In this document: positions 1 to 64,000 of the stretch, one piece after another
Numbering within the stretch: the first letter of the stretch is position 1
How the letters are laid out: each line of letters begins with the position of its first letter
NCBI GenBank assembly: GCA_020628865.1
Contig: JAHDEJ010000010.1
Span: forward strand, 28,079-92,078
Source: Acidimicrobiales bacterium
Lineage (GTDB): Bacteria; Actinomycetota; Acidimicrobiia; Acidimicrobiales; SHLQ01
Direction of reading: 5' to 3'
DNA: 64,000 nt
Translations under genes and position numbers: made by a program
Notes under the pieces: model-generated
Databases searched by the model: none
What the model was told of the DNA's origin: nothing
Seen by the model: only the letters and a program-made list of their open reading frames with translations

Positions 1-180
1 GGCGCAGGAGCTTCCGCAACCGGATCAAAGGCCGGAGGAGCCGGAGCATCAAACGCCGAAGGCGCAGGAGCTTCCGCAACCGGATCGAACGCCGGAGGAG
101 CCGGAGCATCAAACGCCGGAGGCGCAGGCGGGGCCGGAGCGGCCGCTGCCGGGTCGAAGGTCGGGGTGGCCGGAGCCGGA
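1..180. repeat. 60-bp in-frame tandem repeat in the kinase tail
   Basis: Positions 1-60 and 61-120 are nearly identical 60-mers differing at only a few bases, and a degenerate third unit follows to about 180. On the minus strand each unit encodes a 20-residue block of the form AFDAPAPPAFDPVAEAPAPS. The array continues beyond the left edge, so its full length is unknown. It is likely a flexible low-complexity extension that varies in copy number. Confidence 0.85.
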
Positions 181-2381
181 TCGAACGTCGGCGGGGCCGG
201 GGCGGCCGCCATCGGATCGAACGTCGGTGCGGCAGGTGCGGCACTGTCGAGCGGAGGCACGTCGACTGCTCCGAAGACCTCAGAAGGCGTCGAGGGGGTG
301 GTTGGCACGGCGTCGAGCGCAGCTGCCGGGAAGGCCGGTGTTGCCGGCGGAGTTTCGATCACGGGCTCCTGGAACACGGGAGCGGGCTGCTCGATCGTGG
401 GCTCCACCAGGGGGATGGACGCGGGCTCCGGGCTCTCGTCCATTCCGAAGTTGCCGAGTTCGAACATTCCGGACGGCGCTGCCTCGGGTTCAGGCGCCGG
501 AGCGGCTTCCGGTTCCGGAAGCGGGGCGGTGAGCACGGTGGTCGGTTCGCCGGCTCGCCATTCGGCCACGACATCGGCCGGAATCGTGACGGCGGCAACC
601 GTGCCACCGTCGTGTCCGGGCGTGAGCACCACGGTGAGCGCCATGCGCTGGGCGAGACGTCCGACAACGGTGAGTCCGAGGCTCCGAGACATCGAGAGGC
701 TGTTGCTCGGCGGGTTGGCCAGCAGGTGGTTCAGCTCGGCGCGACGGTCCTCGGCGAGGCCGGTGCCACGGTCGACGACCTGAAGCGTGTAGGAACCGCT
801 GGCGTCGGACAAGCCGATGACGTCGGCGACGGTGCCGGGCGACGAGCTCTGCGTGGCATTCTCCATCAGCTCGGAGAGCAGGTGGGCGAGGTCCTGGGCG
901 ACATGTCCGGCGACGAGAAGATCGTCGAGCGCCACGGGAACGATGCGCCGATAGTCCTCGACCTCACCGATGGCAACCCGAACGACCTCACGGAGCTCGA
1001 CGGCTGGGCCGCGGCGACGTGGGCTGCTCTGGCCGGCGAGCACCAGAAGGCTCTCAGCGTTCCGGCGCATGCGGGTGGCCAGGTGGTCGACCCGGTACAT
1101 CTGGGCGAGACGATCCGAGTCCCGTTCGTTCGACTCGAGCTGGTCGATGACTTCGAGCTGACGGTCGACCAGCGTCTGGTTGCGACGAGCGAGGTTGACG
1201 AACATGTCCGAAATGCCGCTCTGGAGCAGGTCGTCCTGCTGCAGAGCAACGGACTCCGTGGCTCGCCGAATGTCGTTCAAGCTCTCGGAGACCTCTGCGA
1301 TCTCGTCGTTGCCCTCCATCTCGAGGACGGGTCGGGACTCCCGAGCGGTCGGTTCTCCCCCGCTGACGCTGACGGCGAGATCCGGGAGGTCGTGCTTGGC
1401 GAGTGCGGCAGCTTCGGCGCTGACGGTCGAGAGGCGCTTGCGAAGGCCATTGCCGACGACCAGAAGCGCACCGAGGCCGAGCAGCAGGCCGATGAGCGCA
1501 AGCGCACCGAGGTTGCGGGTCGTGCCCTGTGCATCGCTCGAGGAGGACGCAGCGGCAGCACCGGCACGGTTGATGAGCGTCCGGCGTGCCTCGGCAATCG
1601 CCGTGGCCTGGTCGTTGCTCGCAGCTTCCCACGCCGCCGCGTCGACGGTTGTCGGGTCGCCGGCCGCGGTGGCGAGGAATTCAGCGCTCAGGGAGGCGTA
1701 GGCGCCTTCGACGTCGCGGACCTGCTCGGCTGGCAGTGCCCGGAAGAAGTAGGCGTCGAGCAGGCTGGTGGTTGCGGCGAGGCGCTCGGAAAGCTCCGGA
1801 GGCGTCGTACCGCTGTGTGCAGCCCACATGCCGAGGAGCTGGGCATCGGCTGCGGCGAGTGCGGCGTCGTTCAGGTCGCTGGCCTTGAGCAGCTCGGCGG
1901 CCACCGCGGCTTCGGAACGACCCGAAACCCGGGCGTCGAAGGCAACGAGCTCGGTGAGGAGCTCCATGTCGGCGTCGTAGACGATCTCTGCGCCCGCACC
2001 GTTGGTGGCGAATTCGGCCGTCACGAGGTCGCGATGGGTGCCGATGTCCCGGATGTCGCTGATGAGATCGCCGACGTCGAGCGATTCGAATAGCGGCGCC
2101 TTTGCAAGCCAGGCTGCGCTGGCGGCATCGGTCGTCGCACGCACCTCATCGAGGTTCTGTTGGGCAACGACCGAGTTCTGGTTCTGCACGGCCTCGTCGC
2201 GCAATGCGTCGAAGAGTCGTCCGTTCAGTAGCGCCATGTCGACGCGACGATCGGCATCCGTGGCGCTGGACAGGTCGGTCAAACCGCCCCGAATTCCGAG
2301 GCCAGCAATGGCCAGGAGCGCAAGAAGTGGGCCCACCAGGAGCAGCGCCAGCTTCTTTCTGATTGTCAGGTTGTTGAACAT
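1..2381 (-). CDS. CvnA-like sensor histidine kinase with NIT-type sensor region (3' end off window)
   Basis: A long open frame runs leftward from ATG 2381 and off the window edge, giving at least 793 residues. An N-terminal helix (about 9-30) and a second one near 288-308 bracket an extracytoplasmic helical region that resembles nitrate/nitrite-sensing (NIT) domains. A HAMP-like segment follows. Near residue 428 is YRVDHLATRMRRNAESLLVL, the block typical of Streptomyces CvnA conservon kinases. An HATPase_c domain comes next, with its N box at SELMENAT (about 500) and its G box at DRGTGLAED (about 537). After about residue 600 the protein becomes a Pro/Ala/Phe-Asp repeat tail. GAGGG lies just upstream of the start. 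In conservons CvnA feeds a roadblock protein, a DUF742 protein and a small GTPase. Those genes would lie left of position 1, so the pathway is inferred. Confidence 0.85.
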   Translation of the reverse strand, partial: MFNNLTIRKKLALLLVGPLLALLAIAGLGIRGGLTDLSSATDADRRVDMALLNGRLFDALRDEAVQNQNSVVAQQNLDEVRATTDAASAAWLAKAPLFESLDVGDLISDIRDIGTHRDLVTAEFATNGAGAEIVYDADMELLTELVAFDARVSGRSEAAVAAELLKASDLNDAALAAADAQLLGMWAAHSGTTPPELSERLAATTSLLDAYFFRALPAEQVRDVEGAYASLSAEFLATAAGDPTTVDAAAWEAASNDQATAIAEARRTLINRAGAAAASSSSDAQGTTRNLGALALIGLLLGLGALLVVGNGLRKRLSTVSAEAAALAKHDLPDLAVSVSGGEPTARESRPVLEMEGNDEIAEVSESLNDIRRATESVALQQDDLLQSGISDMFVNLARRNQTLVDRQLEVIDQLESNERDSDRLAQMYRVDHLATRMRRNAESLLVLAGQSSPRRRGPAVELREVVRVAIGEVEDYRRIVPVALDDLLVAGHVAQDLAHLLSELMENATQSSSPGTVADVIGLSDASGSYTLQVVDRGTGLAEDRRAELNHLLANPPSNSLSMSRSLGLTVVGRLAQRMALTVVLTPGHDGGTVAAVTIPADVVAEWRAGEPTTVLTAPLPEPEAAPAPEPEAAPSGMFELGNFGMDESPEPASIPLVEPTIEQPAPVFQEPVIETPPATPAFPAAALDAVPTTPSTPSEVFGAVDVPPLDSAAPAAPTFDPMAAAPAPPTFDPAPATPTFDPAAAAPAPPAPPAFDAPAPPAFDPVAEAPAPSAFDAPAPPAFDPVAEAPA

Positions 2382-2474
2382 GATTCCCTCGGCAGTGACG
2401 GCAGCCGTCTCCGCACTATCGGAATCACGAGTGTGAAATTGAGTGGTTTTCCCGTCCCCGAGGGGGCGGAATGA

Positions 2475-3948
2475 TCACCGCTGTGGCGTATCCGTGGGTC
2501 GAACCGGGGCCGGCAGGCTGGAGTCGCCCATGAGCGCAGCGTCGACGGCCGCAGCGCACGAGCGACCTTCGGCAATGGCCCACACGATCAACGACTGCCC
2601 GCGCCCCATGTCGCCGCACACGAAGACGTTGTCCACGTTGGTCGACCAGTCGTCGTCGCGAACGACATTTCCACGGTCGGAGAGGTCCACTCCGAGCCCG
2701 GTCAGCAGCGGCGAACGCTCCGGACCGGTGAAGCCCATTGCGAGCAGCACCATCTGGGCCGGGAAGCGCTCTTCGCTGCCTTCGACCGGAACGAAGGACA
2801 TGCGGCCGTCCACCACGTCCTGCCGGACACGAACGGTCTGGAGCGCCGCCACGTTGCCGTCGTCGTCCATCTCGAACTCGACCGTGTTGATCCCGTACTC
2901 ACGCACGTCGCCATCGGCGATCTCGATGGCCTCTTCGTGCGCTGACGGCGTGCGAAGGATCATCGGCCAGGTCGGCCACGGGTTTCCGGCCGCCCGCTCC
3001 TCCGGTGGTTCCGGCATGATCTCGAACTGGTGCACGGACTTCGCACCGTGACGCAGCACGGTTCCGAGACAGTCGGCACCCGTGTCGCCACCGCCGATGA
3101 TGACGACGTCGAGCCCTTCCGCGGACCGCGGGTGCTCGGCAAGATCGCCTTCCTGCACCTTGTTCGCCGGCGGGAGGAACTCCATCGCTTGCATGATGTT
3201 GTGCGCCTCTCGGCCCGGGATCGGAAGATCCCGCCACTGCGTCGCTCCACCGGCCAACACGACCGCGTCGTGATCGGCCTGCAGCGCCTCGGTGGTGATG
3301 TCGACGCCGACGTTCACCCCGGTGCGGAACACCGTGCCCTCGGCCTCCATCTGTTCGAGCCGTCGATCGAGGAACTTCTTCTCCATCTTGAACTCGGGGA
3401 TCCCGTAGCGCATGAGACCGCCGATGCGATCGGCTCGCTCATAGACGGTCACCGAGTGACCGGCTCGGGTGAGCTGCTGGGCAACGGCGAGGCCGGCGGG
3501 TCCTGAACCGACGACGGCGATCTTCTTGCCCGTCTGCACCTTCGGCATGACCGGGGTGACCCAGCCTTCCTCGAACGCCCGCTCGATGATTTCGACCTCG
3601 ACCTGCTTGATGGTCACCGGAGGCTCGTGGATTCCGAGCACGCACGATCCCTCGCACGGGGCCGGGCACAGTCGGCCGGTGAACTCCGGGAAGTTGTTGG
3701 TGGCGTGGAGGCGCTCGATGGCCTCCTTCCAGTTGCCGCGGTAGACCAGGTCGTTCCAGTCCGGAATGAGGTTTCCGAGCGGGCAGCCGTTGTTGCAGAA
3801 CGGGATGCCGCAGTCCATGCATCGAGATGCCTGGGTCTTCAGCTCGTCCTCGCCGAAGTCCTCGTAGACCTCGTTCCAGTCGAGGATGCGCACCGGCACG
3901 GGTCGACGTGTCGGCAGCGAGCGGTCGTGCTTCATGAAGCCGGTTGGA

Positions 3949-3956
<8 letters not shown>
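2475..3956 (-). CDS. gltD: Glutamate synthase (NADPH) small subunit
   Basis: The 493-residue protein is the electron-input subunit of glutamate synthase. It oxidises NADPH and passes electrons through flavin and 4Fe-4S clusters to GltB for glutamate formation from glutamine and 2-oxoglutarate. The N-terminal cysteine groups [13 protein letters not shown] and CPAPCEGSC are the Fe-S ligands. An FAD-binding GSGPAG lies in the middle, an NADPH-binding GGGDTG follows, and [10 protein letters not shown] is near the C-terminus. The start at 3956 ([12 protein letters not shown]) was chosen over a longer frame because it matches the family N-terminus and overlaps the gltB stop by 8 bp, giving translational coupling. 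Confidence 0.95.
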
Positions 3957-8571
<4,615 letters not shown>

Positions 8572-8769
8572 CCTCTTGGCGTGGTGGGGAAGGCACGCCG
8601 GGACGACATTGGCCCAGTGCCGATGGACGAAGTTACCGCAGAACGTGGCCGTTCACCAACACAAGTGGGGCCGAGGATCCGTCACATCGACGGCGCCCGG
8701 GACATGCGTACGGCCAAGTTTCACGCCGGAACCGTCACGATGCGTGTCCATCGTGCGCCATCATGGGGC

Positions 8770-10041
8770 ATGGCTTCACCGCATCTGGCCCACGCTCACT
8801 CGCTGCTGCGATTCATCGACGCATCACCCTCGCCGTACCACGCCGTCGAATCGGCCACGGAGCTGCTCTCCGAGGCCGGGTTCCAGGTCGTCGACCCCGG
8901 GGCCGACGCACCGACCACGCCCGGCCGGTGGGTACTCCCCCGCGACGGCGCCCTGCTCGCGTGGATCGTCCCCGACGGCGCTGCGCCCGACACGCCGTTC
9001 CACATCGTCGGCGCACACACCGACAGCCCGAACCTCCGGGTCAAGCCCACCCCGAACGCCGATGTTCCGGGGTTCCGCCGGCTCGGCGTCGAGGTGTACG
9101 GCGGCGTGCTGCTCAACTCGTGGCTGGATCGTGACCTCGGGCTCTCCGGTCGGGTCTCGGTTCGGGGCACGGATGGCCCAGAGGTGCGTCTCGTCCTCAT
9201 CGACACGCCGCTGTTCCGACTCCCCCAACTCGCCATCCATCTCGACCGCGGCGTCAACGACGGGCTGCAACTCAACAAGCAGCAGCACCTCTGCCCGATC
9301 TACGGCGACGCGAACGCGCCGGACCTCATGACGATCGTGGCGGAACAGGCCGGCGTCGGCGTGCGAGACATTCTCGGTTTCGACCTGATGTTCCACGACA
9401 CGGCGCCATCGCAGCTCGTCGGCGCCGACGCGGCCTTCATCAGCGCACCCCGGCTCGACAACCAGCTGTCCTGCCATGCGGCGATCACTGCGCTGTCCGG
9501 AACCACACCGTCGGACTCGATTCCCGTTGTGGCGCTCTTCGATCATGAGGAGGTCGGCTCGGTCAGCGTGACCGGCGCCGCGACCGACGCACTCCCCCGC
9601 CTGCTGCGCAACATCACGCTGGGATTGGGCGGATCGGAGACCGATCACGCTCGAGCGCTCGACTCGTCGCTCTTCGTGTCTGCCGACAATGCACACGCAA
9701 CCCACCCGAACTATCCGGAACGCCACGATCCCGGCCACCCGATCCTGATGAACGGCGGACCGGTGCTGAAGTTCAACTCGAACCAGCGGTACACGACCGA
9801 TGCCATCTCCGCCGGCATCTTCCGGCTTGCAGCAGAACGGGCCGGTGTCGAGATCCAGAGCTTCGTGAGCCGCACCGACATGCCGTGCGGTTCCACGATC
9901 GGGCCGACCGTCGCCGCGAGCCTCGGTGTTCGGGCACTCGACGTCGGCTGTGCCCAGCTCGCGATGCACTCCGCCCGCGAGCTTGCCGGCACCAACGACC
10001 CGTGGGACCTCACCCTGATCCTGGCGGACCTCCTGGGCTGA
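8770..10041 (+). CDS. apeB: M18 family aminopeptidase
   Basis: The 423-residue enzyme belongs to the M18 aspartyl aminopeptidase family, cytosolic dizinc enzymes that remove N-terminal (often acidic) residues. Family blocks are intact: GAHTDSPNLRVKP near the start (first zinc His/Asp), VALFDHEEVGS (catalytic Glu pair), SADNAHATHPNYPERHD and the C-terminal MHSARELAG. Length matches bacterial ApeB. The start at 8770 gives the family N-terminus (HSLLRFIDASPSPYHAV) and has GGGG just upstream. An in-frame ATG at 8740 would add ten residues. The gene is divergent from gltB and convergent with the trk operon, which ends 19 bp away. Confidence 0.92.
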   Translation: MASPHLAHAHSLLRFIDASPSPYHAVESATELLSEAGFQVVDPGADAPTTPGRWVLPRDGALLAWIVPDGAAPDTPFHIVGAHTDSPNLRVKPTPNADVPGFRRLGVEVYGGVLLNSWLDRDLGLSGRVSVRGTDGPEVRLVLIDTPLFRLPQLAIHLDRGVNDGLQLNKQQHLCPIYGDANAPDLMTIVAEQAGVGVRDILGFDLMFHDTAPSQLVGADAAFISAPRLDNQLSCHAAITALSGTTPSDSIPVVALFDHEEVGSVSVTGAATDALPRLLRNITLGLGGSETDHARALDSSLFVSADNAHATHPNYPERHDPGHPILMNGGPVLKFNSNQRYTTDAISAGIFRLAAERAGVEIQSFVSRTDMPCGSTIGPTVAASLGVRALDVGCAQLAMHSARELAGTNDPWDLTLILADLLG

Positions 10042-10060
10042 ACGAGCTCGCCGTCCGGCG

Positions 10061-11665
10061 TCAGAACGTGTGCTTGTGCGGGCGGATCTTGCGGAGGCTC
10101 CGGCGAGGCGCGGCGAACATGAGGAGCACGGCGATGAGCTCCAACCGACCGGCGATCATGAGGAACGCCAACACCAGTCGCGCCGGCGTCGAGAACGCGT
10201 CCTGGAAGGTCGCCGTCGGACCGGCGGCACCCAGCGCCGGGCCCATGTTGCTCAATGAACCGATCACGGCCGAAAGGGCCTCCTCGAGTTCGGCCCCCAA
10301 CGCCGTGACGGCGAGCAGGCCGCCAACGAGCATCGCCAGCCACGCCATGCCGTAGACGGCGATCTTGTGAGCGACCGTGTCGGAAACGATGTTGGACCCG
10401 AGCCGAAGCGGAATCACCGACCGGGGCTGACGGGATCGTGCGACCAGGCGATGGACGTGTGCGCCGAGCACCCGGATCCGGATGACCTTCACGCCGCCGG
10501 CCGTCGACCCCGACATGCCGCCGACCGTCATCAGGATGAGCAACACGATCAGTGGGCCGGCGCCCCATGCCACGAAGTCACCGGCGGTTCCGGCGCCCTG
10601 GGCATTGCCGAAACCGGTGCTCGTCCCGAGGCTGACGACGTTGAAGACGGCGGTTCGCATCGTCGGGCCGAGGTCGCCACCGATCTCGCCACCGATGAGG
10701 AGCATGGCCGTCACGGCGCCGATGGCAGCCACGATCACGGCAATGAACGCACGGAATTCATGGTCCTTGGCGTAGACCGCCCGATCGCGGGCGAGGAACA
10801 GCCAGTGGAGTGCGAAGTTCGTTCCGCCGATCATCATCGCCACGATGGCCACGATCTCGATCGGGACGCTGTCGAACTCCCCGAGCGAGTCGTTGTAGGT
10901 GGAGAAGCCGCCCGTTGCTGCGGTCGTCAGGCTGTGGGTGAATCCGTCGTAGAGCGACATCCCGGCGACCGTGTAGGCCACGGTCATCAGCAACGTTGCG
11001 CCGATGTACACCTGCCAGAGGAGGCGGGCGGTGTCCTTCGCCCGGGGCGCGATCCGGTCGGCGGTCGGGCCCGGTGCTTCGGCGCCGATGAAGCCCATTG
11101 CCCGCCGGCCCAACGCCGGGAGCACGGTGACGACGAGCTGGACGAAGCCCATGCCGCCGTACCACTGCGTGAGCTGCCGGTAGAACAGCACGCCCTGCCC
11201 GACCCGCGGGTTGGGGTCGTCCAGGTCGGGCAGCGTGGTGAGCACCGTCGAACCGGTTGCCGTGTAGCCCGAGGTGGACTCGAAGACAGCGTCGGCGATT
11301 TCGATCCAGAACGACGACGCACCGGATTGGAACGTCCGGGTGAGGATGAAGGGCAGCGCCCCCATCACCGAGACGAGAACCCACGACCATGCGACGGCGG
11401 CGAACACGGTGCGAGGAGCCAGATCGCCCAAACGAGTGGAGAACCACAACGCGCCGCCGACGACGGCAAAGATCGCACTGCAGAGCAGCAACATCGGACC
11501 GCCGTCGCCAAACCCGATGAATTCGACGATTGCGGCGATGAGCAGGCCGGGCGAGATGACGGCGAGTGCGAGACCGCAGATGTGGGCGACCGTCGACGGG
11601 ATCCGCCGGCTGGGCGCCGTGAATCCCGCGGCGCGCTTCTCGGAACGACGTTCGAGCCGGAGCAT
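10061..11665 (-). CDS. TrkH-type potassium transporter subunit (second copy, canonical filters)
   Basis: The 534-residue membrane protein is a TrkH/KtrB-family K+ channel-like subunit. It has four pore loops with the conserved filter glycines in SGYTATGST, TAATGGFST, LGTSTGFGN and SNMGPALG. The fourth loop keeps the NxGP pattern of typical TrkH. About ten helices are visible. Its ATG overlaps the stop of the upstream trkH by 4 bp (ATGA), so it is translationally coupled and is the last gene of trkA-trkH-trkH. The N-terminal 35 residues are basic and cytoplasmic. The partner regulator is TrkA, encoded first in the operon. Confidence 0.93.
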   Translation of the reverse strand: MLRLERRSEKRAAGFTAPSRRIPSTVAHICGLALAVISPGLLIAAIVEFIGFGDGGPMLLLCSAIFAVVGGALWFSTRLGDLAPRTVFAAVAWSWVLVSVMGALPFILTRTFQSGASSFWIEIADAVFESTSGYTATGSTVLTTLPDLDDPNPRVGQGVLFYRQLTQWYGGMGFVQLVVTVLPALGRRAMGFIGAEAPGPTADRIAPRAKDTARLLWQVYIGATLLMTVAYTVAGMSLYDGFTHSLTTAATGGFSTYNDSLGEFDSVPIEIVAIVAMMIGGTNFALHWLFLARDRAVYAKDHEFRAFIAVIVAAIGAVTAMLLIGGEIGGDLGPTMRTAVFNVVSLGTSTGFGNAQGAGTAGDFVAWGAGPLIVLLILMTVGGMSGSTAGGVKVIRIRVLGAHVHRLVARSRQPRSVIPLRLGSNIVSDTVAHKIAVYGMAWLAMLVGGLLAVTALGAELEEALSAVIGSLSNMGPALGAAGPTATFQDAFSTPARLVLAFLMIAGRLELIAVLLMFAAPRRSLRKIRPHKHTF

Positions 11666-13161
11666 CAGGACCCGCCGATCGAACGATGAGGTCGGAACCG
11701 TCCCAGCCAGCGGGCGAAGCCGGCGATGGTCACCAGCACGGGATAGATGGAGAGCCGCCCGAGCACCATGGCCACGATGGCGACCGTTTGAGACCATCGA
11801 TCGAGCACCACGGCTGCCGCGATGTTCTCGTCGGTCAACACGATGCCGACGTTCGAGATCAACGAGAGCGAGAAGGTGAGCGTTCCCATCAGGTCCAGCG
11901 AGGAGACGTTCACGAGGACCGCGATCGACGTGAGCGTGATCAGGTGCGCCCACAGGTAGCCGTAGGTGCGCTCGAGGGACTGCTCGGGCGTGGCTTCGCC
12001 GTCGATGCGAATGACGCCGATGCGGTGCGGATAGAGCAGGCCGCGCAGCGACCGGCGCACCTCCAGCGCAACCCGGACGACGCGGGCGAGCCGAAAGCCG
12101 CTGCCCACCGATCCGGTCATCGCACCGATTCCGGCGCCGATCAGCAGGATCGCCTGGGTGAACGAGCCGCCGGCCGCCCAGTTGCCGGAGCGGAGCCCGG
12201 TCGTCGAGAGCATGGAGCTGACGGAGAAGGCGGCCTCGGTCGCGGTGAGGTTGTCGCCGATCAGCCACACGCCGAGGAACCCGATGAGCAGCAGGCAGCC
12301 ATAGAGCCGGAGCTCGGTCGAGTGCAGCACCGAGTCCCAGGCACCACGAAGCGCGGCCCAGACGATCACGAGGCTGCCCCCGGCGGCAACCATGCCGATC
12401 GTGGCGACCCAATCGATGAATGCGCTGTCGAAGTGTCCGATCGAGGCGGCATGGTTGGCCATCCCACCGGTCGACGCGGTGCTGAGGGCGTAGGAAAGCG
12501 CGTCGAAGGGCCCCATGCCGCCAAGCAGGAAGCCGAGCAACAGGGTGGCGGTGAGCAACAGGTACATCCCGAAGATGTTCCGAACGGCGCCACGCGTCGA
12601 CGTCACCAGCTGCTCGCTTCGCCGGAGTCCGCGCGACGGCGAGAGCTCGATGCCGGCGATCGCGACCGGCAGCACGCCCATACCGGCGATGAGCACGCCC
12701 AGGCCACAGAGCCACGGCAGCATGACCCGCAGGAACCGCATGGCGTGCGTGAGCTCCTGGGGGTCCACGATGGTCGTGAAACCGGTGGTCGTGGTAGCGC
12801 TCACCGCCTCGAAGAAGGCAGAGGGAATCGACTCGAACTCACCGGACAGCGCAAATGCGATGAGGGCGACGAGGGCTGCGCCCGACCAGCCGGCGACCAG
12901 CATCGACATGGCCATGGGCGGCGAGATTCGTTTGGGCCGTTCCTGGAACCGTCCGAGCGTCCGGCCGCCGACAACGGCCCCGGCGCCGACGACCACGAGG
13001 ATCATCATCTCCTGCAGCGCCTCATTGCGATCGAGCAGCAACCCGACGAAGGCGGCGGCAAGCGCAGCGACGCCGCCGATCGTGGCGCCGATGCCAAACG
13101 GCTTCGGCAGGACGTGGATGGTGCCGGCCCGCACGGCGGGGGCCGTTCGGGTGACTGCCAT
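11665..13161 (-). CDS. TrkH-type potassium transporter subunit (first copy, divergent fourth filter)
   Basis: This 498-residue TrkH paralog has pore loops SATTTTGFTT, TASTGGMANH, LSTTGLRSGN and SNVGIVLTDEN. The filter glycines are present, but the last loop lacks the GPxxG that follows the glycine in canonical TrkH and in the neighbouring copy. The gene starts with an ATGA overlap on the trkA stop and ends with an ATGA overlap on the next trkH. The two TrkH proteins are therefore made from one message. TrkH works as a dimer in the family, so a heterodimer is possible but unproven. Confidence 0.9.
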   Translation of the reverse strand: MAVTRTAPAVRAGTIHVLPKPFGIGATIGGVAALAAAFVGLLLDRNEALQEMMILVVVGAGAVVGGRTLGRFQERPKRISPPMAMSMLVAGWSGAALVALIAFALSGEFESIPSAFFEAVSATTTTGFTTIVDPQELTHAMRFLRVMLPWLCGLGVLIAGMGVLPVAIAGIELSPSRGLRRSEQLVTSTRGAVRNIFGMYLLLTATLLLGFLLGGMGPFDALSYALSTASTGGMANHAASIGHFDSAFIDWVATIGMVAAGGSLVIVWAALRGAWDSVLHSTELRLYGCLLLIGFLGVWLIGDNLTATEAAFSVSSMLSTTGLRSGNWAAGGSFTQAILLIGAGIGAMTGSVGSGFRLARVVRVALEVRRSLRGLLYPHRIGVIRIDGEATPEQSLERTYGYLWAHLITLTSIAVLVNVSSLDLMGTLTFSLSLISNVGIVLTDENIAAAVVLDRWSQTVAIVAMVLGRLSIYPVLVTIAGFARWLGRFRPHRSIGGS

Positions 13162-14504
13162 CAGTCCAGGGTCTTGGCGACCGTGTCGACGGATTCGGGC
13201 TCGGCCATGACGATGACGTGATCGCCCTTGCGGAGTTCTGTGCGGCCACGAGCGATCTGGGCGCGACCATCCCGCACGACAGCGGCGATCAGCACGTCTC
13301 GGGGCAGTCCGAGATCGCAGATCGACGAACCGTCGGCCCGCGAACCGCTGTGGATCTCGAACTCGAGCAGCTCGACCTCGCCCTGTAGGAAGGTGGTGAC
13401 CTGGGCGACATCACCGCGCACGAAGCGGAGCACGCCATTGGCCGTGGCAGTTCGTGGCGACAACGCAGCATCCACGCCGACCTGGTCGAGCAGGTCGAGA
13501 AAGTTGAGTCGGTGAACCACGGCGATCGTCTCGGGCACGCCGGCCGACTTTGCGTAGACCGAGGCGAGAATGTTCGCATCGTCCTCGCCCGTCAGCGCTG
13601 CGACCAGCTCGATCCGGGGAAGATCGGCCTCGTCGAGCACGTCGGAGTCCGTGATGTCACCCTGCAACACCCGGACTCCATCCAGCTTCTCTGCGATGAG
13701 TCGGGCACGATCCGGGTCCCGTTCGATGATCTGCACCCGGGCGCCGGTTCCCCGGAGCTTCTCGGCGATCAGCCGGGCCGTGCGCCCACCGCCGAGCAGG
13801 AGGATCTCCCGCGGGACGTCGCGGGCCAGACCGACGAGCTTGGCCACCTTGCGTCGGGCCGAGCGGACACACACGATGCGGACGAGGTCGTTCGGCTCGA
13901 TGACGTAGTCGCCGCGAGGAATGATGGTCTCGCTGCCACGTTTGATCGACGAGACGATGTAGTCCCAGTCGGGTTCATTCTCGACGCCGAGTTCGATGAG
14001 CGACTTGCCGACGATCGGCGCGTGGTCCGGGATGCGGGCGCCGATCACGAAGACCTCGCCGTTGCCGAGCTTGGCCACCTCGGCTGCACCGGGCATCTCG
14101 ATGAGGGAAAGCACTTCTTGTGCGGTCTCTTCGTCCGGGTCGATCACGAGATCGGCGCCGGACGCCCGTCGCAGACCGGCGGCGTCGTGGCCGCGCAGTT
14201 CGGGCGCTTCGATGCGGACCACGGTCCGGGGCACATCGGCCTGCTTCGCAAGGATCGACGCGACGAGGTTGACCTCGTCGCTCTTGGTGACTGCCACCAA
14301 CAGGTCGGCGGCATCGATGCCGGCCTCGGCGAGGGTCGTCGGGTGCGTGCCGCTGCCCGTGATCACCTCGACATCGATCGTTTCAGCGAGGTGAGCGGCG
14401 CGCTTCGCGTCTCGCTCGATGACGAAGACATCGACGCCCTGACGGCTCAGTCGCTCCGCGACATATGAGCCGACTTCTCCGGCGCCAACGACGATGACTC
14501 GCAC
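13161..14504 (-). CDS. trkA: Trk potassium uptake regulator TrkA
   Basis: The 447-residue protein has the standard TrkA layout of two RCK units, each with an N-terminal Rossmann domain and a TrkA_C domain. The first nucleotide-binding loop is VGAGEVGSYVA with ERD after the second strand. The second is LGGGRTARLIA, again followed by ERD. TrkA binds NAD(H) or ATP/ADP and gates TrkH on the cytoplasmic face. It is the first gene of a three-gene operon and its stop overlaps the first trkH start (ATGA). Confidence 0.95.
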   Translation of the reverse strand: MRVIVVGAGEVGSYVAERLSRQGVDVFVIERDAKRAAHLAETIDVEVITGSGTHPTTLAEAGIDAADLLVAVTKSDEVNLVASILAKQADVPRTVVRIEAPELRGHDAAGLRRASGADLVIDPDEETAQEVLSLIEMPGAAEVAKLGNGEVFVIGARIPDHAPIVGKSLIELGVENEPDWDYIVSSIKRGSETIIPRGDYVIEPNDLVRIVCVRSARRKVAKLVGLARDVPREILLLGGGRTARLIAEKLRGTGARVQIIERDPDRARLIAEKLDGVRVLQGDITDSDVLDEADLPRIELVAALTGEDDANILASVYAKSAGVPETIAVVHRLNFLDLLDQVGVDAALSPRTATANGVLRFVRGDVAQVTTFLQGEVELLEFEIHSGSRADGSSICDLGLPRDVLIAAVVRDGRAQIARGRTELRKGDHVIVMAEPESVDTVAKTLD

Positions 14505-14551
14505 GATCTACAACTACCTTCCCGGCCAGTCGATCACCAATCGAATGGTGA

Positions 14552-15145
14552 TCAACGGTTCTCCGTCGGCCGCGAATCCGGCGCGATGACCTCTGTGGGT
14601 GTGACGATCAGCTGCATTGGGACGTCCCAGTCTTCGGGTTCTGGCAGCGTGACGAGCTGCAGATCGTGGGCCAGCGCAAGCCGGAGCGGGTGGTGACCGG
14701 CGGCGGCGAGGCGGGCGAAGAACCGATCGTAATAGCCAACGCCGTGTCCGATGCGCGCGCCCGATCGGTCGAACCCGACGCCCGGCACGAGCACGACGTC
14801 GATGATCGACTCGTCAACCGGGTCCGAGGTCGGCTCGCCGATGCCATACCGATTGGTGGCCAGGGCATCCCCCGGCGACCACGGGCAGAAGACCATCGAG
14901 GCGTCGTCGCCGCACACGGGCAAGACGACCCTCCAGCCGAGGCCGGTCAGCCGTTCGAGCGTCGGCTGCGGGTCGAGTTCACCGCCGTGGCTGAGGTACC
15001 CGGCAACCGTTCCCGGAGTCCGGTCGGCCAGCAGTTCGTGCACGTTTTCACAAACGGTGGCGGCGGCCGCACGCTGGGCGTCGGAAGCGAGACTTCGACG
15101 TTCCGCAAGCAAGCGGGAACGGAGGTTCTGTCGGCTATCGTGCAT
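14552..15145 (-). CDS. 5-formyltetrahydrofolate cyclo-ligase
   Basis: The 197-residue protein matches the MTHFS/YgfA family, which uses ATP to convert 5-formyl-THF to 5,10-methenyl-THF and so returns stored folate to the one-carbon pool. The C-terminal signature VPGVGFDRSGARIGHGVGYYDRF is intact in short form (GxGxGYYDR). The ATG at 15145 (MHDSRQNLRSRLLAERRSL) was chosen because AGAGG lies 6 bp upstream and it fits the family's basic N-terminus. It is divergent from hppA with 100 bp between the starts, and ends 47 bp before trkA, so it may be transcribed with the trk genes. Confidence 0.92.
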   Translation of the reverse strand: MHDSRQNLRSRLLAERRSLASDAQRAAAATVCENVHELLADRTPGTVAGYLSHGGELDPQPTLERLTGLGWRVVLPVCGDDASMVFCPWSPGDALATNRYGIGEPTSDPVDESIIDVVLVPGVGFDRSGARIGHGVGYYDRFFARLAAAGHHPLRLALAHDLQLVTLPEPEDWDVPMQLIVTPTEVIAPDSRPTENR

Positions 15146-15245
15146 TCGTCCTCTTCGGGGTGGCCCCATGGTCCGTCCCGATGCAGACGTCTCACCCAAC
15201 CTTTGGGAAGATCTGGAATCGCGGGCCGGACAGGGCACGCTACAC

Positions 15246-17363
<2,118 letters not shown>

Positions 17364-17378
17364 CCAGAAAATCGAAGG

Positions 17379-17412
17379 ACGGGGCCCCGAAAGGGGCCCC
17401 GTTTCTCGTTTT
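17379..17412 (+). terminator. Intrinsic terminator of hppA
   Basis: A perfect 10-bp stem (ACGGGGCCCC / GGGGCCCCGT) with a GAAA tetraloop begins 16 bp after the hppA stop. It is followed by TTCTCGTTTT. Because it is nearly symmetrical only the plus-strand T-rich tail gives direction. Confidence 0.9.
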
Positions 17413-17455
17413 CGGCCGCTGCAAGTCAGCACAGCGCCCAAGCGCAGGGCGTTTC

Positions 17456-17565
17456 GGCCCCCCAGGGCCGAAAGGCCGTAAGTGACGAGGCCCCCAGGGC
17501 CGAGGAACGGCGGCCCCCAGGGCCGAAAGGCCGTAAGTGACGAGGCCGCCAGGCCGAGGAACGAC
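17456..17565. repeat. Two direct copies of a 55-bp GC-rich element
   Basis: Copies occupy 17456-17510 and 17511-17565. The core of about 36 bp (17457-17492 and 17512-17547) is essentially identical apart from one C in a C-run, and the rest differs at a few bases. Each core contains the small palindrome GGCCGAAAGGCC. They sit between the hppA terminator and a small hypothetical gene. No open frame of significance runs through them. Confidence 0.85.
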
Positions 17566-17596
17566 GATGTCACACCCCATCCGTAGGTTTGTGGCC

Positions 17597-17995
17597 ATGG
17601 CTTCCCCACTCACCTCGCCCGCTGTCGATGAACGCACCGCCTGCCGCATGCTCGCTCGTGAGCTCCCTCGTTCGTTGCGAGACCTTCGGGTGGCCGTCAT
17701 GCGGGAAACGCTCGCAAACGGCGTACCGGTGTCCCCAGCGGCGCTCACGGTGGTGTTGTCGGTGCAGGACGAACAGTCGGAGGATCCGCTTCGCTTCACG
17801 GCCGAGGGTGTGGAACAGATGCTCTGGTTTGGGATCGATGCGTTCTGTGAGGAACTCGCCATCGGCATCCCGCCCGGGTGTGGGGCCGCACTGCATGCGC
17901 TGCTGGCCACCATCGTCCGGCTCGAGCTGCTGGCTCCGGGCAGCGACCCTGCGGGCGAGCTCTTTGCCGCCATCCGGGGGCTCGGCGTGTCCTGA
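17597..17995 (+). CDS. Hypothetical protein (Na/DUF-like, family not recognised)
   Basis: A 132-residue frame starting at ATG 17597 (MASPLTSPAVDERTACRML). It has a plausible globular composition, with amphipathic stretches LARELPRSLRDLRVAVMRETL and ALHALLATIVRLELL in two helices and no membrane segment or signal peptide. I do not recognise the family. An upstream in-frame ATG at 17567 overlaps the repeat element and is less likely. The opposite strand also has an open frame of similar size but with Arg/Gly/His-rich composition typical of a shadow. It lies 103 bp before the degenerate GGDEF gene on the same strand. Confidence 0.55.
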   Translation: MASPLTSPAVDERTACRMLARELPRSLRDLRVAVMRETLANGVPVSPAALTVVLSVQDEQSEDPLRFTAEGVEQMLWFGIDAFCEELAIGIPPGCGAALHALLATIVRLELLAPGSDPAGELFAAIRGLGVS

Positions 17996-18098
17996 CCTCC
18001 GTGGGAGATTCGTGTGTCGAAGTCCTTTAGTTCCTCGCATATGGGCCGATCAGCTCAGTGGCGGACTGGACGAACGAACCCCACGGGAGTGGCGGCAC

Positions 18099-18566
18099 AT
18101 GAGCATGATCGAAGGCACCCAACATCAGTCGACCGAAACGTCGGTCCTCGCTGCCGACGCGTGGGCGAATCTGCTCGCCGAAGAGTCGATGCGCCTGCAC
18201 TCGCTCGGCATCCGGTCCGGACTGATTTCCATCGACTTTTCTTCCGCGTCGGATGCGGCGTTGTGGCGTGACCGTGCGGTCCGCCTGCTGCGTCGTGCGC
18301 TTCGCCCCACCGATCGCATCGGCATCACCTCCGATACGTCGATTGCGGTGCTTCAGGCACCGCTGCAGACGTTGACGGAGCTGGAGCGAACGGCTCGCCA
18401 GGTCGATGTTCATCTCCAGGGTGCAGGCCTCACGGCGGCCATCGGTTACGCCCATCGCCGCACCGGCGAACAACTCCTCGACACGTTCGCCCGGGCCGAC
18501 GCCCAGGCTGACCGCGCCGCGTTTCGACGCGAGGTCGCCTCGGGCGACGGAATCCTTCTGTCGTAA
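18099..18566 (+). CDS. Degenerate GGDEF-domain protein
   Basis: The 155-residue protein can be laid along a diguanylate cyclase domain: LISIDFSSASD for the metal-binding D-F strand, RLLRRALRPTDRIGITSDTSIAVL where RxGGDEFxxL should be, LTAAIGYAH for the SxGxA strand and LDTFARADAQADRAAF for the ADxAxYxAK helix. The GGDEF loop itself reads TSDTS and the region before it is shortened. Catalysis is therefore not expected. A binding or regulatory role is inferred. The complete GGDEF-EAL gene starts 63 bp downstream on the same strand. ATG 18099 is used; a second ATG follows two codons later. Confidence 0.7.
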   Translation: MSMIEGTQHQSTETSVLAADAWANLLAEESMRLHSLGIRSGLISIDFSSASDAALWRDRAVRLLRRALRPTDRIGITSDTSIAVLQAPLQTLTELERTARQVDVHLQGAGLTAAIGYAHRRTGEQLLDTFARADAQADRAAFRREVASGDGILLS

Positions 18567-18629
18567 CAAGCCTGTAATGGGCCGTGTGTCCCATTCGAAA
18601 ACGGCGGGAAACTGCCGTAGTGGAATGGT

Positions 18630-20894
18630 GTGGAGCAGCGTGTGACTTTCCAGCAAATGAGATGGGCGGTGCCAGTTCTGGCGACCGCGGTGCTGGGCGG
18701 GATGGTGACGACCGACCGGTTGTCGCCGACCCTCGCCGTACTGATCTCCGTCGTGGTGCTCGCCGCCACCCTGATCCTCTCGTCGTCGGTGCTCGGCGCC
18801 AACGACGAGCAGCGTCCTGTCGGGGCCGTCGTCCTGGCCTCCGGGCATGCGGTGGGCTTGTTGTCGCTCCTGCTCTCGGGATTCGCCGCTTCCGCAGCGT
18901 TGTTCGTCGCTGCGGTGACCACGGCCGGTGGCACGATTCTGCTGATCAAGCATCGGCTCGGTAGTCGTCCCACCATCACCGAGCGTGAGACGGCAATCCT
19001 CACCTCCGGACTCGGGCTGACCTTCTTCGTGCTGTTCGTCGAGCCGGGGCTCGAGGGAACACAGGCGTTCCTCATCGGGTCCGTGGCCACGCTGGCCATG
19101 TGCGCAGCGCTGTTCTCTGCCATGTTCCTCATGTGGTTCGCCGGCCACGATCCGGCAACGGTCTCCCTGCCGTTCGTGCTGATCGCCGCCGCGCAGACCG
19201 CCTTGTTCGCCGCCTCGATGGCCAACGCCATCGACGACCTGTTCACCGGTGCAGCGCCGGCCATCCAGCTGATCGGGCTCGGACTGGCAACGGCCGCCAT
19301 CCTGCATCACGCGCTCGCCGACATCTTCGCCCCGACGGTGATCCGCAACTCGGAGGTCGACGCTCGACGCAGCCTCGTCTCGTTCCTTGTGGTCCTCGTC
19401 GGACCCATCCTCGTCGGCGTCAACCTGATCACCAACCTCGATCTCTCGCTGCCGGTGCTCACCGTCGGTTCGAGCATGATTTCGTTGCTGGTCGCCGGCC
19501 ATCTCCTGCAGCTCGTGCGCCACTGGGTGGCTGTGGAGCATCAGGGCCAGCACGACCCGCTCACGAACCTTCCGAACCGTCCGTTGTTCTTCGACCGACT
19601 CGAGCTGGCGATCGACAGCGCCCGGATGCGTGAAGTGCGCTTCGCCACCATGTTCCTGGACCTCGACCGATTCAAGGCGGTCAACGACACGCTCGGCCAC
19701 GACGCCGGCGATGAGCTGCTTCGTCAGGTCGCCAACCGACTCCACGAGGCCTCCCTGCGTGTCGGCGACGATCTCACCGTGTCCCGACTCGGCGGCGACG
19801 AGTTCGCGATCCTGATTCCGCAGGTGAAGGACGAGCGCCACTCCCATGCGATCGGCCGACTCTTCCTGGACCAGTTCCTCGAGCCGTTCGATGTGGGCCT
19901 GCGCGACATCTACGTGACGCCCTCGATCGGCATTGCGCAGTTCCCGCAGGACGGCGACACGGTCGAAGCACTCATCGAGAACGCCGACACCGCGATGTTC
20001 GAGGCGAAGGAACGCGGCCGCAACATGGTCGTCAGCTACTCCCCCGAGCAGCGTGTTCCCGGCGCCCACCGACTCGAGATCGAAGCCGCCTTGCACCGGG
20101 CGATCGAGAACAGCGAACTTCAGCTCTTCTACCAACCGCAGGTGGACATCACCACCGGCCGGATCTTTGCCGTCGAAGCGCTTCTGCGTTGGGTCCACCC
20201 GACGCTCGGACAGATCGGCCCGGACAAGTTCGTTCCGGTGGCCGAGGAATCCAGCCTCATCGACAACATCGGCCAGTGGACGCTCAACGAAGCGTGTCGC
20301 ACCGCAGCCCGGTGGGCCCGGATGGGTCTCCCGCCGATCAACGTTGCCGTCAACCTGTCACCTCGACAGTTCCAGAAGTCGGTCCATCTCACGAACAACG
20401 TGGCTCGTGCCCTTCGCGATTCCGGCCTCGAACCGGGCCGTCTCGAACTCGAGTTGACCGAGTCGCTGGCGTTGGAGAAGCCCGAAGAAGTGAACGCCAC
20501 CCTCGCGCAGTTCCGAGAGATGGGCATCCGCACGGCGATCGACGACTTCGGTGTCGGACACACGGGCCTCGACTACCTGGATCGCATCTCGGTGGACACA
20601 CTCAAGATCGATCGGTCGTTCATCAACCGCATCGGCGAGAGCGGCGCTCCGCTCGTGACCGCCGTCATCTCGCTCGCCCGCGGCCTCAACCTCGACGTGA
20701 TCGCCGAGGGTGTCGAGACCAAGGCACAGGTCGACTTCCTGAAGAGCCATGGATGCCGGTACATGCAGGGCTACCTCTTCTCGAAGCCGCTCACCGCGCC
20801 GCAGCTCGAGCGGGTGCTGCGCAACCAGCTCGATCGTTCGAAGGCCGAGATCACGCCTCCGGAGATCCCTCGCACCGGTTCCGTCCCCGGCTGA
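18630..20894 (+). CDS. Membrane GGDEF-EAL c-di-GMP enzyme
   Basis: The 754-residue protein begins with about eight transmembrane helices (residues 10-290). A GGDEF domain with intact RLGGDEFAIL follows, then an EAL domain with AVEALLRWVHP and downstream acidic residues (LELTES, IDDFGVGHTGLDYL, DTLKIDRSFI, AEGVET). Both synthesis (2 GTP to c-di-GMP) and hydrolysis to pGpG are possible on motif grounds. One activity may dominate in vivo. The GTG start at 18630 is the first in frame after the preceding stop; GTG 18642 is an alternative. A neighbouring degenerate GGDEF gene and a PilZ-like protein at 63407 suggest a wider c-di-GMP network. Confidence 0.93.
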   Translation: MEQRVTFQQMRWAVPVLATAVLGGMVTTDRLSPTLAVLISVVVLAATLILSSSVLGANDEQRPVGAVVLASGHAVGLLSLLLSGFAASAALFVAAVTTAGGTILLIKHRLGSRPTITERETAILTSGLGLTFFVLFVEPGLEGTQAFLIGSVATLAMCAALFSAMFLMWFAGHDPATVSLPFVLIAAAQTALFAASMANAIDDLFTGAAPAIQLIGLGLATAAILHHALADIFAPTVIRNSEVDARRSLVSFLVVLVGPILVGVNLITNLDLSLPVLTVGSSMISLLVAGHLLQLVRHWVAVEHQGQHDPLTNLPNRPLFFDRLELAIDSARMREVRFATMFLDLDRFKAVNDTLGHDAGDELLRQVANRLHEASLRVGDDLTVSRLGGDEFAILIPQVKDERHSHAIGRLFLDQFLEPFDVGLRDIYVTPSIGIAQFPQDGDTVEALIENADTAMFEAKERGRNMVVSYSPEQRVPGAHRLEIEAALHRAIENSELQLFYQPQVDITTGRIFAVEALLRWVHPTLGQIGPDKFVPVAEESSLIDNIGQWTLNEACRTAARWARMGLPPINVAVNLSPRQFQKSVHLTNNVARALRDSGLEPGRLELELTESLALEKPEEVNATLAQFREMGIRTAIDDFGVGHTGLDYLDRISVDTLKIDRSFINRIGESGAPLVTAVISLARGLNLDVIAEGVETKAQVDFLKSHGCRYMQGYLFSKPLTAPQLERVLRNQLDRSKAEITPPEIPRTGSVPG

Positions 20895-20916
20895 CGCTCG
20901 CTGGTTCGAACGGGGA

Positions 20917-21828
20917 CTAGCGGTCCGTGCCGGGGCGCAACGCTCCTGCGAGCGATGCGGCCAGGCGAGCGTTGTTCTCCACGAGCGCAAGATTCGCGGG
21001 AACGGATGCCCCCTCGGTGGCCGCAGCGATTCGTCCGAGCACGAACGGCGTCACCGCTGCGCCAACGATGCCTTCCTCGTCGACGGCCTGCAGCGCATCG
21101 GTGAGTGCAGCATCGTGAACCGCCTGGTCGAGCGCGTCCTGTTCGGGGACCGGCGTGACGACGAGTGCACCACGCCCGAAGTCCCGCTGGGCTGAGACGA
21201 TCCGGCTGAGCTCGTCGACGTCGTCGCACCGATGCGGGATCGGCAGACCGGACGTCCTTGCGGTGAATGCCGGAAACTCGTCGGTCTGCCAACCGATGAC
21301 GGGCGCTCCCAGCGTCTCCAACGCCTCCAGGGTGTGCTCGAGGTCGAGAAAGCTCTTCGCTCCAGCGGAAACGGTGGCGACCGGGTGCCGGGCGATCGCG
21401 TCGAGGTCGGCGGAGATGTCAGCCGTGCGCCCCCAATCGCGATGGACACCGCCGATGCCACCGGTGGCGAAGACGGCGATTCCGGCGGTTGCGGCGATGG
21501 CCAGCGAGGCCGACACTGTCGTGACGCCGACACTCCACCGCTGCCCCACAGCCACGGGCAGGTCGCGTTCTGCGGTCTTGTGGTCGGCGGTGAGGACGCG
21601 CTCCCACTCGTGCTCCTCGATCCCCGCACGGAGGGTTCCGTCGATCACCGCGGTCACGGCAGGCACCGCGCCGAGCTCGTGGATTGCCTCGACACTGCGA
21701 CGAAGTGCTGCCTCGTTGTCCGGCGTGGGCAGGCCGAGATTGGAATAGACCGTCGATTCCAACGCCACGATCGGCGCTCCCTCGGCGAGTGCGGTTCCAA
21801 CGGCGTCACTCAACGCAACGGTGCTCAC
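20917..21828 (-). CDS. psuG: Pseudouridine-5'-phosphate glycosidase
   Basis: The 303-residue protein cleaves pseudouridine 5'-phosphate to uracil and ribose 5-phosphate. Family blocks are clear: ALESTVYSNLGLP with Glu24, FATGGIGGVHR, SAGAKSFLDL with Lys158 as the Schiff-base lysine, GWQTDEFPAFTARTSG and the C-terminal VENNARLAA. It lies 3 bp after the kinase gene and is probably translated with it. Convergent with the GGDEF-EAL gene 22 bp away. Confidence 0.95.
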   Translation of the reverse strand: MSTVALSDAVGTALAEGAPIVALESTVYSNLGLPTPDNEAALRRSVEAIHELGAVPAVTAVIDGTLRAGIEEHEWERVLTADHKTAERDLPVAVGQRWSVGVTTVSASLAIAATAGIAVFATGGIGGVHRDWGRTADISADLDAIARHPVATVSAGAKSFLDLEHTLEALETLGAPVIGWQTDEFPAFTARTSGLPIPHRCDDVDELSRIVSAQRDFGRGALVVTPVPEQDALDQAVHDAALTDALQAVDEEGIVGAAVTPFVLGRIAAATEGASVPANLALVENNARLAASLAGALRPGTDR

Positions 21829-21831
21829 GGG

Positions 21832-22701
21832 TCAGTCCTCCGGGGCTCGTTCGGACAGGCGGGCGCCTGGTTCCTGCAGGGTACGGGCCGCAAGCCGATG
21901 GCCCTCCTCCACGGCGGCGATCGCGGTCTCACCGGCGAGCATTGCGCTGATGAACCCACCAGTGAACGCATCGCCGGCACCGGTCGAATCGACGGCGTCG
22001 ACGTGCGGAGGGCTGATTCTGCGGAACTCGCCATTGGCGTGGGTGATGACCGTCGGTCGCTGGCCGTGGGTGATCACGCTCCAGGTCGTGTTCGGGAATC
22101 GCGAGTGTTCTCGGAGCAGGAATCGGGCTTCGTCACGGTTGGCGACCACGAGCGTCGGCCGAACCGCCTCGATCAGGGCAAGGAACTCCTGACGGCCGAA
22201 GTCGATGAGTGCCGACTCGGAGGACGTCGAAAGCGAGATCGGGATGTTCCGCTCGACGGCATCGCCCAGCAGCCGGTGGCAGGTGTCGGCGAGGGGCCCG
22301 GACATGAACGAATATCCGGGCACGTGCAGCCACGTTGCGTCGTCGAGCACGTTCGAGTCGACGACGGACAACTGTGTGCTCGCTCCCCGGTCCGTGAGGA
22401 ACGACCGCTCTCCCCCGGCATCGACGAGCACGACGACGGTTCCCGTCGACCCGTCGTGGCGAACGGCAGCGTGCACGCCCTCCTGTTCGAGGGAGGCAAC
22501 GAGCTGGTGGCCGCGGGCATCATCGCCCACCTGGCCGATGAATCTGCTTTCGGTGCCGGCGGCGGCGACCGCCACGGCAACGTTTGCGGCACTGCCGCCA
22601 CGAGCGTGCGTGACCCGCGACGGGGTGTCCGAACCCCGGTGCAGGCTGTCGGTCGCCCACACGACCACATCGGTGACGAGGTCACCGATCGTCACGAACA
22701 C
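21832..22701 (-). CDS. psuK: PfkB-family kinase, probable pseudouridine kinase
   Basis: A 289-residue ribokinase-fold protein with the N-terminal ARGGSAANVAVAVA signature and the C-terminal DSTGAGDAFTGGF signature holding the catalytic Asp. Fold alone does not fix the substrate. Pseudouridine is inferred because psuG follows after 3 bp, so the pair would phosphorylate and then split pseudouridine from RNA turnover. The DivIVA gene ends 32 bp upstream on the same strand and could supply readthrough. Confidence 0.85.
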   Translation of the reverse strand: MFVTIGDLVTDVVVWATDSLHRGSDTPSRVTHARGGSAANVAVAVAAAGTESRFIGQVGDDARGHQLVASLEQEGVHAAVRHDGSTGTVVVLVDAGGERSFLTDRGASTQLSVVDSNVLDDATWLHVPGYSFMSGPLADTCHRLLGDAVERNIPISLSTSSESALIDFGRQEFLALIEAVRPTLVVANRDEARFLLREHSRFPNTTWSVITHGQRPTVITHANGEFRRISPPHVDAVDSTGAGDAFTGGFISAMLAGETAIAAVEEGHRLAARTLQEPGARLSERAPED

Positions 22702-22733
22702 GTGGGGCGCAGTCGCTCAGGCGCCGCCCGGAA

Positions 22734-23606
22734 TCAGGCGGTTTCGGTCGTGCTGGTCCGGAGGTCGACGACCTCGACGCCTTCCAGCGGTCGGGGTGCG
22801 TCGCCGGCGAGGGCGAGGATCTTGTTCGCAAGCTCGCGCATTTCGACACGCTTCTCGGCGGCACGGCCGTCGAGGTGACGCAGTTCTGCCTTGCGGGTGT
22901 CGATCTGCTCGGAGACGGCAGACAGTTCCGCCTGCACCTTGTTCGCTGCTTCAAACGCCTTACGGTCGCTTTCACGACTGATCTGTGCGGCGGTGAAGTT
23001 GGCATCGGCGACGATCTCGTCAGCGCGGGAATGGGCCTCGGCGATGGTCTCCTCGGCGGAGCGGCGGGCCATCCGGAGCACGAGTTCGTAGCTCTCCTCG
23101 CTCGCACGATCGTCCGAACCGGCGTCGGCGGCGACCTCGGGCGTGATCGCCGGAGGTGCAGGGGCCTCGACAGGAGGTGCCGGCAGCGTGACGGTGGCAT
23201 CGCTCGGCGCTCCCGGGGGCGGCGGAGCCACGGAGGTGAGCTGAGTCTTCAGCTGCTCGTTCTCGGCGGCGAGTGCCTGCTGCTGCGCAGTCATGGCTTC
23301 GCTGGCGGCGGCAAGCTCGGCGTTCTTGGCGGCGAGCCCATCGCGCTCGGTGGCGAGTGCAGTGAGCTGTGCCTGCAGCGCATCACGCTCTGCGACCGTG
23401 GCGTCGAGCTGGGAGGTGTCGGCCTCGACCGGAGCGACGGCGCCCTCGCCGGCTCGCGTGACGTCGCCGTGCAGCATGTCGATCTGTGCTGCCACGAGCT
23501 CGAGATACGCATCGACCTCGACGGGGTCGTAGCCCCGCTTCGTCCGCTGCTGGAATGTCTTTGCCAGCACATCTCGGCCAGTCAAACGACGTTCGTTAAT
23601 TGCCAT
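22734..23606 (-). CDS. DivIVA-domain coiled-coil protein
   Basis: A 290-residue protein. An N-terminal DivIVA segment (LTGRDVLAKTFQQRTKRGYD, residues 9-28, then PVEVDAYLELVAAQI) is followed by a coiled coil of heptads (DALQAQLTALATERDGLAAK) and a Pro-rich linker near 135-170. A second long helix runs from about 185 to 275. DivIVA proteins bind curved membrane at poles or septa and recruit wall synthesis in actinobacteria. The start ATG 23606 places the domain at the extreme N-terminus as usual. A longer upstream frame has no support. Divergent from the LCP gene with 168 bp between. Confidence 0.88.
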   Translation of the reverse strand: MAINERRLTGRDVLAKTFQQRTKRGYDPVEVDAYLELVAAQIDMLHGDVTRAGEGAVAPVEADTSQLDATVAERDALQAQLTALATERDGLAAKNAELAAASEAMTAQQQALAAENEQLKTQLTSVAPPPPGAPSDATVTLPAPPVEAPAPPAITPEVAADAGSDDRASEESYELVLRMARRSAEETIAEAHSRADEIVADANFTAAQISRESDRKAFEAANKVQAELSAVSEQIDTRKAELRHLDGRAAEKRVEMRELANKILALAGDAPRPLEGVEVVDLRTSTTETA

Positions 23607-23774
23607 GTTGTTGTCCTTCGGCCTTTGTCGGCGCCGTACTCCACCCGACTGCCGTACCTGATCGTAGGACACCGGCTCGGAAACACAAAAACGACGGCGA
23701 GGGTTTTTCGGCGCAATTCTGCGGGAATTCCGCGATGCCGCCGCAACGCCTCGCTCACATGATGAACTGGTGGG

Positions 23775-24995
23775 GTGACCAGCGATCCCCCCGGTGAGCA
23801 GCGCCCGCTTCGCTCGCGCCTCAACGACATCCCGAACATGGACGAGGCACCCCTGGAGCCGGAGTGGCTGCGGGAGCGCAACGACCGTCCGCGACGTCGA
23901 CCGACGCAGCCGGTCGTGAACGCGCAGACGCCCCCCGGACCCACCCCACGGCGTCCGCAGGCGCCGGTGGCCCGACCGGCAGCAGTGCTCGACCCTGAGC
24001 CGGTCGTCCCCCATCCACCGGCCGATGAGCCGGCCGCTCCCACCCGACGGCGACGGCGCCGTCGGCGTTGGCCCTGGGTCCTGGTCGTGCTCCTTGCGCT
24101 GCTTGCAACGATGATCATCATCCCCGGGCTGCTGGCGCTTCGAACGTTCAATTCGATCGAACGCATACCGGTCGCTGAGGCGCTCACCCCGGTTGCGGAG
24201 AGCAGCCCGGGCCGAAATCTGCTCCTCGTCGGCACCGATTCCCGCGCCGGGATCGACGCCGACGAAGAGAACGCCGGCCTGATCCTCGGCGGTGGAACCA
24301 GCGGGGAACGGTCCGACACGATCATGGTCCTGCGCATTGCGGACGACGGCACCTCGAGCATGCTCAGCCTCCCCCGGGATCTCTGGCTGCCGATCAACGG
24401 CGGCGATCCGCAGCGGATCAACACGGCGATCGCCCAGGGCCCGGCCGCCGTGATCAACACCATCCAGACGGAGCTCGGCGTGCCGATTTCGGGCTACGCC
24501 GAGGTGGACCTGGCCGGGTTCATCGATCTGGTCGATGCCATCGGCGGCGTCACGATCAACATTCCCAACCCGGCATTCGACCGTGCGTCCGGCCTGGACC
24601 TCCCCGTCGCCGGCGATGTCGAGCTCGACTCGGCCCAGGCGCTCGCCTGGGTGCGCAGCCGCCGCTACACCGAGATCATCAATGGCGCCGAGGTCACGGA
24701 CCCCACCTCCGACCTCGGGCGGGTGAAGCGGCAACAACAGTTCCTGCGAGCGCTCTTCGAGAAGGTGAGCTCAGAACGCAACCCGCTGGAGTTGAACGAG
24801 ATGATGTCTTCCGTGGCGGGAGCGATTCGCATCGACGATCAGACGTCGATGACCGACGCGCTGGAGCTCGCCAATCGAATCCGGACCGGTTTGCCGGAGT
24901 CCGTCGAGCTCCCGACCCGCCCGACGACCGTGGGAAGCGCAGCCGTTCTCGTGTTGGCCGACGGCTCCGAAGGCGTTCTCGCACAGTTCCGCTGA
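23775..24995 (+). CDS. LytR-CpsA-Psr family cell-wall ligase
   Basis: The 406-residue protein has a 90-residue Pro/Arg-rich cytoplasmic tail, eight consecutive arginines (91-98), one membrane helix (about 100-120) and an extracytoplasmic LCP domain. Conserved residues appear in GTDSRAG, SDTIMVLRI, SLPRDLWLPI, QRINTA and LAWVRSRR. LCP proteins transfer lipid-linked glycopolymers onto peptidoglycan. GTG 23775 begins the frame. The C-terminal 60 residues resemble no domain I can name. An M23 peptidase gene follows 50 bp later. Confidence 0.92.
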   Translation: MTSDPPGEQRPLRSRLNDIPNMDEAPLEPEWLRERNDRPRRRPTQPVVNAQTPPGPTPRRPQAPVARPAAVLDPEPVVPHPPADEPAAPTRRRRRRRRWPWVLVVLLALLATMIIIPGLLALRTFNSIERIPVAEALTPVAESSPGRNLLLVGTDSRAGIDADEENAGLILGGGTSGERSDTIMVLRIADDGTSSMLSLPRDLWLPINGGDPQRINTAIAQGPAAVINTIQTELGVPISGYAEVDLAGFIDLVDAIGGVTINIPNPAFDRASGLDLPVAGDVELDSAQALAWVRSRRYTEIINGAEVTDPTSDLGRVKRQQQFLRALFEKVSSERNPLELNEMMSSVAGAIRIDDQTSMTDALELANRIRTGLPESVELPTRPTTVGSAAVLVLADGSEGVLAQFR

Positions 24996-25045
24996 ATGCC
25001 AAACGAGTTTGCGACAAGGCCGCGGCCACGTATCCTTGCTCGGTT

Positions 25046-25855
25046 GTGACAACGTTCGATCGGTTGGCGGGCCGAATTTCCCTGGTCCTGTTGGCCGCCG
25101 CCATCCTGTGGGCCGCCGCCGTCCCAGCTGCCGCCACGGAGCCGGAACCCGCCGTGTGGCGGGCGCCGGAGGCTGCGGGCGCACCGTTCGTCGCCGATCG
25201 AGCCCGAACCGACGTCGTCATCCGGCGAGCGGATCTGATGCGCCGCAGCGACTCGCTCGCCGAGGCCGTCGCCGTACTCGATCCGGCCACACCCGAATTC
25301 ACCCGTCAGGCCCTCGAAGCCGAACGGATGGCCCTTCAGGCGCTGATCGCGTCGCTCGACGTCTCTCACCTGGCCGAGGCGACCGAGGACTACGGCATCG
25401 ACGTCGGCATCTTCCCGGTCGATGAACTGCGCAAGATGTTCTACAACGACTGGCGGGAGCCCCGCTCCGGCGGACGCCGACACGCCGGAAACGACACGCT
25501 TGCCCACACCGGCGTGCCGCTGCGGGCCATCGAGGACTCGACGGTGGAGCGGCTGACGACATCGGCGCTCGGGGGCCGCACCATCTATCTCATCGGCAAG
25601 AGCGGCGCCCGCTACTACTACGCCCACCTCGACGAGGTCTTCACGTTCGAGCCGGGCGACACCGTGTACGCCGGCGAACAGATCGGCACCGTCGGCGACA
25701 CGGGCAACGCCCGGGGTGCTCCACACCTGCATCTTCAGTGGTCGCCCACGGGCGACTCGAACTGGGAGAACCCGTATCCCCTGCTGGTCGCGCTGTTCGG
25801 CCGCACAGAGGTGTACTCGAGCAAGGCGTTCGGTCCGCCCAACGCTCGCGCCTGA
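25046..25855 (+). CDS. Secreted M23 (LytM) peptidase
   Basis: The 269-residue protein has a signal peptide (1-31, cut after AAAT or nearby), a helical middle part and a C-terminal LytM domain. Zinc ligands His146 and Asp150 lie in RHAGNDTLAHTG. The catalytic YYAHLD has His194, and HLHLQW carries His227 and His229. The active site is intact, so it should cut peptidoglycan peptides outside the membrane. GTG 25046 follows the LCP stop by 50 bp, and menD begins 17 bp after its stop, so a shared transcript is likely. Confidence 0.9.
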   Translation: MTTFDRLAGRISLVLLAAAILWAAAVPAAATEPEPAVWRAPEAAGAPFVADRARTDVVIRRADLMRRSDSLAEAVAVLDPATPEFTRQALEAERMALQALIASLDVSHLAEATEDYGIDVGIFPVDELRKMFYNDWREPRSGGRRHAGNDTLAHTGVPLRAIEDSTVERLTTSALGGRTIYLIGKSGARYYYAHLDEVFTFEPGDTVYAGEQIGTVGDTGNARGAPHLHLQWSPTGDSNWENPYPLLVALFGRTEVYSSKAFGPPNARA

Positions 25856-25872
25856 CATACACTCGAAAGGGC

Positions 25873-27567
25873 ATGTCCACGCCTGTCGAGCCAATCGCGG
25901 CCGCCCATCACTTCCTCGCAGGATGTGTCCAGGCGGGGATGCGACATGTCGTTCTGTCGCCCGGCTCACGATCGACGCCGCTGACGGTCGCGGCAGCCGA
26001 TGTCGAGGGGTTGGACTTCTCCATCCACCTCGATGAACGAACGGCAGCGTTCGTTGCATTGGGGCGGGCCAGGGTGTCCGGTGCGCCGGTGGGCGTCGTG
26101 TGCACGTCGGGCACCGCTGCAGCAAACCACCTTCCCGCTGTCGCCGAAGCCGGACAGTCCGGCATCCCATTGGTCGTCATCACCGCCGACCGACCGCCAG
26201 AACTCCAGGACTGGGGTGCGGGCCAGACCTTCGACCAGACACGACTGTTCGGAACCCAGGTGGTCGATTCGATCGAGATGCCGGTTGGCGGCGAGGCGGG
26301 CGTCGAGCACGCCGTACGTGCCGGGTGGCGGGCCGCCGACACGGCGGTGTCCCACAGCGGCCCGGTGCATGTCAACTGGCCGTTTCGGCTGCCGCTCGAG
26401 CCGACCGGCGATCCGATCCCGGCGGTACCACAGCTCGGTTCACGTTCCGACACCGCCGCCTCATTGACCGCAGCGTCGGCCGCCGACGCCGCCGCGCTCA
26501 CGTCGACGCCCCACGGCCTGATCATCGCCGGTCCGAACACATGCCATGCATCGCTTGCGGGCGAGCGCGAGGCGGTCTTCGAGCTCGCCCGTCGTACCGG
26601 TTGGCCCATCGCCGCCGATGTGCTCTCGGGCCTTCGGGGCGCTCCGGCCGATGTGCCGGTCATCGACGCCGCCGACCAGCTCTTCACGGTCCGCACGCTG
26701 CCCGAACCCGACCTGATCCTGCGCCTCGGCGAGACCCCCACCGCAAAGCCGCTCCGCCTGTGGTGGGAGACACTGTCCGGCCACCATGTGCTCGTCGACC
26801 CGCTGCGCCGCTGGCAGGACCCGTCGCATCGCTTCAGCCACGTCATTCGAACGCCGGTCTCCGCCCTGGTGTCTGCCTGTGTCGGACAACCCGACGCTGT
26901 GTGGAGGCAACGCTGGGTCGATCTCGGCGCCTCGGCCCGCAGCGCGTCCGACGACGTGCTGGCAACCTGGCCGTCGTTCACCGAGGCACATCTCGCTCGT
27001 GCGGTGAGCCACCACGTGCCCGCCGACACCCCCGTGGTCCTCTCGAGTTCCATGCCGATCCGAGACTTCGATTCCTTCGCCGCAGCCACGGACGCCCGAG
27101 TCGTCGTGTCCAACCGCGGTATCAACGGCATCGACGGGGTCGTCGCCACCGCATCAGGTGTTGCCGGGGCGCATCCGGAAGGCCGTGCGGTCGTGCTGAT
27201 CGGTGATGTGGCCGTACTGCACGACGTCGGTTCGGTCCTGGACGCGGCGCGGACCGGGGTGAACCTGACGCTCGTGGTTCCGAACAACGACGGCGGAGGG
27301 ATCTTCTCGTTTCTCCCCATCCACGATGCGCTCGACGCCGACCGGTACCGGACCCTGTTCCACACCCCACACGGCACGACCTTCGGCTTTCTGGCCGGGC
27401 ATCCCGGAATCGTCCACCGGACGCCCGAACCCGCTGACCTCGGCGCTGCGCTCGCCGAATCCGTCGGCGAGCCCGGAGTCTCGATCATCGAGATGCGGAT
27501 GGACACTCCGGACGCCGTTCGGCTGCACCGAGCAAGCGTCGCCGCCGTTGCGCAGGAGTGCCAGTGA
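25873..27567 (+). CDS. menD: SEPHCHC synthase (menaquinone biosynthesis)
   Basis: The 564-residue thiamine-diphosphate enzyme joins isochorismate and 2-oxoglutarate in menaquinone synthesis. The N-terminal VLSPGSRSTPLT, the glutamate of HLDERTAAFVALG (ThDP activation), TSGTAAANHLPAV, NRGINGIDG and the ThDP/Mg motif GDVAVLHDVG...NNDGGGIF are all present. ATG 25873 has AAGG 5 bp upstream and matches the family N-terminus. A longer in-frame extension runs into the M23 gene and is rejected. The stop overlaps menH. Confidence 0.95.
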   Translation: MSTPVEPIAAAHHFLAGCVQAGMRHVVLSPGSRSTPLTVAAADVEGLDFSIHLDERTAAFVALGRARVSGAPVGVVCTSGTAAANHLPAVAEAGQSGIPLVVITADRPPELQDWGAGQTFDQTRLFGTQVVDSIEMPVGGEAGVEHAVRAGWRAADTAVSHSGPVHVNWPFRLPLEPTGDPIPAVPQLGSRSDTAASLTAASAADAAALTSTPHGLIIAGPNTCHASLAGEREAVFELARRTGWPIAADVLSGLRGAPADVPVIDAADQLFTVRTLPEPDLILRLGETPTAKPLRLWWETLSGHHVLVDPLRRWQDPSHRFSHVIRTPVSALVSACVGQPDAVWRQRWVDLGASARSASDDVLATWPSFTEAHLARAVSHHVPADTPVVLSSSMPIRDFDSFAAATDARVVVSNRGINGIDGVVATASGVAGAHPEGRAVVLIGDVAVLHDVGSVLDAARTGVNLTLVVPNNDGGGIFSFLPIHDALDADRYRTLFHTPHGTTFGFLAGHPGIVHRTPEPADLGAALAESVGEPGVSIIEMRMDTPDAVRLHRASVAAVAQECQ

Positions 27568-28418
27568 CCGACGTGATCGTGCACCGACATCCCACCCCCG
27601 ATGGCACGGTGCTGACGGTTCGCACGCTGCCGGGAAAGGGAAACCCACTCGTCTTGTTGCACGGGTTCACCGGTGACGGAACGACGATGCAGGCGATCGG
27701 CGAGGACGCCCGACGTGGACGTCCGGCGGTGATGATCGATCTGATCGGTCATGGCGATTCGGAAGCGCCGAGCACGATCGAGCCATATCGGATGCCGTCC
27801 GTGGTCGACCAGGTCCTGTCGATCGTCGGTTCGCAGCCCTACGGGACCGTGCACCTGGCCGGCTACTCGATGGGTGGCCGCGTGGCGCTCTCCATGGCCG
27901 CCCGCGCCCCCTGGTACTTCGCCTCGGTCACGAGCATCAGCTCCACCGCAGGCATCGAGGACCCGGTCGACCGTCAGGCGCGCTACGACGCCGACCAGGC
28001 GCGGGCCGATCACCTCGAATCGATCGGGCTCGACGCCTTCATCGACGAGTGGTTGGCATTGCCGATGTTCAAACCCCTCGGTGCGGCTCTCACCGAGCCG
28101 CAGCGCGAGGCGACCGTTGCCCAGCGTCTCCGGAACCGAACGATCGGGCTCGCCAACAGTCTCCGGGCGACAGGCACCGGGTCCATGCCGCCGGTTTGGG
28201 ACTCGCTGGCGAGCCTCCGGAGCCCGCTCCTGGCCGTCGCCGGAGCACTCGACGGTGCGTACGTGGACCACGCCTCGCACCTGGCTGAGGTCTGTCCGTT
28301 CGGAACGCAGGCCACGGTCGCCGATGCCGGACATGCGCTGCCACTTGAAGATCCGAGCGCGGTTGCAACACTCCTCGGGCAATTTCTGGAAAGCTGTGAC
28401 GAACGCGGGCGACCCTGA
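27564..28418 (+). CDS. menH: MenH-like SHCHC synthase (alpha/beta hydrolase)
   Basis: A 284-residue alpha/beta hydrolase with LLHGFTGDGTTM near the N-terminus (oxyanion region), the nucleophile elbow GYSMGGRVAL, and a C-terminal DAGHALPLEDP with the catalytic His. Position between menD and menC gives the function: elimination of pyruvate from SEPHCHC. GTG 27564 overlaps the menD stop as GTGA, which is preferred to GTG 27558. menC begins 21 bp after the stop. Confidence 0.88.
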   Translation: MTDVIVHRHPTPDGTVLTVRTLPGKGNPLVLLHGFTGDGTTMQAIGEDARRGRPAVMIDLIGHGDSEAPSTIEPYRMPSVVDQVLSIVGSQPYGTVHLAGYSMGGRVALSMAARAPWYFASVTSISSTAGIEDPVDRQARYDADQARADHLESIGLDAFIDEWLALPMFKPLGAALTEPQREATVAQRLRNRTIGLANSLRATGTGSMPPVWDSLASLRSPLLAVAGALDGAYVDHASHLAEVCPFGTQATVADAGHALPLEDPSAVATLLGQFLESCDERGRP

Positions 28419-28439
28419 CCCTTCCCGCGTGGGACCGCC

Positions 28440-29483
28440 GTGAAGATCACCTCCAGCTCCATCGAGACCATCGACATCCGGTTGACGCGCAGCATCACCA
28501 CGGCGCGCGGCTCGCTCGGTGACCGCAGCGGCATCCGAGTGCGTCTCGAAACAGCGGATGCCGTGGGCTTCGGCGAGTCGGCTCCGATCCCCGGGGCCTC
28601 GGAGGGCGGCAGCCTCGAACGCATGGCATCCGAGCTCGATGCGTGGACCGATGCGGCAGCCAAGGGCACGATCGAGTCGCTCCTCGACGGCCTCGACGAC
28701 GCAGAGCTCGGACCGCTGTCCCGCTTTGCGGCGCACACGGCACTCGCCGACCTCGCCAGCCAGCACGCTGAGGTCCCGCTGCACCAGTGGTTGCGGGCCG
28801 GGAGCGAACCGACGGTGCGCACGAGCGCCCTCGTCTCGGCAGAGTCACCCAAGGACGTGCACGGCCTGGTCGGAGATCAGGTGAGCCGGGGTGTCACCGC
28901 CATCAAGCTCAAGGTCGCTGCCGCAGACACGGCACTCGACGCCACCCGCATCATCGCCGCCAGCGAAGCCTGCGGCCCCGACGTCGAACTCCGGCTCGAC
29001 GCCAACGGTGGCTGGACGCACGACGAGGCGCTGCGCGTGATCGGCCGCGTCGGCCGCCATCGCGTCGCCTACCTCGAAGACCCGACCTCCGACCCGGTGT
29101 CCTTCGGCACGATCGCTGAGGCAACCGGGGTGCCCATCGCCTACGACGTCCCCGAAACCGAGACCGACCTCTCGACCGTGCTCGAACGAACCGGCGCGAG
29201 CGTCATGGTCGTGAAGGCGGCCGCGGTCGGCGGTATCGACCGGATCGTCACCGCTGCCCGAGGGCTCGACGAGGGGCAACGACTCATCGTCTCGTCCTCG
29301 ATCGACGGACCGATCGGTCTGCAGGCCGGGCTGCATGCGGCTGCCGCGCTCCCCCACGACGATGCGCACGGTCTGGGCACGGCGGATCTGGTTCGGCAGA
29401 TGCCGGAGCGCCTCGTGCCGGTGGATGGCCGGATTGCACTCGCCGCCGCTACCGGGTTGGGGCTCGACGACCAGATCGGCTGA
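28440..29483 (+). CDS. menC: o-Succinylbenzoate synthase
   Basis: The 347-residue enolase-superfamily protein dehydrates SHCHC to o-succinylbenzoate. The KxK motif (AIKLKV), metal ligands in RLDANGGW and YLEDP, the third ligand in AYDVPET, and the second catalytic lysine in VVKAAAVGG are intact. GTG 28440 is 21 bp after menH. The gene ends 3 bp from the convergent stop of the VanY gene, with no room for a dedicated terminator. Confidence 0.92.
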   Translation: MKITSSSIETIDIRLTRSITTARGSLGDRSGIRVRLETADAVGFGESAPIPGASEGGSLERMASELDAWTDAAAKGTIESLLDGLDDAELGPLSRFAAHTALADLASQHAEVPLHQWLRAGSEPTVRTSALVSAESPKDVHGLVGDQVSRGVTAIKLKVAAADTALDATRIIAASEACGPDVELRLDANGGWTHDEALRVIGRVGRHRVAYLEDPTSDPVSFGTIAEATGVPIAYDVPETETDLSTVLERTGASVMVVKAAAVGGIDRIVTAARGLDEGQRLIVSSSIDGPIGLQAGLHAAAALPHDDAHGLGTADLVRQMPERLVPVDGRIALAAATGLGLDDQIG

Positions 29484-29486
29484 TCG

Positions 29487-30878
29487 TCAGTCGAGAGCCG
29501 TCAGGCTCCAGTGCCACGGTTCGCTCTCGAGATTCACGAATCCGTACTTCGGCGCATGCGCGGCCAGCCATTGGAAGCCAGCGCTGTCCTGTGACGTGAT
29601 CGATGCACCGTTGAAGGTGAAGTCGATCGCACGTCCCTGTTCGTGCTTCGAGAAGCCGGGACGGGCTGTGGGTGGAGCACACTCGAACACCGGCTTGTGC
29701 CAGATGTCGTACTCGGACCCGCCGCAGTGTGCGGCCCGGAGCTCGATCTGGCGCTGGATCGGTCGATAGCCCCAACCGGCCAGTTCGATGCCCTGCTCGA
29801 ACGCCTCGGTGAACAGCGCCCGTGTCTCTTCCTCGATGTCGACATGGACCTGGATGGCGAACCGGACTTCGGCCGGTCGGGCGATTTCGGCCAACGCCTC
29901 GATGGCGTCGGAGCCGTCGTCATCGGTGGATTCGAAATCGATCGCTGCCGTGTCGTCCACGACTTCGGCCTCGGGTTCTGCGTCAACGTCAGCGGGATCG
30001 GGCTCGTCGACGTAGAACTCGATCAGGACGATGTCTTCGAGATCGACGGGCGGCGGAATCTCGACCCCGTTCGTGCGAGCCACCGACGCGATGCGCTGGT
30101 TGATCGCTTCCTGCTGGTCCCGGATCTGCGTGGCCAGCTCCACGTTTCGTTCCTCGATGAACGCTGCCTCGGCCAGCCGTGCTTCGAGCTGTGTCTCCGC
30201 CGCCTGCACCAACAACGCCTGTCGGTTTCGAGCCACTTCGAGCGACGTCGTCCGCTTCTGTACGAGCTCGAGGCCGGCTTCGGCATCCTCGGCGGCAGCT
30301 TCCTGGACGCCGATCAGCAGTTCAGCCTCGACCTCGAGTGCCCGGAGGCGATCGAGGCCATCGGTGAGCGATCCGGTCTGCAGCTCGAGCAGATGACGGA
30401 ACCGTGATGCCTCACCGGGATCTTCTGAGAGCGCCAGCTGGGTCATGTCGTCGCTGTCGATGGTCTGCTCGCCGGTGAAGCTGGCAACGGCCAGGTCGGC
30501 GAGGTCTGATCGTGCCCCCTGAATCTCTTCCTGGACCCGGACCTGTTCCGCCTCGGCGGAGGCAACCGCTGCTTCAGCGGACGCCAGGGCCCGTTCAGCG
30601 TCCTCGAGACGGCTCTCCTGTACACGGACGATGGCGTTCAGTTCGTCGAGGGCCTCGGTGACCTCCTCAACGGTGGCGTTCGCAACGTCGATCAGCTGGA
30701 TGGTTGCGCCGGACTCTTCGCGGAGTTCTTCCTGTTCCGACTGCAGTTCCTCCAGTTCCTCGACGTCCTCCTGCGCCGACGCAGCGGGCAGGACGAGCGC
30801 GAAAACGAACGCCATCAGCGCTGCGGTGGTCGCCGCGCGCAAGAAACTCGGCCGCTCGGGGCCACGGGACCAACGCAT
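29487..30878 (-). CDS. Secreted coiled-coil VanY-type carboxypeptidase, copy 3
   Basis: A 463-residue protein: signal peptide (about 1-36, cut after ASA), then a long Glu/Ala-rich coiled coil (about 38-265), an acidic spacer rich in Asp/Glu (about 280-325), and a C-terminal M15/VanY domain. The zinc motif SKHEQGRAIDF and the terminal EPWHW are intact, with a Cys pair in AHCGGSEYD and FECAPP. Predicted to trim D-Ala from wall peptides outside the membrane, possibly positioned by the coiled coil. It is the last of three tandem paralogs, 57 bp after the middle one. The acidic spacer is unique to this copy. Confidence 0.85.
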   Translation of the reverse strand: MRWSRGPERPSFLRAATTAALMAFVFALVLPAASAQEDVEELEELQSEQEELREESGATIQLIDVANATVEEVTEALDELNAIVRVQESRLEDAERALASAEAAVASAEAEQVRVQEEIQGARSDLADLAVASFTGEQTIDSDDMTQLALSEDPGEASRFRHLLELQTGSLTDGLDRLRALEVEAELLIGVQEAAAEDAEAGLELVQKRTTSLEVARNRQALLVQAAETQLEARLAEAAFIEERNVELATQIRDQQEAINQRIASVARTNGVEIPPPVDLEDIVLIEFYVDEPDPADVDAEPEAEVVDDTAAIDFESTDDDGSDAIEALAEIARPAEVRFAIQVHVDIEEETRALFTEAFEQGIELAGWGYRPIQRQIELRAAHCGGSEYDIWHKPVFECAPPTARPGFSKHEQGRAIDFTFNGASITSQDSAGFQWLAAHAPKYGFVNLESEPWHWSLTALD

Positions 30879-30935
30879 CCGGTTCCATCGTCATCGCCGG
30901 CCCCGATCTGAGCCGTTCGGCCCAGTTCCGATATG

Positions 30936-32189
30936 TCAGTTGCCGTCGGTGCTCCAGTGCCAGGGTTCGCTCGGGAGGTTCACGAACCCGTATCGGGCCG
31001 CGTTCTCCGCAAGCCACACGAACCCAGGGTTGGATCGGCTGGTCATCGATGCACCGTTGTAGGTGAAGTCGATGGCGAGACCACGCTCGTGGTTCGACTG
31101 GCCCGGGCGTGCCGTCGGGGGCGAACAGGCGGACGCCGGCATCTCCCAGATGGCGTATTCGGAGGTGCCGCAATGCGCCATGCGCAGCTCGATCTGGCGA
31201 ATGTTGCTCCGGTAGCCCCATCCACCAAGATCGATGCCGTCGTTCCTGGCATCGGTCAGGAGTTGGTCGACCCGGTCCGCGATGTCTTTGTGCACCTCGA
31301 TGCCCTGAACGGATCGGATGTCTTCGGGCAGCGCGGGTGGGATCGGGGGCGGCCGGTTGGCAGCAGCTTCCGCAGCAGCTGCCGCTGCGGCCGCCGCAGC
31401 TTCCGCCCGGATTCGTTGGGCGATGACCTCTTCCTGCGCCCGGATCTCGGCGGCTTTCTCGGCATCGCGTTCCTCGATGAACGCCGCCTCGGCGAGCCTG
31501 GCCTCCAGCCGGGTTTCCGCAGCGGCCACCAGTTCCAGCTGGGCGTTGCGGGACGTGCCCAGTTCGGCCTCGCGGGCGAGGGCCTGTTGCCGGCCCTCTT
31601 CCGCAGCGTCGACGGCGACCCGGCGCTGGTCGGCGACGTCCTCCGCCTCGGCCACGAGTTGCTTGAGGCGATCGAGACCGTCGGTGAGGGATCCGGTCTG
31701 GAACTCGACCAGGCTCCGTCGCCTCGCCGCCTCAGAAGGGTCGTCGCTGAGCAGCAGCGCAGTGAGATCCTCGCCATTCGGTCCCGACTCCCCCGTGAAC
31801 GAGGCCACGGCCAGATCCGCCAGATCCCCTCGCAGGAGGTCCATCTCGGCCTCGATCGCTACCGCTCGGGCGGTGGCGGCCTCCACTTCCGCCTCGGCGC
31901 TGGCCACGGCCTGCTCGGCGGCGAGCAGTCGGGCCTCCTGCAGATCCACGAGGGCATTGAGGTTGCCGAGTGCCTCAGCCACGACATCGAAGTCGGCGGT
32001 GGCTGCATCGACGTCGAGTGCCTGGGCCGCCAGTTCCTCTTGAATCACCTCTCGCTGCGCCTTGAGGTCGTCCAAGACGTCTTCGTCGTCCTGCGCACCT
32101 GCCGGCGTCAGAGCGCCCAGCACGGTGAACAGCAGCACGACCACCACAACGGTGCGTGCACGCGCGACGAAGGACTCCACTCCGGCCAT
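30936..32189 (-). CDS. Secreted coiled-coil VanY-type carboxypeptidase, copy 2
   Basis: The 417-residue middle paralog has a signal peptide ending near PAGAQ, a coiled coil of about 230 residues including an Ala-run, and a VanY domain. SNHERGLAIDF and EPWHW carry the metal and catalytic residues, and the Cys pair is conserved (AHCGTSEY, SACSPP). ATG 32189 (MAGVESF) is preferred to the TTG three codons earlier. Gaps of about 55-65 bp separate it from copies 1 and 3, so the three are probably one operon. Substrate and physiological role are inferred from domain content. Confidence 0.85.
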   Translation of the reverse strand: MAGVESFVARARTVVVVVLLFTVLGALTPAGAQDDEDVLDDLKAQREVIQEELAAQALDVDAATADFDVVAEALGNLNALVDLQEARLLAAEQAVASAEAEVEAATARAVAIEAEMDLLRGDLADLAVASFTGESGPNGEDLTALLLSDDPSEAARRRSLVEFQTGSLTDGLDRLKQLVAEAEDVADQRRVAVDAAEEGRQQALAREAELGTSRNAQLELVAAAETRLEARLAEAAFIEERDAEKAAEIRAQEEVIAQRIRAEAAAAAAAAAAEAAANRPPPIPPALPEDIRSVQGIEVHKDIADRVDQLLTDARNDGIDLGGWGYRSNIRQIELRMAHCGTSEYAIWEMPASACSPPTARPGQSNHERGLAIDFTYNGASMTSRSNPGFVWLAENAARYGFVNLPSEPWHWSTDGN

Positions 32190-32253
32190 CCGAGACAATC
32201 TAGTCGCATCGGTCCGATGCGACGGCGCGCTCGGCTACGAATGACGAACGGCG

Positions 32254-33468
32254 TCAGCTGCCGTTGGTGCTCCAGTGCCAGGACTCGCTCGGCAGGTTCC
32301 GGAAGCCATAGTTCGCCGCGTTGTTCGAGAGCCACACAAAGCAGGGCGAACCCCGCCAACAGCTGGCGAAATCGATGGCCAGACCCCGCTCGTGCATCGA
32401 CTGCCCCGGGCGAGCCGTCGGGATTCGGCAGCTGCTCGGCGGTGAATCGTAGACGTCCGGACACCCGTTGATGACACGGAGTTCTGCGGTGCGTTGGGGC
32501 GAACGCCAGCCGTAGCCGGTGAGGTTCACGCCGTCGCTTCGGGCGTCCTGAATCATCCGGGTGACCGAGTCGCCGACGCTTTCGTGAACGAGGAAGCCCT
32601 CGGCGTTGACGAGATCGTCTTCACCAGCCGGCGGCACCAGATTGGCGCGGCGTGCGGCCGCCTCAGCAGCCGCCTTGCGTGCGGCTTCTTCGCGGATTCG
32701 CCGTGCGATCGCTTCTTCTTGCGCTCGGATCTCGGCGGCAAGGTCTGCATCGACCTCGTCGAGGAATGCGGCCTCGGCCAATCGGGCCTCGAGACGGGTT
32801 TCCGCAGCGATCACGAGTTCGACCTGGGCATCGATCGCTTCGTCGAGCTCTGCTCGGCGCTCCTCTGCCTCGATGCGGTTGGCCAGCGCTGCCTCGACGG
32901 CACGCACTCGTTGTGCCTCGACGAGCTCCGCCTCGGTCACCAGCGCCCGCATCCGATCCAGTGTGTCGCTCAGGTTTCCGGTCTGGAATTCGACCAGGCT
33001 GCGGCGGCGAGCGGCTTCGGTCGGATCGTCGTTGACAAGGAACGAGGTCAGGTCCTGCCCGTTCGCGCCCGCTTCGCCGGTGAACGCCTCGACGGCAAGG
33101 TCGCCGACGATCGCCTGCAGCGCTTCGATCTCCTCGGCGATCTCCTGGTTTCGTTGCTGAGCTGCGGCAACCTGTTCTTCCGCCGACAGGACCGCCTGCT
33201 CTGCATCGGCGAGACGAGCTTCTTGGAGGTCGACGAGCGCATTGATGTCGTCGAGCGCCTGCATCAGCACATCGAAGTCCGCCGTTGCGGCATCGACCTG
33301 CAGTGCCTTCGCTGCAGCCTCCTCTTGGAGCTGTTCACGCTCGGCCTTCAGCTCCTCGAGCTGCTCCTCATCGTCCTGGGCCAGTGCGGGAGCCCAGGCA
33401 AAGCCGATGATCGTGAGCAGCACCGCGAGCGCGGCAAACCAACGCGAGCGGCGGTCGAGAAGTGGCAC
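32254..33468 (-). CDS. Secreted coiled-coil VanY-type carboxypeptidase, copy 1
   Basis: The first gene of the trio encodes about 404 residues. It has a signal peptide (VPLLDRRSRWFAALAVLLT, then a cut near ALAQ), a coiled coil to about residue 270, and a VanY domain with SMHERGLAIDF and ESWHW. It has lost the AHCG cysteine context but has NGCPDVY, SSCRIP and an extra CWRGSPC, so its disulphides differ. The start is uncertain: GTG 33468 gives a normal signal peptide; TTG 33504 would add 12 residues. Confidence 0.83.
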   Translation of the reverse strand: MPLLDRRSRWFAALAVLLTIIGFAWAPALAQDDEEQLEELKAEREQLQEEAAAKALQVDAATADFDVLMQALDDINALVDLQEARLADAEQAVLSAEEQVAAAQQRNQEIAEEIEALQAIVGDLAVEAFTGEAGANGQDLTSFLVNDDPTEAARRRSLVEFQTGNLSDTLDRMRALVTEAELVEAQRVRAVEAALANRIEAEERRAELDEAIDAQVELVIAAETRLEARLAEAAFLDEVDADLAAEIRAQEEAIARRIREEAARKAAAEAAARRANLVPPAGEDDLVNAEGFLVHESVGDSVTRMIQDARSDGVNLTGYGWRSPQRTAELRVINGCPDVYDSPPSSCRIPTARPGQSMHERGLAIDFASCWRGSPCFVWLSNNAANYGFRNLPSESWHWSTNGS

Positions 33469-33599
33469 CCGAAGATACAAGCACTGTTTGGCTCGGAACG
33501 CCAATCACCCTCAAGGGAATCGGCCACTGCACGCGCGATCTTTAGCAATGAATATCACTGAACGTCGATCTCAGGGGGGCTGCGGCCCCGAGTCGCGAA

Positions 33600-35816
33600 T
33601 CAGACGCCCACGACGTCGACAGGCACGCCCGTGAGCTGTGAGGTTCCCGACAGCGGGTCGACCGAAGCAGACGGGGTCACGATGTTCACGTTTGCACCTG
33701 CGTGCTCTGCGGCGATCTGGAGCTGCGTGCCCGGCCGGTCGTGGCCCCAGCCATGGGGCATGCTCACCACGCCCGGGCGGAGAGCATCCGTGACCTCCAG
33801 TGCAACTTCGACGGAACCCGTCGCCGATGACAGGCGAACGCGTTGTCCGGTCTCCAGCGACCGGTGGGCGGCATCTTCCGGGTGCATCCGCAACGTGCAT
33901 CGCGGCTTGCCCTTCACGAGGATCCGAAGGTTGTGCATCCACGAATTGTTGGACCGCAGCGTGCGGCGGTTGATCAGCTCGAGCTCGGGCGGACGATCCT
34001 CGAGCAACTGGGCCACACGCGAAAGGTCCGCCACGAGATCCGGGTGATCGAACTCCGGGCGGCCCGACGGGGTCGACAGGATAGCCGGAAACCGCGGTTC
34101 CAATGCCCCAAGATCGATTCCGTGCGGATGGTCCTCGAGTCGTTCGAGCGACAGGCCCTCGGGATCCCCTGCCCCGAACCAGTCCCCCCAAGGCCCGCTG
34201 CGCACCATCAGATCCAGCAGCCGCAACGGTCCGGTGCGGCCTTCGACGCTGGATCGGACCATCGCCTCCGTGAGCGCCTCGGGCGCCTGTGGACTGCTCA
34301 GGACCCCGCCGATGATCTGCTCCGCCATCAGGTCGTCCACCGCGGCAGCACCGGCGGCGTCCCCGGCAAGCCCGCCGAGCACGGCGCTCAATCGTGCAGC
34401 GATCTGCCATTCGGGAAGCTGGTCGTCGTCGAGCGGGAGGACGGCGGGTGAGTAGTTGGCGACATTGCGGACGCTGAGGCCCGTGAAGGCGAGGTCGAAA
34501 TGGGGCTTCTGGAGGTGCGAGGGCGGCGGCAGGATCACGTCTGCATGGCGGGTGGTCTCATTGAGGTAGCAGTCGAGGCTCACCATGAAGTCGAGCGCGC
34601 CGAACGCTTCGTCGAGGCGCTCACCGTCGGGGCAGGACAGCACCGGGTTGCCGGCGACGGTCACCATCGCCGTGATGTTGCCGGCCTCGATCTCCTCGGC
34701 GAGGGCAGACACGGGATGCTCTCCGAGTTCGACGGGGAGCCCGGACACGGCCGTGCGGCGGCGTCCGAGGCGGACGGCGGGGCCGGTCGGGTCATCGGAT
34801 CGGTTGTTGCGCGACCCAGCGGGACTCGTCGGGAACATGGCGCCGCCGGGTTGGTCGAGGCTGCCCAGAAGGGCATTGACGACGTCGACCAGCCAACTCG
34901 CCGTCGTGCCGAAGGGCGTGACGGTGGTGCCGATCCTGGCGTAGACGCAGGGCCGTTCGGCCTCGGCCAGACGCTGGGCGAGCGCCCGGATTTCCGATGC
35001 GGCGATTCCGGTTCGTTCCGCCACCGTGTCCGGGGTGAATGGGGCAAGCGCGCCGACGACCCGGTCGAGCACCTCGGCGTCGGCAGGATCCGGACGGTGC
35101 TGCCCCGTGGCCACGAGCTCGGTGGCGAGCGCAGCGAGGAGGAGGACGTCGGTCGTCGGACGGATCGGCAGATGCACGTCTGCGGCCTCGGCGGTCCGGG
35201 TGCGGGCGGGGTCGACCACCGCAAAGAACCCGCCACGCTCCTTGAGGGCCTCGATCCGTCCGGGCCAATCCGGAGCGGTGGCGAGCGAGCCATTGCTGAC
35301 CATCGGGTTGGCGCCGAGGAGCAGCAATGCGTCCGTACGGTCGATGTCGGGAACCGGAATCGTGACCGACAGCCCGTACAGCAGGCCGCTGGCGAGTTCT
35401 CGTGGCCGCTGGTCGACGGTGGACGCCGAGTACACGTTCCGGGTGCCGAGGGCGGTGATGATGGCCCGCCCGTACAGCAGGAGGTCGAGGCCGTGCACGA
35501 CGGGGTTGCCGAGGTAGATGGCGGCCGCGTCGGTGTCGGGGTCGCGATGGGCGGTGAACCGCTCGGCGATGATGCCGTAGGCCTCCTCCCAACTGACCGG
35601 TACGTGCCGGCCGTCGATTTTGGCGAGTGGTTGGCGGAGCCGGTCCGGGTCCTCGTGGAAGTGGCCGAGTGTGGTGCCCTTCGGGCAGAGGAATCCGGCG
35701 GAGAACACGTCCTCGGCGTCGCCGCGTGTTCGGGTGACTCGGCCGTCGGTGACTTGGAGTTCCAACCCGCAGGTCGCTTCACAGAGTGGGCACGTTCGAT
35801 ACGCCAGCGTTTCCAT
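33600..35816 (-). CDS. Molybdopterin-dependent oxidoreductase with 4Fe-4S site
   Basis: The 738-residue protein belongs to the DMSO-reductase superfamily. An N-terminal CPLCEATC...FLCPKG binds a 4Fe-4S cluster. The molybdopterin domains follow (LLLLGANPMVSNGS, VTVAGNPVLSCPDG), and the C-terminal molydopterin-binding fold contains MPHGWGHDRPG. The position usually holding the metal ligand reads STVDQRPRE. No signal peptide, so it is cytosolic. No partner subunit is adjacent, and the substrate cannot be assigned from the sequence. A pair of 23-bp direct repeats lies 43-99 bp upstream. Confidence 0.9.
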   Translation of the reverse strand: METLAYRTCPLCEATCGLELQVTDGRVTRTRGDAEDVFSAGFLCPKGTTLGHFHEDPDRLRQPLAKIDGRHVPVSWEEAYGIIAERFTAHRDPDTDAAAIYLGNPVVHGLDLLLYGRAIITALGTRNVYSASTVDQRPRELASGLLYGLSVTIPVPDIDRTDALLLLGANPMVSNGSLATAPDWPGRIEALKERGGFFAVVDPARTRTAEAADVHLPIRPTTDVLLLAALATELVATGQHRPDPADAEVLDRVVGALAPFTPDTVAERTGIAASEIRALAQRLAEAERPCVYARIGTTVTPFGTTASWLVDVVNALLGSLDQPGGAMFPTSPAGSRNNRSDDPTGPAVRLGRRRTAVSGLPVELGEHPVSALAEEIEAGNITAMVTVAGNPVLSCPDGERLDEAFGALDFMVSLDCYLNETTRHADVILPPPSHLQKPHFDLAFTGLSVRNVANYSPAVLPLDDDQLPEWQIAARLSAVLGGLAGDAAGAAAVDDLMAEQIIGGVLSSPQAPEALTEAMVRSSVEGRTGPLRLLDLMVRSGPWGDWFGAGDPEGLSLERLEDHPHGIDLGALEPRFPAILSTPSGRPEFDHPDLVADLSRVAQLLEDRPPELELINRRTLRSNNSWMHNLRILVKGKPRCTLRMHPEDAAHRSLETGQRVRLSSATGSVEVALEVTDALRPGVVSMPHGWGHDRPGTQLQIAAEHAGANVNIVTPSASVDPLSGTSQLTGVPVDVVGV

Positions 35817-35858
35817 GCAGAGAGTTCATCACAACCTGCACCACAAGACCCGCTCCCA

Positions 35859-35915
35859 GGGTGAAAGTGAGACGCGACCCCATCACCCAACTGGGTGAAA
35901 GTGAGACGCGACCCC
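35859..35915. repeat. Paired 23-bp direct repeats upstream of the molybdopterin gene
   Basis: Two identical 23-bp blocks, 35859-35881 and 35893-35915, each beginning GGGTGAAAGTGAGACGCGAC, are separated by 11 bp (34-bp period). The spacer ends in a short GGGT/ACCC complement with the next block. They lie in the 333-bp gap between the oxidoreductase start and tRNA-Val. Identical spacing suggests a protein-binding pair, but a dispersed repeat is equally possible. Confidence 0.8.
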
Positions 35916-35973
35916 TTCACCGAAACGAAGCGCTGAGGGCGCCTCAGGCGCAGAGCCTGCGTGGCGATTGAGC

Positions 35974-36149
35974 CAAGTTCGGCGCAGCCGACACTTGTCG
36001 GAACCCGAAGGGTTCCCGCCCGCCGGAGGCGAGGACAAGCGCGCCGCACGGCCCACAAAACGAAAAGAGCCGAGCCAAGGGCTCGGCGATTTCGTGAGAC
36101 AGGTGCAAGTTCGGCGGAGCCGAACTTGGCGGAACCCGGAGGGTTCCCG
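35974..36149. repeat. Two copies of a 45-bp REP-like palindromic element
   Basis: Copies at 35974-36018 and 36106-36149 share the layout CAAGTTCGGC-nnn-GCCGAACTTG followed by GGAACCCGGAGGGTTCC-like palindromes. The right copy has a perfect 10-bp stem (36106-36115 with 36119-36128). The left copy carries an insertion that weakens the stem. The right copy directly abuts the 3' end of tRNA-Val. Between them are a terminator and GC-rich sequence without a gene. Confidence 0.75.
36054..36087 (-). terminator. Intrinsic terminator downstream of tRNA-Val
   Basis: On the minus strand a perfect 8-bp stem GCCGAGCC/GGCTCGGC with a 3-nt loop (36069-36087) is followed by TCTTTTCGTTTTG. It lies about 60 bp beyond the tRNA-Val 3' end, past one REP-like element. 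Confidence 0.85.
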
Positions 36150-36223
36150 TGGGCCGTACAGGACTTGAACCTGTGACTTCCACCATGTCGAGGTGGCACT
36201 CTAGCCAACTGAGTTAACGGCCC
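36150..36223 (-). tRNA. tRNA-Val (GAC), with C at position 33
   Basis: The cloverleaf folds well: 7-bp acceptor (GGGCCGT/ACGGCCC), D arm ACTC/GAGT, anticodon stem CCACC/GGTGG, T arm ACAGG/CCTGT with TTCAAGT loop. Discriminator is A and no CCA is encoded. The 7-nt anticodon loop is TCGACAT, so position 34-36 is GAC (Val). Position 33 is C, where U is nearly universal. Last of three tRNA genes on this strand. Confidence 0.85.
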
Positions 36224-36277
36224 GGGGTGATTGAGGCTAGCAGGTGTCGCTCCGGTTGCGACCTTCGAAAGCGATCT

Positions 36278-37825
36278 TCAGTCGCCGAAACGGGACTGGT
36301 CGGCGACACCGGCGAGCAGCATGGCGATGGCGCTGCCGAGGACGGTCCAGAAGCCGACGCCGACGCCCGTTTCGGCCAGAGCCGAGTCGGACAGGGCTTC
36401 GAGGCCGTGCAGGCCCGGGACGACCAGCGCGACGAGTCCGCTCAGGATGGCGATGGTCTTGGGAACGACGTGGCGGAAGCCGACGAAGATGGGGCCGGCG
36501 GCGGCGGATCCGAGCACGCCGGCGATGATCGTGGCGATTCCGTCGTTCATCTCCCAGCCGGTCTGTTCGGTTCCCGGCCCGGTGGTCCAGACGAGGAAGG
36601 TTCCGACGATCAGGGCGACGCCGGAGAGGAACAGCACGGTGGCGACGAGGCGATCGTGCAGCGAGGGGCCGTCGTCGTAGACGGCGATTTCAGGCAGCGA
36701 CACGGGGACGAGCTCGGTCGATTCGGACAGGCGTGGCTGTTCCTGCAGCTTGATGCGCTGTTCGGTGGGCCGGTTCGGGGTGAGGATCCCGAAGCGTTCT
36801 TCGCCGCGGTCCGTCGGTGCGCCGACTTCGAGGCGGGTGCGTCCGCCGGATTGGTCGTCGACCTGGGCGGGTTCGGGGGCCGGATCGGTGGCGGGCTCGA
36901 AATCGATCGGGTCGAGGTTGGGTGCTTCGTCGGGTCCGACGCGCACCTCGGGCGGCGCCGTGTCCGTCGCTTCCGCAGCGGAAGCCACAGGCGCTTCGGC
37001 TGGAGCTGGTTCGGGTTCCGGCGCTGCGCTGTGTTCCGGCACCGATTCTGGACCGGGTTCCGGCTCAATGGTCGGCACGGGGTTTCGATGGGGTTTTGTG
37101 CCGTTGCCGTTGGAGCCGGCGTGTCCGTCGCCGAATCGGTTCAGGATTTCGCTGACCGGGGTGGACGAGGGCGCGCCGAAGCCCACGAACCCGCTGCGAC
37201 CGGGGTTCGCGCTCAGCGGCGTCGGTGATTCATGCGGCGCGACGACCGGTTCGGGCATCTTCGCAGGTGCTGGCGCTGCGGCGGCCGGAGGTGCTGCCGC
37301 CGACGCCGCCACGGTTTCCACGGGTTCGGCGGGAACGTCGACCGCCGGCGGGGCGTCGGACGAAGGCGTCGCTGCATGTGCGCTGACCGACGCAGAGACG
37401 ACGGGAGTCGGCTGCGGCGCTGGAGCAGGTGCTGGGGCAACCGGTGTCGGGGCCACGGTGGCCGGTGGTGTCGTCACCTCGGCGGCCGTGTCGGTGCGGG
37501 TGGTGTCGGCGAGTGCGGCTGCACGTTCGGCCACCTTGTCCGACGGCACGAACGGCGTCGGCGGGACGTCGGCCACGGGGCGGGTGGCCCGAGTCTCAGG
37601 AACCCAACTCGCGGCTGCGTCGGGCGCGGAGATCGACGTGGCGGGCGGAGTCGAGGATGGAGCGGGGTCGGGGGCCAGGACCTCGGCGCTCGTGTCGGGC
37701 GCGGGTGCGGGCGCGGCGACGTTCACCCAGCGCGCCCGATACGACGCGTCGGCGTGAAGATGTGGTGGATACCACTTGCCGTCTGAGGCCATCCACCAGC
37801 CCGGGCCTTCGAAAATGTCACTCAC
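36278..37825 (-). CDS. Pro/Ala-rich membrane protein with N-terminal PGWW...GKWYPP motif
   Basis: A 515-residue protein of unknown function. Residues 7-20 read GPGWWMASDGKWYP, a short Trp-rich motif like the small N-terminal DUF2510-type modules of actinobacterial membrane proteins but not matching their usual text. Next come about 330 residues of low-complexity Pro/Ala/Glu sequence. Four C-terminal helices follow (about 397-415, 430-450, 458-475, 485-505). GTG 37825 follows GGAAG by a normal distance. The gene lies between tRNA-Cys and tRNA-Val on the same strand, 54 bp before the latter, and its transcript may include both. Confidence 0.8.
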   Translation of the reverse strand: MSDIFEGPGWWMASDGKWYPPHLHADASYRARWVNVAAPAPAPDTSAEVLAPDPAPSSTPPATSISAPDAAASWVPETRATRPVADVPPTPFVPSDKVAERAAALADTTRTDTAAEVTTPPATVAPTPVAPAPAPAPQPTPVVSASVSAHAATPSSDAPPAVDVPAEPVETVAASAAAPPAAAAPAPAKMPEPVVAPHESPTPLSANPGRSGFVGFGAPSSTPVSEILNRFGDGHAGSNGNGTKPHRNPVPTIEPEPGPESVPEHSAAPEPEPAPAEAPVASAAEATDTAPPEVRVGPDEAPNLDPIDFEPATDPAPEPAQVDDQSGGRTRLEVGAPTDRGEERFGILTPNRPTEQRIKLQEQPRLSESTELVPVSLPEIAVYDDGPSLHDRLVATVLFLSGVALIVGTFLVWTTGPGTEQTGWEMNDGIATIIAGVLGSAAAGPIFVGFRHVVPKTIAILSGLVALVVPGLHGLEALSDSALAETGVGVGFWTVLGSAIAMLLAGVADQSRFGD

Positions 37826-37886
37826 GGGGCGACTTCCGCCTGTTCATGTGGACAGTGTGGCAGAGCCGACCCCGTGGAGTGAAATC

Positions 37887-37964
37887 TGGAGCGCCGGGCG
37901 GGATTTGAACCCGCGACTGTACGGCTTTGCAGGCCGTTCCCTTGGGCCGCTCGGGCACCGACGC
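37887..37964 (-). tRNA. tRNA-Cys (GCA)
   Basis: The acceptor GCGTCGG pairs with CCGGCGC (one G-U). Anticodon stem ACGGC/GCCGT with loop CTGCAAA gives GCA. The T arm is GCGGG/CCCGC with TTCAAAT. Discriminator U followed by encoded CCA. U73 is the expected identity base for tRNA-Cys. Confidence 0.95.
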
Positions 37965-38042
37965 ATGAGGTTTCAGAGGATATCGCCACCACGACCCCAC
38001 AGTGGCAAACGGCCGGAAGAATTTCCACGCGCCCCGGTGCGA

Positions 38043-38198
38043 CATCCGTCATCGGATGGGTTGACCGCGTGTGCGCCCGAACGCCCCTCCGCGTATCGGG
38101 CGCACACGCTGGTGCAACGGAAACCCGGGGTTTTCACCACCGTGTTCCACTCGGTCGGACACCGTAGGGGGCGGATTCCGAAATGTCTCCGCGCCCCC
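38043..38198. other. Cluster of three hairpins in a gene-free 339-bp gap
   Basis: The gap 37965-38303 between tRNA-Cys and tRNA-Gly has no credible gene. It holds CATCCG/CGGATG (38043-38058), a perfect 14-bp inverted repeat GCGTGTGCGCCCGA / TCGGGCGCACACGC (38067-38080 with 38096-38109, 15-nt loop) and GGGGGCG...CGCCCCC (38167-38198, with a small bulge). None has a clean T-tail next to it. Possibly a structured small RNA, an operator cluster or transcription barriers. Confidence 0.6.
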
Positions 38199-38253
38199 GA
38201 CGTTTCGTCATCGCTCCGCAATACGTTCGTCATACATGCGCGCGTAGGGCGCG

Positions 38254-38300
38254 AAAACGCAGAAATCGGGCCGCTTCCCGAAGGGAAAGGGCCCGATTTC
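38254..38300 (-). terminator. Intrinsic terminator of tRNA-Gly
   Basis: An 11-bp perfect stem GAAATCGGGCC / GGCCCGATTTC (38262-38272 with 38290-38300) stands 3 bp beyond the tRNA-Gly CCA. On the minus strand it is followed by TGCGTTTTCG. A smaller TTCCC/GGGAA hairpin forms inside the loop. Confidence 0.8.
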
Positions 38301-38303
38301 TTG

Positions 38304-38379
38304 TGGAGCGGACGACCAGATTCGAACTGGCGACCCTCACCTTGGCAAGGTGATGCTCTACCAACTGAGCTACGTCCGC
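38304..38379 (-). tRNA. tRNA-Gly (GCC)
   Basis: The acceptor GCGGACG pairs with CGTCCGC. Anticodon stem TCACC/GGTGA with loop TTGCCAA gives GCC. The T arm is CCAGT/ATTGG-like with TTCGAAT. Discriminator U and encoded CCA. First of the Gly-Cys-Val series on the minus strand. Confidence 0.95.
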
Positions 38380-38412
38380 GTGGAGCCGCCATGGTAGCAG
38401 CGCTTCACGTCA

Positions 38413-38634
38413 TCACCCACTCGATGGACGAAGATCCACGGTCAAGGTGAGAATTCCGTCTTCGAGCTGCACGTCGGCGTCGCCGATCATCGCAAAGTCT
38501 CGAAAGTCCGTCTGGGCCTGGGCGATGAACATCGACCGTTCGTCGCCCCCGACCGGCGGCAGATTCCGCTTCTTCACTGCGGCCGCTCGCTCCTTGAAGC
38601 GGGCAACCATTTCGTCGGGATCGAACTCATCCAT
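38413..38634 (-). CDS. Small conserved-looking acidic protein
   Basis: A 73-residue soluble protein starting MDEFDPDEMVARFKERAAAVKKR, with a predicted N-terminal helix followed by beta strands (ADVQLEDGILTLTVDL). No family recognised. Its ATG overlaps the upstream membrane protein gene by 8 bp, which supports both being real and co-translated. tRNA-Gly lies 33 bp downstream on the same strand. Confidence 0.7.
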   Translation of the reverse strand: MDEFDPDEMVARFKERAAAVKKRNLPPVGGDERSMFIAQAQTDFRDFAMIGDADVQLEDGILTLTVDLRPSSG

Positions 38635-38899
38635 GGGAAGTGCCTCCGGGTTGTTGGCGTTTGGGTCGGGTCATCCACCAGAACACGATGGTGGCGAGCA
38701 GGGTGCAGGCTCCCATGACCACCAGCGTGGTGACCAGGGGGCCGAGACGGCCGTCGGTCTCGCGGAGGTTGACAACGGTGGTCTCCCCCTCGATCACGTC
38801 CTGAGCACTGACAGGACTGGCCCAGAGCATCGCCAGCATCGTCGTCGAGACGGCAGCGATCGCTGCGGGGAGACGAAACGTCGGTCGACGGGTGGGCAC
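38627..38899 (-). CDS. Small secreted/anchored single-helix protein
   Basis: A 90-residue protein with a signal peptide (about 1-32, ASPVSAQ cut site), a 20-residue exposed stretch, one membrane helix (LVTTLVVMGACTLLATIVFW, about 55-75) and a short basic tail. Function unknown. It ends 8 bp inside the following small gene and starts 18 bp after the Fpg-like gene's stop, so it is likely part of the same operon as metX and the glycosylase. Confidence 0.7.
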   Translation of the reverse strand: MPTRRPTFRLPAAIAAVSTTMLAMLWASPVSAQDVIEGETTVVNLRETDGRLGPLVTTLVVMGACTLLATIVFWWMTRPKRQQPGGTSHG

Positions 38900-38917
38900 G
38901 GACCGAATGTACCCGCT

Positions 38918-39703
38918 TCACCCCTGATGGGCGGGACACCACCAGGTGGACCGTCCGCCGACGGTGTCGTGTCGCATCACCGCGCCGTCGCGGGTGCAGG
39001 TCGCCGCGGCGTCGCGGAGCGGGAAGCTGTCCCCCCGGTGTGAGCCGCCGCGCCGGTCCAGATCCGTGATGACCTCGCGAATGGTCGCGGCGAGCCTCTC
39101 TCGTTCGGCCGGGTGCACCTCGTTGACCGGACGCATCGGCGACACCCCTGCCCGCCAGAGCACCTCGTCGGCGAGCAGGTTGCCGAGCCCGGCGATCGCC
39201 TTCTGATTGAGCAGGAAGGACTTCATCGGCGCGCTCCGACCGGCCATCGCCGCGTCGAGGTCCTCGAACGAGATGGTCCATGCGTCGACACCCAGCAGCG
39301 ACTCCTCCGGTTCGAGCTCGATGGAACCCAGACGCCGCGGATCGCGCACCGCAACCACATGGTCGCCGTACCGGAGGCGGACCCGGTCCCAGGCGGGGTC
39401 ATTGCGGCCGGACGAGTATTCCAGCCGGTCGATCGGGCCGACCTCATCGATGAGGAGCCGGCCCGTCATCCCGAACCGAAGGCCCAGGGTGCCCTGCAGA
39501 TCCGGGCCGTCGTGGTCCAGCAACAAGAGCTTGCCCACCCGGCGGACCGCAGTGAGCGACGTCGATCGAACGGCGGCCAGTGTTGCATCGGCGCCGACCG
39601 GCCGGGCGTAGTGCACGTCCGGCAGCTCGATACCGCTGAGCCGCTCCCCCACGAGGGCAATGAGCGGTCGGCGATACATCTCGATCTCGATGATCTCGGG
39701 CAT
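38918..39703 (-). CDS. Fpg/Nei-family DNA glycosylase with altered zinc finger
   Basis: The 261-residue protein begins MPEIIEIEMYRR: after Met removal Pro1 and Glu2 are the catalytic pair of the Fpg/Nei family. The H2TH region (LLNQKAIAGLGNLLADEVLWRAGVSP in shortened form) and Lys in RVGKLLLL are present. The C-terminal finger has C..D and C..H in place of the four cysteines (CTRDG...CPAHQ), although GGRST keeps the finger arginine. It likely removes damaged bases; oxidised purine versus pyrimidine preference is not clear. ATG 39703 overlaps the metX stop by 4 bp. Confidence 0.85.
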   Translation of the reverse strand: MPEIIEIEMYRRPLIALVGERLSGIELPDVHYARPVGADATLAAVRSTSLTAVRRVGKLLLLDHDGPDLQGTLGLRFGMTGRLLIDEVGPIDRLEYSSGRNDPAWDRVRLRYGDHVVAVRDPRRLGSIELEPEESLLGVDAWTISFEDLDAAMAGRSAPMKSFLLNQKAIAGLGNLLADEVLWRAGVSPMRPVNEVHPAERERLAATIREVITDLDRRGGSHRGDSFPLRDAAATCTRDGAVMRHDTVGGRSTWWCPAHQG

Positions 39704-40899
39704 CAGCCGGTTTCGACGCGCACCTTGTCGAAGAAGTCGGAGAGCATCGGACCGAGCTTGTCGTGCTCGACGAGGAAACCGTCGTGGCCGTACACCGATT
39801 CGATCATGTGGTGCGTGCACCAGCGGGATCCGCTGTTCAGCACCGCCGCAAGTTCAGTCTGCTGGCTCGGCGGGTACAGGAAGTCGCTCGTCACCGACGC
39901 GGTCATGGCCGGGCCCGTGTAGCGGGCCAGCGCCTGCGCATGGCCGCCTCGGCCTCGGGCGAGGTCGTGAAGGTCCATCGCCCGGTTGAGGACGATGTAG
40001 GAGTTGGCGTCGAACCGATGCGGGAACTTCTGTCCGTGATGGTCGAGGTAACCCTCGACCTGGAAACGGCCCCACCAATCGAACGAGGACAGACGGTTGA
40101 TGGAGTCGCGCTTGAACCGCTCGGTCCATTCCTCGTCGCTTCGGTAGTGGATGAGCGCGATCTCCCGGGCGATTGCAAGGCCACGGGCCGGGCCCTCGTC
40201 CTTGTCGTAGTAGTCGCCGTTGTGGAAGTTCGGGTCGTTGGCGATCGACAGTCGACCGACGGCCGACCATCCGATCTGCTGCGCCGATGCGGCGAGCGCC
40301 GTGGCGATCGGCGCGATCGAGCGGACCCGATGCGGATACATTGCCGCCCATTCGAGCACCGCCATCCCGCCCATCGAGCCACCGACCACGCTGAACCACG
40401 TGTCGATGCCGAGGTGGTCGGCCAGGCGTGCCTGCGTTCGGACCATGTCTCGTGTGCTGACCTGCGGGAAGCTCGAACCGTAGGGACGACCCGTCGCCGG
40501 GTCGAGCGAGGCCGGACCCGTGGAGCCCTGACACCCGCCGATCATGTTCGCGCAGACCACGAAGAACTCGTTGGTGTCGACGGCTGCGCCCGGCCCGACG
40601 ATTCGCGACCACCAACCTTCGGGGGTGTAGGTGCCCCCGCCCCCACCGGTCACGTGAGCATCGCCGGTCAGCGCATGGCAGATCAGAATGGCGTTGTCGC
40701 CCGAGTCGTTGAGCTCGCCCCATGTTTCGTAGGCGACGGTCACTTCGTCGAGAACGCCGCCGCCCTCGAGCGCGAGCGGGCGTGAAAGTGTGAGGAATTG
40801 GCGAGCGCCGGGATCGTCGCCCGGCTGCCAGGCTCCGGTGACCGGGAATCGGTCGGGCCAGCCTCGGCGGGCATTGATCGACGTCGGATCACGCTCCAT
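39703..40899 (-). CDS. metX: Homoserine O-acyltransferase
   Basis: The 398-residue alpha/beta hydrolase activates homoserine for methionine synthesis, normally with acetyl-CoA. The nucleophile elbow VVGGSMGGMAVLEW is intact, as are CHALTGDAH and the C-terminal VYGHDGFLVEH with the catalytic His. ATG 40899 (MERDPTS) is chosen because GGAGGGAGG lies 7 bp upstream. A GTG at 40923 would place this ribosome-binding site inside the gene. The choice of acetyl over succinyl donor is by family default. Confidence 0.93.
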   Translation of the reverse strand: MERDPTSINARRGWPDRFPVTGAWQPGDDPGARQFLTLSRPLALEGGGVLDEVTVAYETWGELNDSGDNAILICHALTGDAHVTGGGGGTYTPEGWWSRIVGPGAAVDTNEFFVVCANMIGGCQGSTGPASLDPATGRPYGSSFPQVSTRDMVRTQARLADHLGIDTWFSVVGGSMGGMAVLEWAAMYPHRVRSIAPIATALAASAQQIGWSAVGRLSIANDPNFHNGDYYDKDEGPARGLAIAREIALIHYRSDEEWTERFKRDSINRLSSFDWWGRFQVEGYLDHHGQKFPHRFDANSYIVLNRAMDLHDLARGRGGHAQALARYTGPAMTASVTSDFLYPPSQQTELAAVLNSGSRWCTHHMIESVYGHDGFLVEHDKLGPMLSDFFDKVRVETG

Positions 40900-40953
40900 C
40901 GCTGCCTCCCTCCACGTCGCCACCTCGTCCGGACATCAGGGGCGGCCGTCTTC

Positions 40954-42714
40954 TCACTCTACGCCTGCCGGCGATTCGTCTGGAAACCGAATTCGGTCAC
41001 ACCACCAGGAAACCAGGTCGGCATCGGCAACACCGTACGCCTCGGCCATCGAGTGCCCCAGTCGCTCGAGCGAGGTCCGATAGCCGACGATGTCGCCGTG
41101 CTGGATCGCTTGCTGGGTGTCGTGCGCGGCCTCGGCCCCTTCGTCCCAGGCCGGTCCCGGCGCCGGCAGAGGGAGTTGTGCAAGTTCCGAGGCCCGGATG
41201 CGGAGCGAGCCCCGGCTCAGGCCGGTTCCTGCCGATGCGGTGGCGATGCGGGCACACGCAACCGGGGAGGACACCACCGCAGCGAGATGCCACAACAGTC
41301 CCGTTTCCGTGGGCTCGATGCTGATCACGGGCACCGACGGCAGCAGGTTTCCGGTCTCGTCGACGATCGTCTCCACGACCCGGGTCTGCGAGGCCACGAG
41401 AAGCTTCGGAACCCGTCGAGCGGCGAACCAGGCGGCCACGGCTGCGTCCTCGATCCGATCGAGGTCGACGACGGGCCGTGACCATGACTGTCCGCCGAAG
41501 CGAACGGCATTCTGCCCCCATGCGTTCCATAGCGGGTCGATCACGCCGGACGTGATGAGGCCGAGCTCGACGGGTGCGTCGGGATCACCGTCGGCTTCGT
41601 GCACCGCGCCCTGCAATCCATAGAAGTGTTGGCGAAAGCCGGCCGTGATCGTTGCATGATCGCCGAGCGTGCCATGCGCTTGTGGTTCGACCGTCGGAAC
41701 CCCGGCGGCCGCAGCGATCACCGGAGCCCAATTTCGTGGTGGCGGATGGGGAAGATTGATCTGTTCATCACCTCGATGCATGGTCGTCCGAGCCGGAGCG
41801 GCGCCGACGACGAGAATCGGGGCCACCACGTCCACTGCAGCCTCGAAGGTCGAGCCGGACTCCAACCAGACCGCTTCGACGGCGGCCCGTTCGACGAGCG
41901 CGCTGCGCACCGCCGCCGCGTCCTTGGTGCCGAGGAACGACTCCGGCGCCACAAGCGCAGCGACCGCACCCGGAGCGGCGTGTTCGACCGCCGCCAACAT
42001 GATGAGCCCGACGTCGTCGACGTAGCCCTTGGCGACGTCGCCGAAGCGGTCGATCAACGCCTCCCGCCGTTCCCTCGTTCTGGCGGTGTCCGAGGTCAGC
42101 TGTCCGAGGAACGGTGGGTTGCCGACGACGAGGCGAGCCCGCCCGGCCCGGAGAATCGTCGGGCGGGACGTGAGCAGGTCCACGTGCTCCACGCTGGGCC
42201 GGGCGGTGCCGCCCGCCCAGAGTTCCAGACTGGCATCGGCGACCCGGAGGGCAGTCGTGTCGATGTCGGTGCCATGGCAGGCGCGCACGATGTCGGCCCG
42301 GTCGTGCCCGTCGGCGTGCAGCGCTCGGGCCGCAGCGAGGAGGAACGCTCCCCCGCCGCACGTCGGATCCCACACCACCGGCAGCGAGCCGCCCGGCAAT
42401 CGGCGAAGGGCCAGCCCGACGATCTCGTCGGCGACGTGTGGAGGCGTGTAGTGCGCCCCCTGCTGTCGACGGTCCTGCGGCGCCAGGATCGTCTCGAACG
42501 CCATCCCGAGCAGGTCGGGCTGGCACAGGGCACCGGGTACCTTGACGGCCTCCGCCGTCGGCAGGGCAGCCGGCCGGGAAAGCCCGCGATGATCGGCAAT
42601 GGCAGCAGCGACTCCGCCGAGCCGAAGCTCGACGTCCTCCGCAGTGTCGGCGGCGAACTCCCGCAGCCAGCTGCGGAGCTCGCTCGACGGTTCGATCAGG
42701 CCGTCGGATCCCAT
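40954..42714 (-). CDS. Orphan N6-adenine DNA methyltransferase
   Basis: The 586-residue protein has a gamma-class N6-methyltransferase order: GAHYTPPHVAD (motif X), VWDPTCGGGAFLLAAAR (motif I, AdoMet), HGTDID (motif II) and VGNPPFLG (motif IV, catalytic NPPF). The C-terminal half could hold a target-recognition region. No restriction enzyme or specificity subunit is adjacent. Its start lies 19 bp inside the DEAD-box helicase gene, so the two are co-transcribed. The metX start is 54 bp downstream. Confidence 0.87.
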   Translation of the reverse strand: MGSDGLIEPSSELRSWLREFAADTAEDVELRLGGVAAAIADHRGLSRPAALPTAEAVKVPGALCQPDLLGMAFETILAPQDRRQQGAHYTPPHVADEIVGLALRRLPGGSLPVVWDPTCGGGAFLLAAARALHADGHDRADIVRACHGTDIDTTALRVADASLELWAGGTARPSVEHVDLLTSRPTILRAGRARLVVGNPPFLGQLTSDTARTRERREALIDRFGDVAKGYVDDVGLIMLAAVEHAAPGAVAALVAPESFLGTKDAAAVRSALVERAAVEAVWLESGSTFEAAVDVVAPILVVGAAPARTTMHRGDEQINLPHPPPRNWAPVIAAAAGVPTVEPQAHGTLGDHATITAGFRQHFYGLQGAVHEADGDPDAPVELGLITSGVIDPLWNAWGQNAVRFGGQSWSRPVVDLDRIEDAAVAAWFAARRVPKLLVASQTRVVETIVDETGNLLPSVPVISIEPTETGLLWHLAAVVSSPVACARIATASAGTGLSRGSLRIRASELAQLPLPAPGPAWDEGAEAAHDTQQAIQHGDIVGYRTSLERLGHSMAEAYGVADADLVSWWCDRIRFPDESPAGVE

Positions 42715-43853
42715 GCGGTCAGATCGTTCAGCCGATCGTCGTTCGAGAACATCTCGACGATGGGCAGATCCAACCCGACGCGACGCTGCATGCGCCGCAC
42801 CTCGAGCTCTTCGTTCCAGAGCACCAGGGTCACCACGAGCCCCTTGCCGCCAGCGCGGGCCGTTCGGCCGGAGCGATGGAGGTAGGTCTTGTGTTCAGCC
42901 GGCGGATCGAAGTGGATCACGACCTCGACGTCGTCGACATGGATGCCTCGGGCCGCCACGTCGGTCGCCACGAGGACCTGGAGCTTGTCGTCCGCAAAGT
43001 CGTTCAAGGCCTTTTCGCGGTGGTTCTGACGCAGGTCGCCGTGAATGGCGGCCGCCCGAACGTCGAGTTCCTTGAGGTTCTTCGCGAGCCGATCGGCCAT
43101 GTGCTTTGTCGCCGTGAACATGATCGTCCGGCCGACGGTTCCCGAGATGGCGGCCGCAACCTTCACCTTGTCCATCTGGTGGACCTGGAGGAACCGGTGC
43201 GTCATCTGATCCACGGTGATCTGTGGAGATTCGACCTCGTGGAAGACCGGGTCGGTCTGGTACCGGCGCACGAGCGAGTCGACGACGCCGTCGAGTGTTG
43301 CGGAGAACAGCAGCGTCTGGTGCTCGCCTTCGACCTGGCGCAGCAGCCATTCGACCTGTGGGAGGAACCCCATGTCGGCCATCCGGTCGGCTTCGTCGAC
43401 GATCACGTGCGTGAGATCGGTGAGATCGACGGCCTTGCGCTCGACCAGGTCGATCATCCGACCGGGGGTAGCGACGACGAAGTCGACGCCCTTCTCGAGC
43501 TTGGTGATCTGACGCTCGATGTTGGCGCCGCCGTACACCGGTGCGACGCGGACGTCGCGGGACTTGGCGAGCGGGGCCAGCTCGTCGGACACCTGGACGG
43601 CGAGTTCGCGTGTGGGAACGAGGGCCAGAGCGAGTGGACGCTTGGGCTCGGCCCGGCCGATGTTCTCGATGACGGGGAGCCCGAAGGCCAGGGTCTTGCC
43701 AGAACCGGTCTTGGCCTTGCCGCAGACGTCGCGTCCGGCGAGAGCGTCGGGAATGGCGATGGTTTGGATCGCAAAGGGTTCGGTGATGCCGCGGGAGGAA
43801 AGTGCGTCGCAGAGATCATCCGAGACCCCAAGGTCAGCGAATGTGGTGGTCAT
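42696..43853 (-). CDS. DEAD-box RNA helicase
   Basis: A compact 385-residue helicase consisting of little more than the two RecA-like domains. Motifs run in order: Q motif (F-N-terminal, PFAIQTIAIP), AKTGSGKT, PTRELA, TPGR, DEAD (VIVDEADRMADMG), SAT, ATDVAARGIHVDD and HRSGRTARAG. It lacks the basic C-terminal tail common in the larger family members and ends shortly after motif VI. It should unwind or remodel RNA with ATP. It is first in an operon with the DNA methyltransferase. Confidence 0.95.
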   Translation of the reverse strand: MTTTFADLGVSDDLCDALSSRGITEPFAIQTIAIPDALAGRDVCGKAKTGSGKTLAFGLPVIENIGRAEPKRPLALALVPTRELAVQVSDELAPLAKSRDVRVAPVYGGANIERQITKLEKGVDFVVATPGRMIDLVERKAVDLTDLTHVIVDEADRMADMGFLPQVEWLLRQVEGEHQTLLFSATLDGVVDSLVRRYQTDPVFHEVESPQITVDQMTHRFLQVHQMDKVKVAAAISGTVGRTIMFTATKHMADRLAKNLKELDVRAAAIHGDLRQNHREKALNDFADDKLQVLVATDVAARGIHVDDVEVVIHFDPPAEHKTYLHRSGRTARAGGKGLVVTLVLWNEELEVRRMQRRVGLDLPIVEMFSNDDRLNDLTAWDPTA

Positions 43854-43933
43854 GTGTGTCTTTTCACTATGTGGTCGGTTTCAGGGTAACCGCCACGCAG
43901 CGCTGCCCCTGTCATGGCCGAGGATCGGAGCCC

Positions 43934-44212
43934 TCAGCGGACGACCCGGCCATCGCGGACGATGACGTTCTCCGCTTCCAGCAGCCGGGCGTGTTCCTTT
44001 TCCAGACCGGGCACGAGCCGCCCGGTCGACGTGACCACGCGCCACCACGGCAGGCCGTCGACCACCTTCAGGACACGGCCGACGGCACGTGCTGCCCCCG
44101 GATACCCGGCCTCGGCGGCGATCTCTCCATACGAGATCAGGTCTCCGGGTTTCAGGCTCCGGATGACGCGGGTGACGGCGCTTTCGAAGTCCTCCCGGTG
44201 CTCATCGCTCAC
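43934..44212 (-). CDS. Alkyltransferase-like protein (ATL)
   Basis: The 92-residue protein is the DNA-binding half of the MGMT family. The position of the active PCHRV holds PWWRVV (residues 55-60), so Trp56 replaces the alkyl-accepting cysteine. Such ATL proteins bind O6-alkylguanine and hand it to nucleotide-excision repair. GTG 44212 overlaps the stop of the cyclase gene (GTGA). The 80-bp gap before the helicase start holds no clear feature. Confidence 0.9.
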   Translation of the reverse strand: MSDEHREDFESAVTRVIRSLKPGDLISYGEIAAEAGYPGAARAVGRVLKVVDGLPWWRVVTSTGRLVPGLEKEHARLLEAENVIVRDGRVVR

Positions 44213-44730
44213 CGCGATTCGAACCGGACGATCTCGACCGCCGTGGCGATCCCCTTCACATGGTGTTCGCCGTGAGGAACGGCGCGGGTGTTGACCAGCA
44301 GCGACGTCTGCATCACGGCGGGGGCAAGAATCTCGTCGGGTCCGGCGAGATCGCTGAGTCGAGCCGCAAGGTTCACCGCCTGCCCGATGTGGTCATCGCC
44401 CTCGAACAAGATGACGTCCCCCGAAGCAACACCGGCTCGGAGCGGCAGCGCTCCGTGGGCACGATTCGCCTCGACCATGGCGACCACCGATTCGATTGCC
44501 GGCTCGGGTTCGACGCTGACGAGCATGGCGCCGTCACCCAACCACTTCGCCACCCGGACGCCATGGACGGACGCAAGGCGCCGCAGGTTGCCGCGGACGG
44601 TTTCCAGGAGATGGACGGCGGCGGCATCGCCATTGGTGTCGGTGAACTCGGTGAACCCGCACACGTCCACGAACGCAAAGGTTCGTTGGACCCGCGTGAC
44701 CCCCTCGATTCGAACCACATCCCCAATCAC
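44209..44730 (-). CDS. Class III nucleotide cyclase domain protein
   Basis: The 173-residue protein is a lone adenylate/guanylate cyclase domain. Both metal aspartates are present (FVDVCGFTEF and LGDGAMLVS), as are the substrate Lys in AKWLGD and the transition-state Asn/Arg in GQAVNLAARL. Activity is therefore plausible; ATP versus GTP is not settled. No membrane segment or sensor is attached. The start is uncertain: GTG 44730 and GTG 44718 are both possible. The stop overlaps the ATL start. Divergent from the serine hydrolase gene. Confidence 0.82.
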   Translation of the reverse strand: MIGDVVRIEGVTRVQRTFAFVDVCGFTEFTDTNGDAAAVHLLETVRGNLRRLASVHGVRVAKWLGDGAMLVSVEPEPAIESVVAMVEANRAHGALPLRAGVASGDVILFEGDDHIGQAVNLAARLSDLAGPDEILAPAVMQTSLLVNTRAVPHGEHHVKGIATAVEIVRFESR

Positions 44731-44795
44731 CGTGACAACGCTATGCGGCCTGGACGGTCGGTGGCACCTCGGGATGTCGGCCCGCCTAGATTGAA

Positions 44796-45593
44796 GTGGT
44801 GAGCACGCTCGAACAGATCGACGCCTGGCCGTCGCCACATGCCGCCGCCGGGGTTCGTCATCCGGACGGTTCGATCACGACCCATGGTCCGACCTCGCAG
44901 CGGTTTGCGCTCGCCTCGATCACCAAGTTGTTCACGGCAGTTGCGGCCCTCGTGGCCGTCGAGGAGGGCACCCTCGACCTCCATCGGCCGGACGCCGAGG
45001 GCGTCGCGGTCGCCGACCTGCTCGCCCATTCGTCCGGGCTGGACCTCGCCGGCAACCGGGTGGCCGCCCCTGGTCGCCGGCGCATCTATTCGAACGGTGC
45101 ATACGAAGCGGTGGCCGACCGTCTGGCGGCGTCTGCCGAGATGCCGTTCGTGGCCTACCTCAACGAGGCCGTGTTCGGGCCTCTCGGGATGCAGGCGACG
45201 ACGCTCGAGGGCAGCCCGGCGCACGGTGGTGTTTCGACCGTGACCGACCTGTTGGCGTTCGCCCACGGGCTCGACCGGCTCCTTGCCCCGGAGACGCTCT
45301 CGCTGATGACGACCCCCCACCTTCCGGAGCTGACCGGCGTGCTGCCCGGATACGGCCGGCAGGAGCCGAATCCGTGGGGTCTGGGCCCAGAGATCCGGTC
45401 GCGCAAGGAGCCGCATTGGACGGGGACGTCGAATTCGCCGTTCACCTGGGGTCACTTCGGTCAGGCCGGCACGTTCCTGTGGGTCGATCCGTTGGCGAAC
45501 ACGACGCTGGTGGTGCTGACCGATCTTCCATTCGGCGACTGGGCCAAGCCCGTTTGGCCGGCGCTCAGCGACGCGGTGCTCGCCGGAAGGTGA
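44796..45593 (+). CDS. Beta-lactamase-family serine hydrolase
   Basis: A 265-residue penicillin-binding-protein-fold hydrolase. The nucleophile motif SITK (Ser41, Lys44), YSN (98-100) and the C-terminal HFGQAG triad are in place. It has no signal peptide, so it acts inside the cell, and it resembles class C-like esterases more than resistance enzymes. GTG 44796 and GTG 44799 are adjacent possible starts. The stop is 3 bp from the convergent lgt stop. Substrate unknown. Confidence 0.88.
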   Translation: MVSTLEQIDAWPSPHAAAGVRHPDGSITTHGPTSQRFALASITKLFTAVAALVAVEEGTLDLHRPDAEGVAVADLLAHSSGLDLAGNRVAAPGRRRIYSNGAYEAVADRLAASAEMPFVAYLNEAVFGPLGMQATTLEGSPAHGGVSTVTDLLAFAHGLDRLLAPETLSLMTTPHLPELTGVLPGYGRQEPNPWGLGPEIRSRKEPHWTGTSNSPFTWGHFGQAGTFLWVDPLANTTLVVLTDLPFGDWAKPVWPALSDAVLAGR

Positions 45594-45596
45594 CGA

Positions 45597-46439
45597 CTAC
45601 GCGGAAGCGGACACCGGTTCCAGGACGACCTCGTCAGACCGGTCGTTGCGGCCGGGCCAGGCGATGATCACGATGCCACCGACGATGAGTGCCAGGCTCA
45701 TCCAGATGTTCACCCGCAGACCGAGAACTTCGGTGGCCGAGTCGATTCGAACGGTTTCGAGCCAGAGCCGACCGATGCCGTAACCGATCAGGTAGATGGC
45801 GATGAGGCGCCCCCGCTTGAGGAGCCGCTTCGAGTCCGCCCAGAGCAGCACACCGACGAGCGCGAGGTTCCAGAGGCTCTCGTAGAGGAACGTGGGGTGG
45901 AACGTGGGGAACGCTTCGACGTCCTGGAACTCCTCAGGGATTCCGTTTCGGTGCTGCCCATCGATCTCGAGGGCCCACGGGAGGCTGGTCGGACCACCGA
46001 AGACCTCCTGGTTGAACCAGTTGCCCCAGCGACCGATCGCCTGGGCCAGCGGGAGTCCGGGAACGACGGCGTCGAGTACCGGCTTCACGGGGATGCCTCG
46101 GCGGCGGGCGACGAGGAGCCCGGTCAGCACACCGAGGAACATGCCGCCGGGAATGCCGAGGCCGCCTCCACGAATGTTGAAGATCTCGGTGATGGGCTCG
46201 CCGGAGAAGCGATGCCAATCGGTGATGACGTGGTAGAGCCGGGCGCCGATCACGCCGCCGGGAACGCCCCAGATCGCAATGGCGGCGATGTCTTCGGGGT
46301 CCTGTCCCATGGCCTCCCATCGCCGCTGGCCGAGCCAGACCGCGGCGACGACGCCCAGCGCAATGCAGAGGCCGTAGATGTTGAAGGGGCCGATCGAGTT
46401 GAACGAGGGCGACGGGATGGCGGCGATCACGGAAATCAC
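45597..46439 (-). CDS. lgt: Prolipoprotein diacylglyceryl transferase
   Basis: The 280-residue, seven-helix membrane enzyme adds diacylglycerol to the lipobox cysteine of lipoprotein precursors. The signature AIGRWGNWFNQEVFGGP is intact, and HPTFLYESLWN with the conserved Tyr/Glu follows. GTG 46439 and GTG 46430 are possible starts. It follows the acyl-CoA dehydrogenase by 52 bp. Several lipoproteins in this window (the L,D-transpeptidases, ProX) are expected substrates. Confidence 0.94.
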   Translation of the reverse strand: MISVIAAIPSPSFNSIGPFNIYGLCIALGVVAAVWLGQRRWEAMGQDPEDIAAIAIWGVPGGVIGARLYHVITDWHRFSGEPITEIFNIRGGGLGIPGGMFLGVLTGLLVARRRGIPVKPVLDAVVPGLPLAQAIGRWGNWFNQEVFGGPTSLPWALEIDGQHRNGIPEEFQDVEAFPTFHPTFLYESLWNLALVGVLLWADSKRLLKRGRLIAIYLIGYGIGRLWLETVRIDSATEVLGLRVNIWMSLALIVGGIVIIAWPGRNDRSDEVVLEPVSASA

Positions 46440-46491
46440 GCTAGCGCCAACCCGCTGGCGCGCCCGAAGAATTCCGTGGATTGCGGCGGGG

Positions 46492-48285
46492 CTAGAACTG
46501 GTCTGCCGAGAGTGCCATCAGCGTCGACGCACCGGCGAGTACGGCCGGTGCCTGTGCGTCGGCGAGCGGCAGGAGCTGTTCGCAATAGAACGACGCCGTG
46601 GTGATCTTCGCCTCGAGCCGTTCGTCGGAGGTACCTGCGTCGAGCAGGGCCCGAGCCGCAAGCGCCTGACGGACCAGCACCCAACCGCCGACGACCTGAC
46701 CGAGCATCTTCAGGTACGGGGTGGCGCCGGCGAAGGCATCGATCGGGGCGTCGCCAAGTTGTTCGACGAGCTTGGCGGTGGTGGATTCGACCGACTGGGT
46801 GGCCGCAGCGAGTGCCGCACCCATGGCGGCCAACGCCTCGTCGTCGCCCGCAGCGGCAGCGGCCGTCGAGCGGATCTCCGCAAGCAGTTCGCCGATGACG
46901 GCGCCGCCGCGCATCGGGAGTTTGCGGGCCACGAGGTCGAGTGCCTGGATCCCGTTCGTGCCCTCGTAGATCGGGTTGATCCGGGCGTCGCGCATGTGCT
47001 GGGCGACACCGGTCTCTTCCACGAAGCCCATGCCACCGTGAATCTGCACGGCGATGGAGGTGAGCTCGCAGCCCAGGTCGGTGCACCACGACTTGGCGAT
47101 GGGGGTGAGCAGCGCGGCTCGTTCGGCGCCGGCCTGTCGGCCTTCCTCGGTCGGATGGTGGCCCTGCTGGTCGACGGCGGCGGCGTCGAGGTAGCAGAGT
47201 CCGCGCATCGCTTCGATGTAGGCCCGCATGGTGAGCAGGTTGCGGCGGACATCGGGGTGCTCGACGATCGGCGAGGCGGTACCGGGTGCGGCGCCGATGG
47301 CCCGTCCCTGCGTGCGCTCACGGCTGTACGCCACGGCATCCTGGTAGGCCCGCTCGGCGATGGCGAGGCCCTGTGCTCCGACGGCGAGTCGGGCGTTGTT
47401 CATCATCGTGAACATGTATTCCATGCCACGGTTCTCGTCACCGATCAGGTAGCCGACGGCGCCGTCTTCCTCTCCGAACTGCATGACGCAGGTCGGGCTG
47501 CCGTGGATGCCCATCTTGTGTTCGATGGACGTGCAACGCAGATCGTTCGGGATCGTCGGGTTGCCGTCCTCGTCGAGCAGAAACTTGGGAACGATGAAGG
47601 TGGAGATGCCCTTGGTCCCCGGAGGCGCCTCAGGGGTGCGGGCCAGCACGAGGTGCACGATGTTGTCGACCATGTCGTGCTCGCCGTAGGTGATGAAGAT
47701 CTTCTGGCCGCTGATGCGATAGCTGCCGTCGTCGGCCTTCACGGCCTTGGTGCGAAGCGCACCGACGTCCGACCCGGCATCCGGCTCGGTGAGGTTCATC
47801 GTCGCCGTCCAGGTTCCCTCGACGAGCTTGGTGAGCCACGTTTCCTTCTGTTCCTCGCTGCCGTGGTGGTGCAGGAGGTCGATGCCGCCCTGGGTGAGCA
47901 AGGGACACAGCGCAAAGGACATCGAGGCGCTGTTGAGCATCTCGCCCATCGCCGTGGCGATCATCCAGGGGAAGCCGCCACCGCCGTAGGCGGGATCGAA
48001 GGGCACGGAACCCCAGCCGGAGGCAACCCAGGCGCTGTAGGCGTCGCGGAAGCCGTCGGGTGTGGTGACCGAGCCGTCCTCGTTGTGGACGCTGCCCTGG
48101 AGGTCGCTGTTGCGGTTGAGCGGCGCCACGGTCTCGGCGATGAGCCGGCCGGACTCCTCCAGCACGGGCTCCAGCATGTCGAGGTCGAACCCGTCGAAGT
48201 CGGGATACCCGGCGACGTCGCCGAGGCCGGCGATCTCCGTCAGCGCAAAGTGGATGTCGAAGACTGGGGGGTTGTAGTCAGCCAT
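46492..48285 (-). CDS. Long-chain type acyl-CoA dehydrogenase (DmdC-like length)
   Basis: The 597-residue flavoprotein has the standard dehydrogenase domains (TEPDAGSDVGALRT for FAD/substrate, IYEGTNGIQALDLVARKL with the catalytic Glu near 440) and an extra C-terminal helical domain. This long architecture is shared with FadE5-type enzymes and with DmdC, the 3-methylmercaptopropionyl-CoA dehydrogenase of DMSP breakdown. No other DMSP genes are nearby, so the substrate is not assigned. Two direct repeats lie just upstream of the start. Confidence 0.88.
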   Translation of the reverse strand: MADYNPPVFDIHFALTEIAGLGDVAGYPDFDGFDLDMLEPVLEESGRLIAETVAPLNRNSDLQGSVHNEDGSVTTPDGFRDAYSAWVASGWGSVPFDPAYGGGGFPWMIATAMGEMLNSASMSFALCPLLTQGGIDLLHHHGSEEQKETWLTKLVEGTWTATMNLTEPDAGSDVGALRTKAVKADDGSYRISGQKIFITYGEHDMVDNIVHLVLARTPEAPPGTKGISTFIVPKFLLDEDGNPTIPNDLRCTSIEHKMGIHGSPTCVMQFGEEDGAVGYLIGDENRGMEYMFTMMNNARLAVGAQGLAIAERAYQDAVAYSRERTQGRAIGAAPGTASPIVEHPDVRRNLLTMRAYIEAMRGLCYLDAAAVDQQGHHPTEEGRQAGAERAALLTPIAKSWCTDLGCELTSIAVQIHGGMGFVEETGVAQHMRDARINPIYEGTNGIQALDLVARKLPMRGGAVIGELLAEIRSTAAAAAGDDEALAAMGAALAAATQSVESTTAKLVEQLGDAPIDAFAGATPYLKMLGQVVGGWVLVRQALAARALLDAGTSDERLEAKITTASFYCEQLLPLADAQAPAVLAGASTLMALSADQF

Positions 48286-48300
48286 GTGTCCTCACGATGC

Positions 48301-48324
48301 TTGGATGTCAGATAGTTGGATGTC
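48301..48324. promoter_or_regulatory. Paired 9-bp direct repeats upstream of the acyl-CoA dehydrogenase
   Basis: TTGGATGTC occurs at 48301-48309 and 48316-48324, a 15-bp period, 16-39 bp before the start codon at 48285. On the minus strand TATACT (-10-like) lies just upstream near 48328-48333. The arrangement resembles a repressor site overlapping or following a promoter. No regulator gene is adjacent. Confidence 0.5.
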
Positions 48325-48341
48325 CTAGTATATGTGCGATC

Positions 48342-49304
48342 TCAGCCTTCGCCCGACTGAATCACACCTTTGATCCATCGGTAGACGCGGGTGAAGAATT
48401 CAGGCTCGGTCCAATTTGCTGCCGGACCACGACGAATGGCGAACGCGCTGTTCAGCTCCGCTCCGAGCACCAACCCGATCGCCAGCAGGTAGAGCCAGAG
48501 CTGGATCGTGATGGCGGTTCCGATCACGCCGAAGACCGCGTTGGTGGTCGAGCTCAGCGTCGTCAGGTACAGCGAGAACAGCCAGGTCGCAAGGATCCAC
48601 AGAAGCGCGGAGAAGAGCGCTCCCGGGATCTCCCACCGCCATGAGGCGCGCCGGTTGGGCGCCACATGGAAGATCGTCGCCGCCCACAGCACCAGGATCA
48701 CGAAGGCGGTCGGATAGCGGAACCAGTTCCACAACACGTTCAGCGCACCCTCGATGGCCACACCGCCGATGTCCTCCCGACCGAGCAGCGGGCCGATCAC
48801 CAGGCCGGCGAGCGTCAGCGCACCGACGAGGATCGACCCGGCCGCCAGCAGCAACCCGATGATCTGTGTGCCCACCCATCCACGGGTGTTGTCGTGCCCG
48901 TAGGCCACGTCGAGTGCTCGTACCACGGCGGCAAAACCACGGCTTGCGGTGTAGAGCGTGGCGAGAATACCCACGGTCAGTGCGGACGTGGACGACTCGG
49001 AGAACAGTGCCCCGACCGCCGAGACGACGTTTCCACCCTCGCCGAACACCTCGCCCGCCCACTCGGTGAGCTGGTTCTCGACATCGGTCGCCAGATCGTT
49101 GCCCAACAGGTTGCTGATCCAGCCGAGCAGCGCCGAGAGCACAAGGAGCAGCGGGAAGAGGCTCAACAGTGCGAAGAAACCGATCTCGGCGGCCAAGCCG
49201 CTGACCCGGTCGTCGTGCCATTGCCGATACAGGTAATGGACGAGTCGCCACGGGGTCTGCGCGTTGGCCCCCGACTCCACGGGCGGTTGATCATCCGAAT
49301 CCAT
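48342..49304 (-). CDS. YihY/BrkB-family inner-membrane protein
   Basis: A 320-residue protein with six membrane helices. The family's early segment RVSGLAAEIGFFALLSLFPLLLVLSAL and the middle LYTASRGFAAVVRALDVAYG (in shortened form) are recognisable, together with SWRWEIPGALFSALLWIL near the fifth helix. Function in the family is not established; older ribonuclease BN labels are wrong. It lies 56 bp before the acyl-CoA dehydrogenase gene and 55 bp after the helicase-like gene on the same strand. Confidence 0.9.
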   Translation of the reverse strand: MDSDDQPPVESGANAQTPWRLVHYLYRQWHDDRVSGLAAEIGFFALLSLFPLLLVLSALLGWISNLLGNDLATDVENQLTEWAGEVFGEGGNVVSAVGALFSESSTSALTVGILATLYTASRGFAAVVRALDVAYGHDNTRGWVGTQIIGLLLAAGSILVGALTLAGLVIGPLLGREDIGGVAIEGALNVLWNWFRYPTAFVILVLWAATIFHVAPNRRASWRWEIPGALFSALLWILATWLFSLYLTTLSSTTNAVFGVIGTAITIQLWLYLLAIGLVLGAELNSAFAIRRGPAANWTEPEFFTRVYRWIKGVIQSGEG

Positions 49305-49359
49305 CAGCCCTCAAGCATGACCGCTCCACCGTCGGCAGCGGCGAATCCTCTGCGTTCGA

Positions 49360-49917
49360 TCAGCGAGCGAGCGGGAACCGGCGACGCTGTCCGGCAACGG
49401 CAGCCGGCTCGCCATGCTGATGTTCGTCGAGCACCTCGGTGAGGTCGATGTCGCCGTCGAGGTCGACGACGGCGTCGTCGGAGAGTTGCACGACGAGCGT
49501 TTCGGCGGCGCGCTCGTCCTCCGGCACGACGAAGGTGACGTGCAGCGGTGCGCGTGTTGCGTTCAACCGTCGCGTGTACTGCCGGGTCGTCGTGGCCATC
49601 CGAGCGTGGATCACCAGCGACGCTTCGATCGGCCCGTTTGCGGTGACGTAGTCGTGCGAGGCCACGAGGGTGCTGACGCCGTCGCTGACGAACGATCGGA
49701 TCGCCTCGCCCTTGTCGCCGGACTCACCGACGATGGTCGGCATTCCCGAGAGCGCCAACCGTTCGCCGATGTCTCGGGCGGTTGCGTCGGTCCGGGCGAT
49801 GACGACGATCTGTCGAACCGATGTCGCTGCCTGAAGGATCACGGCCTCACGGGCGGCACGATCCACTCGTTGGAAGTACCCGCCAGGGTGTACGTGTTGC
49901 AGCGTCATTGAGAGCAT
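49360..49917 (-). CDS. Solitary helicase C-terminal-like domain protein
   Basis: A 185-residue protein I do not recognise by name. Residues about 34-125 can be laid along the second RecA domain of DEAD-box helicases: QIVVIARTDATARDIGERL for motif IV, then AIRSFVSDGVSTLVASHDYV where FxxGxxxVLVATDVAARG would be, SLVIHARMATTTRQYTRRL in place of VIxxDxPxxxxxYxHRxGR. The motif VI arginine pattern is altered and no first RecA domain exists. The acidic C-terminus includes VVDLDGDIDL. Starts at 49917 and 49908 are both possible. A role in RNA or protein binding is inference. Confidence 0.65.
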   Translation of the reverse strand: MLSMTLQHVHPGGYFQRVDRAAREAVILQAATSVRQIVVIARTDATARDIGERLALSGMPTIVGESGDKGEAIRSFVSDGVSTLVASHDYVTANGPIEASLVIHARMATTTRQYTRRLNATRAPLHVTFVVPEDERAAETLVVQLSDDAVVDLDGDIDLTEVLDEHQHGEPAAVAGQRRRFPLAR

Positions 49918-49994
49918 TCCAGAACGTTCCGCCGTCGGGGCCCGTGTCGGGGGGTTTCAGTCGAGCCGGCACCACCGTAACACAATGCGTCACA

Positions 49995-50837
49995 CTATGA
50001 CAGAACGGTTACGGGAGCGCCCAGCGGAACGTGCTGAGCGAGAACAGCGATCACCTCGTTGGGGACCCGCACACAGCCGTTCGTGATCGCCTCTCCCAGC
50101 TGGTCCGGCCGGTTCGTTCCGTGGACGGCGATCACCGGCAGCCCACCGCTGAAGGTCTCGAACGCCTCCGAATAGCTGGAGAGCACCAGCGCCCAGGGCC
50201 CCAGCCACGCCTCGGACTCGGGGTTCCGGCGCTTCGCTGCGACATAGAACGTTCCGAGCGGCGTGGGCGACTCCTCCGCGCCGATCACGGCACCGGAATC
50301 GACGAGAACGCTGTCGCCGTCGTACACGGTCACCCGACTCTCCGACAGTACGACCTCGGCCCGCACGCGGGTCGAGGTGAGGTCGTAGTTTTCGGTCCGG
50401 ATCCAGCCCTCCCTCCCGTTCGGCCGAAGCGGGATCTGCACCTTCACCCAGTCGTCGCCCGGCTCGCCCTCGGTCACCATGACGGTCAGCGGGCCGCCGA
50501 ACTGATGCGGATTGGGGACGAGGAACGGCAGCGAGATCGTCTGCCCCCCGGGGGCATCGTGGACCTCGAGGTGTTCGACGTCGTCGTGGGCCGTGGCGAT
50601 CCAGGTCAGGTGCGGGTCCGGCGCCGCCGTCGTACTCGGCGCCACGGTCGTGCTCGCCGGAGCGCTCGTGGTCGGGGGCGTCGGGTCCGCAGCTGCATCG
50701 TCGGTCGGGGGCAGCGTGTCGAGCCCGAGCCCGATGTCGGCCTCGGACGATGGGGTGGCCACGCCTCCCCCGCAGGCCGCGACAAGGAGCGAGGCCGTCA
50801 CGACCATCGTCACCAGGCGCTGCCCCGTTCGCTGCAC
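49995..50837 (-). CDS. L,D-transpeptidase lipoprotein, copy 1
   Basis: The 280-residue protein has a lipobox LLVAAC (Cys near 22), a Thr/Pro/Ala-rich linker, an SH3-like domain (FLVPNPHQFGG, EGWIRTENY) and a C-terminal YkuD domain. The active-site run HGTNRPDQLGEAITNGCVRV carries the catalytic Cys. It would form 3-3 crosslinks or anchor proteins to peptidoglycan outside the membrane. GTG 50837 starts the frame. A paralog ends 61 bp upstream on the same strand. Confidence 0.9.
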   Translation of the reverse strand: MQRTGQRLVTMVVTASLLVAACGGGVATPSSEADIGLGLDTLPPTDDAAADPTPPTTSAPASTTVAPSTTAAPDPHLTWIATAHDDVEHLEVHDAPGGQTISLPFLVPNPHQFGGPLTVMVTEGEPGDDWVKVQIPLRPNGREGWIRTENYDLTSTRVRAEVVLSESRVTVYDGDSVLVDSGAVIGAEESPTPLGTFYVAAKRRNPESEAWLGPWALVLSSYSEAFETFSGGLPVIAVHGTNRPDQLGEAITNGCVRVPNEVIAVLAQHVPLGAPVTVLS

Positions 50838-50898
50838 CTGCGCAACTCTAGGGGTCGAGTGCGTGCTCGCCCAGACGGGCGCACGGCGCGTGGTGCCG

Positions 50899-51762
50899 TC
50901 AGGCGATGACGGTGACGGGGGCGCCGAGCGGAACGTGCTCGGCCAGGAACCGGACCGCCTCGTCGGGGATCCGGATGCACCCGTTCGAACCGACGCTCGG
51001 ATCGTGCTCCTGACCGTCGGCGAGCGTCACGTGGATCGCGATCACCGGAAGCCCGCCGCTGAAGGTCTCGAACGCCTCACTGAACGCGGTGAGCGCCACG
51101 GCCGGAGAGCCGAAGTAGTCGTCGAGCACGGCCGAAACCGCAAACGTTCCGAGCGGTGTTGGGCTCTCCGCCGCACCGACGACCGCCGCCGACTCGGCGA
51201 TCAGCTCGTCGCCATCCCAGGCTCGAATCTGCTGCGAGGTGAGATCGATCTCCGCATGCACACGCGTGGAGGTGATCACGTAGCCCTCGGTTCGGATCCA
51301 GCCCTCTTGCAGGTTCGGACGGATCGGCAGCTGCACCTTCACCCATTCGTCGCCCGGCTCGCCCTCGGTGATCATCAGCGTGAGTGGCGTCCCGAACTGA
51401 TGCGGGTTCGGCACGAGGAACGGCAGCGAGATCTGGGTGCCGTCAGGCTCGGCGTGAGCGACGAGCTTGGTGATGTTGTCCCTCGCCGTGGCGATCCAGG
51501 TGAGATGCGGATCTTCGGGAATCGTCGTTGTGGTGGTCGGCGCTGCGGTGGTCGTGGGTGCCGCAGTGGTCGTCGGAGCCGCCGTCGTGGTGGTTGTGGC
51601 GACATCGTCGGCCAAGGCCAGCTGTTCGGGCTCGGGTGCCGCTGTCGTCGCCGCCTCTCCGCCGCAGGCAAGCAGGAGGAGCGAGGCGAGCACCAGCATG
51701 GCGACGCCACGCAACGATCTGCCCGTGCAAACGGGGCCTGGAGCGGTCGGATTCTCGAACAC
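50899..51762 (-). CDS. L,D-transpeptidase lipoprotein, copy 2
   Basis: The 287-residue paralog shares the layout of copy 1: lipobox LLLLAC, a Thr/Ala linker with repeated TTTAAP units, an SH3-like domain (EGWIRTEGY) and YkuD with IHVTLADGQ...GSNGCIRI. The two are clearly homologous over the last 200 residues (FLVPNPHQFG, EAFETFSGGLPVIA, AEHVPLGAPVTV), so this is a tandem duplication. GTG 51762 gives a 21-residue stretch before the hydrophobic core; a start at 51699 would leave no charged n-region. Confidence 0.88.
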   Translation of the reverse strand: MFENPTAPGPVCTGRSLRGVAMLVLASLLLLACGGEAATTAAPEPEQLALADDVATTTTTAAPTTTAAPTTTAAPTTTTTIPEDPHLTWIATARDNITKLVAHAEPDGTQISLPFLVPNPHQFGTPLTLMITEGEPGDEWVKVQLPIRPNLQEGWIRTEGYVITSTRVHAEIDLTSQQIRAWDGDELIAESAAVVGAAESPTPLGTFAVSAVLDDYFGSPAVALTAFSEAFETFSGGLPVIAIHVTLADGQEHDPSVGSNGCIRIPDEAVRFLAEHVPLGAPVTVIA

Positions 51763-51821
51763 GGTTCTTCATCGGCACGAAAATGGGCGCTCGTGAGCGC
51801 GGCGCGCCCTAGGGTGCGGGG

Positions 51822-52640
51822 ATGTCCGGAACCCTCGTCCCGCTTGCGACCGGCGTGCTCGCCTGGCTCGCCGACGCACCCGACCACGACACCCCCAACA
51901 TGGGCGCGATTCTGGCTGCCGATGGGGTCACGGTCGTCGACGCCGCCACCACTCCCCTGCAAGCGGCACCCTTCGCCAACGCGCTCGCGGAGACCACGCC
52001 ATCACCGATCCGCCGACTCGTGCTCACGTCGTCACACATCGGCCACGTCGGCGGTTCCACCGCCTTTCCGCTCGCTGCGGTCTACGGCACGGCGCAGACC
52101 TCCCACCTGCTCGACCAGCCCCCGAATCCCGAGGTCTGGGCCCGTCTGCATCCCGCCCATGCCCCGCAGTTCGCCGAGTTGGTCACGCGACCCGTCAGCC
52201 ACACGATCGCCGATGCCGCGCACCTGTGCGCGGCATCCATCGCCGTTCCCCTCGGCGGACAGCAGTTCGAGAACCTGGTCGTGCAGGTGCCCGGCGCCAA
52301 CGTGGTGTTCACCGGCGCCCTCGCCTCCTTCGGCGTGACCCCGCTCGGATTCGAAGCGGACGTGCCGGCATGGATCCAATCCCTCGAACAGCTCAAGGCC
52401 TGGGGTGAGCTCTTCGTCCCCGCGCATGGCCCAATCGGCGGCCACGAGGAACTCACACTGCTCCAGGACTACTTGCAGGCGGTCATCGACGCCGACGGAG
52501 CTCCCGAACGGCTCCCTTCGGGACCATGGACCGCCTGGACCAACCCCGAGTTCCACGCGGTCAACGTCGAACGGGCCGCCCGGCTCGCGGCCGGCGATCC
52601 CAGCCCGCCGCCGAGCATGCTGGCGCTGCTCGGTATGTGA
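51822..52640 (+). CDS. Metallo-beta-lactamase-fold protein with degenerate metal site
   Basis: A 272-residue protein following the MBL order: an NMGAILAADGVTVVDAATTP strand pair (shortened), the metal loop, and VPAHGPIGG late in the chain. The HxHxDH motif reads SSHIGHVGG: the first His is Ser and the Asp is Gly, although two His and the later HG remain. Full dinuclear metal binding is doubtful. ATG 51822 follows GGGG. Convergent with terC, whose stop is 2 bp away. Confidence 0.8.
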   Translation: MSGTLVPLATGVLAWLADAPDHDTPNMGAILAADGVTVVDAATTPLQAAPFANALAETTPSPIRRLVLTSSHIGHVGGSTAFPLAAVYGTAQTSHLLDQPPNPEVWARLHPAHAPQFAELVTRPVSHTIADAAHLCAASIAVPLGGQQFENLVVQVPGANVVFTGALASFGVTPLGFEADVPAWIQSLEQLKAWGELFVPAHGPIGGHEELTLLQDYLQAVIDADGAPERLPSGPWTAWTNPEFHAVNVERAARLAAGDPSPPPSMLALLGM

Positions 52641-52642
52641 CG

Positions 52643-53623
52643 TCAGTGCGTGTGCGCTGACGCTTCCTCGATCTGCTTGGCCTTCCACAGGCTGAAGATG
52701 ATCGCCAGCACCAGAATCGTCACGATGATGCCGAGCGAGATCCCGATGTCGATGTGGGTCCACGGGGTGATCAACAGCTTGATGCCGACGAACAGCAGGA
52801 TCCCGCCGAGGGCGTGCGAGAGGTAGTGAAACCGCTCTCTCGCATCGGCCAGCAGGAAGTACATGGCCCGGAGCCCCATGATCGCGAAGGCGTTTGCGGC
52901 GATGAGGATGTACGGATCGTTGGCGACGCCGAACGAGGCCGGGACCGAATCCACGGCGAACACGACGTCGGTGGCCTCCACGACGACGAGGGCGGCGAAC
53001 AGCGGAGTGGCCGCACGTCGGCCGTCCAACTGGGTGAAGAACTTCTGGCCGTCGAAGTCGTCGGTGACCGGCATGAACCGCTTCAGCAGCTTCAGACCTG
53101 CGGTCGAGGAGTCCTCACCCTCATCCTCGCGGTGTCGGATGATGCGTGCGCCAGTCCAGATCAGGAACAGTCCGAAGATCACGAGCACCCAGGAGAACCG
53201 TTCCACCAATTCGGAGCCGATCAGGATGAAGATCGCCCGCAGGGTCAGCGCACCGAAAATGCCCCAGAACAACACGCGGTGCTGGTACTTCAGGGGGATC
53301 TTCATGGTGGAGAACAACAGCGCCCAGACGAACACGTTGTCGACGCTCAGCGACTTCTCCGTCAGGTAGACGCCGAAGTACTCACCGCCTGCCTGGCCAC
53401 CGAACTGGGCGAACATGAACCCGCCGAACACGACGGCGCAGAAGACCCAGAAGAGCGACTCCAGCCCGGCCTCACGGAAGGTGGGCTCGTGGGCGTGCCG
53501 ATGGCGCCACAGATCGAGCGCCAGCAGGGCGAGCACCGCCACGAGCAGCACCACCCACGCCCACTGGGGCACGTCGATGTCGACGAAGTTCTCGGAATCG
53601 GCTTCGGTGAAGGCAAACAGCAC
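52643..53623 (-). CDS. TerC-family integral membrane protein
   Basis: The 326-residue protein has about nine helices. Family motifs SLSVDNVFVWALLF and VEATDVVFAVDSVPASFGV contain the paired acidic residues in the membrane, and a charged cytoplasmic loop (HREDEGEDSSTAG) lies between. TerC/Alx proteins export metals, notably Mn2+, and are also linked to tellurite resistance and loading of metals onto secreted proteins. GTG 53623. It is 130 bp downstream of proX, beyond a terminator, with no yybP-ykoY riboswitch visible. Confidence 0.92.
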   Translation of the reverse strand: MLFAFTEADSENFVDIDVPQWAWVVLLVAVLALLALDLWRHRHAHEPTFREAGLESLFWVFCAVVFGGFMFAQFGGQAGGEYFGVYLTEKSLSVDNVFVWALLFSTMKIPLKYQHRVLFWGIFGALTLRAIFILIGSELVERFSWVLVIFGLFLIWTGARIIRHREDEGEDSSTAGLKLLKRFMPVTDDFDGQKFFTQLDGRRAATPLFAALVVVEATDVVFAVDSVPASFGVANDPYILIAANAFAIMGLRAMYFLLADARERFHYLSHALGGILLFVGIKLLITPWTHIDIGISLGIIVTILVLAIIFSLWKAKQIEEASAHTH

Positions 53624-53670
53624 GCGGCAACCTTACCGGCCGGCGTCGATGGGGTCGGACAGCCCGGAAA

Positions 53671-53707
53671 ACGCGGAAGTGGCAGGACCCGAAGGCCCTG
53701 CCACTTC
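53671..53707 (-). terminator. Intrinsic terminator after proX
   Basis: An 11-bp perfect stem GAAGTGGCAGG / CCTGCCACTTC (53676-53686 with 53697-53707) starts 50 bp after the proX stop. On the minus strand it is followed by CGCGTTTTCC. It ends the proVWX message and leaves about 50 bp for a terC promoter unless readthrough occurs. Confidence 0.8.
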
Positions 53708-53756
53708 TCAGATGGTGTGACCGTCCGCAATGCGGATGGTCAGATCATCGATTGAA

Positions 53757-55010
53757 TCAGCCTGCAGCCATGGCCGCAGCGACCCACTGGTCGGCGAGGT
53801 CACGGTTGGCCTCGATCCAGCTCGCAGCGATGCGGGCAACGTCAGCCTGGGCGCCGTCGGTGGCGTTCAGCTCGACGCCAGCGATGGCGAGGTCGATGAG
53901 CGGGGGCTTGAACTCGTTGAACAGCGCCTCGGCAGCCGGGTTGTCGGCAAGCCATGCGGAGTTCGCGGTGATCTCGATGTCAGCAGCTTCCCAACCGACC
54001 TGGCAGCCGTCGGGGCCCTGGAGGCAGGTGTCAGCGCCGAGGCCCTGGTAACCGATGCTCTCGCCGCAGCGCTGGCAGTACGCCTCGCCGCCTTCCTGGC
54101 CGGTCGGGTTGGAGTCGTCGAGGACCGAGTCGTTGTTCACGGACAGCCACATGGTGGTTTCACCAGGGATGGCCTGTGCGAGGTACGAGGTCGGGGTCCA
54201 GGTGTAGATGATGGCGGGCTCGCCAGCCTGAGCGAGGGTCAGGAACTCGGCGAACATGGCGTCGTAACCGGCCTGGGTCTGCTCGAGGTTGTCCCAACCA
54301 GCGAAGGCGATCTGCGCCGTCATGATGTCGTCACAGGTCCAGTCTTCGGGGCAGCCGTAGAACTCGCCCTTGCCGTTGCCGTCGGTGTCGAGCTGGCTCC
54401 AGAGAGCCTCGTCGGCGTTGATCTGGTCGAGGGTGGTGACACCGTTGTCCTCGGCCCAGCTCTTGGTGACGAGCATGCCCTGGAGACCGCCGCCCGGCAT
54501 GAGGGAGCCCTCGATGCGGGTCAGGTTGTCACCGATACGGGTGCCGTCGGTGAGCTCACCCTCCCACCAGGAGAGGTGGCCCGGGTACCAGGAGTTGGCC
54601 CAGAAGTCCATCTCGCCGGATGCCATGGTCTGGTAGCCGAGGTCAGGTGCGAACTCGAGCTGATCCGGGCTGGAGACCTCGTAGCCGAGCTCTTCCATCA
54701 GGTCGTGGAGGATCTGTGCCTGCACGTAGCCGGAGGACCAGTTGGCGCGGCCCATGTTCACGGAAACGCCTTCGCCGGGAAGGTCGGCCATGGCCTCTTC
54801 TTCCATGGCTTCTTCTTCGGTGTCGTCTTCCATGGCCTCTTCGGCCTCTTCGACAACTTCTTCGACTGCTTCTTCGGCGGTGTCCGCCGCCTCTTCCACG
54901 GCATCGGTGGCCGTGTCGACCACGTCTGCTGCATCCGAGCCACACGCTGCCGCGACAAGCGCGATCATCGTGAGCAGGGCGAGCCAGAGGCTCTTCTTTC
55001 CTGTCTTCAT
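53757..55010 (-). CDS. proX: Glycine betaine-type substrate-binding lipoprotein
   Basis: The 417-residue lipoprotein has a lipobox LVAAACGS (Cys near 23), then about 50 residues of almost pure acidic helix (residues 29-77, dozens of Glu/Asp) and a ProX/OpuAC-type binding domain. Aromatic-box candidates are in [22 protein letters not shown] and YTWTPTSYL, typical of quaternary-ammonium cages. A cysteine-rich insertion ([24 protein letters not shown]) is also seen. AAGGAGG lies 10 bp before ATG 55010. A 112-bp gap separates it from proW, enough for its own promoter. Confidence 0.9.
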
Positions 55011-55122
55011 GGGTTGATCCCCTCCTTGGGATATATGACGATTGTCGACGATACAGGACATTCCGGGGCGTGTCTGGTCACCCTGTGTCGTCGAGGTATT
55101 GCGTTTGCCCCAGATCTTTTGG

Positions 55123-57510
55123 TCAGCCGTTGTCTCCGGCGGCAGCGCCGACGAGCTCCTCGGCGGCGTCCCGAACGACGACATCCTTCGATGCGTCGTG
55201 CACGTATTCGGCGTAGACCTTCTTGCGTCGGAACTCGTTCACGACCGAGCTTCCGCTCGAGAAGATCACGAACCCGGCCACGAAGGTGACGAAGGCGCCG
55301 ATACCGGCGAGCACGCCGACACCGGTGGCCACCCGAACCAGCGAGATGATGAACGCACCGACATAGGCCATGATGCCGGCGCCCAGGCCGGCCAGGATGA
55401 CCGATCCTTGCCAACGCTGGTTCTCCGACACGCCACCTGCACCGGCAGCGACGAAGGACACCGCAAGTGCAAGCGCTCCCATGATGATCGCCATCCAGCC
55501 CAGTTGTGGACCTTCCCCGTTCACGCCGGAGTGCACGATCTTGTCGCCGCTCTGCACGCTGTTGATGAGGTTGGTGATCGCCTGTGCGTTGGCGATCTGC
55601 TTGTTGATGTCGTCGCCGGCTTCTTCGCGGAGACGGTCGATCTCTGCCTGAATGTCCGGCGGTACGTCACCCGACGACCGCTCGATCGCTTCGATGCGTG
55701 CATCGAACAGCCAGCCGTACTCGGTCTTCTTCTCGACGTTGCCGACGCCGAAGGCGGAGCCGACGATCAGCAGCAGCGCAAAGGTTGCTCCGACGACCTT
55801 GCCCCACGACGCATCCACCGGGAGCGGACGACGAGGTCCGTACGGCGCGGCCAGCATGGCCAGAATGCCGCCGACGACGATGATCAGCCCGGCGGCGACG
55901 CCGACGTAGAGGCCGATGCCGTCGCTGTGGGCTTCGGACAGGAACTCCGAACCGTTCATGATCATGTACGCCAGGGCGGTGAAGAACACTGCGAAACCGG
56001 CGATCAGCATGCCGTCGGCGCCGAGGCGGGGCGTGCCCACCATGAAGCTCTCCACGGCGATGGCGATCACCGTGATGGCGAACAGCGACAGGCCGATTCC
56101 CGACAACGGACCGGAGTCGACGTCGACGAGGTTCAGGACCCAGATCACCACGATGATGCCGGCGATTGCCGCGAGCATGGCGCCCTGCAGCTTCACGAGA
56201 AGCGCTGGAATCGTGTCCGAGAACGAGAGCATCGGACGGATCGCGGCGAGCACGGCGATGAAACCGAACACGGCAACCAGCACACCGAAGATCGAACCTC
56301 CGGACGCCTGGATCCCGTTGAAGCTCAGTCCGTCGAGTTCGCCGTTGACGTTCTCGTCGGCGAAACGGGCCCAGGCGCTTGCCTTACCACCGTTGGAGCT
56401 CCACGTGAGGAACACGGAAACGATGGCGACGATGCCGCCGATGGCCCCGATCATCAGACCCATGCGCTCGGATGCCTCCACCGGAGCGGGGCGCTCGTCG
56501 GGCTCGTCGTCCTCCTCGATTGCGACGGCCTGCGCGGCCTGCGCTTCGAGCAGCAACTCGGGCTCGGCCCGGAAGGTCCACGCCTGACGGATCTTCACGA
56601 AGAGGCTGACGCCGTCCTGTTCCTCGGTCTGCGAAATGCGGTCGAGGATCACGGCCACGAGGAAGAACGCAAGGCCGCCCGATGCGGCGAGGCCGAGGTT
56701 CAGGTTGTTGATCGCCCGGAAGAGCAGACGGCCGAGGCCGCCGGCGCCCATGAGTGCAGCGATGCCGAGCATGGAGATCGCCAAAAGCAGGGTCTGGTTC
56801 AGGCCGGTCATGATGGCCGGCCGGGCCAGTGGCAGCTGGACATCGGTCAAGACCCGGAATTCCGTTGCGCCGTAGGCTCTCGACGCTTCGACGACGTCCT
56901 CCGGCACTTGTCTGATGCCGAGGTTGGTCAGGCGCACGAGCGGCGGCAGTGCGAACACCATCGTCACCATCGTTGCGGAGACCTCACCGATGCCGAAGAA
57001 GAAGATGAACGGCAACATGAACACGAACGAGTGGACCACCTGCATGGCGTCAAGCGTTGGCCGGACCACGTTCCAGACGGCGTCGAATCGGCCGGACATG
57101 ATGCCCAGCGGGATTCCGACGACGGCGCACAGCGTCACCGACACAAGGATCATGCCGATGGTCTTGGCGGTCTCGGACCAGTACTCGGCGCCGAGGAAAC
57201 CACACACGGCGAGCATCGCCGCACAGGCGAGCCCGACCCGGGTGTTTCTGGTGAACGAGGCGACCACGAAGACGGCGATGACCAGCCAGACCCACGGGAC
57301 GGTCTCGATGGAGTCGCGGCCGACCTGATCGCTCATGATCAGCTCGAACAGCGTGCTGAACGGCCACTCGATCACGTCGCCGATGAAGGCGGTGACCGGG
57401 TTGTTCACCGCCCAGAAGATGAGTTGCTTGATCCACTCACCGAACGGGAACCGGAAGGTCTCCGGCCACGTGTTGTCGAAGAAACTTGTGTCTTGAGCCA
57501 ACAGATTCAT
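55123..57510 (-). CDS. proW: Glycine betaine-type ABC permease with large extra membrane domain
   Basis: The 795-residue protein is about twice normal ProW length. Residues 1-310 form a standard ProW permease with the EAA loop [20 protein letters not shown] and LPLARPAI. After a cytoplasmic acidic linker (about 345-365, [12 protein letters not shown]) come some ten more membrane helices to about 760, with a charged loop of about 65 residues near 610-675 ([17 protein letters not shown], then [10 protein letters not shown]) and a soluble tail. I do not recognise the second half. Its ATG overlaps the proV stop (TAATG), confirming coupling. Confidence 0.9.
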
Positions 57511-58733
57511 TACATGAACACCTCTCGCTCGAAGCCGTCGATCAATCGCTCGACCCGGCCCATCTCTTCCATCATGTCTCGCACGTGGGTGCTGCCGACG
57601 AGGACGCCGGACTCATCAACCACGGCGATTCCGAGGCCGCGGCCGGCCTCGGCGTACACCTCGTTGAACGTCGCCCGTGGGGACGCAGTGTCGAAGTCGT
57701 TGCGAACGACCGACCCGAGATCGTTGCTTCCTGCGGCAAGCGCCGTGTTTGCATCGTCCAACGCGACGAGGCCGGTCGGGCGACCTTCGCTGTCGACGAC
57801 GAATGCAGCGAGGGCGCCGTCCATCTTCTCCAGCGCTCCCTGGACGGTCATGGAGGCGTCGACGATGACCGGCTCCTTCATGATCGTGCGGACATCGATG
57901 ACGCGACCCTGGTCGACGTCCTGGACGAACTCGGCCACGTAGCCGGTCGCAGGCTGGGTCAGGATCTCTTCTGGCGTGCCGATCTGGACGACGGCGCCGT
58001 CCTTCATGATGCAGACGCGGTCGCCGATGCGCAGGGCCTCATTGAGATCGTGCGTGATGAAGAGGATCGTCTTGTGCAGCTGGTCCTGGATGGCGAGCAT
58101 CTCGTCCTGCATCTGGCGCCGAATGAGCGGATCCAGCGCCGAGAACGCCTCGTCCATCAGGAGGATGTCGGGGTCGGCGGCGAGCGCTCGGGCGAGGCCG
58201 ACACGCTGCTGCATACCGCCGGAGAGCTGGCGGGGGCTGCTGTGCGCAAAGGCATCGAGACCCACGAGGCGAAGTGCCTCCAGCGATTGGGCGTTGCGCT
58301 GTTCGCGTTCGACGCCCTGCACCTTGAGTCCGTAGCCGGTGTTGTCGATCACGGAACGGTGCGGGAACAGCGCGAAGTGCTGGAACACCATGCCCATCTT
58401 CTCGCGCCGGAACTGCTGGAGGGCCTGGCCTTCCAGCGCCTGTACGTCCACGCCATCGACGTAGACGTGGCCGTCGGTGATGTCGTGCAGCTTGTTGACC
58501 GTACGGATCGCGGTGGACTTGCCCGAGCCGGACAACCCCATGATCACGAAGGTCTCGCCTCGTTTGACGTCGAACGAGACGTCGCTCATGCCGACCACGT
58601 GGTCGGTGGCCTTCTGCACTTCGTTCTTCCGCATTCCGCTCTTGGCGAGCGTGAGTGCACGTCCCCGTGGCTGCGGACCAAAAATCTTGAACACCCGGTC
58701 TAGCTGGATGATCACATCATCGGCATCTGTCAT
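57510..58733 (-). CDS. proV: Glycine betaine-type ABC transporter ATPase with CBS pair
   Basis: The 407-residue ATPase has Walker A GLSGSGKST, the signature QLSGGMQQRVGLARALA, Walker B ILLMDEAFSALDP and the switch ITHDLNEAL. Two CBS units follow (VRTIMKEPVIVDAS... and TFNEVYAEAGRGLGIAVVDE), which in OpuA-type systems sense ionic strength. ATG 58733 has GGGGGAGGG 8 bp upstream and matches the family N-terminus; the frame is open to 59027, discussed separately. Couples to proW by a TAATG overlap. Confidence 0.94.
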   Translation of the reverse strand: MTDADDVIIQLDRVFKIFGPQPRGRALTLAKSGMRKNEVQKATDHVVGMSDVSFDVKRGETFVIMGLSGSGKSTAIRTVNKLHDITDGHVYVDGVDVQALEGQALQQFRREKMGMVFQHFALFPHRSVIDNTGYGLKVQGVEREQRNAQSLEALRLVGLDAFAHSSPRQLSGGMQQRVGLARALAADPDILLMDEAFSALDPLIRRQMQDEMLAIQDQLHKTILFITHDLNEALRIGDRVCIMKDGAVVQIGTPEEILTQPATGYVAEFVQDVDQGRVIDVRTIMKEPVIVDASMTVQGALEKMDGALAAFVVDSEGRPTGLVALDDANTALAAGSNDLGSVVRNDFDTASPRATFNEVYAEAGRGLGIAVVDESGVLVGSTHVRDMMEEMGRVERLIDGFEREVFM

Positions 58734-59027
58734 CGGCGAGCCCTCCCCCGACCCTTGCGTGCGGCTGACGGTAGCACCCGTCACACTTCGTGCAGAATCG
58801 GCGGACACAGTCGTCACACTCTCGAAATCAGAAATGGAACTGTTCCACAATGCGGGACGGTCGTTTTCGACGGTGGATTTCGGCCGGAAATCCACCGAAA
58901 TTTCTCGATCGGCGGCACGCGTTTCGAGGTGTTCTCCGAGCCACGAGCCGTACGCAGCGAGCTGCTGGGGGACGTCGACGGCCTCCGCCGGCGAGCCCGA
59001 GGGCGTGCCGGCGTCAGAATTGGACAT
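58734..59027 (-). other. Open segment between sigma factor and proV, possible gene remnant
   Basis: From ATG 59027, overlapping the sigma-factor stop by 14 bp, an open frame of 98 codons runs without a stop into proV. Its first 33 codons encode a credible start (PQQLAAYGSWLGEHLE), but later codons look like untranslated leader. It may be a truncated anti-sigma or accessory gene now fused to the proV leader, or simply an open leader. The 280 bp also carry two palindromes. Confidence 0.4.
58836..58897. promoter_or_regulatory. Two palindromes upstream of proV
   Basis: A perfect 11-bp inverted repeat CGGTGGATTTC / GAAATCCACCG with a 5-nt spacer lies at 58871-58897, and TGGAAC-T-GTTCCA at 58836-58848. 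Neither is followed by a T-run on either strand, so operators are more likely than terminators. They sit 100-165 bp before the proV start codon. Confidence 0.5.
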
Positions 59028-59466
59028 GAGTGCTTCCTTCCAACGCGTGGTGAAGTTTGCGGAGCCCGCGGCTCAGGTGGGTGCGCACCGTCGCAGACTC
59101 GATCTCGAGCAGTTCGGCCACGTCGACCTGGCGCCAGGCGAAGCCGTGAACCAGGACGACGCACACCCGTTGGGCTTCGGAAAGCGAGTCGAGTGCGGGC
59201 AACAGTGCCGGTTCGAAGTCTGGCAACCGTTCCGCCGGCGGCGGCGGGAGCAGGGTGGGACGCTGGTGGAGTCGACGCGCAGCGCTCTGTCCCACCCGAT
59301 ACAGGTAACCGGCCGGATTCTGCATCGACCGAAGGCGCTCCCAGTGCTCCCATGCATAGGCGAGCGCCTCGGCAGCCGCATCGAGCCCGGCGTCTTCGCC
59401 GTACGCCGCGACCAGAGCAGCGCGTAGGCGGGGACCAACCATTTCGACAAAGGACTCGAACTCCAC
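59014..59466 (-). CDS. ECF-type sigma factor (short)
   Basis: A 150-residue protein with a sigma-70 region 2-like part (LDAAAEALAYAWEHWERL, NPAGYLYRVGQSAARR) and region 4 (LDSLSEAQRVCVVLVHGFAW, then VAELLEIESATVRTHLSRGLRKL) as a helix-turn-helix. Length is under the usual 170-190, mainly through a short linker of prolines (LLPPPPAE). No zinc anti-sigma gene is adjacent. The upstream membrane gene ends 22 bp before it. It may drive the proVWX operon, but the promoter target is unknown. Confidence 0.8.
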   Translation of the reverse strand: MEFESFVEMVGPRLRAALVAAYGEDAGLDAAAEALAYAWEHWERLRSMQNPAGYLYRVGQSAARRLHQRPTLLPPPPAERLPDFEPALLPALDSLSEAQRVCVVLVHGFAWRQVDVAELLEIESATVRTHLSRGLRKLHHALEGSTHVQF

Positions 59467-59488
59467 GACTAGTAGAGCCTCGGGGCGC

Positions 59489-60709
59489 TCAAAACAGCGA
59501 CACGATTCTCATGTCGCCCCGTTCCGCGACCGTCCGGTCCGGATCGAGTTCCACTCCCGGCACCCGGAACGCAACCAGGTCCCGGTCGACGGCGGCGATG
59601 GCGACGACGCCACGTTCGACCCAGACGAGCCGCCCTCCGTCGGCGGTCCACGCCACACTCCCCTGCGGATCGACGCGCGGATCCCCGGTGGCGAAGCCAC
59701 CCGTCTCGATGTCGTAGATGCCCCATCCACTCGGACTGGCCGAGAGCAGGTGCCGGCCGTTCGGCGACAGACTGACGAAGTTGTTGGCCGCGAATGCGAC
59801 GGGAACCACGACCTCGTCGCCGAGATCCCAATCCACGAGTCGGCCCACACACCGGCCGAGATCGTCGCAGTGCACACCGAGCAGCCGGTCGTCCGTGGCG
59901 GCAACGACACGGCCGAGTCGCGTTGGCAGGTCCTCGAGGCCTCTCACGGTGAGCACCTGGCTGGACCCGTCCGGCTCGCTGAGGACGATTCCTCGGCCCG
60001 GCACCGGGAACACCTGGGCTCGAAGCGGCGCCGTGGCCAGCCCGTTCTGTGCCGGACCCCATTGCGACCCGACGAAGAACTCGAATCCATCGGTGGTCTC
60101 CGAGAAGAAGCCGAACTGGTCGTTCTCTTCGGAGAGTCGGACCGTGTGCACGGTCGTCGAGATGCGGCCGCTGTCCGTCGGCGCAGAAGGATCGATTGCG
60201 AAGCTGCGGTTCGGCGCACCGAGAATGCGAACCGCATCCGGCAGCGGCGGCCACGCGAACGTCGCCCACTGGTTGCCGACGACGGAAGCGCCGGACGCCA
60301 GGTCGAAGAGCTGCAGCTCCTCCTGATCGTCGACGAACGCCAACGCCAGTCCTTCCAGCCAGTCCGTCGGCGCCGGGCCGAGCTGCGGCGGTGGCGCTGC
60401 CGTGGTCGTGGACGAAGCGGCCGGTGCCGCTGTCGCCGTCGGGGCCGAGGTGGGGGTTCGTCGGATTGGGTCGATGGTTGCCGCCACCTCGGGAACCGGT
60501 GCGAGTTCGACCGAACCCGTCAGTGCGAGAAGGGCGACGACGGCGGTGAGCGCGCCAGCGATCGCCGCCACCACCAGCCACGGTGAGGAGGTCGTGTCGC
60601 GACGTGACACGGGCGCAACGGAAGCGTCGACCGGGCCCTCGACCCATTCCGGTCCGCGGGACGAAACGCTCGCCTCCCGGCGCGCTCGATCTCTCCGCGA
60701 TTCCCCCAT
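59489..60709 (-). CDS. Membrane-anchored propeller-like protein, possible sensor of the sigma factor
   Basis: A 406-residue protein: a short basic cytoplasmic tail (MGESRRDRARREA), one membrane helix (about 50-70, WLVVAAIAGALTAVVALLAL), a Thr/Pro/Ala linker, and an exterior domain of repeated beta blocks (LVDWDLGDEVVVPV, NFVSLSPNGRHLLSASPSGW, SVAWTADGGRLVWVERG), resembling a WD40/TolB-type propeller. It lacks a recognisable anti-sigma domain. The sigma gene follows by 22 bp. ATG 60709 is 22 bp from the divergent MFS start. Role as an external sensor is inference. Confidence 0.7.
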   Translation of the reverse strand: MGESRRDRARREASVSSRGPEWVEGPVDASVAPVSRRDTTSSPWLVVAAIAGALTAVVALLALTGSVELAPVPEVAATIDPIRRTPTSAPTATAAPAASSTTTAAPPPQLGPAPTDWLEGLALAFVDDQEELQLFDLASGASVVGNQWATFAWPPLPDAVRILGAPNRSFAIDPSAPTDSGRISTTVHTVRLSEENDQFGFFSETTDGFEFFVGSQWGPAQNGLATAPLRAQVFPVPGRGIVLSEPDGSSQVLTVRGLEDLPTRLGRVVAATDDRLLGVHCDDLGRCVGRLVDWDLGDEVVVPVAFAANNFVSLSPNGRHLLSASPSGWGIYDIETGGFATGDPRVDPQGSVAWTADGGRLVWVERGVVAIAAVDRDLVAFRVPGVELDPDRTVAERGDMRIVSLF

Positions 60710-60731
60710 TCGGCCACGGTAACGTACCGCG

Positions 60732-62015
60732 ATGAACACGACGGACCAGGTGCTCGGGACCACGTCCCGCCCGGCGATCAACTCGCCGATCCTGTCGATG
60801 TGGGCCCTCTTCCTCGGGGTCGCGCTCATGATGTTGGGCAACGGCCTGCAGGGCACGTTGCTCGGCGTCCGGTCGTCCATCGAGGAGTTCGACACCGTGG
60901 TGATCGGCGTCATCCTCGCCGCCTACTACGCCGGATTTCTCCTCGGTTCACGGTTCACCATGCGTGCGCTCGGCAAGGTGGGTCACGTGCGGGTGTTCGC
61001 GGCGCTGGCGTCGAGTGCGTCGACCGCTGCGCTCGTGCACGCCGTCTTCGTGAATCCGCCCACGTGGTTCGTCATGCGCTTCATCACCGGGTTCTGCATG
61101 GCCGGTTTGTACGTGGTCGTGGAGAGTTGGCTGAACGACCAGGCGACGCCGGAGACCCGCGGCCGAACGCTGTCGTTGTACATGGTCGTGACCATGGGCG
61201 GCGTCACCGGCGGACAGTTCCTCCTCAACGCCGCCGACCCGGCGGGCTTCGAGCTCTTCATCGTCGCCTCGGTCCTCGTGTCGATGTCACTCGTGCCGAT
61301 GGCGCTCTCCGAATCCAGCGCCCCACCGGCCATCGCTGTGTCGCCGATGTCCTTCCGGCAACTGATGTCGATCGTGCCCACCGGTGTGCTCACGATGTTC
61401 TTCAGCGGATTCGTCGCCGGCGCGCTCTTTGCCATCGCCCCCGTGTACGGCGCGCTCATCGGCATGACCACCCGCCAGATCTCCACCTTCCTCGCGGCAG
61501 CGCTCGTGGGCTCGTTCGTTCTGCAACTGCCGATCGGCTTCGTATCCGACAAGGTGTCCCGTCGAGGCGTGATGGCCGTCGTCGCGATCATCGCCACGGT
61601 GGCCTCGTTCCTCGGGCTCTCGACCGGCACGGGGTTGGCGGCCACCGGCGTCATGTTCGTGATCGGGGCCACGTCATTTCCGCTCTACTCGCTGGCGATC
61701 GCCTACACGAACGACTGGATCGAGGACCACCAGCGCGTTGGCGCCTCGGGCCTGCTCGTCATGGTCAACGGTGTCGGCGCGATCCTCGGCCCGCTCGTGT
61801 CCTCCACCTTCATGAGCCTGTTCAGCGCCAACGCCTACTGGTGGTCGCTCGTGCTCCCCCACGCCGCCATCTCGCTGTACCTGCTGTTCCGCATCGTGGC
61901 CAAGGACCCCCTGCCGATCGAGGAGCAGTCCGAATACCAGCCGGTGCCGGCACGCTCGTCGCCGCTGGCCTCGGCAATCGGTCGCATCCGGCCACCCAAG
62001 CGCCCCCGCCGCTGA
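60732..62015 (+). CDS. MFS transporter (YcaD-like)
   Basis: The 427-residue protein has twelve helices of the major facilitator type. Loop 2-3 reads GSRFTMRALGKVGHVRVF, the loop after helix 4 has ESWLNDQATPETRGRTLS and the second half repeats it with DKVSRRGVMAVVA. These resemble the YcaD/YbjJ branch. Substrate unknown; creatinase follows 85 bp downstream on the same strand, so uptake of creatine or a related compound is a guess. An alternative ATG at 60798 would lengthen the divergent promoter gap. Confidence 0.88.
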   Translation: MNTTDQVLGTTSRPAINSPILSMWALFLGVALMMLGNGLQGTLLGVRSSIEEFDTVVIGVILAAYYAGFLLGSRFTMRALGKVGHVRVFAALASSASTAALVHAVFVNPPTWFVMRFITGFCMAGLYVVVESWLNDQATPETRGRTLSLYMVVTMGGVTGGQFLLNAADPAGFELFIVASVLVSMSLVPMALSESSAPPAIAVSPMSFRQLMSIVPTGVLTMFFSGFVAGALFAIAPVYGALIGMTTRQISTFLAAALVGSFVLQLPIGFVSDKVSRRGVMAVVAIIATVASFLGLSTGTGLAATGVMFVIGATSFPLYSLAIAYTNDWIEDHQRVGASGLLVMVNGVGAILGPLVSSTFMSLFSANAYWWSLVLPHAAISLYLLFRIVAKDPLPIEEQSEYQPVPARSSPLASAIGRIRPPKRPRR

Positions 62016-62100
62016 GCCCCCGATTCACCACGAGACATCGCGGCTCGCTAGTTTCACCGGCGCACTCGCAACGGAGCGGGTCGACTGAGGAAGGAACACG

Positions 62101-63318
62101 ATGAGCGCAGACATGGATCGCCTGGTCACGTGGCACAACGGCGAGAAGACACTCGGCCCGTTCTCCGCAGCGGAGATGGAAGGACGGCAGGCCACGCTGC
62201 GGTCGCACATGGCCGAAACGGACCTCGACGCCGTCCTGCTCACGAGCTACCACAACATCTGTTACTTCTCCGGTTTCATGTACTGCGCGTTCGGCCGCAA
62301 GTACGGCTTCGTGCTCACGGCCGACAACGCCACGACGATCAGCGCCGGCATCGACGGTGGCCAGCCGTGGCGCCTGACTCACGGCGACAACATCACCTAC
62401 ACCGATTGGCGCAAGGACAACTTCTTCCACGCCGTGCAGACCCTCACCCCGGGCGCGAAGCGAATCGGTATCGAATTCGACGAGGTCAGCCTCGACCTTT
62501 TGGAGAAGCTGAAGGCCGCGCTGCCCGGTGTCGAGTTCGTCGACGTCGGGATGTCCACCATGTGGATGCGCACGATCAAGTCCGCTGAGGAGATCGCCCA
62601 CATCAAGAAGCTCACGGCGATCGCCGACCTCGGCGGCGAGGCCTGCCGTGAGGCCATCGCCGTTGGCGTTCCCGAGCACGAGGTCGCCCTTGCGTCGACG
62701 CAAGCGATGGTTCGCGAGCTCGCCAAGAGCTACGAGTACAGCGAACTCATGGACACGTGGACGTGGTTCCAGTCCGGCGTCAACACCGACGGCGCCCACA
62801 ACCCGGTCACCAACCGGGTCATCGAGTCCGGCGACATCCTCTCGATCAACTGCTTCCCGATGCTGTTCGGCTACTACGTGGCGCTCGAGCGCACGCTGTT
62901 CGCCGAGTCGGTGTCGGACGAACATCTTCGTCTGTGGAACATCAACGTCGAGGTGCACGAGGCAGGCCTCGAACTGATCAAGCCCGGTAACAGCTGCGCT
63001 CAGATTGCCGCGGCGCTGAACGACATCTACCGCGAGTACGACCTGCTCAAGTACCGCTCCTTCGGATACGGCCACAGCTTCGGCGTGCTCTGCCACTATT
63101 ACGGCCGCGAGGCCGGGGTCGAGCTCCGCGAGGACATCGACACGGTGCTCGCTCCGGGGATGGTCGTTTCCATGGAGCCGATGATCATGATTCCGGAGGG
63201 TCAGCCGGGAGCCGGCGGCTATCGCGAGCACGACGTTCTGGTCATCAACGACGATGGCTCGGTCGACAACATCACCGGGTTCCCGTACGGCCCTGAGCAC
63301 AACATCGTCCCGGCCTGA
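62101..63318 (+). CDS. Creatinase (creatine amidinohydrolase)
   Basis: The 405-residue protein is a pita-bread (M24) hydrolase matching creatinase along its whole length as I know the Pseudomonas enzyme: TSYHNICYFSGFMYCAFGR, DGGQPWR, ELMDTWTWFQSGVNTDGAHN with His233 as the catalytic base, GYGHSFGVLCHYYGREAG and the C-terminal MVVSMEPMIMIPEG. It hydrolyses creatine to sarcosine and urea and uses no metal. GAGGAAGGAA precedes ATG 62101. No urease or sarcosine oxidase genes are in the window. Confidence 0.93.
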   Translation: MSADMDRLVTWHNGEKTLGPFSAAEMEGRQATLRSHMAETDLDAVLLTSYHNICYFSGFMYCAFGRKYGFVLTADNATTISAGIDGGQPWRLTHGDNITYTDWRKDNFFHAVQTLTPGAKRIGIEFDEVSLDLLEKLKAALPGVEFVDVGMSTMWMRTIKSAEEIAHIKKLTAIADLGGEACREAIAVGVPEHEVALASTQAMVRELAKSYEYSELMDTWTWFQSGVNTDGAHNPVTNRVIESGDILSINCFPMLFGYYVALERTLFAESVSDEHLRLWNINVEVHEAGLELIKPGNSCAQIAAALNDIYREYDLLKYRSFGYGHSFGVLCHYYGREAGVELREDIDTVLAPGMVVSMEPMIMIPEGQPGAGGYREHDVLVINDDGSVDNITGFPYGPEHNIVPA

Positions 63319-63406
63319 ACGCGGGCTGCCGCGCTCGTGGCGGTGCAGTTGTGGACTCGCTCAGGTTGTTCTCAGGAACGGCGCGTCATCTGCCGATGCA
63401 GGCTGC

Positions 63407-63796
63407 ATGGCCGGGTATGACTTTGATCTTCAGCTGAAACCACTCACGGGTCCCGGGGGCGCGCCTGACGCACGTCTCTTCACCCGAACCTCGCAGCCGC
63501 TGTCGCTGCTGTTGTGCTGGGGTGGCGAGTCGTCGGAGACGGCCGAGATGTGGACCCGCAACCTGTCCTACGAAGGTGCGCTGCTCGAGGCGGCGCCCGG
63601 CGTGGAGGACCCTCCACACGACCTGCTCAACGTCGTCCTTCGGATCGGCGACGACATCGTCAGCGGCGAAGTCGTCGAGCGGCAGGGTCGGGCCATCCGG
63701 GTTCGGTTCCTGAGCATCGGCCCGGGACTCGCCGAACACATCTACCGCCATCTGGTGGAGGCGCCGGACACAGCGCTCGCTCCCCGCGAATACTGA
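63407..63796 (+). CDS. PilZ-like domain protein
   Basis: A 129-residue protein with RLFTRTSQPLSLLL followed by TRNLSYEGALLEA, which fits the PilZ RxxxR...(D/N)xSxxG layout except that the first arginine cluster is weak. Beta-rich VVLRIGDDIVSGEVVERQGR follows, then a C-terminal helix. If PilZ, it binds c-di-GMP. ATG 63407 is used. It lies 88 bp after creatinase with no visible terminator and is convergent with the LysR gene. Confidence 0.65.
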   Translation: MAGYDFDLQLKPLTGPGGAPDARLFTRTSQPLSLLLCWGGESSETAEMWTRNLSYEGALLEAAPGVEDPPHDLLNVVLRIGDDIVSGEVVERQGRAIRVRFLSIGPGLAEHIYRHLVEAPDTALAPREY

Positions 63797-63808
63797 CGTC
63801 CCGATCGC

Positions 63809-64000
63809 TCAGACGTCCTCGAACAGCTCGAGGATCAGTTCACGCGCCTGGGCGACGACGCGGAGGTGTTCGTCGGCCCGGTGGTTGAGATACATGGACA
63901 TCTCGGCGGCACCGTCGGTGATCGCCAGGTACCGCACACCGTCAGGACAGAACGTGCGCACGCCATCGGGCACGATCGCCACGCCCTCGCCCGAGGACAC
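63809..64000 (-). CDS. LysR-family regulator, C-terminal fragment at window edge
   Basis: The last 63 residues of a protein that starts beyond the right edge. SSGEGVAIVPDGVRTFCPDGVRYLAI fits the late effector-domain strand and turn of LysR regulators (GxGxAxxP, then GVxxxxL), and VVAQARELILELFED fits the terminal helix. The DNA-binding part is not in the window, so neither its target nor its link to creatinase can be shown. Confidence 0.65.
   Translation of the reverse strand: MSSGEGVAIVPDGVRTFCPDGVRYLAITDGAAEMSMYLNHRADEHLRVVAQARELILELFEDV

Follow-up and report, generated by a model that had tools for sequence, protein, structure and literature searches.

Three tandem coiled-coil VanY proteins of an Acidimicrobiales bacterium as candidate EnvC-type hydrolases under FtsEX control

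Three neighbouring genes in the window, the 64,000-nucleotide stretch of an Acidimicrobiales genome analysed here, raise the question of whether a VanY peptidase can sit on the regulatory arm of a hydrolase of the EnvC, PcsB and RipC kind and, if so, what controls it. In the published descriptions consulted (PMC10694151, PMC9897464, PMC6403190), FtsEX has as its partners hydrolases of the NlpC/P60 or a related type, or else EnvC with its amidase-activating LytM domain. Among the titles and opening lines of abstracts surveyed, which include few subscription journals or preprints, none described a VanY enzyme as a partner of FtsEX or as borne on a coiled coil of the EnvC type.

Three paralogs encoded in tandem

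The genes and their coiled-coil arms are arranged as follows, with the parts of each protein given from N to C terminus.

29487..30878, minus strand: copy 1 (P0001), 463 aa; open reading frame and translation, PF02557 at 44.9 bits; putative signal peptide, coiled coil, long acidic spacer, VanY domain
30084..30773, minus strand: coiled-coil arm of copy 1, aligned to copies 2 and 3
30936..32198, minus strand: copy 2 (P0002), 420 aa from TTG (ATG at 32189); open reading frame and translation, PF02557 at 46.2 bits; putative signal peptide, coiled coil, short Ala-rich spacer, VanY domain
31404..32093, minus strand: coiled-coil arm of copy 2, from the predicted structure and homology to ftsX-linked M23 proteins and EnvC
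32254..33504, minus strand: copy 3 (P0003), 416 aa from TTG (GTG at 33468); open reading frame and translation, PF02557 at 30.1 bits; putative signal peptide, coiled coil, short spacer, VanY domain with an extra Cys pair and a shortened loop
32689..33378, minus strand: coiled-coil arm of copy 3, aligned to copies 1 and 2

The start codons of copies 2 and 3 are unsure; position 33468, where the set was at first taken to end, is a GTG, whereas the copy 3 frame in its longest form starts 36 bases further out (TTG at 33504). The putative signal peptides, read by eye from the translations, consist in all three copies of a hydrophobic core followed by AxAQ. All three proteins exceed the PF02557 (VanY) cut-off of 25 bits and their coiled coils are homologous, in agreement with the original prediction of three paralogs that join a coiled coil to a C-terminal VanY domain. 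The copies also differ, as had been described, in spacer, cysteine pattern and length: the acidic spacer is long in copy 1, and cysteines stand at positions 385/400 in copy 1, 343/358 in copy 2 and 348/359/382/388 in copy 3, which gains an additional Cys8 only with the TTG start.

The tandem set is present in 10 of the 11 genomes of the genus, the window's own counted, and dN/dS against the closest genome falls between 0.013 and 0.054 for all three genes, indicating purifying selection. On both grounds the set is not a chance arrangement. Menaquinone genes are conserved neighbours of VanY-type genes, and the set represents a tandem expansion peculiar to this genus within a conserved men locus.

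The catalytic motifs of the VanY domain are likewise preserved. PF02557 matches all 23 members of an alignment of VanY-type coiled-coil proteins. The three window proteins, and 72/72 rows of a larger alignment, carry the motifs Ser-x-His-Glu-x-Gly-x-Ala-x-Asp and Glu-x-Trp-His without variation, so that the zinc motifs are indeed intact; we take the residues within them to be the zinc ligands and the catalytic Glu. The larger alignment comprises 69 of the 100 coiled-coil VanY open reading frames found plus the three window proteins, with long or cut starts and surplus copies, including third-type copies of several genus loci, left out; a smaller alignment holds 26 of these 72 rows.

Homology of the coiled-coil arm

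In each copy the arm is an antiparallel coiled coil of about 230 residues. Over this region copy 2 shares 49% identity with copy 1 and 60% with copy 3, which excludes that the coiled coils are unrelated between copies. The predicted model of copy 2 (mean pLDDT 88.6) places helices at residues 32-61, 70-135 and 154-241, with the tip of the hairpin at 136-153. RipC and EnvC dock to FtsX at an aromatic residue of the tip, which in copy 2 would be Phe134.

The VanY-type arm aligned with the arm of M23 proteins encoded directly behind ftsX in sister lineages (hhalign E 1.4e-13, with a profile from 14 of 19 ftsX-linked cases), with a score of 103 where the highest of 100 heptad-preserving shuffles reached 41. 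It also aligned with the arm of an unlinked M23 group at E 5e-31. The full-length VanY-type profile matched EnvC over the hairpin with the tip in register (2.6e-6 and 4.3e-6) and Cg1735 over the hairpin (1e-4). With the coiled coil alone the match to EnvC is marginal (E 0.009-0.28), and unrelated coiled coils outscore it over one helix. Foldseek with the arm returned PcsB, RipC and EnvC among its matches, with SMC and PI3K coiled coils scoring equally well or better; comparison of the modelled coiled coil does not discriminate among candidate relatives. Judged by the profile alignments, the VanY-type arm is homologous to the arms of known FtsEX partners, more weakly when the coiled coil is taken alone. 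The Pfam model CC_PcsB reaches only 1 of 23 VanY-type and 2 of 15 M23-type proteins (E up to 0.1), and therefore the VanY-type family is not annotated by it.

Comparison with characterized systems places these proteins more precisely. The hairpin of EnvC, the FtsEX-bound amidase activator with a LytM/M23 domain (PDB 8hd0, 8tzk, 6tpi), aligns end to end with the VanY-type profile, but the window proteins end in VanY (M15B) instead of M23, keep all catalytic residues and lack ftsEX linkage. A putative signal for secretion, a hairpin arm, a variable linker and a C-terminal peptidase are shared with RipC and RipA (Cg1735), the NlpC/P60 hydrolases of Corynebacteriales, and with pneumococcal PcsB, whereas their catalytic fold is unlike the VanY domain, and SteAB was not found here. 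Other Acidimicrobiales, members of the same order of bacteria, encode M23 coiled-coil proteins behind ftsX that have a homologous arm; these proteins differ in their M23 module and their ftsX linkage, and none occurs in the window's genus. The likeness to EnvC, PcsB and RipC proposed at the outset extends beyond layout, since the coiled coils are homologous; the catalytic domain differs, as had been described, and no linkage to ftsEX was found at the loci surveyed.

FtsEX and the distribution of M23 proteins

The window's own genome encodes ftsX, and ftsEX is kept in all 11 genomes of the genus. Genes of FtsEX-controlled coiled-coil hydrolases often adjoin ftsEX, although adjacency is not required. 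The search for such linkage, proposed together with the original prediction, was negative: no VanY-type gene lay beside ftsEX at any of 77 named loci (flanks of at most 8 kb, in many cases truncated where the contig ends), nor near ftsX in any of the 11 ftsX neighbourhoods of the genus. A protein combining a coiled coil with M23 was found in none of the 11 genus genomes and NlpC/P60 had no match in the window's own, while M23 proteins lacking a coiled coil are still present in the genus. Directly supported for the genus are the presence of ftsEX and the lack of any further coiled-coil hydrolase that could be detected. In the sister genus, a coiled-coil M23 gene stands behind ftsX in 7 of 8 genomes.

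Across 50 genomes, 20 carry only the VanY type, 18 only an ftsX-linked M23 gene, one both and 11 neither; the two types rarely occur together (Fisher p 3e-5, for genomes not independent of one another), and a phylogeny-aware test of replacement was not significant (6 independent pairs, median p 0.125). These genomes were retained from 59 after removal of three with no FtsX match, two too short for the tree and four with too little sequence behind ftsX. Trait labels were assigned by hand, and one genome was scored as linked M23 despite a distance of 2.4 kb and a gene truncated at the contig end. Some relatives carry VanY-type and unlinked M23 coiled-coil genes together. In 11 of the 50 genomes ftsX is accompanied by neither type, so FtsEX need not always have a partner within reach of these profiles. 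Within the genus, the VanY set has probably superseded the M23 coiled-coil protein whose gene follows ftsX in relatives.

A proposed mechanism and its alternatives

The domain make-up, an arm homologous to that of ftsX-linked M23 proteins, the intact catalytic residues and the purifying selection are directly supported, and form the starting point for a mechanism. Going by sequence, we give slightly better than even chances to the reading that the window proteins are EnvC-type hydrolases, probably FtsEX-controlled, whose catalytic module has been swapped, the usual M23 or NlpC/P60 module of the EnvC/PcsB/RipC kind having been replaced by a VanY (M15B) zinc peptidase. The N-terminal hairpin would be the regulatory arm and would hold the VanY domain in check up to the moment when FtsE-driven FtsX engages the hairpin tip at the division site; the released domain would then cleave stem peptides of the septal wall, most likely trimming them. 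We infer FtsX binding, autoinhibition, activity and the bond cut in this scheme, as well as any division of labour among the copies. FtsEX control is the best candidate mechanism despite the missing linkage.

Alternatively, the coiled coil could have been inherited as an autoinhibitory or wall-spanning arm and respond to another membrane partner, as in the RipA-Cg1604 (SteB) pair of Corynebacteriales, or to none, with FtsEX uninvolved. One study describes the RipA homologue Cg1735 as activated by Cg1604 (SteB) independently of FtsEX (PMC9897464), and the arm of Cg1735 is related to that of the VanY type. VanY-type genes without ftsEX linkage would fit this explanation, as would the resemblance of the arm to RipA in the SteB-RipA complex (Z 10.2), a match no better than those to unrelated coiled coils. 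However, SteA has no match in the window's own genome and the MctB domain of SteB none in the 11 genus genomes, with models that both find Corynebacterium glutamicum as positive control, and control by SteAB is rejected; the nearest relatives of the arm with telling context, moreover, sit behind ftsX. We regard an arm that answers to a partner other than FtsEX, or to none, as rather unlikely.

Other alternatives concern the catalytic end, for which wall trimming is a putative function that rests on the VanY family name. Best structural matches of the domain are D,D- and L,D-carboxypeptidases, equally close at Z about 12, with phage endolysins acting on L-Ala-D-Glu not far behind (Z 10.3-10.6). 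The carboxypeptidases VanYB and LdcB/DacB (PDB 5zhf, 4mph, 4ox5) share the catalytic fold and motif, although the matched chains are the peptidase domain only, at about 20-31% identity. Membership of such endolysins in M15, and the occupation by the VanY type of the place held by M23 in relatives, would suit an endopeptidase, not a carboxypeptidase, that cuts cross-links or L-Ala-D-Glu as a one-for-one M23 substitute in cell separation, with FtsEX or some other regulator in control. The closer carboxypeptidase matches argue against this, as do the coiled-coil-free M23 enzymes of the genus, which could do the cutting, and we consider it improbable. A glycopeptide-resistance VanY with an unusual N-terminus, suggested by the family name alone, is highly improbable: three copies are kept across the genus, the best score against the NCBIfam resistance VanY model is 28.7 bits (cut-off 400), and the neighbours are menaquinone genes.

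Implications for FtsEX and the coiled-coil VanY family

With the swapped-module, FtsEX-controlled reading as the preferred one, a more far-reaching possibility, which we put forward tentatively and with more doubt than conviction, is that FtsEX of this genus acts solely via VanY-type enzymes, M15 having replaced M23 on the EnvC arm and the three copies competing for, or dividing, one FtsX. If true, FtsEX would govern septal trimming, which limits cross-links, rather than, or besides, cutting. A lineage that joins the same arm to VanY and has lost the customary M23 partner would identify the arm as the conserved element, responsible for signalling, and the catalytic end as the part open to exchange. 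Such a lineage would make FtsEX regulation of carboxypeptidase trimming directly testable, and within Acidimicrobiia the coiled-coil VanY architecture may serve to mark VanY enzymes linked to division.

Three co-oriented VanY-type genes in a conserved men locus

Three VanY genes run along the minus strand from 33504 to 29487, separated by gaps of 55 and 57 bases. They and two neighbouring features are:

32254-33504, minus strand: copy 3, 416 residues
30936-32198, minus strand: copy 2, 420 residues
29487-30878, minus strand: copy 1, 463 residues
25046-25855, plus strand: small M23 protein with no coiled-coil match, just before menD
23985-24995, plus strand: ORF before the M23 gene, recognised by eye as resembling a LytR-CpsA-Psr wall-polymer ligase

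Each copy has a signal-peptide-like start and a coiled coil of about 230 residues, which a spacer joins to the VanY domain at the C-terminus. The original prediction of three tandem coiled-coil VanY genes was right: the ORFs are co-oriented, and the VanY domain exceeds the Pfam cut-off in all three in a profile search. Copy 1 has a long, acidic spacer and copies 2 and 3 have a short one; copy 3 also has an extra cysteine pair and a shortened catalytic loop. In the coiled coil, copy 1 shares 49% and copy 3 shares 60% identity with copy 2; dN/dS against the nearest genome is 0.054, 0.053 and 0.013 for the three copies.

The genes menC, menH and menD adjoin the VanY set in all nine named loci of the genus. 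A small M23 gene, the homologue of that at 25046-25855, keeps its place after menD and close to the set in eight of the nine, the ninth contig stopping earlier. Since the LytR-CpsA-Psr-like ORF stands beside this M23 gene, the locus holds several wall genes. The genome has a fourth VanY gene elsewhere (L003, G000:C106:39012-42362; ORF 1486-3117, minus strand), in which glycine-aspartate-rich repeats, by eye resembling calcium-binding RTX repeats, replace the coiled coil.

The motifs Ser-x-His-Glu-x-Gly-x-Ala-x-Asp and Glu-x-Trp-His, which we take to supply the zinc ligands and catalytic Glu, are invariant in 72 of 72 aligned rows. In the predicted structure of copy 2 (mean pLDDT 88.6, pTM 0.62), the VanY domain best matches LdcB and VanYB (Z about 12), with phage endolysins at Z 10.3-10.6.

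Distribution and history

The three-copy set occurs in 10 of the 11 genus genomes, the window's own included; the remaining one, G002, is 85% complete. The 25 genus rows cluster together (SH-aLRT 99) in a tree of 72 proteins; inside this cluster types 1 and 3 each make up a single group (support 100), and type 2 does not resolve into one. This topology is compatible with two rounds of tandem duplication that preceded the diversification of the genus. Scanning the genomes of 84,980 species yielded 414 relatives that were confirmed, and the best 80 of them, at 77 loci, were retained. By title these are Acidimicrobiia or actinobacterial MAGs named less precisely, one being labelled Acidobacteria, and their loci carry three copies in 10 cases, two in 3 and one in 64. 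In an even draw of the phylum, 6 of 296 genomes gave full-length matches (E ≤ 1e-50), all in the same order. One MAG outside the genus group (L090, 7983-11893) has three tandem VanY coiled-coil genes whose tree position, apart from the window's set, marks them as a separate tandem expansion.

The arm is homologous to that of ftsX-linked M23 proteins

In the copy 2 model, helices at 32-61, 70-135 and 154-241 form an arm with its tip at 136-153. Among relatives the same coiled coil occurs on an M23 domain. Profile-profile comparison matched the VanY type to a group of M23 proteins for which no ftsX neighbour was seen (E 5e-31, score 218) and to M23 proteins behind ftsX (E 1.4e-13, score 103). 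Because coiled coils resemble each other, we permuted the columns of the VanY-type profile with heptad phase preserved; 100 shuffled profiles scored at most 41. The likeness to EnvC, PcsB and RipC, originally a resemblance, is strengthened to one of arm homology. Among solved structures, EnvC (2.6e-6, 4.3e-6) and Cg1735 (1e-4) were found with the full-length VanY profile, the EnvC alignments passing through the tip in register. The coiled coil alone gave weaker matches (0.009 to 0.28), unrelated coiled coils doing better over one helix; its alignment spans the tip in only 4 of 45 listed chains, all EnvC or Cg1735. Among the papers within reach, we found none describing a VanY-bearing member of the EnvC/PcsB/RipC kind.

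An aromatic residue ahead of the tip is conserved in all 72 rows and matches an invariant Tyr of the ftsX-linked M23 set. Tyr111 of M. tuberculosis RipC, beside the lip, packs against an FtsX Phe cluster (PMC10694151); the VanY-type aromatic may correspond to it.

VanY-type proteins and the ftsEX context

Of 59 relatives, 56 gave an FtsX match, all 11 genus genomes among them. An M23 and/or coiled-coil gene lies within 5 kb behind ftsX in 19 genomes: both parts were matched in 13, the M23 part alone by the profiles used in four, and the coiled coil in two, where a contig end cuts the remainder. Sister genera of the same family have such a gene in 7/8 genomes, the eighth contig ending 581 bases past ftsX. 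The genus has none behind ftsX (0/11, each genome having 3.8 kb or more of sequence there); most of its genomes have an alcohol dehydrogenase-like gene in that position.

When the 11 genus genomes were searched with a profile built from the ftsX-linked M23 proteins, no protein combining coiled coil and M23 came up. The profile's coiled-coil matches there were VanY-type proteins (in the window, copy 1), and its further matches were three short stretches with E above 1e-4. In the window's own genome NlpC/P60 gave no match, and a search profile built from the three coiled coils found nothing beyond themselves at E ≤ 1. By these sequence searches, no proteins of the genus other than the VanY ones detectably carry such an arm.

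Across 50 genomes, 20 have the VanY type only, 18 the ftsX-linked M23 type only, one both and 11 neither. Co-occurrence is rare by a Fisher test that ignores phylogeny (p 3e-5), but a phylogeny-aware test, with only 6 independent pairs, gave a median p of 0.125; the pattern is suggestive of one type replacing the other. VanY-type genes do accompany an unlinked M23 coiled-coil gene in some relatives, such as G042 and G057. Seven relatives (G026, G033, G040, G045, G049, G050 and G056) have ftsX and neither a coiled-coil M23 nor a VanY gene by the profiles used. After the unlinked M23 coiled-coil gene at two loci, L047 (6778-8951) and L059 (4320-6427), lies an ORF that by eye resembles a DivIVA-domain protein.

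A proposed mechanism

The linkage to ftsEX that the original prediction suggested looking for was not found in the 77 named loci or the 11 genus ftsX neighbourhoods. The main rival reading has the arm responding to a partner other than FtsEX. SteAB is the described alternative; model searches found no SteA in the window's own genome and no MctB domain in the 11 genus genomes. Among the controls, Corynebacterium glutamicum is picked up by each of these two models. In the mechanism proposed here, FtsX would grip the tip of the VanY-type arm and FtsE activity would free the putative peptidase at the septum. Until then the arm would hold the VanY domain shut, in the way published for RipC (PMC10694151) and Cg1735 (PMC9897464).
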